A stretch of 64,000 nucleotides of DNA from Clostridiaceae bacterium (lineage in GTDB: Bacteria; Bacillota; Clostridia; DUPQ01). The stretch covers positions 1 through 64,000 of the forward strand of contig DUPQ01000009.1 of assembly GCA_012838235.1 (NCBI GenBank), written 5' to 3'. The position numbers and the translations under genes are program-made. Under the pieces are notes generated by a model, which saw nothing but the letters and a program-made list of their open reading frames with translations, did not search any database and had not been told where the DNA came from. Below are positions 1-64,000 of this stretch, piece after piece; position 1 is the first letter of the stretch; each line of letters begins with the position of its first letter.

Positions 1-245
1 ACATCCACACTCTTTATTACCCGGGATTCATCAAAATATATCTGATATGTCTGATTGGCGGTTACCGTTCCCTGACCTCTTATTCTGGAAGATATTGTAC
101 CGTACATAGGATACTGTACGGCTACTTCCGGTAAGGAATAATTCAGTATGGTGTTGGAGAAAAATGTCAGCACCAGCATTACCGCTAAAAACACAATCGC
201 TATATTCTTTATGATGTTCCTTCTTTTAGTTACATCCGTCTTCAT
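1..245 (-). CDS. Partial membrane-anchored periplasmic adaptor/HlyD-like protein (N-terminus only, runs off left edge)
   Basis: Reverse-strand translation from ATG at 245: MKTDVTKRRNIIKNIAIVFLAVMLVLTFFSNTILNYSLPEVAVQYPMYGTISSRIRGQGTVTANQTYQIYFDESRVIKSVD; N-terminal TM then a G-x-V-like adaptor segment; open to window edge, absent from ORF track. Confidence 0.6.
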   Translation of the reverse strand, partial: MKTDVTKRRNIIKNIAIVFLAVMLVLTFFSNTILNYSLPEVAVQYPMYGTISSRIRGQGTVTANQTYQIYFDESRVIKSVD

Positions 246-257
246 AAAAAACCTCCA

Positions 258-1181
258 TTAACCTTTTATAGCACTGGAACTTGCTATACCTTCCAGTATC
301 CTGTCTTCGCTGTACAGGAAAAGCAGCAACGGCAATACCATATATATAGTCGCAACTGCAAAAGCAAGTCCTATTTCCCCGGCATTTATCTTGGAAAGAA
401 ATACCGAAAGAGGATGCATATCCTCGTTGTTCTGTAACATTATCAAGGGCTGTTCTACCATATTCCAGTAATCAATGAATAATAGCAATGCTACGGAATA
501 TATTGCATTCCTTGACATAGGTACAAATACCTTACTGAATATCTGCCACTCATTGGCGCCGTCTATTTTTGCGGCTTCCACTATCGATGAGGGTATTCTC
601 TGCATTGTTTTGGTCAGTATAAATACCGCAAACGGAGAAAATATTCCCGGAAGTATGATAGACCATCGTGTATTCAATATGTTCATCCAATCGGCAACAA
701 GATAGTTGGGTACCAGTGTAACCTGATACGGCATCAGCATAAGCGCTATATAAACAAAAAATAACGTATTACGGAACGGTCCTCTGTACCTTGCAAAACT
801 GTAGGATGCTCCCAATGAGATTGCTATCTGAAATATGACAATAGGTACGACATATATGACGGAATTCCAGAATTTAAGCAGATACTGAGGGCTTTTTATA
901 AGTACGGTAACATACTGACCGAAACTCACTTTATCCGGTATTATCTTGAGATTGACTTTATCGGCAATATATGAAGATACCGCGGATGTACCGCTGTCGG
1001 AAAAGACTTTTCCGTAATTGGCTGTTATTTCGCTTTTTGTCATGAAAGAATTGGAGACGGTAAGTACAACGGGCATTATGAACATAAGAGCCGTATAACC
1101 CAATATTATCATTGATATTGCAACGGATATTATGCGCTTTATCTTATCTTTGTTTCTTATACCCGCCTTATTCATCCACAC
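258..1181 (-). CDS. Carbohydrate ABC transporter permease (MalG-like)
   Basis: Multi-TM protein with EAA loop 'EAAKIDGANEWQIFSKVFVPMSRNAI'. Confidence 0.9.
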   Translation of the reverse strand: MWMNKAGIRNKDKIKRIISVAISMIILGYTALMFIMPVVLTVSNSFMTKSEITANYGKVFSDSGTSAVSSYIADKVNLKIIPDKVSFGQYVTVLIKSPQYLLKFWNSVIYVVPIVIFQIAISLGASYSFARYRGPFRNTLFFVYIALMLMPYQVTLVPNYLVADWMNILNTRWSIILPGIFSPFAVFILTKTMQRIPSSIVEAAKIDGANEWQIFSKVFVPMSRNAIYSVALLLFIDYWNMVEQPLIMLQNNEDMHPLSVFLSKINAGEIGLAFAVATIYMVLPLLLFLYSEDRILEGIASSSAIKG

Positions 1182-2097
1182 TGCTCCCTAATTTATCATC
1201 CATCACAAAAAGTCCGGCAATAATAACCGTCATTATTATGCATATTATAACCGCTGCTGCGGACAGTTTCTGATAATCCAATGTTCTGAAAGTATTGTTT
1301 ATATAATGCTGCAACATGTAAAGTCCTTCATACGGATAATCACCCGTCAGAAGATATACCTCACGGAAAACTTTAAAGGAATTGATAAGCGATAAGATTG
1401 TTACAAAGAAAATACTGGAAGAAAGATAATTCAGTTTTATCCTGAAAAACATTCTTACCGGTCCCACTCCGTCGAGCAATGAAGCTTCTTTTACATCCAC
1501 AGGGATATTGGCCAAAGCCGCCATAAACAGCACCATGTTGTACCCGGTATTTTTCCATAGGAAAAGAAGAACTACCACCAACCTGGAAAAATCCGATTTA
1601 AACCAGTCTACCGCTTCAATACCTATCGATTCCAGAAAAACATTTATCACTCCGTTATAGTGAAAAACTACCTGCCATATAAGTATTACCGATGCCACAG
1701 GTACTACCAAGGGACTTATAAGGGCGGTTCTGAATATGCTTTTACCGGGAATATTGTTTTCTAAGAATAAAGCAAGCATCAACGGTATCAGCACTGCAAG
1801 CGGCACTGCAATTACGGAAAATATCAATGTATTCTTAAGCGACAACATAAATGCATGATTGTTAAGAAGTGATACATAATTGTCAAAAGCAACAAATTCT
1901 TTATTAACGGGATTATCAATAAAGGAATAGTACAGGACTATAAAAAAAGGAATAAGAAAAAACAGTAAAAATCCCGCAATACTGGGGATCATGAACGGTA
2001 CGGTGGATGTTTTATCTCGCTTTTCGAAACTTACGTGTTTTATTCTTTTCTCTCCGGTCTTATCTCTTCTTTTCACGTTTCTATAAATTTCCTGCAT
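1168..2097 (-). CDS. Carbohydrate ABC transporter permease (MalF/UgpA-like)
   Basis: Multi-TM, EAA-like loop 'EASLLDGVGPVRMFFRIKLNYLS'; overlaps downstream permease. Confidence 0.9.
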   Translation of the reverse strand: MQEIYRNVKRRDKTGEKRIKHVSFEKRDKTSTVPFMIPSIAGFLLFFLIPFFIVLYYSFIDNPVNKEFVAFDNYVSLLNNHAFMLSLKNTLIFSVIAVPLAVLIPLMLALFLENNIPGKSIFRTALISPLVVPVASVILIWQVVFHYNGVINVFLESIGIEAVDWFKSDFSRLVVVLLFLWKNTGYNMVLFMAALANIPVDVKEASLLDGVGPVRMFFRIKLNYLSSSIFFVTILSLINSFKVFREVYLLTGDYPYEGLYMLQHYINNTFRTLDYQKLSAAAVIICIIMTVIIAGLFVMDDKLGSSVDE

Positions 2098-2252
2098 TTC
2101 AGTATAACTGAAACAATTACCTTTCCTTAAATAGACGTAAGTATATTATAAAAGTTCCTTTATTATTAATCTATTAATATTTTATTAAAAAAATATTCAG
2201 AGTAAAAATGAATGTCGATTATAGGTGTTTGTATAATAAAACCGCCTGCTTT

Positions 2253-2879
2253 TCATCTGTTATTTTTATAATACCTACAGTAATCTCTTATAACACATCG
2301 CTCGCATGCGGGCTTTCTTGCATTACAGACCTCTCTTCCGTGAAAAACCAGTCTGTGACTGAATAAAGCGGATTTTTCAGGAGGAATTATCTTCTTCAAA
2401 TCCTGTTCAATCTTATCGGGATCGGTATTATTTGTAAGCCCTAATCTGCTTGAAATCCTTTTTGCATGTGTGTCCACAATTATCGCAGGTTTGTTATAAA
2501 TCTCCGCAAGTACAACATTTGCCGTCTTTCTGCCTACACCCGGTAACGTTGTTAAAAGATTAATATCATCGGGAATTATTCCGTTGAAATCTTCTATAAG
2601 TTTTTTACAACATGCCACTATATTCCTTGCTTTATTACGGTAAAAACCGGTCGGGAAAATAATGCTCTCCAGTTCCTTAATATCGGCATTTGCAAAATCT
2701 TCAGCCGTTTTGTACTTTGCAAACAATTCGGGAGTGGTTTTGTTTACTCTTTCATCGGTACACTGGGCGGATAGTTGAGTTGCTACAAGAAGATGAACGG
2801 GATCGGTATAATCCAGTGTACATCTGACGACGGGATATTCCTTTTCCAAAAGTTCTATTATTTTATCTATATCCGCCAT
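2253..2879 (-). CDS. nth: Endonuclease III
   Basis: HhH motif 'LPGVGRKTANVVLAEIYNKPAIIVDTHAKRIS' and C-terminal 4Fe-4S cysteines 'CNARKPACERCVIRDYC'. Confidence 0.95.
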   Translation of the reverse strand: MADIDKIIELLEKEYPVVRCTLDYTDPVHLLVATQLSAQCTDERVNKTTPELFAKYKTAEDFANADIKELESIIFPTGFYRNKARNIVACCKKLIEDFNGIIPDDINLLTTLPGVGRKTANVVLAEIYNKPAIIVDTHAKRISSRLGLTNNTDPDKIEQDLKKIIPPEKSALFSHRLVFHGREVCNARKPACERCVIRDYCRYYKNNR

Positions 2880-4286
2880 TTATTTCACCGTATCCTGTGT
2901 AACGGTAATAATAAGCTTCTTCAAATCACCTGTTTCGTTGCGTCTGTAGACTGTTAACTCCAGGCTTTCTCCCGGTAAATATGTATTCTTCAATTCAATG
3001 AAGTTTTCCGCAGAATTTACATATACATCATTAATACTTATAATCATATCTCCTACTCTCAATCCCGAATAAAATGCAGGTGTACCGTATCCGACATATG
3101 ACACACGGATACCTTTTACATATATTGTTTTCTGATCTTCTTCGGAAGTTATTGAAAAATTCCATGCTTCCGCAGATATACCTATTCCCAGATTGGGTGT
3201 AGTTTCCTCATTATACGACTTTACTTCCAGGTTTTCAGAGGCTTCTTTTACCTTGTTAATCGGAATAGCCTTAAAGAAACCGTTTTGTTGTTCATCTTTA
3301 ATAAAAACCGTTAAAGCAACAACCTGACCTTTTTTATTTACCAATGCGCCGCCGTTATTACTTCCGGTCATTACAGTCGAAGTGTTTATCATGTGCATAA
3401 GATCTTTCGGTGTTTCAGCGTCGGATAATATCCTGTCGTTAAATGTGTAAGAAAGGCCGGTCACAATTCCTGCGGAAACCTGTCCCTTGAAAGCATTATT
3501 ACCGCTTGCAACGGCAACGACGGTCTCACCTAAATACAGTTTGTCGGAATCGCCGTACTCTATAAACTGTAACGGTCTGTCACAATCTATTTTTAAAAGA
3601 GCTACGTTATTGGTTTTATCTCTGCCTATCACCTTAGCAAAATAGAGAGTGTTGAAATCAAAATCCACAAATACCGTGATGGAACAGTTTTCCTTAAACT
3701 TGTTGCTTTTGTCATAGCACAGAGGTTCTATAACACTGTCAGCGGTTATCATATATCCGTCATTGGAAATAATCAAAGCGGAGGCTTCGTTCATGTGAAC
3801 ACCCTTTTCATCCGCATACATGCATTTGATATAAGCAATTGACGGCATTATCTTCTGTACGGCATCACTTATATTGGAATCAACTTCCAGCGGAGTTACC
3901 TCCACTCTGGATATATCCCTGTAAGTGGTTATAACTAAATTCTCTCTTTTTTCACTTTCCGGCTCAATATCCGTATCCGCCTCCTGTGTTTCAGCAGGCA
4001 CCGGAATGTCGGTATTAACAGGCTCGGGTGGATCTGTCGGATTACTTAAAAACAGCAAGTCGGTATCCGGCTGATTTATCTTTCTTACGTAGAATACTGT
4101 TAAAGCGGTTGCGCATACGGACAATGTAATACAGAGTATACATACGAACAAAGGAAGAAGGATTCTGGACACAAAACTTTTCTTCCGGGTTTTTATTGTC
4201 TCCATGTAATACCCGTTATTTTTTATATCTTCAAATAACAATTCTTCGTTTTGTTCTTTTTTACCGTTTCTTTCTGTTCTTACCAT
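2880..4286 (-). CDS. HtrA-like trypsin-fold protein with TM anchor and PDZ domain; catalytic triad substituted (predicted pseudoprotease)
   Basis: HtrA fold landmarks 'SNDGYMITADSVIEPL', 'NNVALLKI', 'TGSNNGGALVN' and C-terminal PDZ 'GLRVGDMIISINDVYV'; start at 4286 preferred (GAGG upstream) over ORF start 4313. Confidence 0.85.
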   Translation of the reverse strand: MVRTERNGKKEQNEELLFEDIKNNGYYMETIKTRKKSFVSRILLPLFVCILCITLSVCATALTVFYVRKINQPDTDLLFLSNPTDPPEPVNTDIPVPAETQEADTDIEPESEKRENLVITTYRDISRVEVTPLEVDSNISDAVQKIMPSIAYIKCMYADEKGVHMNEASALIISNDGYMITADSVIEPLCYDKSNKFKENCSITVFVDFDFNTLYFAKVIGRDKTNNVALLKIDCDRPLQFIEYGDSDKLYLGETVVAVASGNNAFKGQVSAGIVTGLSYTFNDRILSDAETPKDLMHMINTSTVMTGSNNGGALVNKKGQVVALTVFIKDEQQNGFFKAIPINKVKEASENLEVKSYNEETTPNLGIGISAEAWNFSITSEEDQKTIYVKGIRVSYVGYGTPAFYSGLRVGDMIISINDVYVNSAENFIELKNTYLPGESLELTVYRRNETGDLKKLIITVTQDTVK

Positions 4287-4337
4287 TTTGTCCTCATAGT
4301 GATAGTACCACACTTTAACACTTTATTTGTTAACTTT

Positions 4338-5864
4338 TTATGAATTATCCGTTTGCTCGGCATTTTCCAATGTAAAGATAAATTCCGTTCCTATTCCTTT
4401 TTTGCTCTTTACATCTATCATTTCTTTATGTCTTTTAATAACGCTGAACACAATGGGCAGTCCCAACCCCGTACCTGTTCCGTCTCTGCCTCTCGCTTTA
4501 TCGCTTTTGTAAAATCTTGTCCAGATATTCTCCAAATCTTCCTGCTCAATACCTATTCCGTTATCTCTTATAGAAATATACACCTTATCTCTCTTCGGTT
4601 CTACCGTAATGGTAATATTACCTCCGTCATTGGTAAACTTAACTGCATTGTGTATTAAATTGATAAGCACTCTTTCAATATCATCGGAATTTGCATAGAC
4701 ATAGGTCAATTCGGAATGGAAATTAACATTAATAAATAGTTTTTTAAACGTTATCTCTTCCTCAAAACGCATAATGGACTTTCTTATCATATCATTTATG
4801 TCAAACCGATTCTTTACTAAAGATGCCTCATCATCCGCATCCAATTTAGTAAGAACCAGTAAGTCTCTTACCATATTGGTAAGCCGCTTTATTTCATCTG
4901 ATACTCTTTTAAGATAGGTTTTATGCTTTTCCTGAGGTATCGTTCCGTCTAAAATACCTTCTACAAATCCTCCTATTGAAGTCATCGGGGTTCTCAGTTC
5001 ATGAGCGACATTACTGGTAAATTCCGCTCTTTGTTGCTCTGTATTCTCCAGTCTCTCCATCATGCTGTTAAAAGTCTTGGATAATTCCCCTAATTCGGTT
5101 CTGTCATCGGTATACTTTGCCCGGACTTTAAGATTGCCCTGTGAAACAGAACGTGCAGCATTCAGAAAGTCATTCAACGGTCCGGATACCGATTTGGCGA
5201 AAGCCGCTACCAGGAGAACCGATAATGCGGAAATAAGCAGAATCGGAAACACTAAAAGATGAATATTGGATATAAATGCTTCTTTTTCCTGTTGTTTATA
5301 TGTACTTATGCATATCGCTATACGTGTCATCTGTTCGGGATCGGTCCTCGAAGTACTGTAACTGTCAACAAAAATATATGATCTCCCTATTAAATCCTCT
5401 TCTCCAAGCATTCTCTTAAAAATCTTACTGTTTTTGATATATGTGGAATCGGAATCGAATATTTTTCTATAACCCGTATCTTCCGGAAGATAATATGTGT
5501 AATTTGCCTGCTTCTTTTCCAATATATTAATTAAAGACTCCAATCTGGGAGCATGAGAAACAATCATGCCTTCTTCATCGATTATCCATATCATTTTGTT
5601 GCTCATGACAGCAAGCTTATCAATATAATCAAATAGATATGTCTGAGCATTAAAAGCACTGGATGTAAGATTGGAATAGAGAAGTATCTTTCTTTGTTCC
5701 AGTTCGCTTTTAACCAAAGGGTATATATTCTTTGCAGTCAGACTCTGATTATTAAGTATGCCGAACCAGGTCTGATAATAGATTATGATTGAAAAAAGAG
5801 ATACTATTATAATGATATAAAGCACAAATCTTCTTAATGTCGTGGATAAAACGTTCTGCTTCAT
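4338..5864 (-). CDS. Sensor histidine kinase (TM-sensor-TM-HAMP-HisKA-HATPase)
   Basis: H-box 'FTSNVAHELRTPMTSIGGFVEG', N/G boxes 'NLIHNAVKFT', 'DNGIGIEQEDL', 'GTGTGLGLPIV'. Confidence 0.95.
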   Translation of the reverse strand: MKQNVLSTTLRRFVLYIIIIVSLFSIIIYYQTWFGILNNQSLTAKNIYPLVKSELEQRKILLYSNLTSSAFNAQTYLFDYIDKLAVMSNKMIWIIDEEGMIVSHAPRLESLINILEKKQANYTYYLPEDTGYRKIFDSDSTYIKNSKIFKRMLGEEDLIGRSYIFVDSYSTSRTDPEQMTRIAICISTYKQQEKEAFISNIHLLVFPILLISALSVLLVAAFAKSVSGPLNDFLNAARSVSQGNLKVRAKYTDDRTELGELSKTFNSMMERLENTEQQRAEFTSNVAHELRTPMTSIGGFVEGILDGTIPQEKHKTYLKRVSDEIKRLTNMVRDLLVLTKLDADDEASLVKNRFDINDMIRKSIMRFEEEITFKKLFINVNFHSELTYVYANSDDIERVLINLIHNAVKFTNDGGNITITVEPKRDKVYISIRDNGIGIEQEDLENIWTRFYKSDKARGRDGTGTGLGLPIVFSVIKRHKEMIDVKSKKGIGTEFIFTLENAEQTDNS

Positions 5865-6538
5865 AATACTTCAAACTTATATCCTACTCCCCAAACGGTC
5901 TTCAACTGCCAGTTGACATCGGGAAGATTTATTTTCTCCCTCAGCCTCTTTATATGCACATCGACGGTTCTGGAATCCCCGAAAAAGTCAAATCCCCATA
6001 TTTTCTCCAAAAGCATATCTCTTGTAAAAACCGAATTGGGATTGGAAGCCATTAAAAATAACAACTCAAATTCTTTAAGAGGAAGCTCAATCTGTTTATC
6101 TTTGAGTAAAACGGTATATGTATTCTTACTTATCACAAGATCGGTAAACTTCAAATCGGAATACCCGCTTTGATTGCCCTTGGTCCTACGTATAATCGCT
6201 TTAACTCTTGCAACCAGTTCTTTTGCTTCGAAAGGTTTAACAACATAATCATCGGCACCCAATTCCAAACATAAAACCTTGTCAAAAGTCTCTGCCTTTG
6301 CACTCAGCATCAGAATGGGCACATCGTCTTTTCTCTTTATCTGTTTGCATACATCCTTACCGTCCATTCCGGGAAGCATGATATCCAGAATAATCAAATC
6401 AGGATTTTCATCTCTGTACACTTCCAGAGCTTCCAATCCGTCATTTGCACAGACAACCGTATAACCCTCTTTTTCCAAATAAAGTGTCAGAAGGTCGCAT
6501 ATGTTTTGATCATCATCAACAACCAGTATCTTATTCAT
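5861..6538 (-). CDS. OmpR/PhoB-family response regulator
   Basis: Receiver 'VDDDQNICDLL', 'PDLIILDIMLPGMDG', winged-helix C-terminus 'RTVDVHIKRLREKI'; 4-nt overlap with kinase. Confidence 0.95.
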   Translation of the reverse strand: MNKILVVDDDQNICDLLTLYLEKEGYTVVCANDGLEALEVYRDENPDLIILDIMLPGMDGKDVCKQIKRKDDVPILMLSAKAETFDKVLCLELGADDYVVKPFEAKELVARVKAIIRRTKGNQSGYSDLKFTDLVISKNTYTVLLKDKQIELPLKEFELLFLMASNPNSVFTRDMLLEKIWGFDFFGDSRTVDVHIKRLREKINLPDVNWQLKTVWGVGYKFEVL

Positions 6539-6590
6539 CGGAATTTCCCTTTACCAAATTGAGCAGTTTGAATATTTTGTATAAACAAAA

Positions 6591-7652
6591 CTAATCAATT
6601 CTTACTTCCTTTTTCAATTTTGCCGATTCATATATCGCATCGATAATCTTCATTACCATTACACCGTCTTCGGCTGTAGCACGGCATGGCGTTTTATTGA
6701 TAACACAATCCGTAAAATGTTCTATCTCGCTTTCAAAAAGACCGGTAAAACTCAAAGCGGAATCACCATGCGGTTTGACATCCACAAACCTGCCGTTTAT
6801 ATCTAAATAAAATTCTATACCGGGATCTATTTTCGCACCGCCTTTGGTCCCGAATATCTCTATTACACCGGTATCCTGCTTTATATTCAAATTAAACGAA
6901 GCCTCCACAAACATTGTAAGTCCGTTGTCAAATCTTACCAGTCCGGTAGCCATGTCTTCCACACTGAATACATATTTCGAACTATCTTCGACGACATATC
7001 CTTTGGGTCCTTCCGCTCTGTTGGGACCGAGATTGTCGTATACCGCTCCGTATGCCGATACCGGCTTGGGAGTATCGGAAAGATAACGAACCAGATCAAT
7101 TACGTGAACACCCAGGTCTATTAACGGGCCTCCGCCGGCATATCTAATATCCTTGAACCACCCTCCGGGACAACCGCTGCGACGTAAATATGTGGCTTTG
7201 GCATAATATATATCTCCCAATGTACCGTTATCAATAAAGGATTTGAGTATCTTTGCATCATTACCGAATCGTCTTACAAAACCTATCATAAGGAGTTTGC
7301 CGTTTCTTTTTGCGGCTTTTTGCATTTCCAGAGCCTCGGCTGTATTCATTGCCATAGGCTTTTCGCATAACACATTTGCCTTACTGTTTAATGCGGCAAT
7401 TGTTGCGTCTTTATGAGCACTGTTCCATGTACATACACTTACGGCATCCAATTTATGTGCCGATAGCATTTTATTGTAATCGGTGTAGTAGTACGGTACG
7501 TCGTGTTTCTTTGCAAAAGCCGTAACTTTTTCTTCATCAATATCACATACCGCTACAACCTCGCATCTGTCGGAAAGACGTTTGTAGCCGGCCATATGAA
7601 ATGTGCTGATATTCCCCGTTCCGATAATACCTACTTTAATCTTTTCTTTCAT
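6591..7652 (-). CDS. Gfo/Idh/MocA family oxidoreductase
   Basis: Rossmann 'KVGIIGTGNISTFHMAGY', 'CEKPMAMNTAEA'; ATG at 7652 preceded by AAGGGGTG. Confidence 0.92.
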   Translation of the reverse strand: MKEKIKVGIIGTGNISTFHMAGYKRLSDRCEVVAVCDIDEEKVTAFAKKHDVPYYYTDYNKMLSAHKLDAVSVCTWNSAHKDATIAALNSKANVLCEKPMAMNTAEALEMQKAAKRNGKLLMIGFVRRFGNDAKILKSFIDNGTLGDIYYAKATYLRRSGCPGGWFKDIRYAGGGPLIDLGVHVIDLVRYLSDTPKPVSAYGAVYDNLGPNRAEGPKGYVVEDSSKYVFSVEDMATGLVRFDNGLTMFVEASFNLNIKQDTGVIEIFGTKGGAKIDPGIEFYLDINGRFVDVKPHGDSALSFTGLFESEIEHFTDCVINKTPCRATAEDGVMVMKIIDAIYESAKLKKEVRID

Positions 7653-7758
7653 ACTGCACCCCTTGATTCGGATATATCTGAAGTTTAACATAGCAAATAT
7701 TCAATGTCAAAGCTATTACCGTTAAAGATGCTTTTAAAGCTTTCATATATAAGATATT

Positions 7759-7788
7759 TTGTTCAATATATGTTCGGTGTGATATAAT
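7759..7788 (+). promoter_or_regulatory. Putative sigma-A promoter for ychF
   Basis: TTGTTC, 18-nt spacer, TGA-TATAAT (extended -10) upstream of ATG at 7817. Confidence 0.5.
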
Positions 7789-7816
7789 CAGCCAAGAATA
7801 GTACAACGAGGTTTTT

Positions 7817-8908
7817 ATGAAACTTGGAATAGTTGGATTACCCAATGTAGGTAAAAGTACAATATTTAATGTAATGACACACAACAAGGCGCAGACCAAT
7901 AACTATATGTTCTCCACATTGGAGCCCAATGTCGGCATAGTTAATGTTCCCGATGAGAGAGTGGATTTTCTTGCAAGCATTTACAAGCCCGATAAGACCA
8001 CCTATGCGACCATTGAATTTGTTGATATTCCCGGTCTGGTGCGCGGTTCCAATAAAGGTGAGGGTGTAGGTAACAAGTTTTTAGCCGCTATACAACAGGT
8101 GGACGCTCTTTGTCATGTTGTAAGATGCTTTGATGACGCTGATTTGTTGCATGTCGACGGAAGTGTAAATCCTGTAAGAGATGTGGAAACAATTAATCTG
8201 GAACTTATATTTGCGGATATAGATATGATAGAGCGCAGAATAGAAAAAACCGCTAAAACCGCAAAATCCGGTGATAAGGCATATATTCCTATGCTGAAAT
8301 TCTATGATGATTTAAAAGAACACCTGCTGGAAGGAAAAATGGCAAGATCCTTTAAATTTGAGAATACCGATCAGGAAGCATATATGAGTGATCTTTTCCT
8401 GATAACCTTGAAGCCTATCCTCTATGTTGCCAATGTCGATGAACAGGGAATGTCGGAAGACAATGATTACACAAAATTATTAACGGAAATAGCCGCAGCC
8501 GAAGGTAATGAAGTTATCAAGGTCTGTGCAAAATTCGAAGAAGAGCTTTCCGCTTTGGATAAAGATGAAAAAACCGCATTCTTGGCGGATTTGGGCATTA
8601 CCGAAACCGGCCTGGAAAGACTTATTGTCAAAGGCTATAAGCTTTTAGACCTCATGAGTTTTCTTACCGTCGGGAAAAAGGAAGTCCGGGCATGGACAAT
8701 AAGAAATAATACTACGGCACCCAAAGCTGCCGGTAAGATTCATTCGGATTTTGAAAGAGGGTTTATAAGGGCGGAAGTATTCACTTATGATGATATAAAG
8801 CGTTTAGGCTCATATAATGCGGTAAAAGAAAAAGGACTGGTCAGAAGTGAAGGCAAAAATTATGTCTTCAAAGACGGAGATATTGTTCTGTTCAGATTTA
8901 ATGTATAG
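7817..8908 (+). CDS. ychF: YchF/EngD redox-regulated ATPase
   Basis: 'GIVGLPNVGKSTIFN', 'VDIPGLVRGSNKGEGVGNKFL', C-terminal TGS 'KVRAWTIRNNTTAPKAAGKIHSDFERGFIRAEV'-like segment. Confidence 0.97.
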   Translation: MKLGIVGLPNVGKSTIFNVMTHNKAQTNNYMFSTLEPNVGIVNVPDERVDFLASIYKPDKTTYATIEFVDIPGLVRGSNKGEGVGNKFLAAIQQVDALCHVVRCFDDADLLHVDGSVNPVRDVETINLELIFADIDMIERRIEKTAKTAKSGDKAYIPMLKFYDDLKEHLLEGKMARSFKFENTDQEAYMSDLFLITLKPILYVANVDEQGMSEDNDYTKLLTEIAAAEGNEVIKVCAKFEEELSALDKDEKTAFLADLGITETGLERLIVKGYKLLDLMSFLTVGKKEVRAWTIRNNTTAPKAAGKIHSDFERGFIRAEVFTYDDIKRLGSYNAVKEKGLVRSEGKNYVFKDGDIVLFRFNV

Positions 8909-8929
8909 TTTTTAAAAAGGACAAAATAG

Positions 8930-10168
8930 ATGAATATCGTCGGCATCATATCGGAATATAATCCTTTCCATAACGGTCATTTACATCAGATAACCGAGAT
9001 TAAGAAATTATTCAAAAACAATATCAAGGTGATATGTCTCTTAAGTTCCGACTTCGTCCAGAGAGGAGAACCGGCATTATTAGATAAATATGCCCGGGCG
9101 CAGATGGCGATATCCAACGGTGCGGACATGGTATTGGAATACCCGACCCTGTTCTGTTGCGCATCTGCTGAATCATATGCCGACAATGCTGTTTATATAC
9201 TGAATAATATCGGTATAATCGACTATATCAGTTACGGTTTTAAATCATCCGATAACGATAATGTCAAGAAGATATCCTCGCTGTTGGCTTACGAATCAAA
9301 TGAATACAAAGAGATACTTAAAGCCGAGTTATCAAAAGGTCTGTCTTTTCCCAAAGCCAGACAGCATGCTTTGATAAAATTACTGAATAAATCGGATACA
9401 GATATTTATAAGTTGTCCGAAACATTAAAATCCTCCAATGATATTCTGGCAATAGAATATGAAAAAGCATTAATCAGACAGAAATCCGATATTTTAACCG
9501 TACCGATAGAAAGAACGGGAAGCGATTATAATGATCCCTATATGAAAGAAAACTTTTCTTCCGCCACAGCCATAAGGAAATATTTACTGTCGGAAAAAGT
9601 TATTAACAATAAAGATTTGGCAGACAATCTTCCCCCCTCAACATTAAAAATATTGGAAGATTACTCAGAGGTTAAGCATTTCGGCTCCATGTATCTATTT
9701 GAGAACCTCATTTTTTACTCGGTTATATCAAAAAGTAATGATGAACTGAAAAAGTATCCTTTGGTAAACGAAGGTATTGAGAATCTGCTAAAAAACAATG
9801 TGTTTTCCTGCAGTTCCGTTAACGATTTTATAAATACCTGTGTTAATAAACGATATCCCGCAACCAGAATACAACGACTGCTTATTCATATACTATTAGG
9901 TATGAATAAGGGTATTACGTATAAGTATAAGAGGCCAGGTTATATCAGAGTGCTTGCATGCAGAAACAAATCACTCTTATCCCTGATTTCCTCAAAATCC
10001 TCTCTACCTGTAATAACATCTTTAAAAAAGTCATATGATGATTTCGACTCGGACCTGAAAACTCTCATTGAGTTTGAAAACAAGGCTTGTGATATCTATA
10101 ATATCGTCTGTTTGAAAGATAAGTCACAATATCTTAATGAGTTTTCCGTTAAACCTATGTTTGATTGA
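8930..10168 (+). CDS. tmcAL: tRNA(Met) cytidine acetate ligase / YlbM family
   Basis: N-terminal nucleotidyltransferase motif 'GIISEYNPFHNGHLHQI'; length and architecture typical. Confidence 0.9.
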   Translation: MNIVGIISEYNPFHNGHLHQITEIKKLFKNNIKVICLLSSDFVQRGEPALLDKYARAQMAISNGADMVLEYPTLFCCASAESYADNAVYILNNIGIIDYISYGFKSSDNDNVKKISSLLAYESNEYKEILKAELSKGLSFPKARQHALIKLLNKSDTDIYKLSETLKSSNDILAIEYEKALIRQKSDILTVPIERTGSDYNDPYMKENFSSATAIRKYLLSEKVINNKDLADNLPPSTLKILEDYSEVKHFGSMYLFENLIFYSVISKSNDELKKYPLVNEGIENLLKNNVFSCSSVNDFINTCVNKRYPATRIQRLLIHILLGMNKGITYKYKRPGYIRVLACRNKSLLSLISSKSSLPVITSLKKSYDDFDSDLKTLIEFENKACDIYNIVCLKDKSQYLNEFSVKPMFD

Positions 10169-10226
10169 TTAAATTTATCCTCTGTTAAAGTTGTTAAAGA
10201 CAAAAAGATAAAATAATAAATTTAAA

Positions 10227-10252
10227 AGTTGCCACTGCTAAATGTGGCAACT
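10227..10252. terminator. Bidirectional hairpin terminator between convergent tmcAL and corrinoid-protein genes
   Basis: Perfect inverted repeat AGTTGCCAC-TGCTAAAT-GTGGCAACT; T-rich on minus strand side. Confidence 0.65.
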
Positions 10253-10281
10253 CTCGTTAATGTTAAAAATATAAACTTATG

Positions 10282-10914
10282 TTAATTCAATACTACCTTG
10301 GCAGCTTCTTCCGCAGCACTTGCCGCATCGGGTGTATAGATATCGGCACCTACCGAGATCTTAAACGCTTCATTAACCGGTGCTCCGCCTATCATTATTG
10401 TAACTTTATCTCTTATGCCTTTTTCCGTTGCTACTTTTACAACATTGGCCATTTCTCCCATTGTTGTTGTTAAAAGAGCGGAACAGGCGATAATCTCGGC
10501 ATCGTGCTCAATAGCACTTTGTACAAACTGTTCTGCGGAAACGTTTACGCCCAAATCTATAACCTCAAAGCCTTTACCTTCCATCATCATTTTTACAAGG
10601 TTTTTGCCTATATCATGAAGATCGCCCAATACGGTCCCTATCACCACTTTACCTATTGATTCCACTCCCGCTTCAGCCAAAAGGGGCTTAAGTAATGCAG
10701 TTCCGGCATTCATTGCTCTGGCAGCTACAAGAACATCGGGAACGTATAATTCGTTGTTCTTGAACTTCTCACCGACAATATCCATTCCTGCAAGAAGTCC
10801 TTTGTTAAGTATATCTTTTGGCGGTAATTTGTCATCTATAGCCTGCTGAATCAATGCTTCTACATCTTTCCTTCTACCTTTTTGTAATGCCGCCGAAATA
10901 TCATCATAAATCAT
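10282..10914 (-). CDS. Corrinoid protein (B12-binding methyltransferase subunit, MttC/MtbC-like)
   Basis: Cobalamin motif 'GDLHDIGKNLV', B12-binding cap domain, 'IGGAPVNEAFKISVGADIYTPDAASA'. Confidence 0.93.
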   Translation of the reverse strand: MIYDDISAALQKGRRKDVEALIQQAIDDKLPPKDILNKGLLAGMDIVGEKFKNNELYVPDVLVAARAMNAGTALLKPLLAEAGVESIGKVVIGTVLGDLHDIGKNLVKMMMEGKGFEVIDLGVNVSAEQFVQSAIEHDAEIIACSALLTTTMGEMANVVKVATEKGIRDKVTIMIGGAPVNEAFKISVGADIYTPDAASAAEEAAKVVLN

Positions 10915-10992
10915 AATTTAAACCCTCCGCTTGTTTAAAAATACTGTATTCTATTAAATCAAATATTAATAAAATTTGCAACATCAATTTAA

Positions 10993-12216
10993 TTATTTAA
11001 GTATAAACCTGAAATACTTCTTCTTACCTCTTCTTAAAAGCATTTCACCGTCGGTAAACATGTCGCTGTTTATACATAATTTAAAATCCTCCACAACAAT
11101 ATCATTAACGGATACGCATTTTTCCTGTATCAGACGTCTGCCTTCACTGTTGGACTTTATAAATCCGGCATCTGTCAGAGCATCAAGAATAGTATACCCT
11201 TCTTCAAGATTATTCTTTGTCAACTCCTTGGAAGGCATATTGCCTATCTCTCCTACATTGGAGAATAATGCTCGTGAAGCTATCTTAGCATCATCAGCTT
11301 TTTTCTCGCCGTGAACTATTTTGGTAACTTCATAAGCCAGAACTTCCTTGGCATGATTAATTTCCGCATCTTTCAGTTTGCTTAATTTTTTAATCTCTTC
11401 CATAGGTAAAAAGGTAAGCAATTTGAGACACTTAATAACTTCCGCATCATCTATATTTCTCCAGTACTGATAGAAATCAAACGGAGATGTCTTATTCTCA
11501 TCCAGCCAGATAGCTCCTTTTTCCGTCTTACCCATTTTCTTTCCTTCGTTTGTGGTAAGAAGATTGAATGTCATTCCGTATGCTTCTCCAAGTTCTTTTC
11601 TTCTTATCAGATCCACTCCGGATATGATGTTGCTCCATTGGTCATCTCCGCCCAGTTGCAGGATACATCCGTATTTCCTTCTCAGTAACAGAAAATCGTA
11701 ACTCTGCATGAGCATATAGTTGAATTCTATAAAGGATAATCCTTTTTCCAACCGGGATTTAAAACACTCCGCCGTAAGCATTCTGTTAACGGAGAAATGC
11801 ATTCCTATTTCTCTTAAGAACGGTATATACTCCAATTTGGACAGCCATTCGTAGTTATCTACCATAATAGCTCTGTCATCGGTAAAATCCACAAATCTCG
11901 ACATCTGCTTTTTGAAACAGCTTGCGTTGTAGTCAATTTCTTCTCTTGTCATTATTCTTCTCATATCGGTTTTGCCGGTAGGATCGCCTATCATAGCGGT
12001 GCCGCCTCCCAACAGTGCAATGGGCTTATGCCCCGCCTTCTGCAAATGGCTCATGACAATAAGCTGAAGAAAATGACCTATATGCAGACTGTCCGCCGTA
12101 GGGTCAAAGCCTATGTAGAAAACAATTTTTTCATTATTAAGAAGATTTTTGATAGCTTCTTCATCTGTCGCCTGGGCTATAAAGCCTCTTTCTTTTAAAA
12201 TATCATACGCTTTCAT
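10993..12216 (-). CDS. tyrS: Tyrosyl-tRNA synthetase
   Basis: 'HIGHFLQL', '[13 protein letters not shown]', C-terminal S4 domain. Confidence 0.96.
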
Positions 12217-12224
12217 TTTTCCAC

Positions 12225-13892
12225 CTATACTTCCATAATAACCGGCAGTACTACCGGATTTCTTTTTGTTTCCTGATAAAGAAATTTTCTCAAACGTTTC
12301 TTTACGGAGTTTTGCAATTCATTAATGCTCATTGAAGTTTTCGTATACTTCCCGATATCTTCATCAAGCATTTCTCTTATCTTTCTTATTATATCATCCG
12401 ATTCACTCTCATATACGAATCCTACAGGGATTATAACAGGTTCAACCGCTGACTTTCTATCCGATTTGTTTAGGACTATGGAAATATTGAGTATTCCCCC
12501 GCCGGCAAGAATTTCTCTTTCTTTCAGAACGTCATCACCCAATTCGCCTACCCCGTGTCCGTCAACAAAAGATAACCCTACCTTTATTTTATCTTTATCA
12601 TCCACTGAAATTCTATTGGGATAGACCTTCATGACATCACCGTTTTCCAGAAGAAATATATTCTTCTCTTTAATTCCCATTTCCATGGCTAATAAGGCAT
12701 TACTCTCCATATGCATAAATTCACCGTGTACCGGCATATAGTACTTAGGACGTACAAGTGTAAGCAAAAGCCGTAATTCCTGTCTGTAAGCGTGTCCTGA
12801 AGCATGTACTTCATTGAGAGCCTGATATATAACATTTGCGCCGCTTTTGAATAATTCATTTATAACACGATATAAATATTTTTCATTTCCCGGTATTACG
12901 GAAGCGGAGATGATAACCAGGTCATTTTTCTCCACACTAATCTTCTGATGCTCCTTAAAAGCAATCTTCGATAATGCCGAGTTAGTCTCTCCCTGCGAGC
13001 CTGTCACTATAAAGACCATGTCTTTGTGTTTATAGTTCTTTATTTCAAAATCTTCTATGATAATGCCTCTTTTAACCTGTATATATCCCAGCTCTATAGA
13101 TTTTCTTATATTGTTACGCATGCTGAATCCGAATATACATACTTTCTTTTTGTATTTTTCCGCAAGATTCAGTATCTGCTGTATTCTGTGTATGTTGGAA
13201 GCGAAAGACGCAACAATAATACGTGAAGAGGCTTTTCTGAACAGATTATCCAATGAATCGCCTACCGCCCTCTCGCTCATACTGTGTCCTTCTTTTGTGG
13301 CATTTGTACTGTCCGCCATCATCAAAAGCACATGCCTGTTTCCCAATTCCGAGAACCTGTTCAGATCGGTCACTTTTTCGTTTACCGGGTTATAGTCAAT
13401 CTTAAAATCCGAGGTATGAAGAATTATTCCGACCGGAGTGTTTATGACCACTGCATATGTGTCCGGTATACTGTGATTTACGGGAATGAATTCCAGTTTA
13501 AAACAACCTATGGATATTATTGAATCTCCGTCAATAATATTGAGCGATGTAGTTGTCAGCAGATTCATCTCATTCAATTTGGATTCCAATAATCCTAACG
13601 TGAGTTTTGCACCGTAGACGGGGGTATTGATTTCCTTGAGAAGATAACAGACGGCTCCTATATGGTCCTCATGTGCGTGAGTAATGACAACTCCCTTGAT
13701 TTTATCCTTATTTTCTACAAGATAAGACATATCCGGTTTGACTATATCCACTCCCGGCATATCTTCCTGCGGAAACTTTATACCGCAATCCAGTATAAGA
13801 ATATCATTCCTATACTCAAAGACAGTGAGATTTTTCCCTATTTCATTCAGTCCGCCCAGCGGTATTATTTTTAAAGCAGTAATTTTTATCTA
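12225..13892 (-). CDS. rnj: Ribonuclease J family protein (real N-terminus extends upstream of annotated ATG at 13760; upper bound approximate, just after TAG 13890-13892)
   Basis: 'HAHEDHIGA' metallo-beta-lactamase motif, beta-CASP 'GSQGE', 'PVHGEFMHM'; in-frame upstream codons encode '[40 protein letters not shown]', the conserved RNase J N-terminus. Confidence 0.88.
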
Positions 13893-15854
13893 CCTTTCAG
13901 TTACTTTAGTTGTTATCTGTGCATAAACGTCGGGAGATATGTACTCGAACTGTTCAAAATCCGACAGATAAAGATCACCCGTCATTGTATTATAGTCGGT
14001 GTTTATCCTGAGCATAACCTTGTTGTCTTTATAGTTCCATACCTCATTAACATTGTTCAGAAACTTGACCGGCTTTTCGCTTTTATACAGGTCATAGTAA
14101 TAAACGGCACCTAAACCTATCTCGGTTTCTTTATAATAGTACACATACTTTCCGTCTTCCGTAATACCGAATGATGATACTCCGTTTACCTCTATGGTTT
14201 TTTTAACATTTTTGTCGGATATAATAATGAGCTTACCGTCCGCATTGTATACAAGATAGTCTCCGTCTTTTGACAGTGCAATAGCGCTTATAACCTGCAT
14301 TTCCTCACACATGTAGTCACTTATGGATCCGTTGGATTTAATGGTGAATCTGTGAAGCAAGCTGCTTGTCTTACTTACGTATTCCTTAAAAACATATACA
14401 TCTTTATAGTCGGGTGAAAAGAATACAAGTTTTATATTAAGATCTTCATCCTCCCCTACCGATGCATAATCGTCAATCAGTATTTCCTTTCCGTTTCTTA
14501 TTGTGTACAGATGAGCGGTATTCATTACAATATCGTATTGTTTAAAATAGAAGTTTGCGTCTATAAAGTCATTGTCCACAAAACCCAATACGTTTCTTTC
14601 GACAAATCCGAACACGTTATCCATTACTTTGGTGGATTTTCCTGTCTCCACATCATAGTGATTATATGTTCCGCAAAATCCTATTTCATCATATGCTGCT
14701 AAATGTTCGACTACCGCATCGATATAAATCATTTGAGAAAAATCTTCGGAGATTAAAAGCTGTGCACAACTTTTTGCAATCAGTTTGGAAACTCCGTCAT
14801 GATACAGATACATGTTGAATGTAGGATAGACGACTTTCTTCTCCTCTTCTTCCGTTTGTGTTTCTTCTACATCTTCGGGTTGCTCCTCTTGCTCATCTTC
14901 CACCATGTATATGTAATCCACTACAGCATAAACTATTTTATCGCCGTTTTTACTTATGATAGGATAATTTACTTCGGCAGTACCCGTATAAACGGAAGCA
15001 CCCAAATCATAAACGCTGTCCGCCAACTTTTCGGTCTGCCCGTCTTTGTATACAAACAGTGAATATGTCGGCTCACCGTTCTCAACAAAACTCTCCTGTT
15101 TTTCGTCTAAGAATACGCATACTTTGCCGTCATTACTTACCGAATACAGGTCAGTATCGATATCTTCCCTTAAGATAACCGATTGTCCCGTTGCAAGGTC
15201 AAACTTATACAGGTTGGAGATAAGTCTTGACTCATCTTCCGCCAGCCGATAGGTCTTGTATAAAACTATATTGAAATCATCGTTAACAACGTAATAGAAG
15301 TCCGCATCATCCGCAATTTTTATATTCTTTACACCGTTGTACATCCATAGGGTACCGACCAGTTTAGTCAATGATAAATCCTCATTGCTTAAAAGGTAAA
15401 GATCATCCACATACATGATACTATTCCCGTCTTTACTCATTAATATTCCGTTATGAGCTTCCAGTCCCAGTTTCTGATCTTCGTAGTTCCTGAACAGTTG
15501 TGATGTAATCTTTACGGGTTCCTGGTTATATCTTATCATGGAAATGGAATTATCTCCCACAATATAGATATTATCATCATACGGTATATCGCCCCTTAAT
15601 CTTCGGTTACCGTCGAAAATAAGGACGACCGCCAATATGACAATCAGTAATCCCAACCCGTAATAAAATCCGAATTTTTTCAAGTGTTGCGAGAACTTGG
15701 ACTTCTTTACATTCCTTTTCTCACTGACTTCTTCCGTTATATTATCCTCTTCGGTATTTATATCCTCTTCTGCAATATGTTCAACGGTGTCTGTATCGGA
15801 AACCTGTTGGACTTCGTCGGATTTAATAGTTTCTTTATTTTCTGTTTCCTTCAT
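13890..15854 (-). CDS. Single-pass membrane protein with extracellular beta-propeller/TolB-like region, unknown function
   Basis: Acidic N-terminus, one TM 'FYYGLGLLIVILAVVLIF', then repeated short beta-strand motifs (e.g. 'ISKNGDKIVYAVVDYIY', 'LSKDGDYLVYNADGKLIII'). Confidence 0.7.
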   Translation of the reverse strand: MKETENKETIKSDEVQQVSDTDTVEHIAEEDINTEEDNITEEVSEKRNVKKSKFSQHLKKFGFYYGLGLLIVILAVVLIFDGNRRLRGDIPYDDNIYIVGDNSISMIRYNQEPVKITSQLFRNYEDQKLGLEAHNGILMSKDGNSIMYVDDLYLLSNEDLSLTKLVGTLWMYNGVKNIKIADDADFYYVVNDDFNIVLYKTYRLAEDESRLISNLYKFDLATGQSVILREDIDTDLYSVSNDGKVCVFLDEKQESFVENGEPTYSLFVYKDGQTEKLADSVYDLGASVYTGTAEVNYPIISKNGDKIVYAVVDYIYMVEDEQEEQPEDVEETQTEEEEKKVVYPTFNMYLYHDGVSKLIAKSCAQLLISEDFSQMIYIDAVVEHLAAYDEIGFCGTYNHYDVETGKSTKVMDNVFGFVERNVLGFVDNDFIDANFYFKQYDIVMNTAHLYTIRNGKEILIDDYASVGEDEDLNIKLVFFSPDYKDVYVFKEYVSKTSSLLHRFTIKSNGSISDYMCEEMQVISAIALSKDGDYLVYNADGKLIIISDKNVKKTIEVNGVSSFGITEDGKYVYYYKETEIGLGAVYYYDLYKSEKPVKFLNNVNEVWNYKDNKVMLRINTDYNTMTGDLYLSDFEQFEYISPDVYAQITTKVTER

Positions 15855-15863
15855 TGTTTCTCC

Positions 15864-16934
15864 TCAAAACTTTTTGCTCAACGGATTCTGTCTGTGTGCT
15901 TCTTCAATAACAGCTATCTGCTTTTTAACCTGCTCGGCTGTTACTGTAAGCTCGCCTCCGTTAACCATATGATTATATAACATATCGTAATATCTTCTGG
16001 TAGACGCTCCGAAAGTACCGTATTTCTCGCCTTCACTGGTCCATTGCTCTTCATACCATTTTATATTCTCACTGCAATAAGCCGGTATATCGGTTCCTTC
16101 CTTGTCAAAGGACAATAACAGTTTCTGCTCGGGAAGTTCCTCGGTTTTGAAGTATTTCCAGTTTATTTGTGTCATAGTACCCGTAAGCGCTCCTTTAGAG
16201 CCCTGAATATTATACACATAAGGTTTATATCCCTGACAGGAGGTTACTTCCACATCTATTAAAGGCTTGTTCTCTCCGTACAGTATGAGTTTCACATAAT
16301 CTTCCGCATCTCCGAAAGTATTTACTCTTCTCATGAAAGCTTTGACTTCCGGCATACCTTCTCCGTAGAGTTGCAGAGCCTGATCCACGGGATGCGGTCC
16401 CGTATTGTATAAATTACCCGCATTATATGACTGCAATGTCTGCCAATCCCATCTTCTTGCATATCCGGAAAAGTCGATACTGATCTGTATTATATCTCCA
16501 AGCACTTTAGAATCCAGTATTTCCTTAATTTTCATAAAGTAAGCGGTAAATCTGGAATTCTGGAATACCGCAAGCATACGTTTTTGCTTTTTTGCGGTAT
16601 CAATCAGATCCTGTACCTCGTCTGCAGTGCGGCAGAAGGGCTTTTCCGTAAGTACGTTAAACCCGTGCATTAAAAGATCCTTTGTGATACTGTAATGCAA
16701 ATGGCTGTAAGATGAGTTTATAACCAAATCTATATCCATTCCGAACAAATCTTTATAGTTATCCGAAGTTACCACATGGCTCCCGTACCGTTCTTTTGCA
16801 AGAAGCCTTCTCTTTTCGATAAAATCGATAACGGCAATCACTTTAAACCTTTCGGTATCATCAATTAAATATGTTCCGTGGATGGAGTATCCGCTTCTTC
16901 CCTGTCCTATGATAGCTACTTTCAATTGTTTCAT
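15864..16934 (-). CDS. Gfo/Idh/MocA family oxidoreductase
   Basis: 'KVAIIGQGRSGYSIHG', 'LTEKPFCRTADE', 'NTGPHPVDQAL'. Confidence 0.9.
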   Translation of the reverse strand: MKQLKVAIIGQGRSGYSIHGTYLIDDTERFKVIAVIDFIEKRRLLAKERYGSHVVTSDNYKDLFGMDIDLVINSSYSHLHYSITKDLLMHGFNVLTEKPFCRTADEVQDLIDTAKKQKRMLAVFQNSRFTAYFMKIKEILDSKVLGDIIQISIDFSGYARRWDWQTLQSYNAGNLYNTGPHPVDQALQLYGEGMPEVKAFMRRVNTFGDAEDYVKLILYGENKPLIDVEVTSCQGYKPYVYNIQGSKGALTGTMTQINWKYFKTEELPEQKLLLSFDKEGTDIPAYCSENIKWYEEQWTSEGEKYGTFGASTRRYYDMLYNHMVNGGELTVTAEQVKKQIAVIEEAHRQNPLSKKF

Positions 16935-17033
16935 TTTGTCACCTCTCATAATCAAGCAAACTTTATATTACAATAATATACCAATTTATTCAATAACGGT
17001 AAGATAAATGAGCATCGGATTTGATTATATGCA

Positions 17034-20000
17034 TCAAACTCTCTTTATCTTAATATCCGCCTGTACTCCGTTTATGTCCCAAGTCGCACAATAGAATGAA
17101 TCATCGGCTGCTTTGGCAATGCCCGTTGCAAGTACATCCTTCATAATCGAGGGGAAATTTTTCACAACCAGTTTCTCCAGCATGTCACTGCTTTCGATGT
17201 ATACGGTTATCTTGTCGGTAACATCATAACCTGCATCTTTTCTCATGGTCTGTATTTTACTGACTATTTCCCTTACGTATCCCTCTTCAATCAGTTGCTC
17301 GTCCAGATTGATATCCAGAACCACGGTTATTCCGTTATCCGATTGGGATATAAGACCGTCTTTCTCCTTAGTCTCGCTGAGCACATCGTCTTTTTCCAGT
17401 ACTACTGCATTTCCCTCTACCGTAAACTCATAATTCAACCCTTTTTCAAACAGTCCCATAACATGAGCACCGTCGGCACTTTTAAGATGTTCGGATATCG
17501 CAGGCAATAATCTGCCGTATTTCTTCCCCAATGTTCTCAACTGCGGCTTGAGGCTGTAATCTATGAACATGGACGCATCGGTCACATAAGTTATATCCTT
17601 GATATTTAACTCATCTTTCAGAAGCTCGATATACTCTTGATTAAGTTTCTTTTCCGATGATATGTAAAGGTTACGAAGAGGCTGTCTGTTCTTTATACCG
17701 GAAATATTCCTTAAGCTTCTGGCAACAACAATTACTTTAAGCAACTCTTCCATCTGATTCTCCATTTCCTTATCGATTAATGATTCATCGCATACGGGAT
17801 AATCGGTCAGATGAACGCTTATAGGAGCGCTTTTATCCAGGTTAACAACAAGGTTTCCGTATATCTGCTCGGTTATAAAGGGTGTAAACGGTGCCGCCAG
17901 TTTAGCTAAAGTAACCAAAGCGGTGTACAATGTCAGATAAGCGTTTATCTTGTCTTGAGTCTCCTCGCTTCCCCAATATCTTTCGCGCGATCTTCTGACA
18001 TACCAGTTACTCAATTGATCGGTAAACTCCTGAATCTCTCTGGAAGCTTCGAATATTCTGTAGTTCACCAGATTTTTATCGGTATTCTTTACTAAAGTGT
18101 TAAGTTTGGACAGTATCCATCTGTCCATTAAACAGAGCGTGTCTTTCTTCATCCGATATTTCAGTGGATTAAATTTATCTATTTCGGCATAAAGTACATA
18201 GAAAGCATAGGTATTCCACAATGTACCCATGAATTTTCTCTGCCCTTCGGTAACGGCTTTATCGTGGAAACGACTGGGCAGCCACGGAGCGCTTACCGTA
18301 TAGAAATACCAACGCACCGCATCTGCACCCTGATTCTCCAGCACATCCCAAGGATCCACTACATTACCTTTATGCTTACTCATCTTTTGACCTTCTTTAT
18401 CCTGAACAAGACCTAAAACTATGCAGTTTTTATATGCCGGGCTGTCAAAAAGCAGACAGGAAATGGCATGTAATGTATAAAACCAACCTCTGGTCTGATC
18501 CAATGCTTCGGATATGAAATCTGCCGGAAAGCCCTGCTCAAATACTTGCTTATTCTCAAACGGATAGTGATGCTGAGCAAAAGGCATGGAACCGCTGTCA
18601 AACCAGCAGTCTATTACTTCCGCAACTCTCTTCATCATCGCGGAACATTTCGGACATTTAAGATGCACATTGTCGATATAGGGTTTATGCAGTTCGATAT
18701 CTTTTGGGCAATCGACTGCTTTTTCCTTCAACTCCGCAATACTTCCTATAGCCTCTCTGTGACCGCATTCGCATTCCCAAATGGGCAAAGGAGTTCCCCA
18801 GTAACGTTCCCTGGATATTCCCCAATCCACTACCGCACGTAAGAAATTCCCGAAACGTCCGTCTTTTATTGTGGCGGGCATCCAGTTTATTTTGTCATTA
18901 TTCTTAAGAAGACTGTCCCGTATTGCCGTCATTTTTATAAACCAGGTGGAACGGGCATAATAAATTAAAGGGGTGTCGCATCTCCAGCAGAAAGGATAGG
19001 AGTGTACGATTTCCGAGGACTTGAACAGAAGACCGCGCTTATCTAAATCCCCGATTATAATTTTATCGGCATCTTTAACAAACAAACCTTTTATAAATCC
19101 CGTCTGCTCTACCATGTGTCCGGCTTCGTCCACCATCTGCAAAAACGGAAGGTTATATTTCTTCCCTATTATCGAGTCATCCTCACCGAATGCGGGAGCG
19201 GTATGTACAATACCGGTACCGTCTGTCAATGTGACGAAATCGCCTAAACATACATAAAAGCCTTCTTTCTTTGCATCTTCATCGACAAAATCGAATAAGG
19301 GCTCATACTTCATGTATTCCAGCTCTTTTCCCTTTACCGTCGACACTATTTCGTAATCCGATCCTTCAAATACCGAAGGGACCAGTTGCTTGGCAACGAT
19401 TATATACTCATTGTTATACTTCACCTTTGCATAATCAAACTTTGCACCTACCGTAAGTGCCACGTTTGACGGTAATGTCCACGGAGTGGTTGTCCAGGCC
19501 ATAAAATATGTATCGGCAGTATCCTTAACCTTAAACTTGACATATATGGTCTTGTCGGTTATGTCTTTGTATCCCTGAGCCACTTCATGTGAAGAAAGGC
19601 TGGTTCCGCATCTGGGACAATAAGGAACTACCTTATGTCCTTTGTACAGCAGACCCATATCCCATATTTTCTTCAAAGCCCACCATTCCGATTCTATATA
19701 GTTGTTGTCATAGGTAATATATGGGTTTTCCATATCCGCCCAGAAACCCACACGATCACTCATCTTTTCCCATTCGCCTTTATATTTCCAGACGCTTTCT
19801 TTGCACTTTTTAATAAAAGGTTCAATTCCGTAACGCTCTATATCGTCTTTTCCGTCCAGGCCTAACATTTTCTCCACTTCCAGCTCCACAGGAAGCCCGT
19901 GAGTATCCCATCCGGCTTTTCTTAACACTTTATATCCCTTCATGGTCTTATATCTGGGAATAATGTCTTTTATGACTCTGGTAAGTATATGACCTATATG

Positions 20001-20162
20001 CGGCTTGCCGTTAGCAGTCGGCGGACCGTCATAGAATGTGAAATGCTCACATCCCTCTCTGTTCTCTATACTTTTTTCGAAGACTCTGTTTTGCTTCCAG
20101 AACTCCAAAGTCTCCAATTCCCGCTTTACGAAATTCAAATCAGTTGATACTTTTTTATACAT
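17034..20162 (-). CDS. ileS: Isoleucyl-tRNA synthetase
   Basis: 'GKPHIGHILTRV', 'GQKMSKHKGNVVDP', 1042 aa. Confidence 0.98.
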   Translation of the reverse strand: MYKKVSTDLNFVKRELETLEFWKQNRVFEKSIENREGCEHFTFYDGPPTANGKPHIGHILTRVIKDIIPRYKTMKGYKVLRKAGWDTHGLPVELEVEKMLGLDGKDDIERYGIEPFIKKCKESVWKYKGEWEKMSDRVGFWADMENPYITYDNNYIESEWWALKKIWDMGLLYKGHKVVPYCPRCGTSLSSHEVAQGYKDITDKTIYVKFKVKDTADTYFMAWTTTPWTLPSNVALTVGAKFDYAKVKYNNEYIIVAKQLVPSVFEGSDYEIVSTVKGKELEYMKYEPLFDFVDEDAKKEGFYVCLGDFVTLTDGTGIVHTAPAFGEDDSIIGKKYNLPFLQMVDEAGHMVEQTGFIKGLFVKDADKIIIGDLDKRGLLFKSSEIVHSYPFCWRCDTPLIYYARSTWFIKMTAIRDSLLKNNDKINWMPATIKDGRFGNFLRAVVDWGISRERYWGTPLPIWECECGHREAIGSIAELKEKAVDCPKDIELHKPYIDNVHLKCPKCSAMMKRVAEVIDCWFDSGSMPFAQHHYPFENKQVFEQGFPADFISEALDQTRGWFYTLHAISCLLFDSPAYKNCIVLGLVQDKEGQKMSKHKGNVVDPWDVLENQGADAVRWYFYTVSAPWLPSRFHDKAVTEGQRKFMGTLWNTYAFYVLYAEIDKFNPLKYRMKKDTLCLMDRWILSKLNTLVKNTDKNLVNYRIFEASREIQEFTDQLSNWYVRRSRERYWGSEETQDKINAYLTLYTALVTLAKLAAPFTPFITEQIYGNLVVNLDKSAPISVHLTDYPVCDESLIDKEMENQMEELLKVIVVARSLRNISGIKNRQPLRNLYISSEKKLNQEYIELLKDELNIKDITYVTDASMFIDYSLKPQLRTLGKKYGRLLPAISEHLKSADGAHVMGLFEKGLNYEFTVEGNAVVLEKDDVLSETKEKDGLISQSDNGITVVLDINLDEQLIEEGYVREIVSKIQTMRKDAGYDVTDKITVYIESSDMLEKLVVKNFPSIMKDVLATGIAKAADDSFYCATWDINGVQADIKIKRV

Positions 20163-20179
20163 AACTTCCTCTTTCCGGC

Positions 20180-20430
20180 TTAATGCCTATAAAAAAACTC
20201 TCTCATCTCAAGGGACGAAAGAGTATTCGCGGTACCACCCAAGTTGCTTATAAAAGCCGCTTAATTACGATAACGGTCTGTTCCGGGTTACCTTACTGCT
20301 TGTATTCGGGTAACCGGCTCCCCGATGATTTTCAACATGCCTGCCTGTATGTTTGCACCGACCACATACTCTCTTGAAGGATAAGCATATTTACTCTTCG
20401 GATCCTTGCTTTTCAGTATATTATAAGCAT
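20180..20430 (-). promoter_or_regulatory. T-box leader upstream of ileS (boundaries approximate)
   Basis: Minus-strand T-box core GGGTGGTACCGCGAA (20226-20240), then terminator ACTCTTTCG...TGAGAGAGTTTTTTT; upstream stem I-like sequence with GAGAGTATGTGGTCGGTGCAAACATAC. Confidence 0.92.
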
Positions 20431-20438
20431 ATGTCATA

Positions 20439-21368
20439 TTAATTGTCAAACAATGCTTCTATAAAACTTTTTCCGTCAAACGGTCGCAAATCGTCCGCTT
20501 TTTCACCTATACCGATATACTTCACCGGAATATCCAGTTCATTGCAGATGGATATTACCATTCCGCCCTTTGCCGTACCGTCCAGTTTTGTCAGTATTAT
20601 TCCGTCTATCTTTACGTATTCGTTGAATACCCTTGCCTGTACCAATGAATTTTGCCCTGCCGATGCATCAATTACCAATAGTGTTTCCACTATCGCATCG
20701 GGAGCCTCTTTGCCTATTACCCTGCTTATCTTTTTAAGTTCTTCCATCAGATTGCTCTTGGTGTGCAATCTTCCCGCAGTATCGCAGATTAAGACATCCG
20801 CTCCCCTTTTTACCGATGCATGAATTGCATCATATACAACGGCACCTGGGTCAGCACCGCTTTTATGTGCCACTATGTCCACACCGGTTCTTTTTGCCCA
20901 CTCGATTAACTGTTCAGACGCCGCCGCCCGGAAAGTATCGGCCGCTGCAAGCAGAACTTTTTTGTTGTGCCCGGTCAACATTCCCGCAAGTTTGCCTATG
21001 GAAGTAGTTTTACCCGTTCCGTTTACTCCCACTACAAGAATGATGTTCAATTTGTCTTTATAATCATCCTTCAATGCATTGAGAGTCGTATTGCTGTTTT
21101 TTGTTATCATATCCATAAGTTTCTTTTTCAACAAATCCCTAATCTGTTTAGGATCGCTGATATTGTTAATCTTAACTTCCTGTTTCAGCTGCTCGGTAAT
21201 CTGCATTACGGTATCTATTGCAATATCACTCTCAATCAACACTTCTTCCAGTTGTTCGAATAACTCTTCATCAATTTTGCGAAAGGATGCCAGAAGTTTA
21301 TCAATCTGTTTAGTGAGTTTTTCTTTTGTTGCGGAAAGACCTTCTTTTAATCGTCGAAAAAAACTCAT
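20439..21368 (-). CDS. ftsY: Signal recognition particle receptor FtsY
   Basis: 'GVNGTGKTTSIGKLAG', 'DTFRAAASEQL', 'DTAGRLHTKSNLMEEL', 'TKLDGTAKGG'. Confidence 0.97.
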   Translation of the reverse strand: MSFFRRLKEGLSATKEKLTKQIDKLLASFRKIDEELFEQLEEVLIESDIAIDTVMQITEQLKQEVKINNISDPKQIRDLLKKKLMDMITKNSNTTLNALKDDYKDKLNIILVVGVNGTGKTTSIGKLAGMLTGHNKKVLLAAADTFRAAASEQLIEWAKRTGVDIVAHKSGADPGAVVYDAIHASVKRGADVLICDTAGRLHTKSNLMEELKKISRVIGKEAPDAIVETLLVIDASAGQNSLVQARVFNEYVKIDGIILTKLDGTAKGGMVISICNELDIPVKYIGIGEKADDLRPFDGKSFIEALFDN

Positions 21369-21369
21369 A

Positions 21370-24300
21370 TTATTCGGTAATCTTCATGGATACTACTTTG
21401 GTTATACCGTGTTCCTGCATAGTGACACCGTATATCGTATCGGCATTCTCCATGGTCCCCTTTCTGTGTGTTATAAGAACAAATTGTGTATTACTCTTAT
21501 GCTCGTTGAGATATTTGCAGTACTTGAGTACGTTATTGTCGTCCAATGATGTATCTATTTCGTCGAATACACAGAACGGAGAGGGATTGAGCTTCAGCAT
21601 GGCAAATACCAAAGCTATTGCGGTGAAAGCCTTTTCTCCTCCCGACAGCAGCATCATGTTCTGCAACTTCTTTCCGGGCGGTTGTGCGATTATATCTATA
21701 CCGCATTCCAGAATGTCCGATTGGTCGGTAAGCTCCAGTTTTGCCTGACCTCCCTCAAACAGTCTGGCAAAAATCTCGTTGAAATTATCATTGATTATTT
21801 CAAATTTCTCTTTGAAGATTTTCCTCATTACCGTATTCATTTCATTAACCGTTTTATACAGGTCTTCTTTGGACTTCTCTATATCCTCTTTTTGTGTTGT
21901 AAAGAATCTGTATCGTTCATTGGTTTTGGCATAATCTTCAATGGAATGAATATTTACCGGACCCAACTGCTTTATAATGTTCCTTGCCTCGGCTATTTCT
22001 TTTCTGGCCTCGGTTATGTTTTCTATCTCGCCGTGTCTTTGTAATGCCTCGTTGTGAGTTAAATTGTATTCGTCCCACATACGTTCTTTCATTGCCGTCA
22101 TCTCGGCATCGGTTTTCGCCTTATTCACTTCAATGGAAGAAATCTTATTGGACAGCAGCATTATATCCCTGTTGACATCGGTAATATTCTGAATGTATTT
22201 CTCGTTCTCTTGGGATAACTTCTTTCTCTTGTTCTGCAATTCCTGTATAGCCTTATTCTTTTCTTTCTCAACTTTCTCGGGATTACTTATGTTTTTGGAC
22301 TTTGTCTGTATCTTATCCTGAAGGTCGGCTTTTATTTCTTTAAGTTGCTCGTTTCTCTTTATCAGTTCATTACGCTTAACGGTAAGAGCCTGTTTTTCAA
22401 AACCTATCCTTATTAGCGATTCATCGTTGTTCTTGAGGCTTTCTTCTATGGAATTAACCGAAACCTTCATATCGGATATATCCAGATAAATATTATCTCT
22501 CTTTGCCGACTGTTCTTTATGTCCTTCTTCATACTCGTTAATCTTAAGTTTATCCTTTTCAATCTGCTCACTTAACGCATCTATCTGATTATTGAGTATC
22601 GCTATCTTATCGTCATACCCGTGATATTTATCCGTTAACTCTTTCTTTCTGTTCTTTGTGGCATTCAGTGCATCCGTATTACTTTTATATGCTTCATCAA
22701 GTGCGGATATTGCCGATTCCAGCTTGGCTGTAAGCATATTGCCTTCAATAATACATTGCTCCGTCTTGTCTATATCCGAAGCCAATTCCGATGCCTGTTT
22801 AGACATGGAACGACTCTGTGTAACCGACTGTTCCAGTTTTTCTTTGTGTGCAGCTATTTCACTCTCCAGACGATCCAGTTGCTTGTGTCTTCCCAGCAGC
22901 CCCACCTTACCTACATTCTGAGTACCGCCGGTTATGGAGCCGCCGGTATTGAAAAACTCTCCGGTAAGCGTTACAAGTTTATACCTGCTCTGTGTTTTTC
23001 TTGCTATAAGTACGGCATTGTCGTAAGTGTCTACAACTAATATTCTGCCTAAAAGATTCTTTGCTATATTTTCATACTTCGAATCATATTCTAATAATTT
23101 ATATGCAACATCAATAACACCTTTATATGACAGTATTTCTCTTTCTTCATCTTTGTTAAACTGATTGGGGCGCACCGAACTTACCGGCAGGAATGTCACT
23201 CGTCCCAGCTTGTTTTCTTTTAAGAAAGCAATAGCCGCCTTTGCCGCCTCTTCATCCTCCACTACGACATTCTGAATATTTCCGCCTAACGCCGCTTCAA
23301 TGGCCGTGTTATATATCTCTTCGGTACCCATAAGTTTGGCAACCACATCCACTATTCCGTTAAGAGATTTATTTTCCAGCACCGCTTTTACATCCTGCTT
23401 ATAACCGTGCATCTGCTTTTCCATGTCGTATATAAGTTTGTAGTTGCTTTGCAGTATCTCTATATTGGTTTTAAGATTACGCTCTGCCGATTCCGCCTGC
23501 TCCATACGTTTTTGCAGTAATGCGTACTCGGTCTTGCTTTTATCTCTTCTTGAGGCCAGCTGCTCTTGCTGCTTCTTGGCGGCAATGTTTTTGCTCTGAT
23601 TGTCCTGCTTTGCTAATAGTATTGAATCATTCTCCAACACCTTTTTGTTTATATCGTTATCCATCATGTCCAGCTGAGTCTTCAGAGCATTCTTTTCATT
23701 GATGACATTATTTAATACGAGTTTACTGTCGGAAGTCTCTTCTATATGTCTCATTAAAGATGCTTTCACACCTTCCAGTATTTTCTCGCTTCCGCTCAGC
23801 GATGCCGTAATGCTTTCCGCCTGTGCGGTCAATAAATCCAATTTCTCTTTATAGCTTGTGTATTGATTTTCCAGATACTTCCTTCTGTCTTCTTTTGTAA
23901 GGTAATCTTTGGACAGTTCATTCTCTCTTAATTGATATTCTTCTATTTCTTTGCCGTTTTTTATAAGTTCACTGTCGGCATTGGACAATCGCTCGTTGCA
24001 TAATATTATTTCATGTCTTTGTGACTCCAAGTCTCTTAAAAAGGTGTTCAATTCATCTTTGAGGTTTTGTTCCTGTTCCTCATACCGGTTGATGATATTA
24101 ATACTGTCCCTGTTTTCCTGCTTTATATTCTCCAATTCCGACTCTCTGGTCAAAATGTCTTCCGACAAAACCTGTATATCCTGTTCGTATTTCTGAATGC
24201 GTTTCTGATACATCTGCAGATTATTCAGATACAGTCCCACTTCATTAACTTTCAGTATCTCGTATACTCTTAAGTATTCCTTTGCTTTCTCGGCCTGTAA

Positions 24301-24918
24301 TCTTAACGGCTCCAACTGGTTTTCTATTTCACTTATGATATCGGTTATTCTTACAAGGTTTTCTTCGGTGTTTGAAAGCTTACGTAATGCTTCCAGTTTC
24401 TTCTGTTTGTATTTCATAATACCGGCAGCTTCCTCAAAGATACCTCTTCTTTCCAGGCTGTTGCTGTCAACGATATCTTTTATTTCATTCTGCCCTATGA
24501 TAGAGTATCCTTCTTTACCTACCCCGGTATCGAAGAACATCATCTGAATATCTTTCAGACGACAGCTCTTATCGTTAACGGAATAATCCGATTCACCGGA
24601 ACGGTACAGTCTTCTGGTAATCTTGACATCCTCGAAATCCACCGCCAGATGCTTGTCACTGTTATCAAAGTATAGAGAAACTTCGGCAAAACCGACCGGT
24701 CTTCTGTATTGAGTACCTGAGAATATCATGTCACTCATATTACCGCCTCTTAACTGCTTGGAACTTTGCGAACCTAAAACCCACCTTATCGCATCGGCAA
24801 TATTACTCTTTCCGCTCCCGTTGGGACCTACTATTGCGGTTATACCTTTGTTAAATTCCAACACTGTTCTTGTTGCAAAGGATTTGAATCCCTGCAATTC
24901 CACTTTTTTAAGAATCAT
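21370..24918 (-). CDS. smc: Chromosome segregation protein SMC
   Basis: Walker A 'GPNGSGKSNIADAIRWVLG', long coiled coils, hinge, 'LSGGEKAFTAIALVFA', 'FCVFDEIDTSLDD'. Confidence 0.97.
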   Translation of the reverse strand: MILKKVELQGFKSFATRTVLEFNKGITAIVGPNGSGKSNIADAIRWVLGSQSSKQLRGGNMSDMIFSGTQYRRPVGFAEVSLYFDNSDKHLAVDFEDVKITRRLYRSGESDYSVNDKSCRLKDIQMMFFDTGVGKEGYSIIGQNEIKDIVDSNSLERRGIFEEAAGIMKYKQKKLEALRKLSNTEENLVRITDIISEIENQLEPLRLQAEKAKEYLRVYEILKVNEVGLYLNNLQMYQKRIQKYEQDIQVLSEDILTRESELENIKQENRDSINIINRYEEQEQNLKDELNTFLRDLESQRHEIILCNERLSNADSELIKNGKEIEEYQLRENELSKDYLTKEDRRKYLENQYTSYKEKLDLLTAQAESITASLSGSEKILEGVKASLMRHIEETSDSKLVLNNVINEKNALKTQLDMMDNDINKKVLENDSILLAKQDNQSKNIAAKKQQEQLASRRDKSKTEYALLQKRMEQAESAERNLKTNIEILQSNYKLIYDMEKQMHGYKQDVKAVLENKSLNGIVDVVAKLMGTEEIYNTAIEAALGGNIQNVVVEDEEAAKAAIAFLKENKLGRVTFLPVSSVRPNQFNKDEEREILSYKGVIDVAYKLLEYDSKYENIAKNLLGRILVVDTYDNAVLIARKTQSRYKLVTLTGEFFNTGGSITGGTQNVGKVGLLGRHKQLDRLESEIAAHKEKLEQSVTQSRSMSKQASELASDIDKTEQCIIEGNMLTAKLESAISALDEAYKSNTDALNATKNRKKELTDKYHGYDDKIAILNNQIDALSEQIEKDKLKINEYEEGHKEQSAKRDNIYLDISDMKVSVNSIEESLKNNDESLIRIGFEKQALTVKRNELIKRNEQLKEIKADLQDKIQTKSKNISNPEKVEKEKNKAIQELQNKRKKLSQENEKYIQNITDVNRDIMLLSNKISSIEVNKAKTDAEMTAMKERMWDEYNLTHNEALQRHGEIENITEARKEIAEARNIIKQLGPVNIHSIEDYAKTNERYRFFTTQKEDIEKSKEDLYKTVNEMNTVMRKIFKEKFEIINDNFNEIFARLFEGGQAKLELTDQSDILECGIDIIAQPPGKKLQNMMLLSGGEKAFTAIALVFAMLKLNPSPFCVFDEIDTSLDDNNVLKYCKYLNEHKSNTQFVLITHRKGTMENADTIYGVTMQEHGITKVVSMKITE

Positions 24919-25618
24919 AATTATCTAAACCTTTTTTCTCAATATTCTCCAAAGCATCTTTTGCAGCAGCCTGCTGTGCTTCCTTTTTTGTTTTTCCTAT
25001 ACCTTTTCCGTACGGTTTCCCTGTAATTATAACTTCAACAAGGAATGTTTTGTCATGAGGCGGTCCTTTTTCTCCTTTAACCAGATATTTGGGCTCTTCC
25101 TGATATCTGGACTGTACAAAATGCTGTAATTTCGTTTTGTGATCATTATTATCACCCGACCTGATATATTCTACAATAAACTCGTTCAAATTGGAAATAA
25201 TAAAAGGTCGGACATATTTAAATCCCGAATCCAAATACATTGCACCTATCAGCGACTCGAATGCATCGGCTATAACCGACTTGTTTGTATTGACGGACGA
25301 ACTTACGGCTGACGAACCGATAAGTATATATTTGTCTATTCCCAATCGTTTGCTTACTTTGGATAATGATTCCTCACACACCGCATAAGCTCTTGTTACC
25401 GTCATCTCACCTTCCTGCAAATAGTTGTGAGTTCTGAAAAGAAAATCCGATATAACCAGAGAAAGAACCGAATCACCCAAAAACTCCAGTTTTTCGTAAT
25501 TTTCCGTTTTGTCGTATGAGCTGTGTTTTAAGGCGGTAGACAGCAATGATTTATCCTTAAAAGAATAACCTATAGCTTTCTCTACCGATGCTATTGATTT
25601 ATCTATCACTTTTTCCAT
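24908..25618 (-). CDS. rnc: Ribonuclease III
   Basis: 'LEFLGDSVLSLVISDFLF', C-terminal dsRBD 'GKGIGKTKKEAQQAAAKDALE'; ATG at 25618 with AGG upstream preferred over ORF start 25672. Confidence 0.95.
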   Translation of the reverse strand: MEKVIDKSIASVEKAIGYSFKDKSLLSTALKHSSYDKTENYEKLEFLGDSVLSLVISDFLFRTHNYLQEGEMTVTRAYAVCEESLSKVSKRLGIDKYILIGSSAVSSSVNTNKSVIADAFESLIGAMYLDSGFKYVRPFIISNLNEFIVEYIRSGDNNDHKTKLQHFVQSRYQEEPKYLVKGEKGPPHDKTFLVEVIITGKPYGKGIGKTKKEAQQAAAKDALENIEKKGLDNYDS

Positions 25619-25713
25619 TTTACCTGTATCCGATATGCATACCTCTTGTAATTGGAGAATATCCGGTTGCAAAACTGCCTCATTTTCTTCAGATTTTTAA
25701 ATCTTAAGAAAAT

Positions 25714-25733
25714 AAGGCTATTGAAATAGCCTT
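25714..25733 (-). terminator. Hairpin terminator downstream of acpP
   Basis: AAGGCTAT-TGAA-ATAGCCTT perfect hairpin followed on the minus strand by ATTTTCTT. Confidence 0.6.
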
Positions 25734-25740
25734 GATTCTC

Positions 25741-25968
25741 CTACCTGTTGCTTTCTATGTACTTTACGGCACTACCTACTGTGGTAATGTTCTCCGCTTC
25801 GGTATCGGGTATGGTAATCTTAAACTGATCTTCCATTGACATGATAAGTTCCACAATGTCCAATGAATCGGCTCCCAGATCTTCCACAAATGAAGATTCC
25901 ATTGTCACGTCGTCTGCCTCCACACCCAATTGTTCTACGATAATCGCTTTTACCTTCTCAAAAATCAT
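25741..25968 (-). CDS. acpP: Acyl carrier protein
   Basis: '[19 protein letters not shown]' phosphopantetheine site; ATG at 25968 after GGGAGGATAAA. Confidence 0.96.
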
Positions 25969-26064
25969 TTTATCCTCCCGTCTCACGATGGACGTGTTTT
26001 TAATATTCATAATATTATTCCATCGTTAATATTAACCTTTTTTATATTAAAACGCAAATAGCGT

Positions 26065-27051
26065 TTAACATACAGCTCTCCTTATATTCCCCACTATATC
26101 ATTTTTTGCCAGCTTCACCGCTTTAAGCACCACATGCATTATTGTTTTGGCATTGGAACTTCCGTGTGATTTCAGTATTAAACCGTTTACTCCTAATATC
26201 GGTGCTCCGCCCATTATGTCGGGATTCAAATTATCTTTAAATTTCTTCATGTCAGGTCTTATCACTGATGCGGCAAGTTTGTGGAAAACATCCATACTGA
26301 ATACAGACTTCATTTTACTGAAAATATACGATGCGGTACCCTCCAGAACTTTAAGAGATACATTTCCCGTAAAACCGTCGGTTACAACAACATCCACAAC
26401 ACCTTCTACGATACTGTTCCCTTCTATACTGCCGTAATAGTTCAATCCCGACTGCTTTAAGAGTAGGTTGGCCTCTTTTACTTCCGCGCTTCCTTTTGTG
26501 TCTTCCGTTCCTATATTCAACAGCCCTATTAAAGGATTATCGCATTTTGTAACTATCTTCATGTATTCGGAACCGAATTTTGCGAACTGCACATAACTTT
26601 CAGGACGCAAATTGGAGTTCAGTCCGGCATCTATCAATAGAGCAAACTTTTCCCCGGAAGGAATCAATGCTCCCAAAGCCGGGCGTATTACTTTTTGCAT
26701 CCTGCCTGTTATCAGAAGAGAGCCTGTAAGCAGTGCACCGGTATTACCGGCGGATATTACCGCATCTCCGTTCCCTTCCCTCATCGCAGTAAGTGCTCTG
26801 ACCAAGGAAGAGTCCTTTTTGTTCTTAACCGCAACTGTGGGTGTATCTTTAAAAAGTATTACTTCCGAACAATGCTCTACTTTTATTCTCGATTTATCAT
26901 AGTTATAGTTGCAAAGTATATCGGCAATAATTTTGCTGTCACCGAATAAGGTTATATCAAAACCTTCTTCCGTCTTTATTGCATTTAAACATCCTATAAC
27001 TATTGCTTCCGGCGCATTGTCACCGCCCATAGCATCTACAAGTATATTCAT
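26065..27051 (-). CDS. plsX: Phosphate acyltransferase PlsX
   Basis: 'ILVDAMGGDNAPEAIVIG', 'VVVTDGFTGNVSLK', 'GGAPILGVNG'. Confidence 0.97.
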   Translation of the reverse strand: MNILVDAMGGDNAPEAIVIGCLNAIKTEEGFDITLFGDSKIIADILCNYNYDKSRIKVEHCSEVILFKDTPTVAVKNKKDSSLVRALTAMREGNGDAVISAGNTGALLTGSLLITGRMQKVIRPALGALIPSGEKFALLIDAGLNSNLRPESYVQFAKFGSEYMKIVTKCDNPLIGLLNIGTEDTKGSAEVKEANLLLKQSGLNYYGSIEGNSIVEGVVDVVVTDGFTGNVSLKVLEGTASYIFSKMKSVFSMDVFHKLAASVIRPDMKKFKDNLNPDIMGGAPILGVNGLILKSHGSSNAKTIMHVVLKAVKLAKNDIVGNIRRAVC

Positions 27052-27062
27052 AAATCCTCACA

Positions 27063-27599
27063 TCATACCGAAACCAAAATAAATTTGCTTCGGAAAATCT
27101 CTACATCCTCTCTGTAAACGAAAACCCATACAAAATAGTTATTCAGCCTTATTTGTGTTACTTTGGCCTGTGCGGTAAGTTTTTCATTGGCATATACCGG
27201 TTCCTTGTATTTAATATTTGCTACCCCTACCAGAGAAGCTTCTGCATCTATAACGGAAATAGCTACCGATTCCGCAAAGGAATACAGGTACTGACCTCTG
27301 ACTATATTGGTTTTCTTGAAAACCATATCCGCCGTTGTAACAAATTCCGCAGAAGCTCCTTCATTAAGTTTCAGATTTGTTATAGTTCCCACTATGTCCT
27401 CAGGTGCAAGCGATCTTACCGTGTCTTTTATTCTTTCACGAACCTGCTTTATTCCCAGTTCATTTCTGTAATTCCTTATACACGGTACCGATACTCCCAA
27501 AGCTTCGGCAAGCTGCTTATCGTTCATATACGGACTTTCCGAAAGCAATATCTGCAAATCTTCAAGTTTCTTCAGTTTTTTCAGTGTCGCCTTTGTCAT
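27063..27599 (-). CDS. fapR: FapR-type fatty acid/phospholipid synthesis repressor
   Basis: N-terminal DeoR-like HTH 'NDKQLAEALGVSVPCIRNYRNELGI' plus hotdog domain; adjacent to plsX. Confidence 0.9.
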   Translation of the reverse strand: MTKATLKKLKKLEDLQILLSESPYMNDKQLAEALGVSVPCIRNYRNELGIKQVRERIKDTVRSLAPEDIVGTITNLKLNEGASAEFVTTADMVFKKTNIVRGQYLYSFAESVAISVIDAEASLVGVANIKYKEPVYANEKLTAQAKVTQIRLNNYFVWVFVYREDVEIFRSKFILVSV

Positions 27600-27619
27600 C
27601 CTTTTCCCTTCAAAACATT

Positions 27620-27636
27620 TTATTACCTGATAACAA
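27620..27636. promoter_or_regulatory. Candidate FapR operator
   Basis: Imperfect palindrome TTATTACCTGATAACAA 20 bp upstream of fapR start; resembles the Bacillus FapR box TTAGTACCTAGTACTAA. Confidence 0.45.
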
Positions 27637-27723
27637 ATTTACATCAGTATATTCTATCCCACATACTTTGTAAAGAGATATACATTATTTTTCCTTAACT
27701 TTTCTCCGAAAATAAATGAAAAA

Positions 27724-28287
27724 TCAATCTTTAATGAACTTAATTGACTCCTTAACATATATAACTCCCGAATATACGGTAGCTATCAAAGCCAATGCGT
27801 AAACAATCTTAGGTATATACCAAAGATTGATATAAAAAGCGAGAAGATACAAGCATACACTGATTATCTGAAGATTGGTTTTAATCTTGCCGAATACATT
27901 AGCGGCAATCACTTCACCCTTTTCACTTACCACCAGTCTCAATCCGTCTACAATCAAGTCTCTGGCAATAATTATTACAACGGTATATGCCGCTATCTGT
28001 CCTCTTTCCACCAGTACAACCAATGCACTTGTGATAAGTATCTTATCGGCAATGGGATCTAAAAATTTACCCATATTTGTTATCAGTTTGTATTTCCTCG
28101 CCAGATATCCGTCAAAAAGGTCGGTTAAGGAAGCAATTACAAAAATTACCAACGCAATTAATGTACCGTACTGCTGATGAAAAGAAAAAACCGGTTCACT
28201 CAACCATTCCGGTGTGGGAACGGCAAATATGATGAAAAAAGGTATCAATATTATTCTTATCAGAGTAAGTTTATTCGCTATATTCAT
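27724..28287 (-). CDS. pgsA: CDP-diacylglycerol--glycerol-3-phosphate 3-phosphatidyltransferase
   Basis: CDP-alcohol phosphatidyltransferase motif 'DLFDGYLARKYKLITNMGKFLDPIADK'. Confidence 0.95.
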   Translation of the reverse strand: MNIANKLTLIRIILIPFFIIFAVPTPEWLSEPVFSFHQQYGTLIALVIFVIASLTDLFDGYLARKYKLITNMGKFLDPIADKILITSALVVLVERGQIAAYTVVIIIARDLIVDGLRLVVSEKGEVIAANVFGKIKTNLQIISVCLYLLAFYINLWYIPKIVYALALIATVYSGVIYVKESIKFIKD

Positions 28288-29606
28288 TGCACAACCTCCG
28301 CAATCAGTGAATCTTCATGTTTGGCAACAATCACGGCATCTGTTATATCTCCGACAGTTAACTCTTCTTTGGCTGCAACATATATGACGGGATCTATTTC
28401 ATATGCCTCTGCATAAGATCTGCCCACATAGAACAATCCGTCATCGGAAATGCCTTGTATAATTATACTATATGTTTTGCCTATCCTTTCATCATTTTTG
28501 CTGATTAATATATCCTGTTGAATTTGTTCCGCCTGTTTGCGCCTTTGAATCTTTACCTTCTTTGGTATCTGACCTTTCAGTCTGTATGCCGGTGTGCCTT
28601 CTTCCCTGCAATACTCAAAGAAACCCGCTCTGTCAAAACGGGATGCCTTTATAAACTCGCACAGGTTCTCGAAATCTTCTTCCGTCTCCTGCGGAAACCC
28701 CACTATAAAAGTGGTCCTTAACACTATATCGGGTATATGAAATCGAAGTTTATCTATTAATTCCGTATACATGGCACATGTTCCCTTACGTCCCATCAGT
28801 TTTAATATTCTGTCGGAAGAATGCTGCAAGGGTATATCCAGATAGTGCAATATCTTTTTGCTGTTCTTAACGGAATTAATAAGGTCGTCAGTGATAAGTT
28901 CGGGATAGCAGTAAAGCAGTCTTATCCACTGTAAAGATTTGACTGTTTCCAACTTTTTAAGCAACAAATCCAAAGACGGTTTCCCGTAAATATCCGTACC
29001 GTATGCGGTAGTATCCTGAGCCACCAGTGTAATTTCTTTTATACCGTGCAGAGAGCACAACTTCTCCGCTTCAGCATATATATCCTCGATACTTCTGCTT
29101 CTGTATCTTCCCCGGATGGACGGAATGGTGCAGTAAGTACATCTGTTATCACAACCTTCGGCAATTTTCACATATGTCGATGCGGTATTTTCCGACAGCA
29201 TTCGTTCTTTATTCATAAAGGTTACATCGGTTTTATTTCCGCAAATCAAAACTTCATCCGTATTATTAACAACAGATGCTATGTCCTTATAGCCGTCTAT
29301 TCCCACACATACATCCACTTCGGGTATTGAAGTTATTATCTCCTCCTTATATCTTTCCACCAGACAACCTGTGACTATAAGTTTTTCCAGAATCCCCCGT
29401 TTTTTGTATTCCGCGGCTTCCAATATTACGCTGATTGCTTCTTCCACGGCGGGTTGAATAAAAGAGCATGTATTGATTATTGCAATGTTCGCATCTTCGA
29501 TATTGTCGGTAAGAACAAAACCTTTATCTTTCAGTGACTTTGCCATTATCTCGCTGTCCACCAGATTTTTGGGACATCCCAGTGAATTAATAAGTATCTT
29601 CTTCAT
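28284..29606 (-). CDS. rimO: Ribosomal protein S12 methylthiotransferase RimO
   Basis: 'SLGCPKNLVDSE', radical SAM 'CDNRCTYCTIPSIRG', TRAM domain. Confidence 0.96.
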   Translation of the reverse strand: MKKILINSLGCPKNLVDSEIMAKSLKDKGFVLTDNIEDANIAIINTCSFIQPAVEEAISVILEAAEYKKRGILEKLIVTGCLVERYKEEIITSIPEVDVCVGIDGYKDIASVVNNTDEVLICGNKTDVTFMNKERMLSENTASTYVKIAEGCDNRCTYCTIPSIRGRYRSRSIEDIYAEAEKLCSLHGIKEITLVAQDTTAYGTDIYGKPSLDLLLKKLETVKSLQWIRLLYCYPELITDDLINSVKNSKKILHYLDIPLQHSSDRILKLMGRKGTCAMYTELIDKLRFHIPDIVLRTTFIVGFPQETEEDFENLCEFIKASRFDRAGFFEYCREEGTPAYRLKGQIPKKVKIQRRKQAEQIQQDILISKNDERIGKTYSIIIQGISDDGLFYVGRSYAEAYEIDPVIYVAAKEELTVGDITDAVIVAKHEDSLIAEVVQ

Positions 29607-30066
29607 ATCCTACCGCTTTATCCACCTCTTGTACTGCCAGTTGCTCATCTATTCCGTGGTATATCAGTTTTGCTATAAGTTTTTCTCTCTTTGTGTCCTT
29701 CTTCAGATTGGCTTTTATGAACTTGTCCATAAAAGCAACATCATCTATCTTTCCTTCCTCAATCAGACGGTGAATACAACTGTCTACCGCTTTAGGCCCG
29801 AATCCTTTGTTCTCAAGGTATAACCTCATACGATTTTCCGTTTTTTTTCCGTTTAAAAGATAAGCAACCGCCTTTTTATAGCATTGCATCGCTTCGGTTT
29901 TATCTTTAATATCCTCAATAAAAGCATTTGATAATGTTTCTTTGTCGTAGATACAATATTTGAAATATGTTTCTTCATCAATAAAAAGTTGTGTATTATC
30001 GGATAAAGTAAGGATATAGTCTTTTTTTAATACTTCTCTTTTTACGATGCTCAATTCATCATTCAT
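29587..30066 (-). CDS. recX: RecX regulatory protein
   Basis: RecX three-helix repeats '[25 protein letters not shown]', adjacent to recA; start at 30066 overlaps recA stop. Confidence 0.85.
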
Positions 30067-31096
30067 CTGCAGCTTCTGTCGGTTGTTCGGGCGTTTTATG
30101 CGCTTCAAATGCTGCCCTTATCAGCTTCTCAATCTCTTCGGCTATCTTGGGGTTCTGCACAAGGTAGTCTTTGGCATTCTCCCGTCCCTGACCTATCCGC
30201 TGATCTTTATATGAATACCATGATCCGGCTTTATCCACTACTCCGCAGTCCACTCCGACATCAATTAAGCATCCTTCTTTGGATATTCCGTGTCCGTAAA
30301 TAATATCAAACTCCGCTGTCTTGAAAGGAGGAGCAATTTTGTTTTTAGCAATTTTGGCCCTTGTTTTACTTCCGATGATGTTATCACCCAATTTTATGTT
30401 GTCAGCTTTTCTGACCTCTATTCTGACGCTGGAATAAAACTTCAATGCTCTTCCGCCCGGAGTAACTTCGGGATTACCGAACATTATGCCTACTTTTTCT
30501 CGCAATTGGTTGATAAATATGGTTGTGGTTTTGGATTTTGCAACGACAGCTGTGAGTTTTCTTAACGCCTGACTCATCAATCTGGCCTGCAGTCCTACAT
30601 GAGCGTCTCCCATTTCGCCGTCTATCTCGGCTTTAGGAACCAGAGCAGCTACCGAGTCTATTACAATTACATCCAATGCTCCGCTTCTTACCAGAGCTTC
30701 ACATATCTCCAAAGCCTGCTCGCCTGTATCCGGTTGGCTGACTATAAGTTCGTCTATGTTAACTCCCAGTTTTTTTGCATATATGGGATCCAAAGCATGT
30801 TCCGCATCAATAAATGCAGCTTCGCCGCCTCCCTTTTGTGCCTCTGCAATAATATGCAGAGCAACGGTGGTTTTACCGGAAGATTCCGGTCCGTATATTT
30901 CAATTATTCTGCCTCTTGGCACACCGCCGATACCCAATGCTATATCCAAGGATATTGCACCTGTCGGTATAGATTCCACTGTCATCGCCGTATTTTGACC
31001 CAGTCTCATAACAGCTCCCTTACCGTATGCTTTTTCAATCCCGGCCAGTGACGCTTCCAATGCTTTCTTTTTATCCATAATATGCTCCTTTTTCAA
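30059..31096 (-). CDS. recA: Recombinase RecA
   Basis: '[19 protein letters not shown]', '[20 protein letters not shown]', '[36 protein letters not shown]'. Confidence 0.99.
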
Positions 31097-31165
31097 TCTT
31101 TTTTGAATATACCAATATTATATATCATCTTAAAAATACATACAAGGAATATTTTTTCGTAATTG

Positions 31166-32776
31166 CTAATTATTACCAATTATGCTCTTAAATTTTGCTC
31201 TTACCATATCTATCAGTTCGCGTGCCTGATCGGCTTTCATCAGATATGTAAGGAGCATATATATTCCGGCACCTATACCAATCTCAATAAGTATCCATAG
31301 AAATTGCTTTATCTTACCCAATTGAATAATTGCCGTTCCGAATATTGCCGGCATAAGAGATATATCCAATAAATATATTGCTGCGCCCATCATTACCGCA
31401 CTCATTAATGACTTTAAAATAGTGGGTATATTATCGCGAAAAGTGTATCCTTTAATCCTTGTTTTGAAAAGTAGTCCCAGAAATACAAGATTGAGTACGG
31501 AGGATAGAGAATATGCTACGGGCACACTGAAAATTCCGGCATCGGTCAGTTTCAACAGTAAATAAGCAATGAGGTAATTGAACACAACACCGATTAAACT
31601 TCCCCAGAAAGGAATAATGGAATTTTTGGTGGAAAAATATACTCTGTTAACTATTGTTATAATACACTGCATAACCAATGCCAGAGAGTAGCCTATCAAT
31701 AAATTGGCTGCTAATGTAATACCTTCCTGTTCTATCGTTCCGTAATTGAAAAGTACCTGTATTAACGGTTTACTGAGCACCGACAATCCTACCGCTGAAG
31801 GTATGGCCAGGAATATAACCAACCTTAAGGAGGTATTAATCTTATAGACCACCTCACTTTTCTTATCGGCATCGTAAACCGCAGCTAATGAAGGCAGCAT
31901 GGCAATACCTATCGCCTGCGCAATAATACCCAGCGGCATCTGCCATGTCTTGTTGACCAATTCCAGAGCGGTAACCGAGCCTACATCAAAGAATGCGGTA
32001 AAATATCTGGATATTATGAGACTTATCTGCCCCAGCATGGATGTCAGCAATGAAGGTATCGCAAGCGCTATCAACAGTTTGAAATCCGGCTCTTTATATG
32101 CGATTACGGTTGTGTAATTATTCTTGAAATGCTTGAAGGTAAATGCGAACTGGAAAAGAAAATAGAGCCCGGCACATATTACAATACCCAGTACTACTTT
32201 TTTTACTCCGTAATTATCCGCAACATTATCATTGCTGAATAATGCTATGCTTATAATGCAGGCTAAATTATATAGGCAAGGTCCGAATGCCGGTATTATA
32301 AACTCATTGTATGAGTTCATTATTCCGTTACAAAGCCCGGCAAGCATCATAAAAAAGGCTATAGGCATCAGAATCTTGGTCAACTGTACCGTTAATTCCA
32401 GTGTTTCCGCATCATATCCGGGAACCAGCATGTTTACCAGCGGTTTTGCGAATATAACACATAATATTACTACGACAAACATTATAATGGAGACCAGATT
32501 CATGAAAGAACTTACGGATCTCCAGCCTTTCTTTTCTTCTCCTTTTGCCACATAACCTGCCAGAACGGGAATAAGAGAGGAAGCTATGGCTCCGCCTATC
32601 AACATGGAATACATCAAATCGGGAACCTGAAAAGCCGCGTTGTATGCATCGGTAACTCTGGAAAGCCCTCCCATTTTCACGGGAATAAGGGCTGTTCTCA
32701 CAAATCCCATTATTCTGCTCAACAGGACCGAAGCCATTATAAGGAAAACAGTACTTTTAAATCTTATCTCTTTCAA
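31166..32776 (-). CDS. murJ: Lipid II flippase MurJ (MviN)
   Basis: 14-TM MOP-family protein; 'SRIMGFVRTALI', 'ASSLIPVLAGY'. Confidence 0.93.
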   Translation of the reverse strand: MKEIRFKSTVFLIMASVLLSRIMGFVRTALIPVKMGGLSRVTDAYNAAFQVPDLMYSMLIGGAIASSLIPVLAGYVAKGEEKKGWRSVSSFMNLVSIIMFVVVILCVIFAKPLVNMLVPGYDAETLELTVQLTKILMPIAFFMMLAGLCNGIMNSYNEFIIPAFGPCLYNLACIISIALFSNDNVADNYGVKKVVLGIVICAGLYFLFQFAFTFKHFKNNYTTVIAYKEPDFKLLIALAIPSLLTSMLGQISLIISRYFTAFFDVGSVTALELVNKTWQMPLGIIAQAIGIAMLPSLAAVYDADKKSEVVYKINTSLRLVIFLAIPSAVGLSVLSKPLIQVLFNYGTIEQEGITLAANLLIGYSLALVMQCIITIVNRVYFSTKNSIIPFWGSLIGVVFNYLIAYLLLKLTDAGIFSVPVAYSLSSVLNLVFLGLLFKTRIKGYTFRDNIPTILKSLMSAVMMGAAIYLLDISLMPAIFGTAIIQLGKIKQFLWILIEIGIGAGIYMLLTYLMKADQARELIDMVRAKFKSIIGNN

Positions 32777-32779
32777 ATC

Positions 32780-34048
32780 TCATCCTTTCGAAAGTGCATA
32801 CAAGCGCAATATATTAAGTGCATTAAGGCAGGAAAAATATCTTACCTTATCTCTGTCTCCGCTGAAAGTGTATTCATAAGACAATGTTTCCTGCTCGGTA
32901 CTTATCCCGATATACACACGGCCTACCGGTTTATCCGCAACGGCTCCGGAAGGTCCCGCAATGCCGGTTATGGAAATACCGACTTCTGTATTATACAGCA
33001 GCCGTACACCTTGTGCCATCTCTTTAGCTGTTTGCTCGCTGACCGCTCCGTATTTTTTCAATGTATTACCGCTGACTTTTAACACGGATTGTTTAATCTC
33101 GTTTGAATAGGCCACAACCGAACCTAAAAACACCTTTGATATTCCGGGAACATCGGTCAATAATTCGGATAACATCCCTCCCGTACATGATTCGGCAAAA
33201 GATACGGTAATATTCTTACTCATAAGCAAGTTTGCAGTAACGACCTTGAGTTCAACATCTTTATCGGAATAAATATACTCCCCTAACCTTTCGTGCAATA
33301 TATCCAGTATCGGTTTAAGAATTAAATCGGGATCCTGCTTGCCCTTCTCATACCGCGCGGTAACTCTCAGCATTACCTCTCCTTTTTTCGCATAAGGGGC
33401 GATGGTCGGATTGGTCTGAGTTGATACAATATCGGAAATAACCGATTCCATAGCCGATTCCCCTATGCCGAACATACGAAGATATACCGATTTCAAACCT
33501 TCCTGTATCTTACTCTTAAAATAATCAACGACATAATTATCAAACATGGGTTGCAGTTCCCAAGGAGGACCGGGAAGCAATATTATTGTTTTATCCGCTC
33601 CCTCAACAAAATGAGAAATAATGCATCCCGGAGCCGTTCCGTTATTATTGGGCAATATTAAACAACCCTCGGGATAGTATGCCAGTTTCTCATTGCTTGC
33701 CGCCATTATATTTATTTTCCTGTTATGCCTTATTGTATTGAAGTATTCTTTTACATTCTCCAGAATTTCCGGATGAAAAACCAATTTCAGTCCCAGAACC
33801 TCAGCCACAGTCTCTTTTGTTATATCGTCCTGAGTAGGTCCCAAACCGCCCGTAAGCACTACAACATCCGCTCTTTTCAGCGCAATGTTAATACATTCAG
33901 CCAATCTCCCCCGATTGTCACCTACAACGGTATGATAATATACATACACGCCGCATTCGGGAAATCTCTTTGACATGTAACTTGCATCGGTATTATCAAT
34001 CTGCCCCATCAGCAGCTCCGTGCCTACCGCAATTATCTCCGCTTTCAT
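32780..34048 (-). CDS. cinA: CinA family protein
   Basis: 'AEIIAVGTELLMGQIDNTDASYM', 'VVVLTGGLGPTQDDITKE', C-terminal 'SFAESCTGGMLSELLTDVPG'. Confidence 0.96.
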   Translation of the reverse strand: MKAEIIAVGTELLMGQIDNTDASYMSKRFPECGVYVYYHTVVGDNRGRLAECINIALKRADVVVLTGGLGPTQDDITKETVAEVLGLKLVFHPEILENVKEYFNTIRHNRKINIMAASNEKLAYYPEGCLILPNNNGTAPGCIISHFVEGADKTIILLPGPPWELQPMFDNYVVDYFKSKIQEGLKSVYLRMFGIGESAMESVISDIVSTQTNPTIAPYAKKGEVMLRVTARYEKGKQDPDLILKPILDILHERLGEYIYSDKDVELKVVTANLLMSKNITVSFAESCTGGMLSELLTDVPGISKVFLGSVVAYSNEIKQSVLKVSGNTLKKYGAVSEQTAKEMAQGVRLLYNTEVGISITGIAGPSGAVADKPVGRVYIGISTEQETLSYEYTFSGDRDKVRYFSCLNALNILRLYALSKG

Positions 34049-34461
34049 AATTTTGCCGTATTCCTGAATCCGTTCTTTGTTAGTATCCTGACTGCCGTCT
34101 CAATATCATTAACTTTAAATATGACATGTGCGGTATCATCTTCTTTAGCCAAAAAAGCATAAATGTACTCCACCGATATTCCGTTCTTATGAAGCATTAT
34201 CAGCGGACGTGCTATGCCTCCCGGCACATTATCGATATCTATCGCCAAAACATCGGTCACACTTACGGAAAAACCGTACTCCCTCAGTAATTTTTCCGTT
34301 TTCTCCGCATCATCGACAATAATTCTTAATATGCCGAAATCCGCTGTATCCGCAATGGTAAGTGCGTTGATATTAATATTTGCTCGGGCCAATATCGAAG
34401 TCACTTCGGCAAGTCTGCCTTCTTTGTTTTCCAGAAATATCGATATCTGTTTTACTAACAT
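34045..34461 (-). CDS. ACT domain protein
   Basis: Two ACT-like units 'ISIFLENKEGRLAEVTSILARANINI'; adjacent to paaK. Confidence 0.88.
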   Translation of the reverse strand: MLVKQISIFLENKEGRLAEVTSILARANININALTIADTADFGILRIIVDDAEKTEKLLREYGFSVSVTDVLAIDIDNVPGGIARPLIMLHKNGISVEYIYAFLAKEDDTAHVIFKVNDIETAVRILTKNGFRNTAKL

Positions 34462-34471
34462 TTCACACCCC

Positions 34472-35767
34472 TTAAATCTTTCTTCTGTCAATTATCCGTA
34501 CAGCTTTTCCTTCACTTCTTTCAATTGATTTGGGTTCCGCTAATTTTACTTTGGCACTGATACCCAATACACTCTCAATTGCTCCGGTTATATTCCTTTC
34601 CAACATTTCAATTTTTCTTACTTCATCCGAGAAAAGATTTTCATTCATCTCCACCCGCACTTCCAGTGTATCCATCATGTTGATTCTGTCCACTACAATC
34701 TGATAATTGGGAGTAACACTGCTAAACTCCAATAATACACTCTCAATCTGCGAAGGAAATACATTTACTCCCCTTATTATGAGCATATCGTCGGTTCTGC
34801 CCATTACACGTTCCATTTTAACCAATGTTCTTTTGCATCGGCAATCATCACGGAATAATTTAGTTATATCTTTTGTTCTGTACCTTATTAAAGGCATACC
34901 CTTTTTCTTTATGGTTGTAAAAACAATCTCGCCCTGCATACCTAATCCTAAAGGTTGCTGTGTTTCGGTATCCACTATTTCCGGAAGATAACAGTCTTCA
35001 TTTATGTGTAAACCGTTCTGCGCACAACATTCCGATGCAACACCGGGACCGGTTATCTCGCTTAAGCCGTATATATCGTAAGCTTTTATGTTAAAAAGGC
35101 GTTCTATTTCCTTTCTCATATTCTCGCTCCACGGTTCCGCTCCGAAAAGTCCCGCCTTTAAAGAAATGTCATCAACGGTAACACCCGCTTCGGTCATAAC
35201 TTCGTATAAATGGAGCATATATGAAGGGGTGCAAGCTATAACCGTGGGTTTTAAATCAATGAGAAATTCCACCTGCCTTCTGCTGTTCCCGCCTGAAATA
35301 GGTATAACTGTGGCACCCAGTCTCTCCGCACCGTAATGTGTTCCCAGTCCCCCGGTAAACAAACCGTATCCGTAAGCCACTTGAACAACATCATTTACAT
35401 CAGTGCCTATTCTTGCAAAACACCTGGCCATCACATCCGCCCATGTATCGATATCTTCTTTTGTATAAGCAACAACTATTCTTTTTCCCGTTGTTCCCGA
35501 AGATGCATGAACCCTGACTATCTTATCCATGTCCACGGCTACCATACCGTAAGGATATGTTTCTATCAGATCGGCCTTTGTGGTAAAGGGAAGTTTATGT
35601 AAATCTTCATACCCTCTTATATCCCCGGGCAGCAGCCCTATAGATTCCATTTTTCTTCTGTAATATGCAACATTATCGTAAACATGTTTTACGGTTTCTA
35701 CCAATCTTTTACCCTGTATTGTACGCATCTCATCAAGTGAAATACTCTCAACCCTGTCGCGGATCAT
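34472..35767 (-). CDS. paaK: Phenylacetate--CoA ligase family adenylate-forming enzyme
   Basis: 'VHASSGTTGKRIVVAYT', 'YDIYGLSEITGPGVA', 'RTDDMLIIRGVNVFPSQIE'. Confidence 0.93.
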   Translation of the reverse strand: MIRDRVESISLDEMRTIQGKRLVETVKHVYDNVAYYRRKMESIGLLPGDIRGYEDLHKLPFTTKADLIETYPYGMVAVDMDKIVRVHASSGTTGKRIVVAYTKEDIDTWADVMARCFARIGTDVNDVVQVAYGYGLFTGGLGTHYGAERLGATVIPISGGNSRRQVEFLIDLKPTVIACTPSYMLHLYEVMTEAGVTVDDISLKAGLFGAEPWSENMRKEIERLFNIKAYDIYGLSEITGPGVASECCAQNGLHINEDCYLPEIVDTETQQPLGLGMQGEIVFTTIKKKGMPLIRYRTKDITKLFRDDCRCKRTLVKMERVMGRTDDMLIIRGVNVFPSQIESVLLEFSSVTPNYQIVVDRINMMDTLEVRVEMNENLFSDEVRKIEMLERNITGAIESVLGISAKVKLAEPKSIERSEGKAVRIIDRRKI

Positions 35768-35923
35768 AAAATGACGTCCTCCGTTTTATAGTATTTTACT
35801 CTTATACAGATTAAAAATCAATGAATAACTCCGTATTGCATTCAAGGGCTGCTCATACCTCATGAATAGAACTCTTGGTAATTTTAAACATCTGTGATAA
35901 TATAGTTGAGGGAGATTACAAAA

Positions 35924-36835
35924 ATGAACAAAGACTATTTTTCTATTATAGGTAAGAGCGGCGCCTTTTTTGTGTTTAAGCCGCATATAACGGATAATCC
36001 CGATTTTATACTGGTCGTAGCACCGGGATTGGCGGAGCATGCCGCAAGGTATGCAAGATTATCGGAGTTTATGAAGAATCATAATGTACAGTTGTATTGT
36101 ATAGACCATATCGGTCACGGTGTATATACCGAAAGTCTCGGCATTTGGCCTGTTGACGGATTTTTCGAGTGTGTAAGCAATATGAACTCATTGGTGGAAT
36201 ATGTCCGCAAGCAACATCCCGATAAGAAAGTTATTCTTTTCGGACACAGCATGGGTTCTTTTATGACTCTGGCATATGCCGAGCGATATGCCTCCAACAT
36301 TGACGGATGTATATTATCGGGAACCAATGACCAACAACCTTCTCTTGTACTGGGTGCCGGAAGGTTTATTGCCGCACTTCAGGAGTTGTTTATAGGGAGG
36401 AATAAACCGTCCGGGATTCTTAATGCATTGTCTTTCGGAGCATACAATTCACAGTTTAAACCCAATCGTACGGAATTCGACTGGCTTTCAAGAAATGAAT
36501 CGGAAGTGGACAAATATGTTGAGGATCCGTTATGCGGATATGTTCCGTCGGTCGGAATGTTTAAAGAACTGTTTAAGGGTTTGTCCGTTATTTACAAAAA
36601 AGAAAGCATAGCAGAAATCCCGAAAGAACTTCCGATACATTCATTCTGCGGCTCCGATGACCCCGTAGGAGGTAATTCCAAAGGACCGCTTGCTCTTGTT
36701 GCAAGGTTGCAGAATGCAGGCATTAAAAATGTAACATCACGTATATTTGAAGATATGCGTCATGAATGCCTTAACGAGCTTGGAAATGATGCCGTTATGA
36801 AGCATGTTTATGAAGTGTGTAAGGATATGATTTAA
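35924..36835 (+). CDS. Alpha/beta hydrolase (monoacylglycerol lipase-like)
   Basis: 'HGHG'-type region 'DHIGHGVYTES', nucleophile elbow 'LFGHSMGSFMTL', C-terminal 'GSDDPVG...DMRHECLNE'. Confidence 0.88.
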   Translation: MNKDYFSIIGKSGAFFVFKPHITDNPDFILVVAPGLAEHAARYARLSEFMKNHNVQLYCIDHIGHGVYTESLGIWPVDGFFECVSNMNSLVEYVRKQHPDKKVILFGHSMGSFMTLAYAERYASNIDGCILSGTNDQQPSLVLGAGRFIAALQELFIGRNKPSGILNALSFGAYNSQFKPNRTEFDWLSRNESEVDKYVEDPLCGYVPSVGMFKELFKGLSVIYKKESIAEIPKELPIHSFCGSDDPVGGNSKGPLALVARLQNAGIKNVTSRIFEDMRHECLNELGNDAVMKHVYEVCKDMI

Positions 36836-36836
36836 G

Positions 36837-38954
36837 TTAGTTTATTACGGTGAGTTCGTGAAGAGCTCTTGTACAGCAGGTATAGAAGAGGTGTAATTCC
36901 TCTTCTTTTTTAAACCTGTCATTTTGTGTATCCAGTACGATTACGGCATCAAACTCCAGCCCTTTTGTAAGATAAGACGGTATAAGCACCGCACCGTATG
37001 TATAGGTTGTACTCTTTTCGGTAACTCTGTTGATTTTCGCATCCTTGAGATAGGGTTGAAGTTTCTTGGCAAATGCCTCAGTTCTGGTTATAACGGCGAG
37101 GGAACGATGACCTGATGCTCTGTACTTCGATACTTTATTAATTACCGTATTTGCTATTACATCCAAGTCGGCAGTATTTAAGTTTAAAATCTCCGGTTGT
37201 TTCCCCTGCCTGTTAAAATATTTAATATCAAGATTGTCTTTCAGCATATCGTTACAGAATTTCGCAATCTGATATGTGGAACGATAACTCTTATCCAGTT
37301 TTACCGATCTGGCACCTTTGAAAATATCCTTATCGTTGACTTTTTCCTGGTAGTGATTGATTTTCTGATTGATATCACCCAGTAAGGTCATATGACATTT
37401 TCCGAACAGTAATGATATGACAAGCTTTTCGATATAGGAATAATCCTGAAATTCATCGATTATTACATGCCTTATATCACTGAAATTGTATTTATTACCC
37501 AATAGCAGTCGCAAATAGATTAACGGTGCAGTGTCCTCGGCATATATGTAACCGTCACGAAGTCTTTTCAAAAAATCCGAACTTATCTTTGCCGAATAGC
37601 TGTGCGCCAGGAATTGAGCATAAATCATTTCAAAATCCGCCGATACCGACATATCGACAGCCTGATAAATCCTTTTGCAACTATCTCTTAACTCTTTGAA
37701 TCCTTTTGACATATCCAATTCATCGGCTTTAACTTTACGCACATATTCCAATCTTAAGTTTCGGATAACCGGGAATATCCGTTCATTAAGCACTATCCTT
37801 ATCTTAGCCAGTCTGGTCATTACATCGTTAAAAGAATATTCGTTATAGAACAGGTCTTCAAACTCCCGTTTTGTAAAAATCGTAATTCCGTCAACAATAA
37901 GGTCTTTAAAAGGAAAGTCACCTTCGGAGATAAGTTCCGTGTAACTCTTAAGTTTGTTTGCAAAATCTACTGAATACTTAAGTCTTAAAACATCAATATC
38001 AATATATTCGTTATCCAACAGCACATCTTCCAATTCCACATATTTGGATATAAGCACTCTTCTGTCGGATAAGATATGATATGCCAGATTTCTGAATGTA
38101 GACATCCTTATATTCTCTTCACCCAACTCCGGCAATACTTCCGATATATAGTCGTTAAATGTTTCATTGGGCGAGAATATGATTATCTGGTTATTCTGCA
38201 ATTCATTCTTATATTTATACATAAGCCAGGCGGCTCTGTGCATTGCTATGGAAGTCTTACCGCAACCTGCCGGTCCGTCCACTATGATTGTACTGTAAGT
38301 GCTCCTTATGGCTTTATTCTGTTCTTTCTGTATGGTTTCCACAATATTACTCATCTTCGAGTCTTTGGACTTACTTAAGATATCTTTTAAGATATCATCG
38401 TCAATCATTAACGAAGAATCGAACATAGCATGTATATTGTTATATAAAATGTCAAATTGTCGCTTTTTAGACATCTCACCGTAAATTCTACCGTCGGGAG
38501 CGTCATAATACACATTTCCCAATTCGTTTTCATAGAACAGGCTGCATATATTTGCTCTCCAGTCAAAAACCAGATACTGCCCTTCATCATCGGTCAGACT
38601 GAACTTTCCGATGTATATGTTCTCTACATCCTCTTCATTTTGTTCCTGAAAATCTATTCTGCCGAAATACATGCTTCTTTGAAGCAGATACATCCTTCTT
38701 ACTTCTTTTTTAATTGTTTCGGTTTTGAAAAAGTCGTATTTGATGCTTTCCAGGTAAGGCATATTTTCTATGGCATCATGAAAATCCGCGGGATTTCGCT
38801 TTCCGCTTTCCCACATCATCTGATTACTTTTTCTTAAAGAATCAATACTTTGTTTTAAAGATACCTCAAGGTCCTCAATCCTTTTTGACAGCTTGGCATA
38901 GACCTCATTCAATCTATCCTGTTCGAATATCTTGTCCTTTTCAGTGATGCTCAT
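36837..38954 (-). CDS. HelD-like UvrD/Rep superfamily 1 helicase
   Basis: N-terminal coiled coil, 'VDGPAGCGKTSIAMHRAAWLMY', 'IIDEFQDYSYIE', 'GDINQKI', 'LTKGLEFDAVIVLD'. Confidence 0.88.
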   Translation of the reverse strand: MSITEKDKIFEQDRLNEVYAKLSKRIEDLEVSLKQSIDSLRKSNQMMWESGKRNPADFHDAIENMPYLESIKYDFFKTETIKKEVRRMYLLQRSMYFGRIDFQEQNEEDVENIYIGKFSLTDDEGQYLVFDWRANICSLFYENELGNVYYDAPDGRIYGEMSKKRQFDILYNNIHAMFDSSLMIDDDILKDILSKSKDSKMSNIVETIQKEQNKAIRSTYSTIIVDGPAGCGKTSIAMHRAAWLMYKYKNELQNNQIIIFSPNETFNDYISEVLPELGEENIRMSTFRNLAYHILSDRRVLISKYVELEDVLLDNEYIDIDVLRLKYSVDFANKLKSYTELISEGDFPFKDLIVDGITIFTKREFEDLFYNEYSFNDVMTRLAKIRIVLNERIFPVIRNLRLEYVRKVKADELDMSKGFKELRDSCKRIYQAVDMSVSADFEMIYAQFLAHSYSAKISSDFLKRLRDGYIYAEDTAPLIYLRLLLGNKYNFSDIRHVIIDEFQDYSYIEKLVISLLFGKCHMTLLGDINQKINHYQEKVNDKDIFKGARSVKLDKSYRSTYQIAKFCNDMLKDNLDIKYFNRQGKQPEILNLNTADLDVIANTVINKVSKYRASGHRSLAVITRTEAFAKKLQPYLKDAKINRVTEKSTTYTYGAVLIPSYLTKGLEFDAVIVLDTQNDRFKKEEELHLFYTCCTRALHELTVIN

Positions 38955-39044
38955 AAACGCCCCTTGCTAAAGATACAATATGCATTAACCATAATTATAC
39001 CTTAGTTTTGCTCATATAGCAAACGGGAAGTTTAACGGACAGAG

Positions 39045-39620
39045 TCAAACTGTGTAGTTGTATCCGGCTTCAAATGCCTTTATATTCATATCGATAAAAG
39101 CGGGTTTTGCAATCTTTTTCAAAGCTTCCAGCCATATTTCTTTTTCTATGTCGGAATCTCTTGCCATGCGACCTATCAGAACCGAGTTTACCGTTCTTAT
39201 AGAACCCGATTGTTCAGCCAATACCGAAGCATCCATGAAGATACAGTTATCTACCCTTCCGGTAAGCTCAGAAATAATATCATCAGGGTATTGCATGGAA
39301 GATGTAATTACAGGCATAGGATCTATCTTTTGTGTATTACTTATGAGAATACCGCCTTTTTTAAGATAATGAGCCCACCTCAGAGCTTCCAGCTGTTCAA
39401 AAGCGATAAGTACATCGGCCTCTCCAACAGGTATTATGGGAGATATTACTTCTTCGCCGTAACGCACATATGTTATAACCGAACCGCCTCTTTGCGCCAT
39501 ACCGTGTACCTCGGAAACTTTTACATCAAAACCTTTCAGCGTGGCTGCTTCTCCTATTATTGTAGAAGCAAATAGTGTACCCTGTCCGCCCACCCCTGCT
39601 ATTACAATTGACTTAACCAT
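39045..39620 (-). CDS. iorB: Indolepyruvate:ferredoxin oxidoreductase beta subunit
   Basis: 'IAGVGGQGTLFASTIIGEAA', 'EVHGMAQRGGSVITYVRYG'; start ATG overlaps iorA stop (TAATG). Confidence 0.92.
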   Translation of the reverse strand: MVKSIVIAGVGGQGTLFASTIIGEAATLKGFDVKVSEVHGMAQRGGSVITYVRYGEEVISPIIPVGEADVLIAFEQLEALRWAHYLKKGGILISNTQKIDPMPVITSSMQYPDDIISELTGRVDNCIFMDASVLAEQSGSIRTVNSVLIGRMARDSDIEKEIWLEALKKIAKPAFIDMNIKAFEAGYNYTV

Positions 39621-41362
39621 TACTTCTCCTCCTTTTTCAAGGCACCGAATCTGCATACATTGACGCATAAACCGCACCCGTTACATAAGGATGTATCTAT
39701 TTCTATCTTATTGTTTTTAAAAGATATTGCGGGACATCCCAGACTCATACACATTTTGCATTTAGTACACTTGTCTCTGTCTACGGTAACGCATCCTTTA
39801 TATTTAACCGTTTTAAGCAATGCACACGGTCTTTGTGAGATTATCAGAGAAGGTTCCATTGCATTGACCTCCTCTTTTATAACCCTCATCGCTTCTTCCA
39901 CGTCAAAAGGATCGATTATTCTTACCCTCTCGATTCCGATACTCTTTGCCAACATAACCAGATCAATCTGTTTGGCGGGATTATTGTGAATATCCAATCC
40001 GTTCAGAGGATTATTCTGATGTCCCGTCATACCGGTTATGGAATTATCCAATACTATAACGGTGCCTACCCCTTTGTTGTAGACTATGTCTATAAGGCCG
40101 GTAATACCCGAATGCACGAATGTGGAATCCCCTATCACACCCACGCACTTCTTCATATATTCATCCCCTCTTGCTTTATTGAAGCCGTGAAGTGATGTAA
40201 TACCGCTTCCCATACATAAAGAAGTATCCATAGCGACAAGCGGCTGCAAAGTTGCCAAAGTATAACACCCTATATCTCCCGTTACCGTCAGTTTAAGTCT
40301 CTTTAAAATATGAAATATTCCTCTGTGAGGACATCCGGGGCACATTACGGGAGGTCTGCCGGGCACTTTGCTCATATCATAGCCTTCCATGCAGTTATAC
40401 GGCTTTTGACCGAATAACCTGTTTCTCAAAAGTTCCACCGAATATTCTCCGGTTACAGGCAGCAGTTGCTTCCCCGTCACCTCTATACCGCATGCCTTAC
40501 ATGCCGTTTCAATTATCGGTTCCAACTCTTCTATAACATAAATCTTTTTAACCGATGAAGCAAATTTCTTTAATAACTCTTCAGATATGGGATAAGTAAT
40601 ACCTAATTTCAGATAAGATGCATCGGGCAGGGCTTCACGGGCATATTGGAAAGCTATTCCCGAAGATATGAAGCCTATATCCTTATTCTTTATACAAATC
40701 TTATTCAATTCCGACAGAAAAGCGTATTCTTTTTGCTTAATGACCCTTTCTTCCACTATCTCATGCCGTACTTTAGCCATTGCTGGCATCATGACATTCT
40801 TCTTCGGATTCTTTACATAATCTTTCAGCGGCACATCCACTCTATCCTCAAGAGTTGTCAGACTCCGGGAATGACTTACCCGCGTGGAAAGCCTCAGTAA
40901 AATCGGTGTATCAAAGCGTTCCGATAATTCAAATGCCTTCTTGGTAAAATCCTTGGCTTCCTGCGAGTCGGACGGCTCCAACATCATAACCTTGGCTGCT
41001 TTGGCATAATGTCTTGAATCCTGTTCATTTTGTGATGAATGCATTCCCGGATCATCGGCTACCGCAATTACAAATCCGGCATTGACTCCTATATAGGATG
41101 TTGTAAACAGCGGGTCGGATGCGACATTCAGTCCCACATGTTTCATAGCGCAAAAGGATCTTGCACCGGCTATTGCCGAAGATGCGGCTACTTCCAAAGC
41201 CACTTTTTCGTTAGGAGCCCATTCGGTATATATTTCATCATATTTTGATGTCGCTTCGGTTATCTCGGTACTGGGAGTACCGGGATATGCCGATACCACT
41301 TTTACTCCGGCTTCATATAATCCTCTTGCTACCGCTTCATTCGCCAGTAACAACTTTTTCAT
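39620..41362 (-). CDS. iorA: Indolepyruvate:ferredoxin oxidoreductase alpha subunit
   Basis: TPP enzyme, 'CPGCPHRGIFHILK', 'GDIGCYTLATLQPL', C-terminal two 4Fe-4S motifs 'CTKCKMCMSLGCP' and 'CNGCGLCVNVC'. Confidence 0.95.
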   Translation of the reverse strand: MKKLLLANEAVARGLYEAGVKVVSAYPGTPSTEITEATSKYDEIYTEWAPNEKVALEVAASSAIAGARSFCAMKHVGLNVASDPLFTTSYIGVNAGFVIAVADDPGMHSSQNEQDSRHYAKAAKVMMLEPSDSQEAKDFTKKAFELSERFDTPILLRLSTRVSHSRSLTTLEDRVDVPLKDYVKNPKKNVMMPAMAKVRHEIVEERVIKQKEYAFLSELNKICIKNKDIGFISSGIAFQYAREALPDASYLKLGITYPISEELLKKFASSVKKIYVIEELEPIIETACKACGIEVTGKQLLPVTGEYSVELLRNRLFGQKPYNCMEGYDMSKVPGRPPVMCPGCPHRGIFHILKRLKLTVTGDIGCYTLATLQPLVAMDTSLCMGSGITSLHGFNKARGDEYMKKCVGVIGDSTFVHSGITGLIDIVYNKGVGTVIVLDNSITGMTGHQNNPLNGLDIHNNPAKQIDLVMLAKSIGIERVRIIDPFDVEEAMRVIKEEVNAMEPSLIISQRPCALLKTVKYKGCVTVDRDKCTKCKMCMSLGCPAISFKNNKIEIDTSLCNGCGLCVNVCRFGALKKEEK

Positions 41363-42812
41363 TTAAAATCTCCTCAACTGTAATGTTTTTCTTCCACGAC
41401 AACCTTGAAACTATGAATGAAACGGCTACGGATGTTGCCATAGCTATACATCCTGCTACCGTGGAATATGTCATCCCTTTTATAATAACAAGTGTCATCA
41501 TTACTGTAAAGCCGGAAAGCATACCGGCAAAAGCGGAAACTTTATCCGCTCTCCTGCTGTATATCCCTACAACATAAGGACCTAAGAAGCATCCTGCCAG
41601 CGTTCCCCATGAGAGATTCATCAATGTTACTATTGCGTTATTATTCATAAGAGCCATTATTACCGATATCACTACAAAAACACCGCAAAGTATTCGAAAA
41701 AGAGTAAGCTGACTCTTTTCACTCATATCCTTCTTTATGTATCCTTTGACCAGATCCACCGATATTGATGATGCGGATACCAGCACCAGTGATGACAAAG
41801 TTGACATAGACGCAGCCAGTATAAGTACCATGAATATACCTAAAAAAGCATCGGGCAGTATCTTAACCAACATATTGGGTACAATGGTATCTACAGAACC
41901 GTTCGGTATCTCGGAAAAGAAAAGTCGTCCGAACGAGCCGGTCAGGTATGCTCCTATACCTATAACCGCAGCAAAAACCGTAGCGATTATTGTTCCTTTC
42001 TTTATAGAAGATTCATCTTTTATTGCATAAAATTTATGCACCATCTGAGGCAGTCCCCAGACTCCGAAACTTGTTATCAACACCAATGAAAGAAGTTTCC
42101 AGGGATCGGGACCTGTTATCGTGCCTAAACCTTCTTTAATATTGTTTAAAGAAGCCAATCCGTTGGCAAATCCGTTTACCTCGGGTGATTTTACAACATA
42201 TACAACAATGATAACCGTACCTATAATCATTATTGTGCCCTGAATAAGGTTATTAAGTGCCGTTGCGATATATCCTCCGAGAACAAGATATATCAAAGTA
42301 AAAGCGGCCATTATAATAACGGTAATTGTAAATGCCTGCGAAACCGATACCGATGCGGGAAAGAGCTTGGAAAACAGGTATCCCAGCCCTTTATAGACCG
42401 AAGCTGTATACGGAACCAGAAATATAAATGTCAGTACTGAAGTAAAAATCTTGAGAGCTTCCGAGTCATATCTTTTCTGAAAGAACTCCGGCATGGTCTT
42501 TGCGTCCAATTCTCTCGTTATGGATCGTGTTCTTTTTGCAAGCACTCTCCATGCCAGATAGCTGCCCGCAACCGCATTACCTATACCAATCCAGACGGCG
42601 GAAGTACCCATTTCCCATCCTATACCACCGGCATAACCTATAAAGATAACCGCACTGAAATAGGAAGTTCCGTAAGCCAAAGCCGAGAGCCAAGCTCCCA
42701 TTTTTCTTCCGCCCAACAAAAAATCGTCAATGTTCTTAATCTTTCTGACGCTGTAGATTCCCACAGCCACCTGTATAGCGATAAATATAGCAATAATAAT
42801 GATCTTAATCAT
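41337..42812 (-). CDS. Sodium:solute symporter (SSF family)
   Basis: Multi-TM; 'AYGTSYFSAVIFIGYAGGIGWEMG', 'GFGVWGLPQMVHKFYAIKDE'-like PutP/PanF landmarks. Confidence 0.92.
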   Translation of the reverse strand: MIKIIIIAIFIAIQVAVGIYSVRKIKNIDDFLLGGRKMGAWLSALAYGTSYFSAVIFIGYAGGIGWEMGTSAVWIGIGNAVAGSYLAWRVLAKRTRSITRELDAKTMPEFFQKRYDSEALKIFTSVLTFIFLVPYTASVYKGLGYLFSKLFPASVSVSQAFTITVIIMAAFTLIYLVLGGYIATALNNLIQGTIMIIGTVIIVVYVVKSPEVNGFANGLASLNNIKEGLGTITGPDPWKLLSLVLITSFGVWGLPQMVHKFYAIKDESSIKKGTIIATVFAAVIGIGAYLTGSFGRLFFSEIPNGSVDTIVPNMLVKILPDAFLGIFMVLILAASMSTLSSLVLVSASSISVDLVKGYIKKDMSEKSQLTLFRILCGVFVVISVIMALMNNNAIVTLMNLSWGTLAGCFLGPYVVGIYSRRADKVSAFAGMLSGFTVMMTLVIIKGMTYSTVAGCIAMATSVAVSFIVSRLSWKKNITVEEILNEKVVTGE

Positions 42813-42882
42813 ACTACCGTCCTCCCGTCCTACTTAAAGCAGATTATACGAATATTTTCTTCACTGTCAACCTTTTTCTTTG

Positions 42883-42891
42883 ATTATAGCA
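42883..42891 (-). promoter_or_regulatory. Putative extended -10 element (TGC-TATAAT) for the symporter-iorAB operon
   Basis: Minus-strand TTGCTATAAT about 70 nt upstream of the symporter ATG at 42812. Confidence 0.4.
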
Positions 42892-42907
42892 ACAAAATTC
42901 GGTAAAT

Positions 42908-43294
42908 TTAACGATACATGGCCAATTCAATGCTGTCCATATACTGTCCCAACGACATGTTGAATTTCTGATAATCCGTATTTCTGAATTCCTCATTTTG
43001 CGCCGGCAGCGCAACATTAACCGTCTGAAGTTGGTTATAGAAAGTTATCATGAGCGGAACTTTAATTATTGTGGATAACCCGCGGATTGTCATACTTCCG
43101 GCTTCTTCCAGTTTCATGATATCTTCTCCTGAAGTAACACTCACCGGTTTATCATCAACCAGAATCTCCGTTTTCTTAAAAAACCGGTAAGCCGTACCGA
43201 CACCTTTTTGAATTTGTTCCCATCCTACCCTGTATGTCAGATTAAACGTTGCAGCCAACCATCCTTTATCTTCCGTTACACCTAATAGCAGCAT
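42908..43294 (-). CDS. Hypothetical protein, 128 aa
   Basis: ORF with RBS-like sequence, downstream of and co-oriented with pncB; no recognised motif. Confidence 0.65.
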   Translation of the reverse strand: MLLLGVTEDKGWLAATFNLTYRVGWEQIQKGVGTAYRFFKKTEILVDDKPVSVTSGEDIMKLEEAGSMTIRGLSTIIKVPLMITFYNQLQTVNVALPAQNEEFRNTDYQKFNMSLGQYMDSIELAMYR

Positions 43295-43328
43295 AAGTTT
43301 TCTCCTTATAAACTAATTAATAAAAGTT

Positions 43329-44762
43329 TTATTCTCTGTTAAGCATCCTATACTTTATATCCCACAACTTCTGCGATAAATCCACGTAGTAGTTATGAGG
43401 ATTTTCAAAACGTTTAACTTCATCCCACTGTTCGTCAATCTGTTTTGCACAATATGCTCTTATCTCTTCAATGGAAGGACGGTCATATACACATTCACCG
43501 TTTTTAAATACCGGTACCAATAATTCTTTTATAGTAAAATCTTCAAATGTCTTTCTCTTCCATGTGTAGTCGGGATCAAATATGGTTAAAGGTTTGCTTG
43601 TATCGATAACTTCATCGTAAACGCATATTAAATCCGCTTCCGCCTTTAACATGTCTTTGCAATATATTCTGTATACCTTTTTAAAATGCGGTGTGGTAAT
43701 CTTTGTGGGATTTTCACTAATCTTTATCTTGGGAATAACATTTCCCTTATCATCTTCCACTGCCACAAGTTTGTATACCCCGCCGAATACCGGATCGCTT
43801 TCCGAAGTTATAAGGCGCTCACCTACTCCGAAGGAATCCAATGTTGCTCCCTGATGAATAACATCCCTGATAATATACTCATCCAGAGAATTGGATGCCG
43901 TTATCTTACATTCGGTCATTCCGGCTTCATCCAGCATCGCTCTGGCTTTCTTGGAAAGATATGTGATGTCTCCCGAGTCCAGTCTTATTGCACATTTCTT
44001 AATACCCAACTCTTTAAACACTTTAATGGCATTGGGTACACCGCTTTTAAGCACATTATATGTGTCTACCAGTAAAACACAGTTATCGGGATAGGTTTTG
44101 GCATATATATAAAATGCTTCATATTCGGTATCAAACATCTGAACCCATGAATGAGCCATGGTTCCGCCTGCGGGTACGCCGTACATTTTGTCAGCCAATG
44201 TACAGGATGTACCGGCACATCCGCCTATATATGCCGCTCTTGCTCCCAGCACCGATGCAGCCGTTCCCTGAGCTCTTCTTGCTCCGAATTCCATTATAGG
44301 ACGCCCTTTTGCCGAACGGACTATACGGTTGGATTTGGTTGCTATCAACGATTGATGATTGACAGTAAGAAGTATAAAGGTCTCTAAAATCTGTGCCTCA
44401 ATTGTTTTTGCTCTTACCGTTATCAGCGGTTCGTTGGGGAAAACCACCGTGCCTTCGGGAACGGCATAGATATCACCGGTAAATTTAAAACCCTTAAGAT
44501 ATTTCAAAAAACCTTCATCAAAACATTTCTTGGAACGTAAAAAAGCTATATCTTCATCTGTAAACTCAAGATTCTGTATATACTCTATAACCTGGTCCAA
44601 TCCGCATGCAATGGCAAAACCGCCGTTATCGGGATTGTTTCTGTAAAACATATCAAAATAGCAATACTTATCCTTATACCCCGCTATATAATATCCGTTA
44701 GCCATTGTAAGCTCGTAATAATCGCAAAGCAATGTGTAGTTATTTACTATATCTTTATTCAT
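43329..44762 (-). CDS. pncB: Nicotinate phosphoribosyltransferase
   Basis: 'LLCDYYELTMANGYY', 'EFGARRAQG', 'GGTMAHSWVQMFDTEYEAF', 'IRLDSGDITYLSKKAR'. Confidence 0.96.
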   Translation of the reverse strand: MNKDIVNNYTLLCDYYELTMANGYYIAGYKDKYCYFDMFYRNNPDNGGFAIACGLDQVIEYIQNLEFTDEDIAFLRSKKCFDEGFLKYLKGFKFTGDIYAVPEGTVVFPNEPLITVRAKTIEAQILETFILLTVNHQSLIATKSNRIVRSAKGRPIMEFGARRAQGTAASVLGARAAYIGGCAGTSCTLADKMYGVPAGGTMAHSWVQMFDTEYEAFYIYAKTYPDNCVLLVDTYNVLKSGVPNAIKVFKELGIKKCAIRLDSGDITYLSKKARAMLDEAGMTECKITASNSLDEYIIRDVIHQGATLDSFGVGERLITSESDPVFGGVYKLVAVEDDKGNVIPKIKISENPTKITTPHFKKVYRIYCKDMLKAEADLICVYDEVIDTSKPLTIFDPDYTWKRKTFEDFTIKELLVPVFKNGECVYDRPSIEEIRAYCAKQIDEQWDEVKRFENPHNYYVDLSQKLWDIKYRMLNRE

Positions 44763-44870
44763 TTCTTACCTCTTTTCCGCCGAAATACCAACGACTTAAT
44801 GATATTATAACATTTATAACAAACCTGTTGCGTAAATATTGCCTAATATGTTAATATTACAAAAGTATCA

Positions 44871-44956
44871 GCCGGCGTGGTGGAATGGCAGACGCACCGG
44901 ACTCAAAATCCGGTATAGGAGACTATGTGTGGGTTCAAGTCCCACCGCCGGTACCA
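44871..44956 (+). tRNA. tRNA-Leu (anticodon CAA), CCA encoded
   Basis: Acceptor GCCGGCG/CGCCGGT, anticodon stem CCGGA-CTCAAAA-TCCGG, long variable arm TATAGGAGACTATG, T arm GTGGGTTCAAGTCCCAC, 3' ACCA. Confidence 0.95.
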
Positions 44957-44961
44957 GGCAA

Positions 44962-44997
44962 GAGGGTCTTTAAGTATATTTAGACCCTCATTTTTTT
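44962..44997 (+). terminator. Rho-independent terminator after tRNA-Leu
   Basis: GAGGGTCT-loop-AGACCCTC followed by ATTTTTTT. Confidence 0.92.
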
Positions 44998-45121
44998 AAA
45001 TTTCAAACTTTTCAAAATATGTTTTTTACAATTAAGTTAATTTTATGTTCCCATCATCAACATTTTTGGTTGATAAAAATGTGTTATACATAACATTTTT
45101 CTAACTTATGGCCTAAAAGTA

Positions 45122-45151
45122 TTGATTTTTCTGTATATTCAGGAGTATAAT
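45122..45151 (+). promoter_or_regulatory. Putative sigma-A promoter of the DUF4143 ATPase gene
   Basis: TTGATT, 18-nt spacer, TATAAT; ATG follows at 45172. Confidence 0.5.
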
Positions 45152-45171
45152 GATTATCGAGGTTGAATACT

Positions 45172-46467
45172 ATGAAAAGAATGATAGAAGATAAATTAAA
45201 CAAATGGAAAGTTTCCGGTTCAAGAAAGCCTTTGTTACTTATGGGTGCAAGACAGGTAGGAAAAACTTATTCATGTTTAGAGTTCGGAAAAAATAATTAT
45301 CAAAATGTCGTATACCTGAATTTTGAAGGTGATATGAGACTGCTTCATGATATTTTCAGAGAAGACCTGGAACCTGCACGAATTGTGCAAGAACTTAGTT
45401 ATTATTCCAAACAAGCTATAATACCTGAGAAAACCCTGATAATTTTTGACGAAATACAAGCATGTGAAATGGCACTCAATTCTTTAAAATATTTTTGTGA
45501 AAATGCTCCACAGTACAATATTATTGCTGCCGCCAGTCTGCTTGGTATTGCGATAAATCGTGGCAAATATTCATTTCCGGTAGGAAAAGTTGATATGGTT
45601 ACTATGTATCCGATGTCATTTGATGAGTTTTTATATGCATGCGGGAAAGATCTTTTGCTGGAAAAAATAAAGGAATCATTTTCGTCATTTAAACCGCTTT
45701 CGGCAGTATATCATGAGGAAGCATTAAGCCTTTATCACAGCTATCTCGTGATTGGCGGTTATCCGGCAGTAGTTAAAACATATCTTGAGAAAAATGATTT
45801 TAATGTAGTTAAAGCTCAACAAGCCAATATTGCCAACGCATATATTGCAGACATGGCAAAATACTCAACCCCGAATATTACTATAAAAAGTACGGATATT
45901 TTCAATACCTTACCTGCACAACTTGCAAAGGAAAACACAAAATTCCGGTACAATATTATTAAAAGTTCTGCCAGGGCTAAAGACTATGAGCTTAGCTTAC
46001 AATGGTTAAAAGCTGCAAATGTGGTGCTGGAAAGTATTAAAGCTACGGAAGCAAAACATCCTTTATCCGTTTATCAGGAAATTGATTCGTTTAAAATATA
46101 TTACTCCGATGTAGGACTGCTCTCCTATAAAGCGGGAATTCAACCTCAAGATGTGATATCAAATATATCTTCGCATAGAGCACGCGGTATGCTCGCCGAA
46201 AATTATGTTGCTCAACAATTGGTTGCTGCCGGATATCCGCTGAATTATTGGCAGTCAAGCGGAACAGCGGAAATAGATTTCATAATTCGTATAGATGATT
46301 CAATTATTCCGATAGAGGTAAAATCAGCAGATAATGTAAGGTCCAGAAGTTTGTCTGTTTTTGCAGATAAGTACAATCCGGATTATGCTATCAGGTTTTC
46401 GACAAAAAACTTCGGATATGAGAACAGTATTAAATCTATCCCGTTATATGCAGTTTTTTGTCTATAA
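45172..46467 (+). CDS. AAA-type ATP-binding protein with DUF4143-like C-terminus
   Basis: Walker A 'LMGARQVGKTY', Walker B 'LIIFDEIQ', 'MYPMSFDEFL', C-terminal 'AEIDFIIRIDDSIIPIEVKS'; ATG 45172 after GAGG preferred over TTG 45163. Confidence 0.93.
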   Translation: MKRMIEDKLNKWKVSGSRKPLLLMGARQVGKTYSCLEFGKNNYQNVVYLNFEGDMRLLHDIFREDLEPARIVQELSYYSKQAIIPEKTLIIFDEIQACEMALNSLKYFCENAPQYNIIAAASLLGIAINRGKYSFPVGKVDMVTMYPMSFDEFLYACGKDLLLEKIKESFSSFKPLSAVYHEEALSLYHSYLVIGGYPAVVKTYLEKNDFNVVKAQQANIANAYIADMAKYSTPNITIKSTDIFNTLPAQLAKENTKFRYNIIKSSARAKDYELSLQWLKAANVVLESIKATEAKHPLSVYQEIDSFKIYYSDVGLLSYKAGIQPQDVISNISSHRARGMLAENYVAQQLVAAGYPLNYWQSSGTAEIDFIIRIDDSIIPIEVKSADNVRSRSLSVFADKYNPDYAIRFSTKNFGYENSIKSIPLYAVFCL

Positions 46468-46639
46468 AGCAGACCTTATAAATTTATATTTCTGATTGCT
46501 GGCAAAATATCTCATATGCAGAAAGCAGCTATATCTTTTGACTGCTCCGTTATTCTTTGCCTATTTGATTTAATGTATAATAATTATTCCACAAACTGAA
46601 TATGATATAATATAGCGGTACAGAGTTAGGAGAATTGAT

Positions 46640-47857
46640 ATGTGTGATACTATGTGGAAGTCCTTTGAAAAAGGCGGAATTTTTGCAAAAAACAGCGACA
46701 GATCTTGTAACGAGATTAATCTGGTACAGTTTATTCCCGGCGGGAAAACGGGTGGTCAACCCGTCAAGTGTACATATATAACAGTCCCGCAGGAAGAAAA
46801 GAAATATTCTGTCCTTCTGGTTCGCCCTCATTGGATGTGGGGAGCCGAAATGGGCATTAACGAGTGCGGTGTTGCTATCGGAAACGAAGCGCTTTTTACC
46901 AAATCAAAAGGTAAAAGGACAGAGCGATTACTGGGAATGGATATTCTAAGGATTGCATTGGAAAGAGCAAAAAATGCAAAAGAAGGTATAGAGGAAATAA
47001 AAAAAGCATTAACTGCGTTCGGTCAGGGAGGTAACTGTACCTTTGATAAGACGTTTTATTACGACAACAGTTTTCTGGTTGCGGATAAAAAAGAGGCATA
47101 CATTTTAGAGTCTTCGGGACTTGAGTACAAGACAAAGAAGCTGGAAGGTTACGGTAATATTTCCAACCGTATCACTATTGAAGAGGATGATTTTGCAAAA
47201 AAACATACTAACAATCTCATTACTCATTTTGCCGGTTCAATGAAGAGACAGAACTGTGCCTGCAATGCCATAAAAGATGCAAAGGGTATAAGGGATGTAT
47301 TTGGCGCATTAAGAGCACATGATACAGATGACAGGCACAAACTATACACAAAAGGAAGTGTTTCCTCTGTTTGTATGCACCAGAGTTTTCTCGGAGATCA
47401 TACAACCGGAAGTATGGTAGTAGATTTCAGAGAAGATATCCCGGTCATCTGGGTAACAGGCTCCTCTACCCCCTGCTTATCGGTATTCAAACCTGTCTTC
47501 TTCGGGCATATTAATCCCCCGGTTTTCTTAGATGAAAAAGATAGCCTGAATTATTGGTTAAAAAGAGAGTACTTAAACAGAGCAATATTCGCAGGCTTAA
47601 CGAATGCCGATTCCCATATCAAGCAGGTAAAAGAGATAGAAGAAGATTTTATATCAGGCTATGAGTCCTTGCTGAAGAAAGGGGCAACAGTAGAACAATT
47701 TGCCGATTTTTCAAAGAAGTGCTCGGAGAAAGAAGAGACTTTCATAAACAGCTACTCAAAAATCATAGAGACCGTGAAAAACCGTACCGTGCAACTTCCC
47801 GGAATGTGGGGAAAAAAGACAAAAAGACTTATTGAGCAAAATCATATGAAATATTAA
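46640..47857 (+). CDS. C69-family dipeptidase/secernin-like Ntn hydrolase
   Basis: N-terminal MCDT nucleophile Cys2, 'FAKNSDRSCNEINLVQFIP', 'MGINECGVAIGNEA'. Confidence 0.85.
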   Translation: MCDTMWKSFEKGGIFAKNSDRSCNEINLVQFIPGGKTGGQPVKCTYITVPQEEKKYSVLLVRPHWMWGAEMGINECGVAIGNEALFTKSKGKRTERLLGMDILRIALERAKNAKEGIEEIKKALTAFGQGGNCTFDKTFYYDNSFLVADKKEAYILESSGLEYKTKKLEGYGNISNRITIEEDDFAKKHTNNLITHFAGSMKRQNCACNAIKDAKGIRDVFGALRAHDTDDRHKLYTKGSVSSVCMHQSFLGDHTTGSMVVDFREDIPVIWVTGSSTPCLSVFKPVFFGHINPPVFLDEKDSLNYWLKREYLNRAIFAGLTNADSHIKQVKEIEEDFISGYESLLKKGATVEQFADFSKKCSEKEETFINSYSKIIETVKNRTVQLPGMWGKKTKRLIEQNHMKY

Positions 47858-47955
47858 TAAAGCCACTTTCCGAATCGGTCAGTTTGGCTCTATAAAAACA
47901 GCGTAATCTTTATGACCACGCCGCTTCTTTTTGCTTATTCTTTATTCAGTTATTT

Positions 47956-48426
47956 TTACTCGGTACTTAGTTTTTCTACATCCTTGACTTTTTCATTGAT
48001 CTTTTTAATCTTACTCTTCCAAATAAAATACTGTATCAGCCAGGTAACGATAAAAATTCCTAAAAATATCGCAATGTAAGATATAACTCCTCCTACGGTG
48101 TTGGGCATCCATTTTGCAACATAAGAAATAGGAAACATAACTAAGCATATAACGGCAAAATAGATACCTGTCTGCTTTGCAAGACTCCAGGTTTCTATTT
48201 CCCATATGACGGAAGACATTGCAAATCCTGCTCCCAGTATTCCCGACAAAACTGTCTGTAATATAACGGCATTGAGTTCACTGCCCACTTTTTCCACCAA
48301 TTCCGGTTTTGCAAAATGGAACATTCCGTCTCCTGCATATAGCGAAACAAGTATGGAAACTATATAGCCTATTGCAATACCCAGAGGAAAACCGAGCAAA
48401 CCGCGATTAATAATCTTCTTTTTCAT
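47956..48426 (-). CDS. Four-TM membrane protein, DUF3021-like
   Basis: Four hydrophobic helices with 'GFPLGIAIGYIVSIL' start; directly downstream of a LytTR gene, the usual context. Confidence 0.78.
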   Translation of the reverse strand: MKKKIINRGLLGFPLGIAIGYIVSILVSLYAGDGMFHFAKPELVEKVGSELNAVILQTVLSGILGAGFAMSSVIWEIETWSLAKQTGIYFAVICLVMFPISYVAKWMPNTVGGVISYIAIFLGIFIVTWLIQYFIWKSKIKKINEKVKDVEKLSTE

Positions 48427-48435
48427 TTTATCACC

Positions 48436-48876
48436 TCATATTCCTAATAATTGTTTTATTCTGGCGACAAATCGCCTTGATACATATGTAACCGTTCCGT
48501 TGGAAAGTATTACACAAATTGTTCCTGCCAGACTTAAGTCAAAACCTTTTACTTTTTTCAGATTGATAATATCCGAGTTGGATATTCGCACAAAGTTATT
48601 ATTGTCCAGCCTCTCTTCTATTTCATAAAGTCTGAGACGGAGCGTATACTCCCCGTGAGTTGTTTCGGCAAATACCTTACCGCCTGAAGCATATATACGG
48701 TAAATATCGGAAAGCTCCAACACCTTAACAATCTCCTCTTTGAATCCGGCAATTATCTGCGGTTGCTGTTCCGAAAGTTTTTTAATGACTTCATTAATCT
48801 CTTCTGTCATCTTATCCGTTACAACGATAATCTTCGGTTCTTTACAGTCTTCGTCTATCTTTATTTCTATCTGCAT
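48436..48876 (-). CDS. LytTR-family DNA-binding transcriptional regulator (no receiver domain)
   Basis: C-terminal LytTR 'LYEIEERLDNNNFVRISNSDIINLKKVKGFD...VTYVSRRFVARIKQLLGI'. Confidence 0.92.
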   Translation of the reverse strand: MQIEIKIDEDCKEPKIIVVTDKMTEEINEVIKKLSEQQPQIIAGFKEEIVKVLELSDIYRIYASGGKVFAETTHGEYTLRLRLYEIEERLDNNNFVRISNSDIINLKKVKGFDLSLAGTICVILSNGTVTYVSRRFVARIKQLLGI

Positions 48877-48948
48877 TAATCACCCCTCCCTTCTCCGCAG
48901 TTACAATATACTAAAGCAAAAAAACGATTTCCACCGATTCCTGACAGG

Positions 48949-48965
48949 TGGTCGTTTTACGACCA
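48949..48965. promoter_or_regulatory. Inverted repeat upstream of lytTR gene, candidate operator
   Basis: Perfect palindrome TGGTCGT-TTT-ACGACCA about 75-90 bp upstream of the LytTR ATG. Confidence 0.55.
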
Positions 48966-48992
48966 TAAGTGGTATTTAGTATAAGGAAAATG

Positions 48993-49970
48993 CTAATATT
49001 TAACTATTGAATGACCGAAAACATCGGCACTTATCTTAAGGAATTCCTGACACATGACATCAATTGCTTCTCTTCTGTGTCCTGCTCCTACCGGGTCGGA
49101 ATACCATTTGGCCATAAATCCGCCCTTTTTACTTCCCAGTGCATGAAACATGGTATGGCAATATCTTCTTATCTCATCCAAAGAACCTTTAACAAATATA
49201 TTCTGTATATCCACCGGGCAGAAAAAAGTAATCCTGTCTTTGTATTTCCCCAGATATTCCAGTCCCATATTCTGCTGCTGATCCATCTGAATGCAATCCA
49301 GACCGGCATCTATCAAATCGTCAAGAATACTCCTTATATCCCCGCAACTGTGAAGAATTGTATACATATTATTATCATGAGCCGCTTTATATATCCTCTT
49401 GTATCTCGGCTTCCATATCTCTCTCCATTTGTCGGGAGAAATCATTAAAGAGTTCTGTAATCCCCAATCATCGGCGAATATGAGCGAATCGACGCCGTAA
49501 CTGGCAAACCGTTCCACAATATGCACATTCATATCGGTTAAGATATCAATAAGCTGACACAAATAATCGGTATTCTCATATATATCAATCCAGGTATTTT
49601 CCAATCCTCTCAGAAAGTGAACTCGTTCGTAAATGGAAATTCCCACACCCATGGTGAATTTATCTTTGTGGTTTTCAATATTCTCCTTTACGCCTTCCCA
49701 TCTTCTATCCTCCGTTACATCGGGTATATGCATGCTTTCAAAGTCATCCCAGCTTTTAAGAGGAAATTCCTTAACTTCTCCCAGTTTGGATATACCGATA
49801 TTATCCCATACGGCATTCCATTCATCTTTGCCTTTTGAGGGTCTGTAATCGGGATTTGCCCTCATATTGATAAACTTGAAATCCGTTCCGTATTCCGGCG
49901 GAAAATCCACTGCCAGCCTGTCCGGATATTTAAACTGTAAAGTCGCTTTAACTACCTCTTTTGAATTCAT
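48993..49970 (-). CDS. Uroporphyrinogen decarboxylase (URO-D) family protein, methylcobamide methyltransferase-like
   Basis: 'MNSKEVVKATLQFKYPDRLAVDF' N-terminus, 'FADDWGLQNSLMISPDKWREIWKPRYKRIYKAAH', 'LHSCGDIRSILDDLIDAGLDCIQMDQ'. Confidence 0.88.
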   Translation of the reverse strand: MNSKEVVKATLQFKYPDRLAVDFPPEYGTDFKFINMRANPDYRPSKGKDEWNAVWDNIGISKLGEVKEFPLKSWDDFESMHIPDVTEDRRWEGVKENIENHKDKFTMGVGISIYERVHFLRGLENTWIDIYENTDYLCQLIDILTDMNVHIVERFASYGVDSLIFADDWGLQNSLMISPDKWREIWKPRYKRIYKAAHDNNMYTILHSCGDIRSILDDLIDAGLDCIQMDQQQNMGLEYLGKYKDRITFFCPVDIQNIFVKGSLDEIRRYCHTMFHALGSKKGGFMAKWYSDPVGAGHRREAIDVMCQEFLKISADVFGHSIVKY

Positions 49971-50088
49971 CATTTCCATCACCCTCATTAAAATTATATT
50001 CATTTTCATTACGAACCACAATATCCGCTATATATTCTGCCTGATTCAGGTATAATGTATCTGTAATATCAAATCAGCGAGGACACAC

Positions 50089-51513
50089 ATGATTCCCGTA
50101 CTGGAAAACAGATGGATTTTAAAAGATAATATATTAAAATACTACGGCTTACGTAAAAAGCCGTATACATTTAAAAATACGGTAAACATATCGGCTTCCA
50201 CTGCGAAAATAATACAGTCTTTTGACGGAATAAGACATTTGTCGGAGTGTAAGATAAATAGTCAGATAAAGCAATTGATTAAGAAAAAGATAATTGTCGA
50301 TGTACATTCCAAAAGAACCGTCCCCGATACTATAGATAATGCATTTTTCTGCAAAAACTGCTGTTCAAACGATTATGTGATACCCGGTATAGAGTTTGAT
50401 GACAACGGATTATGCCCCGTTTGTACCAATATGCCTTCGTTTAAGAATATAAAAGATGTCTTACCCGTAGTTAACACCATAGAACACAATGAAAAGGCAA
50501 AATATGATGTCGCTCTTTTCTATACCGGAGGTAAAGACTCCACTTTTCTTTTATACTATTTTGCAGATGTGTTAAAACTGAAGGTGCTTGCTCTTACATG
50601 GGATATTCCTTTCATGTCGGATAATGCAATTAAAAGTATGAATAATGCAAAAGAAATATTCACAGATACCGACTTTATTTCCAAAGCATTGAATGATGAA
50701 GAACAAGCGGCCATATACAAGAAATCCTATGAACTTATGAAAAATGTATGTATATGTCCCTTTGCAGCCTATCCCCTGTTTTTGAAAGAATTGAGAGATT
50801 CGGGTGTAAAGTATGTGGTTTCGGGAAACGAACCGGCTCAACCCATAAATCTCATATTCAACAACTTATCACCAAAAACTTTCTATAACCCGTTATTTCA
50901 GATGCTATTTCGGGTTATATATAACATGGTGAGAATTTTTAAAGGATTGAAGCCGCTAAAAAAAGGTCGGATGGAAATGCTTCTGCTTTTGGAAACATTG
51001 GCCTTCGGGCAACCTCGGTTTATATCCGCTAAAACAGTAAGAAATCCTATGATAAGAAACATACATCAAGCATTGAAAGAGGCGGATGTTCTGATTACTT
51101 CATTTCGGAAAGAGGTTGAACAAGCCTCACTTGACGGCAACATACCTGCCCTTATTCATATCGATTTTAACGATGTAATTAAAGGTTGTATGAATAATAT
51201 TTTATCCGACGGATATGTATGGAAGGATATAAAGGCATTACTCAAAGATAAAGCCGGATGGATTGATTCGGAAAATACAGATTCAGGACTTCATACCAGC
51301 TGTAAAATAGAGCGGTGTAAGGATTTTTCACAGTATCAGTCTTTCAAAGCCATGGAAAGCGATATCATACCTTTCTCCGCACTGGAATTATCCGTTGCCG
51401 TTAATTTAGGTTCTTTGACACGAGAAGATGCAATAAAGGAAATCAGGCACAATTCCGGATTTACCGATGTTGCACCTTGTGAAACCGGGATAATGACTAA
51501 ATCGTTTATGTAA
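50089..51513 (+). CDS. PP-loop ATPase (N-acetyl sugar amidotransferase-like) with N-terminal PqqD/RRE-like winged-helix region
   Basis: PP-loop 'FYTGGKDSTFLLYYF', Cys cluster 'CKNCCSNDYVIPGIEFDDNGLCPVC', N-terminal 'NISASTAKIIQSFDGIRHLSECKINSQIKQLIKKKIIVDV'. Confidence 0.75.
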   Translation: MIPVLENRWILKDNILKYYGLRKKPYTFKNTVNISASTAKIIQSFDGIRHLSECKINSQIKQLIKKKIIVDVHSKRTVPDTIDNAFFCKNCCSNDYVIPGIEFDDNGLCPVCTNMPSFKNIKDVLPVVNTIEHNEKAKYDVALFYTGGKDSTFLLYYFADVLKLKVLALTWDIPFMSDNAIKSMNNAKEIFTDTDFISKALNDEEQAAIYKKSYELMKNVCICPFAAYPLFLKELRDSGVKYVVSGNEPAQPINLIFNNLSPKTFYNPLFQMLFRVIYNMVRIFKGLKPLKKGRMEMLLLLETLAFGQPRFISAKTVRNPMIRNIHQALKEADVLITSFRKEVEQASLDGNIPALIHIDFNDVIKGCMNNILSDGYVWKDIKALLKDKAGWIDSENTDSGLHTSCKIERCKDFSQYQSFKAMESDIIPFSALELSVAVNLGSLTREDAIKEIRHNSGFTDVAPCETGIMTKSFM

Positions 51514-52288
51514 TATCTATAAGTTTTCCTAAGTTTTTTACTCCCTTGGATACAATGGATTTTGCTATGGGATTATTGAAAGTGCAGAGTCTTGCACCAA
51601 ATTCACATACCTTGACACAAGCTGCACATCTTATGCATTGTTTAACCGAAATACTTAAGTCTTTATCAATTGCATCGGTCGGACATGCCGTTATGCATTT
51701 ATTGCACCGTACACACTTATTCTTATCTACGCGAGGTATCTTTATTGAAACTTTTCCTAAAAACTTCTGACCGAAAAGTTCCGCTACCGCAAACTGCCCC
51801 TTTATATCAACATGCTTTTTATTCTTCACATTGTAAATAACTTTTTTTAAGAAATTCTCCAATTCAACGGAATAATCGTAGTATATACCGTAATCTTTAA
51901 AGGCACTTGAATAGGAATGTTCGGCAGGTATAGCAGCAGCTCCGTATATCGATATACCTTTTTCCTTTAAAATATGGTTTGCCTGAGATAAAGCGTTACC
52001 TATAGTAACGGAACCGTATGTAGCTACGATAGCACCATTTTCCGCATTGATTTTAAGATGTTTAAGATATTCCGCATACGCATCGGGAATGGACTGATTA
52101 TATACCGGAAAAGCTATGACAAACAAATCATATGCGATATCCACCGCCTGTCTTCTCTCTCTTATTGCACGTCTTGTAACATCAAATATATCTACCGCAT
52201 ATCCGTTGTTTCTCAGTGTTTTAGCCATATCTTCACACAAGTTATATGTGTTCCTTGTCGGTGAAAAACAGTTAATCAGGCATCTCAT
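51506..52288 (-). CDS. EFR1-type flavodoxin-ferredoxin fusion protein
   Basis: N-terminal flavodoxin-like 'CFSPTRNTYNLCEDMAKTL', C-terminal 'CVRCNKCITACPTDAI' and 'CIRCAACVKVCEFGA'. Confidence 0.88.
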   Translation of the reverse strand: MRCLINCFSPTRNTYNLCEDMAKTLRNNGYAVDIFDVTRRAIRERRQAVDIAYDLFVIAFPVYNQSIPDAYAEYLKHLKINAENGAIVATYGSVTIGNALSQANHILKEKGISIYGAAAIPAEHSYSSAFKDYGIYYDYSVELENFLKKVIYNVKNKKHVDIKGQFAVAELFGQKFLGKVSIKIPRVDKNKCVRCNKCITACPTDAIDKDLSISVKQCIRCAACVKVCEFGARLCTFNNPIAKSIVSKGVKNLGKLIDIT

Positions 52289-53385
52289 ATAGTATCTCCT
52301 TCAAAATCCGTTACTGAAAACATTGTCTTCAAACGATTATACTCCTCTTTTGCATTTTCATCCGGTTTACCGGTATATATTGCTCTGATAAGAACATTCT
52401 TCATTGTATGTTCAACAGGTGCAAACTCCACCATATCCGTACTGTAACCTTTGGATTTCAAAGCCAGAACTCTTAATGTATTTGTCAGCATTTCGGTAAA
52501 CCTGTCTTTCTGTAAACCGTTATGAAAGCATAGGTTTAAGTTGTTCATTATCTATCTGCTTAAATAACTGATGCTGACAGCACGGAACCGATATGATGAG
52601 TTTTGCCTTGTTCCTTACAGCACTGCTCAAAAAGATATCAGTTGCTATATCACATGCATGAAGTCCTACCGCTATATCCAAGTAATCGTCATATGCCTTA
52701 ATATCGCCGGATATGAAAGTTAAATCTGTCATACCGTATTTTTCAGCAATATCATTAAGATTACTATAACATCACTCTTTAAATCTATACCTGTTATATT
52801 GGTATTCATATGTTTAATATTATGCAAATAAAAGTGTAATGCAAAAGTCAGATAACCTTTACCGCAACAAAAATCCACAACCTTAAGTTGCTTATTATCA
52901 AATGACAGTTTTTCAAATGCGTGGTCGAATATCTGCAAAAAACTGTTAATCTGCACAAATTTTCTGCGCCCTTTGTCGGTAACAACACCGTTTATATCAG
53001 ATATCCCCAGATAATAAAGAAACGGTGCATCGGTTCCGTCTTTTATGATATGGTTCTTCTGTTTATCATGACTTGTATTTACAACTGACTTTGTAGGCTT
53101 ATGATTTTTTATGATAAGTTCGTTTTTCCTGTTTCTGAATACAACTATGTCGTTCTGTTTGGTAAAGATAGTACATTCTTTGAAATTAGTCGTAATAAGC
53201 TTATATATATGCTCAAATAGATTACTTCCATCAAAATTGATATGAAAAGCTTTATTATCGGAAAAATACTCCAGTTGAAAGCCGTCATTCACTCTTCTTA
53301 TTCCGGCTTTACTCATATCCGCAGTTGCTTTTCCGAATGAGACCTGTAGAATATCCTTATGTTTTATATCAGACAAAATATCCAT
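52285..53385 (-). pseudogene. Class I SAM-dependent methyltransferase (METTL25/Methyltransf_32-like) disrupted by two compensating frameshifts
   Basis: Three ORFs (53385..52729, 52732..52520, 52548..52285) read as one protein: '...VVDFCCGKGYLTFALHFYL...GIDLKSDVI / NLNDIAEKYGMTDLTFISGDI...SVPCCQHQLFKQIDNEQLKPML / HNGLQKDRFTEMLTNTLRVLALKSKGY'. Confidence 0.8.
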
Positions 53386-53470
53386 ATACGAATTATACCA
53401 TCTTTTAACTTATGATTATATGATAAAATAGGGGTACTGAATTATATAGATTATTTAAAGGCGGTATGTT

Positions 53471-53848
53471 ATGACAAAGAAGATTATAAAAGTAGAAGGA
53501 TGCCCTCAGGCAATTGGGCCCTATTCTCAGGCGGTAAGAGCGGATAATTTGCTTTTTGTATCAGGCAATCTCCCTGTTGATCCTGCCACGGGAAAGATTC
53601 CGGAAGGAGTGGAAAAGCAGACCCATACGGTGCTTGGAAACATAGCAACCTTATTAAAAGGTGCAGGTCTGGATATGAGCGATATTATTAAGACAACATT
53701 GTTTATTAAAGATATGAATGATTTTTCCGTCATAAATGCAATATATGCCGAATATTTCACATCCGACTACCCTGCCCGTTCCACTGTGGAAGTGGCAAGG
53801 CTTCCCAAGGATGCTTTGATAGAAATAGAGTGTATAGCTAAATATTGA
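53471..53848 (+). CDS. RidA family protein
   Basis: 'PQAIGPYSQAVRADNLLFVSGNLPVDPATG', 'DYPARSTVEVARLPKDALIEIECIA'. Confidence 0.96.
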   Translation: MTKKIIKVEGCPQAIGPYSQAVRADNLLFVSGNLPVDPATGKIPEGVEKQTHTVLGNIATLLKGAGLDMSDIIKTTLFIKDMNDFSVINAIYAEYFTSDYPARSTVEVARLPKDALIEIECIAKY

Positions 53849-55336
53849 TTAATGGAAGCAGGAGCCCCCTATAAACTCCCTTAATATGGAACTGGGAGGT
53901 ACCGCTGCGGAATCAATCTTTTCAAATGCCGACAGTATATCCAACAGTCTTTTCGCCTCATCATATGCCGGGTCATCTTTCTTGACTTTCTTCAATATAG
54001 GTTCCGCGAATACTCTTAACAATCCGTGTTCGTACATCAATGCACTGTTGAATATCACATCGGCCTGTTCCTGGAACGGGAAAATATACTTATCCTCACC
54101 CGATCTGACCGATTCCCACATATTCAATGTACGGGATGCCGAGGAATTCCTGTATTCGTAATCCCTGGTTAATCTGCGTATGAGTCTTGTATCAGTAGTG
54201 GCAAATCTGTTGTGACTGTCTATATTAATAGTAGTTAATGCGCTGATATATATTTTGTAAATATATTTCTCCTCGATTCCTTTTGTCATGACCGGATTAA
54301 GTCCGTGTATACCTTCTATGATAAGAACCTCCGAATCGCTCAATGAAAGCGGTATAAGTTCCTCTTTCCTGGACGCCGTATTAAAATCAAAAACAGGTAT
54401 CATTGTGTGTCCTTTTTTTGAAAGTTCTTTCATATTATCCTGAAACATGCATATGTCCAGAGCATCTACCGATTCAAGATCCACTTTGCCCGTTTCATCG
54501 GGCACCATATCCGCTCTGTTAATATAGTAATTATCCAGTGATATTATCTTTGCTTTAACTCCGTGAACAATCAGATGAATCTTAAGCCTGTTGGCAAAGG
54601 TGGTCTTTCCGCTGCTGGAAGGACCGGCTATCATGACGAATTTTTTATGCTTTTCGCTTATCTCACGGGAAATCTGTCCTAATTTGATATCCTGAAGAGC
54701 TTCCGTAGCAAGTATTATATCGTTAACCGAACCGCTTCTTACTACCCTGTTTAAGCTGGTTACATCGGGAATGCCCAGTACATCTCCCCACCTGTTAAAC
54801 TCACCGAATACCGCTGCCAGTTTATTCTGTTCCGTATACTGCGGTAACTCATACGGTTTATGACGTGTCGGATAGAAATAGATAAAACCCGGTTCATATG
54901 CCCTTATATCAAACAAATCCACATATGATGTTCTTTCGGCCACTTTGGAATAGAAGATGGATATAAAGCCGTCCAGATTGTATATGAGTACTTTGGGGTT
55001 ATTGACATATTCCAATGACTCGGCAATGTCATATATCTTACGTTCCCTAAAAATCTCAATGGCTTTTTGTCTTGTGCAGTGTAATTCCTTAATCGGTACA
55101 TCCTTATCGATATATTCCCGAACACCTTTTTTAATGGCTTCCACATGCTCATTATTTATCTTTATATCCTCAACCGTACAGAAACTTCCTTTATTTATCG
55201 AATACTCAATCTTTACTTTTCTGTGAGGAAAAATATCATTAAGAACTTTCAGAAGAATAAGTTGAAGAGTATTACGGTATGTACGTATACCCGGAATTGT
55301 GGTTATATCAATTTTACGGTCAAACTTCCTGTCCAC
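53849..55336 (-). CDS. Nucleoside (uridine) kinase with ThrRS-like N-terminal region
   Basis: 'MIAGPSSSGKTTFANRL', 'SLDNYYINR', 'LIIEGIHGLNP', N-terminal second-additional-domain-like segment. Confidence 0.9.
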   Translation of the reverse strand: MDRKFDRKIDITTIPGIRTYRNTLQLILLKVLNDIFPHRKVKIEYSINKGSFCTVEDIKINNEHVEAIKKGVREYIDKDVPIKELHCTRQKAIEIFRERKIYDIAESLEYVNNPKVLIYNLDGFISIFYSKVAERTSYVDLFDIRAYEPGFIYFYPTRHKPYELPQYTEQNKLAAVFGEFNRWGDVLGIPDVTSLNRVVRSGSVNDIILATEALQDIKLGQISREISEKHKKFVMIAGPSSSGKTTFANRLKIHLIVHGVKAKIISLDNYYINRADMVPDETGKVDLESVDALDICMFQDNMKELSKKGHTMIPVFDFNTASRKEELIPLSLSDSEVLIIEGIHGLNPVMTKGIEEKYIYKIYISALTTINIDSHNRFATTDTRLIRRLTRDYEYRNSSASRTLNMWESVRSGEDKYIFPFQEQADVIFNSALMYEHGLLRVFAEPILKKVKKDDPAYDEAKRLLDILSAFEKIDSAAVPPSSILREFIGGSCFH

Positions 55337-56024
55337 TCTTTATCACCTTCCTCATCAGTTTTACTCCACCAATGGTAGCAAACATTCCTAAAAATAGCAA
55401 ACCGAAACAGAGACTGACATAATAGGATATTGACACAAAGAAGTCCAAAGACATTATATTTACCAACAAATCGGTATAGGGATCCAACAGATACAAATCA
55501 TTTGTAAAGAGAATCTCATGGAACAACATCCAGAAACTGTGGAAATCCACTATCATATAGAAGATAAGCATTATAAACAGCAGTACGGTTATTACCATGG
55601 TTATCATTACGGTTTTTAAGAAAATCGATCTCATTGTATCCATATCCATGAGAAATCCCGCAATAACTATGATTGCAAGTAAACATATCATTATCACTAA
55701 AACCCACTCGGAAACAGTAAAAAGGTTAAGAACATCCACCATATGTGTTTTTTCCCGTTCATTGAATATCTCTCTTTTAACTCCTTCCTGTATGTCATAT
55801 ATAACGAGGTCTTTTCTGTCCCCTTTCATGTATTTTATAATCTCATGGGTAATATCATCCAACTCCTCCTGAGTCATAAGAACAAACGGGGCTATTTCAT
55901 GTTTAATCTGTAATTTCCTGTAAAGCTTCTCATTAAAAGCCACATACCGTATCGAACTTAACAGGAACACAAAACACAATATTATTGCAAAAACTACAGC
56001 CATTATCCTTATAGCAATTCTCAT
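55320..56024 (-). CDS. TIGR01906-like integral membrane protein
   Basis: Multi-TM with 'LLSSIRYVAFNEKLY' and 'ITHEIIKYMKGDRKDLVI'; architecture matches family from memory. Confidence 0.75.
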   Translation of the reverse strand: MRIAIRIMAVVFAIILCFVFLLSSIRYVAFNEKLYRKLQIKHEIAPFVLMTQEELDDITHEIIKYMKGDRKDLVIYDIQEGVKREIFNEREKTHMVDVLNLFTVSEWVLVIMICLLAIIVIAGFLMDMDTMRSIFLKTVMITMVITVLLFIMLIFYMIVDFHSFWMLFHEILFTNDLYLLDPYTDLLVNIMSLDFFVSISYYVSLCFGLLFLGMFATIGGVKLMRKVIKSGQEV

Positions 56025-59000
56025 AACAATCCCCTCACCACATCATAAAGTATCTTATCCGAAACCGGATTAACTCCTACTCTGCCTTTTAAATTCAAAG
56101 TTGTAAATATTCCGTCCTCATTATGCATAAGTACCGGTCTTTTTTCTTTACGACCTTCAGCCGATTCACCGAAGGCGGGTTTTTTATAGTTAAAGACATA
56201 CATCTTCTCTACCTTATCACACTGTATGAAATATTCCGCAACAAAATTAATCTTATCGGTATCGGAGTCATACAGGAAAGATAAATCATCCCATCTATAA
56301 CCCGGTAAAAGGCTTTGATTGATCGGACAATATGTGGCTTTCCACATCCTTCTGTCGCTCATCTCATAAGTGTGTCGGTTAAACTTAAAATTCTCCAGAC
56401 AGGAATTCAGAATAAATAAGATTGGTTTATTTATGCTTTTTTTGATCGCTTCCGCTTCCTTTAAATGTTTTTTATCGGAAATAATTATAATATCTGCCGT
56501 TTCTTTATCTGCCTGCTTAAAAGCGGGGCTTGTATTTACAACCTGTTTCGCAAGCATTCCTAAAGGATAGGCATTGATACTTTCATAATTATTTTCGAAG
56601 ATATCAAAATTATACACATCGGTATCAATTACCTTGCCCTGATGCTCCATAAATACCGCTAAAGAAAATGCTTCTCTTTCCTTTACGGCAATATCCGATG
56701 TGTCAATGCGTATTTTTCCGACGGGAACTGATTTACAACCTTTTGCGGAAGTATTCAATTTGTAAGTTTTCAAGGGGTTTTTGTGTCGGTCATATAACAC
56801 AGCTGTTATTGTCATATCGCTGTAATCAACGGCGGTATCGTTTAAAATCCAGCATTCCGCATTCAATACATCGTTTGTATAACATGTTCTTCTGTCACAT
56901 CGCAAATTGACTTTAAGAGGGATCAGGGCCTCTTTAAAAGCGAAATATGCAGGTTTCGGCACTCTGTCCACACCCACAACGGTCTTCATCCACCCCGAAG
57001 GATAAGCGTCAATCAGAAGGTGCAATGCGGTCTGAACCACATAATCGCTTCTTCTCCTTAATGCCAGAGTCATAATACTTGCAGCTTTTGCCTGATGGAG
57101 TTGACTGAAATATATCCAGTCTTTTATATTATCCTGCTCATAGAACCAGTCACCATGCATGGAATTGGTCTGTGCTCTTACTATCCTGTCCGGTATCCAG
57201 CAGTCTTCTTCATTCTTCGGAAGCCATTCTTTCGGGTATCTTTCTTTCATAAGGTCAAGATTATCCAAACCCTCGGATCCGTACTCTCCGCATGCCGTTT
57301 TCCAATCTTTTCTTATAGCGGGCAGATAACCTCTGTATAAATCTCCTATCGGTAGAGCATGATTTGTATACCACATGTTATAGCAGTGGAAATCGGATAA
57401 GCCTTCAAAGGTAGGAGGATCGTAATCCCCTTCCACCCTTTTAATTACTCTGTAAGGATTTTCCTGCTTTATTACTCTGTCACATATCTCAAACCAATTC
57501 TCCAGTTCCGCTCTGTTAAGATTTATTTGCTGATTGTCCGATTTGAACTGATCGGTAGGCTCATTTATGTAGGAAACCATTATTACGCTCGGATGTCTCC
57601 TAACATGCCTTTCCATCTCGCCTACCTGTCTTACCGCTTCATAAAACTGGCTTCTTGCAAGCTGACCGAATAACGGAAAATCCGCCTGTACCATCATTCC
57701 CAGCATATCACAGTATTCATATATTTCCGATTGCACCGGTCGCTGCGTAATCCTGTAATAATTCATATTGCAGTATTTGGCTATAAGGATGTCCTCTATG
57801 AGCTGCTCATAATCATCATTCATTACGCATAACTGCAAATGGCCCATCTCATTTGCACCTCTTAACAGAATCTCGGCATTGTTAAGATAAAGCGTTCCGT
57901 ACGGTTTATTCACGGTATCCATATGGAATTTACGCATTCCGAAATTCTGCTCATATTGATCGGAATTGTCCGATTCTATTATCACGGTATATAGATACGG
58001 AGTAAAACTGTGCCATAATCTGGGGTTTTCTATTTTGATGTCAAAATGGTAGTGGTTTTCCCCTTCATGTATTTTTCTTTGAAACTCACCTTTATATCTG
58101 AAGCAATCGTCAAAATTAAACGGTTCAACAGAAATATTTATCTTAACATCTTTCTTATACCTATCAACATTTTTAACTACCACTTTTATCTTTGCCGTTT
58201 GATTGTCTATATCCGGATAAACACAGGCATCAAAAATAAATGTACTTTCTCTTTTTTCAATATATACCTTATCAAAAATACCGCCTCCGGGGGGACAATG
58301 ATGCCATCCGTCCTTCGGGTCATCCCAACCGATACCGGTTGCGGCATATATCTTTTTACCCAATCTGCCGTTTTCCCCTAACATGGTGATATCGTTTTCC
58401 ACTCTTACTACAAGAACATTTCCCTTCTCTTTAAGATATTCCGTAATGTCTTCTTCAAACGCATAGAAGAAACCTTCATGCGACAGTACATGTCGGCTGT
58501 TGACATATACCCCGGTAATATAGTCGGAACCTTTGAATACGATATAGTCTCTTAAGTTGTCTTTTTTGTAATCAAATTCCGTCCGGTAATATGTTACCCA
58601 TTTACCCGTAGGACCGTGGTAATGAGGTATTGTTATGCTTTCCCATATACCCCTTCCTTCCAAAACGGCTGAGAAATCGTCAATATCCTCCCGTGTCTCA
58701 AAACGGAAATCGAAATTCTTAAACTCCAGTCTCGCTCTTTTTATTGCATGTTTACTTCTTCTTTTCAAAAAAGGTGCGTATTGCGCTTTTAATTGCTCAA
58801 GACCTTCATAGTAATTCTTTAATTGCTGCTCGTACGATTGCTCCTCGGGAAAAGAATATTTATCTTTTATTTTATCAATCACTTTGCCTTCATTGTTATC
58901 TTTACAAATATCATTGTCTTTAACAATATTGACACACTCAAACAAAACATCCGGTACCGGTACCGGTTGCTTTGCTTCCATATATTCTTTTCTTTGTTCT

Positions 59001-59044
59001 ATCTTTGTATCGGCGATTGCCGCAAACAAATCAATACTGTTCAA
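56021..59044 (-). CDS. Glycoside hydrolase family 2 protein (1007 aa)
   Basis: Sugar-binding/immunoglobulin/TIM layout; acid/base region 'VIMVSYINEPTDQF', nucleophile region 'TACGEYGSEGLDNLDL'; no signal peptide apparent. Confidence 0.88.
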   Translation of the reverse strand: MNSIDLFAAIADTKIEQRKEYMEAKQPVPVPDVLFECVNIVKDNDICKDNNEGKVIDKIKDKYSFPEEQSYEQQLKNYYEGLEQLKAQYAPFLKRRSKHAIKRARLEFKNFDFRFETREDIDDFSAVLEGRGIWESITIPHYHGPTGKWVTYYRTEFDYKKDNLRDYIVFKGSDYITGVYVNSRHVLSHEGFFYAFEEDITEYLKEKGNVLVVRVENDITMLGENGRLGKKIYAATGIGWDDPKDGWHHCPPGGGIFDKVYIEKRESTFIFDACVYPDIDNQTAKIKVVVKNVDRYKKDVKINISVEPFNFDDCFRYKGEFQRKIHEGENHYHFDIKIENPRLWHSFTPYLYTVIIESDNSDQYEQNFGMRKFHMDTVNKPYGTLYLNNAEILLRGANEMGHLQLCVMNDDYEQLIEDILIAKYCNMNYYRITQRPVQSEIYEYCDMLGMMVQADFPLFGQLARSQFYEAVRQVGEMERHVRRHPSVIMVSYINEPTDQFKSDNQQINLNRAELENWFEICDRVIKQENPYRVIKRVEGDYDPPTFEGLSDFHCYNMWYTNHALPIGDLYRGYLPAIRKDWKTACGEYGSEGLDNLDLMKERYPKEWLPKNEEDCWIPDRIVRAQTNSMHGDWFYEQDNIKDWIYFSQLHQAKAASIMTLALRRRSDYVVQTALHLLIDAYPSGWMKTVVGVDRVPKPAYFAFKEALIPLKVNLRCDRRTCYTNDVLNAECWILNDTAVDYSDMTITAVLYDRHKNPLKTYKLNTSAKGCKSVPVGKIRIDTSDIAVKEREAFSLAVFMEHQGKVIDTDVYNFDIFENNYESINAYPLGMLAKQVVNTSPAFKQADKETADIIIISDKKHLKEAEAIKKSINKPILFILNSCLENFKFNRHTYEMSDRRMWKATYCPINQSLLPGYRWDDLSFLYDSDTDKINFVAEYFIQCDKVEKMYVFNYKKPAFGESAEGRKEKRPVLMHNEDGIFTTLNLKGRVGVNPVSDKILYDVVRGLL

Positions 59045-59056
59045 AGCATACCTCTG

Positions 59057-60373
59057 CTATCTTCCTAATTTCTTTCGGACAGCGGCAAGTCCGTCTTTTG
59101 CATAAATTGCAAGATTGGAAGCGGGATATTCGTCTATTACCTTCTTAAAAAGTTCTTCGGCTTTTACATAGTCTTCTATTCCCGCATATGCCTTTGCACT
59201 GTGATATATCAAACCTTCTCTGTTTGCCTTGGCAAATTCCGAAAGGCTGTCCTCAACAAATGTATATCCTTTTATAGCAATGTTATATTCACCTATCTCG
59301 AAGGCGCATTTGGACATTTTATAAACGGCATCGTAGACCATATTGGAATAGAGATTGTCCTTCTCCCATACTTTAACCGAGTCATAGTCGGGATAACTCT
59401 GCCATATATCATAAAAATTACTGTATGCTTCCTTGTATTTCAAATCCTGATACAGTTTGTTGCCGGAATTATATAGAGAAATTGCTATATTAGCTTTACA
59501 TTGGGCAACGGTTTCATTGTACATAGCATAGTCCGCATCGGAGAACTCCGCTTTTGCCGTATCAATCTCATTAAGAACGACTAAGGCTTCATCATATTTT
59601 TGTGAAACCGAAAGATATTTCCCCTGATACAATCTTTTCTGTTGCAGAAGAATTTCCGATTGATGTTTGTATTTATTGGTATCGGAATCGGAATTGTTCA
59701 GAGTATCTTCCAGTCTTTTTATCCTGTCTTCATATTGCAGAACGGTTGCCTGATACAATGCCGACTGTTCATGCTTTTCCTGTGTGAGCTGGGTTATTTT
59801 ACTGCCGAGATCCGGTTGCGCCGCAATATAATCATCGTGTTTCTTCTTCATGATAAGAATTGCCGCTACCAGTATTAAAATAACTACAATAAGTCCTATG
59901 ATAATGTACATCTGCATTTTAATGAACTTAAGAGGAGTCATTTTACCTTTACTTTTTGCTGCATATGCGGATTTCTTTTTAACTGAAGGTCTTCTTGTGA
60001 ACAGCGATTGAAAGAAAGTTTTTATTGATACTTTACCGCCGCTTTTTTCTTTGGTTGCTTTTTTACCTTTGGACTTATCTTTATCCTCTGTTTTATCCAA
60101 GGCTTCCTTCATTTTGTCGCCTAAGGATTTGTCGCTTCCTAAGGAATTTATCTTATCCAGAAGAATCTTTGCTTTCTCAAATGTCGGGTCCAGTTTAACC
60201 ACTCTGGAAAGCTTTATCCTGGCCACATCTATGTTGTACTGACTTATATTATCAATAGCACTGTTATATAACTCACCCACATAAGCATCATCCTCGCTTA
60301 ACTTCACATTGTCTTTACTCAATGCGTTGAAATCAATCTTTTCCAGATACTTTTGCAGTTCATTAATATCCAT
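59057..60373 (-). CDS. TPR-repeat membrane protein with coiled coil
   Basis: Single TM 'MYIIIGLIVVILILVAAILIM', coiled-coil segment, TPR-like repeats 'IYHSAKAYAGIEDYVKAEELFKKVIDEYPAS'. Confidence 0.82.
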   Translation of the reverse strand: MDINELQKYLEKIDFNALSKDNVKLSEDDAYVGELYNSAIDNISQYNIDVARIKLSRVVKLDPTFEKAKILLDKINSLGSDKSLGDKMKEALDKTEDKDKSKGKKATKEKSGGKVSIKTFFQSLFTRRPSVKKKSAYAAKSKGKMTPLKFIKMQMYIIIGLIVVILILVAAILIMKKKHDDYIAAQPDLGSKITQLTQEKHEQSALYQATVLQYEDRIKRLEDTLNNSDSDTNKYKHQSEILLQQKRLYQGKYLSVSQKYDEALVVLNEIDTAKAEFSDADYAMYNETVAQCKANIAISLYNSGNKLYQDLKYKEAYSNFYDIWQSYPDYDSVKVWEKDNLYSNMVYDAVYKMSKCAFEIGEYNIAIKGYTFVEDSLSEFAKANREGLIYHSAKAYAGIEDYVKAEELFKKVIDEYPASNLAIYAKDGLAAVRKKLGR

Positions 60374-61654
60374 CTACAGCCCCGTTCTCCTGACGTAATT
60401 CTTTACATCCGCTATATAATACAAAGATCCGAATGTGCAAATAACGGTATTATTGTCGGCATTGGCTACCGCATAATCCAGTCCGTCTTCTATCTTATCA
60501 AAAGAATAAGTATTTTTACAGTATTTTTGCATGGTTTGTTGCAATATATCCAATTCTAAAGCCCTGTTACATTGCGTTCTTATAGCAATGCCCATATCCG
60601 CCAAGGGAAATATATCTTCAATCATTTTTTCATATTCTTTGTTCTTCATCACGCCCATTATCAATATCTTTTTCTTATCGGGAAAGTATTTGATAAGAGT
60701 ATTTTTCAAACTCCTTACGGCTTCGGGATTATGTGAACCGTCACAGATAATCAAGGGGTTTTTCGATAATACTTCCAGTCTACCGGGCCATTTTGCATTA
60801 AAAAGTCCTTTTCTTATTGCCTCCTCCGAGACCTTCAACTTCGAAGCCTCAACGGCTTTAATAGCGGTGCAGGCATTTTTCACCTGGTAATCACCGAACA
60901 TATTTATTCGCAAATCGGTATAACCCTCAAAATCGAATGTATAGCCGAAATCGGAATATCTGATATTTGATATATTTTCAAAATTCACAACAAAATAAGG
61001 TGCTCCCTTTCTTTCCGCCTGTGCCTCTATCACATCATATGTGCACGGCTCATTGTCTCCGTATACCACAACCGGGGATGCGGGTTTGATTATGCCTGCT
61101 TTTTCAAATGCTATTTTCTGCAATGTATCGCCCAACACACCCATATGGTCTTTCTCAATGGTGCATATGACGGTAACTAACGGTGATTTGATGACATTGG
61201 TGGCATCCAGCCGACCTCCCAACCCTACTTCCAAAACTACCGTATTACAGCGTTTCTGTTTAAAATAAAGCATTGCAACCGCGGTATTTATCTCAAACTC
61301 AGTAGGATGATTGTACCCCTGCTCCAGCATCATATCAATACAGTCCTTAACCTTCTGTACATGAGCTACCAGGCTTCTGTTATCGATATTTTTAAAATCC
61401 ACCTGCATTCTTTCGCCGAACTTCTCGATATACGGGGAGATGAACAAACCTGTTCTGTATCCGGCCGCATGTAACATATGAGCAATATAGTTGCATGTGG
61501 AGCCTTTTCCGTTGGTTCCGCCCACATGAATGAATTTCAAATCATTTTGAGGGTTGTCCAGTAAATCCAGCAGTTTTGTTATATTGATAAGCCCCAGTTT
61601 GGAACCGAATTTGCCTACCGAGTGTATGTATTTTATTGCTTCCTCATAGTTCAT
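60374..61654 (-). CDS. folC: Folylpolyglutamate/dihydrofolate synthase
   Basis: 'HVGGTNGKGSTCNYIAHML', 'LEVGLGGRLDATNV', 'GDYQVKNACTAIKA', 'ICDGSHNPEAVRSL'. Confidence 0.96.
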   Translation of the reverse strand: MNYEEAIKYIHSVGKFGSKLGLINITKLLDLLDNPQNDLKFIHVGGTNGKGSTCNYIAHMLHAAGYRTGLFISPYIEKFGERMQVDFKNIDNRSLVAHVQKVKDCIDMMLEQGYNHPTEFEINTAVAMLYFKQKRCNTVVLEVGLGGRLDATNVIKSPLVTVICTIEKDHMGVLGDTLQKIAFEKAGIIKPASPVVVYGDNEPCTYDVIEAQAERKGAPYFVVNFENISNIRYSDFGYTFDFEGYTDLRINMFGDYQVKNACTAIKAVEASKLKVSEEAIRKGLFNAKWPGRLEVLSKNPLIICDGSHNPEAVRSLKNTLIKYFPDKKKILIMGVMKNKEYEKMIEDIFPLADMGIAIRTQCNRALELDILQQTMQKYCKNTYSFDKIEDGLDYAVANADNNTVICTFGSLYYIADVKNYVRRTGL

Positions 61655-61657
61655 ATA

Positions 61658-64000
61658 TTACGCTCCGCAACACTTCTTATATTTCTTTCCGCTTCCGCAG
61701 GGACAGGGGTCGTTACGACCGACTTTTGTATTGGAGGAAACGGCAGGTTTCCGTACATCATCCGGAGCCGTCTGCGCATTTATTCTTATCTTGCTCTCTT
61801 CATTCTTTACTTCGGTCTGTTTATGAACGGAAAATATTTTTTTCAGTGCTTCCTCCTGTATGCTGTTGGTCATTTCCTCGAACATCATATATCCTTCAAA
61901 CTTATACTCCATAACCGGGTCTTTCTGCCCGAAAGCTCTCAATCCTATCCCCGAACGCAACTGATCCATTGCGTCGATATGATCCATCCAGTGTATATCC
62001 ACCGTCCGAAGCAGTATAATTCTTTCCAGCTCCCTCATAAGGGAGGGACTCAGTTCCGCCTCTTTGTCGTCATAATCCTTACTGTATGAGTCTATAAGCA
62101 TCTGACGGAAGGATTTTTCATTGTAGTCGGCATCGGCGGTATTGCCTTTCAACAACGGGTTATATTGTTTGGGCAGCATTTCGTTTAATCTGTCGGAAAT
62201 TGCCTGCATATTCCAATCGTTTGACCTGTTGCTCTGACAGTAATCATCTGTCAGTCTGGTAAGTACCGACTCTAACATCTTCAGATAACTGCCTTTCATA
62301 TCGGTACCGTCAAGTACCTGCCTTCTCTGACTGTAAATAAGGTTCCTCTGAGTATTCATTACGTCGTCATACTGAATAACCGTCTTACGTCTCTGGAAGT
62401 TGACACCTTCTATTCTCTTCTGTGCCGTTTCAATGGTATTGGTTATTATCTTGGCTTCAATGGGTATGTCATCGGGAACATTCAGTACATTCATCATATT
62501 GGCCAATCTGTCCTGTGCAAAAAGACGCATCAGATCATCTTCCAGCGACAGATAGAATCTGCTCATACCGGGATCGCCCTGACGCCCCGCTCTACCTCTT
62601 AACTGGTTGTCAATTCTTCTGGATTCATGCCGCTCGGTAGCAAGTATATACAGGCCGCCTTTTTCCAGCACTCTCTTTCTGTCTTCTTCAATAAGTTTCT
62701 TGAAGTCGGCCTCATACTGACGGTAAAGGTTCCTTGCCTCTATAACCGCCTCATCGTCGGTCTCATTAAAACTGTCTGCTTGCAGTAAAATATTTTCATC
62801 AAATATCTCTTTTTTAAGTTTCTGCATAGCCATATATCCCGCATTACCTCCGAGAACAATGTCCGTTCCTCTGCCCGCCATGTTGGTAGCTATGGTTACC
62901 GCTCCGGGTTTTCCGGCTTGAGCCACAATTTCCGCTTCTCTTTCATGATGCTTGGCATTGAGTACTTCATGCTTTATTCCCCTTCTTCTCAGCATAAGAC
63001 TGAGTTCTTCCGACTTTTCAATGGATATGGTTCCTATCAAAACCGGCTGCTGTCTTTGAGAACACTCTATTATATCGGCCACAATGGCATCTAATTTGGC
63101 TTTTCTGGTGGTATAGACCACATCGGGATAATCTTCCCTTATTACCGGTTTATTGGTCGGAATAGCGATTACATCAAGTTTGTATATCTCCCGGAATTCC
63201 TCCTCTTCGGTCAATGCCGTTCCGGTCATACCGGAAAGCTTACCGTACATACGGAAAAAGTTCTGGAAGGTTATTGTGGCAAGAGTCTTGTTTTCCCTTT
63301 CCACCTTGACATTTTCCTTTGCTTCTATTGCCTGATGAAGTCCCTCGGAATATCTTCTTCCGAACATCATTCTGCCGGTAAACTCGTCTATTATTATAAT
63401 CTGGTTATCCTTTACCACATAATCCACATCGCGGGTCATTATGCTCTGTGCTTTTATTGCATTATTTATATGATGCAAAAGACCGGTATTCTCATACGAT
63501 GTCAGATTTTCCACATTGAAATATCGTTCGGCTTTCTCCACTCCCTTGGGTGTAAGCGATGCCGTCCGGTTTTTTTCATCCACAATATAGTCGGGTTTGT
63601 CGGGAGCATACTCATCCTCTTCTTCCTGACCGGTCAACTCCATTATTCTTTGCAGTTTGCCGCCGCTGTCTTCTTCAATAACCACTTTCTTTTTAAGTGT
63701 CTTGGCAAAATTATCCGCACGTTTGTACAAATTGGAAGACTGTTCTCCCGCTCCGGATATGATAAGAGGTGTTCTTGCTTCGTCAATTAAAATACTGTCC
63801 ACTTCGTCGACAATGGCAAAGTGAAGATCCCTTTGCACCAGCTCTTCTTTTCTTGTGACCATGTTGTCTCTTAAGTAGTCGAATCCCAACTCGTTGTTCG
63901 TGCAGTATGTTATATCGGAATTATATGCGTTTTCTCTTTGTTCCTTGGTAAGGCCGTAGACAATCAAGCCGACTGACAGTCCCAAGAAGTTATACAGTTT
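61658..64000 (-). CDS. secA: Preprotein translocase SecA (N-terminus beyond right edge)
   Basis: '[20 protein letters not shown]', '[13 protein letters not shown]', '[13 protein letters not shown]', C-terminal Zn motif '[14 protein letters not shown]'; frame open to window end. Confidence 0.98.

Follow-up and report, generated by a model that had tools for sequence, protein, structure and literature searches.

What does an HtrA-like protein do behind a two-component system once the residues that make HtrA a protease have gone? The question is raised by a gene of the window, by which we mean the whole stretch of DNA analysed, 64,000 nucleotides of contig DUPQ01000009.1 from the Clostridiaceae bacterium assembly GCA_012838235.1 (Table 1). 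An earlier note on this DNA had proposed a membrane-anchored pseudoprotease, with all three catalytic residues replaced, that may modulate the histidine kinase encoded beside it. Is the protein dead, is it more than a gene in decay, and what could it be kept for?

Table 1. The HtrA-like gene of the window, the sites that mark its degenerate active site, and the neighbouring genes of its cluster.
Feature	Position	Strand	Details and basis
HtrA-like pseudoprotease ORF	2880..4286	-	468 aa; ATG at 4286, alternative GTG start at 4313 possible; Trypsin_2 and PDZ_2
Predicted transmembrane helix, residues 38-70	4077..4175	-	AF2 helix, hydropathy
Degenerate trypsin-like domain, about residues 131-362	3201..3896	-	Pfam, AF2 domain model
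Catalytic His position, Ser184 (AGT)	3735..3737	-	Alignment, codon reading
Catalytic Asp position, Asn227 (AAC)	3606..3608	-	Alignment, codon reading
Oxyanion-hole Gly193-equivalent, Ser309	3360..3362	-	Column conservation; non-glycine in 4/4 genus members
Catalytic Ser position, Asn311 (AAC)	3354..3356	-	Alignment, codon reading; Asn in 4/4 genus members
PDZ domain, about residues 363-468	2883..3200	-	Pfam, AF2 domain model
Sensor histidine kinase, extracytoplasmic sensor region	4338..5864	-	HAMP, HisKA, HATPase_c; domain search
OmpR-type response regulator	5861..6538	-	Domain search
nth, endonuclease III; ends the conserved cluster	2253..2879	-	TIGR01083 above cut-off; synteny

The fold of an HtrA/Deg protein, in which one or more PDZ domains follow a trypsin-like domain, is found here by Pfam, AlphaFold2 and Foldseek alike. 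From its N-terminus the protein consists of a predicted membrane helix, a poorly conserved linker, the trypsin-like domain and the PDZ domain, with Pfam matches to Trypsin_2 (9e-16) and PDZ_2 (2e-9). AlphaFold2 returned an HtrA fold for the protease-PDZ region (73 sequences, mean pLDDT 87.7), a domain model that supersedes a full-length model with a pLDDT of 67.8. Foldseek matched the domain model to structures of DegQ, DegP, HtrA1 and DegS with probability 1.00. The TM-scores lie near 0.5-0.6 and the rmsd is large, the two domains having been superposed jointly; these modest scores probably reflect a differing angle between protease and PDZ domain in the model. The score of 118 bits against the NCBIfam HtrA model TIGR02037 (cut-off 416) counts little as a shortfall because active relatives also score under the cut-off. 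These results support the proposal of a pseudoprotease with a preserved fold, an intact PDZ domain and a membrane anchor, the anchor being predicted.

What the protein lacks is the His-Asp-Ser triad of an HtrA/Deg serine endopeptidase. Direct reading of the three codons bears out the replacements that had been described, His to Ser, Asp to Asn and Ser to Asn, and in an alignment with 106 active homologues the three residues line up with the catalytic His, Asp and Ser. Such an endopeptidase also has glycine at position 193. The equivalent residue is Ser, Ser, Ile and Asn in the window protein and its three relatives from the same genus, and Gly in all 69 active sequences aligned.

The genus sample comprises four species, all metagenome-assembled: that of the window and the congeners JAAYBX01 (Clostridiaceae bacterium AS06rmzACSIP_360), MWDI01 (Firmicutes bacterium ADurb.Bin146) and JAQVAJ01 (Clostridia bacterium STD2_39). 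The three congeners were retrieved by an alignment-based search of genome contigs, unlike a single-protein query against genome contigs, which gave no match. A phylum-wide search of 399 genomes (E <= 1e-36) produced no additional close relative, and the plasmid records searched contained distant HtrA matches only. In alignment the triads of the four proteins read S-N-N, T-N-N, S-D-N and S-N-N. The earlier claim that all three residues are replaced thus applies to three of the four species, but one congener (G003) retains the Asp; His and Ser are both gone in all four, and the nucleophile site is Asn in every case. Outside the genus, His-Asp-Ser is intact in 106 of 106 homologues (110 distinct homologues were surveyed, nearly all from the same class). 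Since the loss is seen in four of four genus members and in none of the 106 others, chance is not a credible explanation. Strain-specific decay and assembly error, which would leave close homologues with a normal triad, were rejected as well, because three independently assembled congeners carry the same loss. Catalytic loss is apparently restricted to this one genus.

Could the protein still be an enzyme, with an active site that is rearranged or different? The substrate groove does retain some conserved residues, for example Asn310-x-Gly-Gly. However, a search for a histidine conserved among all four pseudoproteases found none that could stand in for the lost one, the oxyanion glycine is lost and position 311 is Asn throughout, and we consider a surviving enzyme extremely unlikely. 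Substitute catalytic residues elsewhere in the fold were rejected on the same absence of a conserved histidine. Among 88 columns conserved in active homologues, 39 are retained in all four genus members and 33 are altered in all four. The altered columns include the Gly193-equivalent, GxG at 168-170, Asn182, the GNPG loop at 260-263, 301-311 and 338-339, and many of them fall within active-site segments. Judged from these alignments, the window protein is almost certainly catalytically dead.

A dead protein need not be a decaying one. Between congeners, synonymous sites are saturated (pS 0.71-0.78) against a pN of 0.14-0.32, and protein identity among the four genus members is 50-73%. Neutral divergence of such depth would be expected to bring tens of stop codons; there are none, and the frames are open in all four species. 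The best-conserved region is the dead protease domain itself in each of the five congener pairs examined (54-78% identity). The four proteins share 54 invariant residues that active enzymes seldom have, among them Cys155, Cys190, Tyr280, Lys339 and residues of an aromatic patch of the PDZ domain at 397-407. They suggest a new conserved surface, although with only four sequences some of the 54 reflect shared ancestry and not function. The ratio of pN in the protease domain to pN in the PDZ domain is 0.69-0.92 in the pseudoproteases versus 0.45-0.64 in active homologues; by this measure the protease domain is preserved, but its former catalytic parts appear to be under lighter constraint than in active homologues.

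That relaxation of the protease domain relative to the PDZ domain fits a slow decay, in which a second HtrA made catalysis unnecessary and the gene, with a residual structural role at most, is being lost. Also consistent with decay are a faster evolution of the window HtrA than of its operon neighbours and its redundancy with an intact enzyme encoded on contig C43 of the same genome. The selection pattern nevertheless disfavours it: the frame stays open under strong purifying selection in four diverged species, the dead domain is the best conserved, and the invariant residues particular to the genus are new. We regard slow decay as very unlikely. The earlier view that the gene does not look like random decay agrees with a loss common to all four species, open frames and purifying selection. 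The overall pattern is that of an apparent functional switch followed by new constraint, and the pseudoprotease has very probably been retained for a function.

The cysteines of these proteins form a small pattern of their own. Those at 155 and 190 and two more in the membrane helix, at 49 and 52, are invariant in the four pseudoproteases, and Cys155 and Cys190 are absent from 69 active relatives. A disulphide or a ligand site at Cys155/Cys190 is possible. In the sister genera the membrane helix of the active HtrAs is rich in glycine (e.g. GASAGIAGVGYF), whereas the pseudoproteases carry a cysteine-containing helix there; it is conceivable that the altered helix reflects a changed helix partner.

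The neighbouring genes trace the ancestry of the dead protein. The order of response regulator, kinase and HtrA pointed out earlier in the window, three genes on one strand with short gaps that may be co-transcribed, recurs across the genus and in its two sister genera (g2 and g3), with nth added downstream. In the three genera nth is the constant final gene of the cluster, abutting or slightly overlapping HtrA; in the window its ATG directly abuts the HtrA stop codon. The cluster of genome G001 is split over two contigs (C120, with the regulator, the kinase and the HtrA start, and C266, with the remainder and nth), and the contig of G010 stops inside the kinase, with HtrA outside view. The sister-genus HtrAs (L045-L050) share the operon position, the anchor and the domain order, but they keep His-Asp-Ser and the oxyanion glycine. 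Identity of the window proteins to those of the sister genera is 62-65% for the regulator and 56-64% for nth, and only 27-32% for HtrA.

Stem lengths, computed with LG+G4 on a fixed species tree whose imposed topology and long branches can mislead, place a burst of change in the HtrA of the genus: on its stem the protease domain accumulated 1.69 and the PDZ domain 1.60 substitutions per site, versus 0.24-0.49 on sister stems. There is no burst in the regulator (0.47 versus 0.34-0.40) or in the kinase core (0.54 versus 0.45-0.67). Synteny is firmer evidence of orthology than a tree with fixed topology. From these comparisons, the window HtrA has evidently been inherited vertically from the active HtrA of an ancestral RR-HK-HtrA-nth operon. 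The catalytic machinery was lost on the genus stem, with rapid change of the protease and PDZ domains, and the protein has been under purifying selection since.

Given this position, the dead HtrA could be a direct accessory of the kinase, contacting its sensor domain to repress it or relay a signal, with little general holding. The two genes are adjacent on the same strand in a conserved order, and both products have a predicted membrane anchor and predicted domains outside the cytoplasm. However, because the sister genera hold an active-type enzyme at the same position, the operon link is older than the catalytic loss, and synteny alone is therefore no proof that the dead form in particular is tied to the kinase. 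Nor is the kinase sensor uniquely altered in the genus. Its stem is 1.71 in the genus versus 1.50 in g2, and with the g2 stem nearly as long there is no clear co-change; since the sensors diverge strongly between all genera, co-change was set aside as uninformative. We hold a direct accessory role to be rather unlikely.

A promoter scan gave sites no more numerous than in shuffled sequences. Elsewhere in the window, a T-box leader (20208-20415 (-), RF00230, 139.9 bits) lies just upstream of a 1042-aa ORF (17034-20162 (-)), which is possibly a candidate aminoacyl-tRNA synthetase.

A second RR-HK-HtrA operon is present in all four genus species, on contig C43 (2203-5790 (+)) in the window genome, where a tRNA pseudouridine synthase gene then follows. 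The HtrA of this operon has an intact His-Asp-Ser triad, is 65-74% identical across the genus and probably carries out the proteolysis. Among the seven other family genomes, a second HtrA occurs in G005 alone; because several of these genomes are incomplete, the contrast is suggestive and unproven. The intact paralogue most likely freed the window HtrA from catalysis and so allowed a neofunctionalised pseudoprotease to arise.

Alternatively, the pseudoprotease may serve the C43 enzyme as a non-catalytic partner. HtrA proteins are trimers, and in mixed oligomers a dead protomer might recruit substrate or tune activity. The distribution of the intact paralogue is in keeping with such a partnership, for which the magnetosome protein MamO, which is needed for or promotes MamE-dependent proteolysis, offers a model (PMC4794232). 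The comparison goes only so far: MamE activation requires the TauE domain of MamO, absent from the window protein, the two HtrAs of the window genome are only about 30% identical, so that shared trimers are not obvious, and the other family genomes are partly incomplete. We think a partnership of this kind unlikely.

The explanation that we prefer is that of a dead HtrA fixed in the genus and kept as a membrane-tethered binder, and taken whole it has about an even chance of being correct. The pseudoprotease would be a non-cutting receptor or holdase on the outer face of the membrane. Its PDZ domain and remodelled substrate groove would take hold of exported proteins by their C-termini or by exposed segments, and the proteins held in this way could, in the weakest step of the scheme, set the input of the co-encoded sensor kinase or ease the load on the active HtrA. 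A holding or receptor function for the protein is a proposition that we find evenly balanced. It has support by analogy: in Bacillus subtilis, an engineered inactive HtrA lowers secretion stress, which its authors credit to retained chaperone-like activity (PMC10715036). Specific control of the neighbouring kinase by the pseudoprotease is doubtful. One could go further and envision that the effector protease of an envelope-stress operon became, once and on the genus stem, a non-proteolytic co-receptor dedicated to its own kinase, with cutting left to the HtrA of the second operon. This scenario is rather improbable; if true, it would be a natural switch from protease to sensor whose ancestral active state is still kept in the sister genera. 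The literature that we searched, largely outside subscription journals, contained no case of a sensor kinase linked to an inactive HtrA.

Two systems of Bacillus subtilis resemble the arrangement of the locus. HtrA and HtrB, under the CssRS two-component system, which senses misfolded exported proteins, are likewise membrane-anchored HtrAs with a PDZ domain that are coupled to two-component signalling (PMC10715036); the natural enzymes are active, unlike the window protein. YycK/YyxA (HtrC) is encoded by the gene that closes the wal operon, likewise an operon of an OmpR-type two-component system, and it was reported to have no part in WalKR-dependent regulation (PMC4801191). Unlike the wal operon, the window cluster has no walHIJ between kinase and HtrA, its regulator is not the best WalR of its genome, and its HtrA is dead. 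The best NCBIfam matches had suggested a WalRK identity for the window pair, which was rejected because another locus is the better match for WalR in 9 of 11 family genomes; the two where this does not hold, G001 and G004, are incomplete. Against NF040534 (YycF; cut-off 340), the window regulator reaches 256 bits and a regulator on contig C53 of the same genome 299.5 bits. This C53 locus (2421-7090 (+)), which also encodes a 602-aa kinase, is the probable WalRK locus; at the expected place of walH and walI it is followed by two ORFs, 480 and 272 aa long, that had no Pfam match at 1e-5.

Inactive HtrA domains are known from other lineages. In plants, AtDeg16 and the second domain of AtDeg7 likewise have mutated triads that were kept in evolution, and the inactive AtDeg7 domain aids trimerisation (PMC3473262). 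These proteins are eukaryotic, belong to another lineage and, in contrast to the window protein, have no operon link to a kinase.

The closest parallel is MamO, a proven pseudoprotease for which a non-glycine residue at position 193 is an extra signature (PMC4794232). Like the window protein, MamO and inactive copies of MamE in magnetotactic bacteria combine an HtrA-type domain, a degenerate triad and a non-glycine 193 with the presence of an active relative. Redundancy among magnetosome proteases let one copy lose catalysis (PMC4794232), a situation that the second operon resembles. The window protein differs in having a C-terminal PDZ domain, in having neither the surface di-histidine metal motif nor the C-terminal TauE-like domain of MamO, in the loss of both His and Ser, and in being encoded in a two-component operon of Bacillota. 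MamO-like metal binding was rejected on the absence of conserved histidines in the four proteins. The best documented natural bacterial HtrA pseudoproteases that we found belong to magnetosome islands, and the locus described here, part of an ordinary two-component/HtrA operon, adds a case that is independent of them and genus-wide. With active-type and dead orthologues at the same locus, these genera provide natural controls for the roles of HtrA beyond cutting, such as holding, sensing and the tuning of a kinase.
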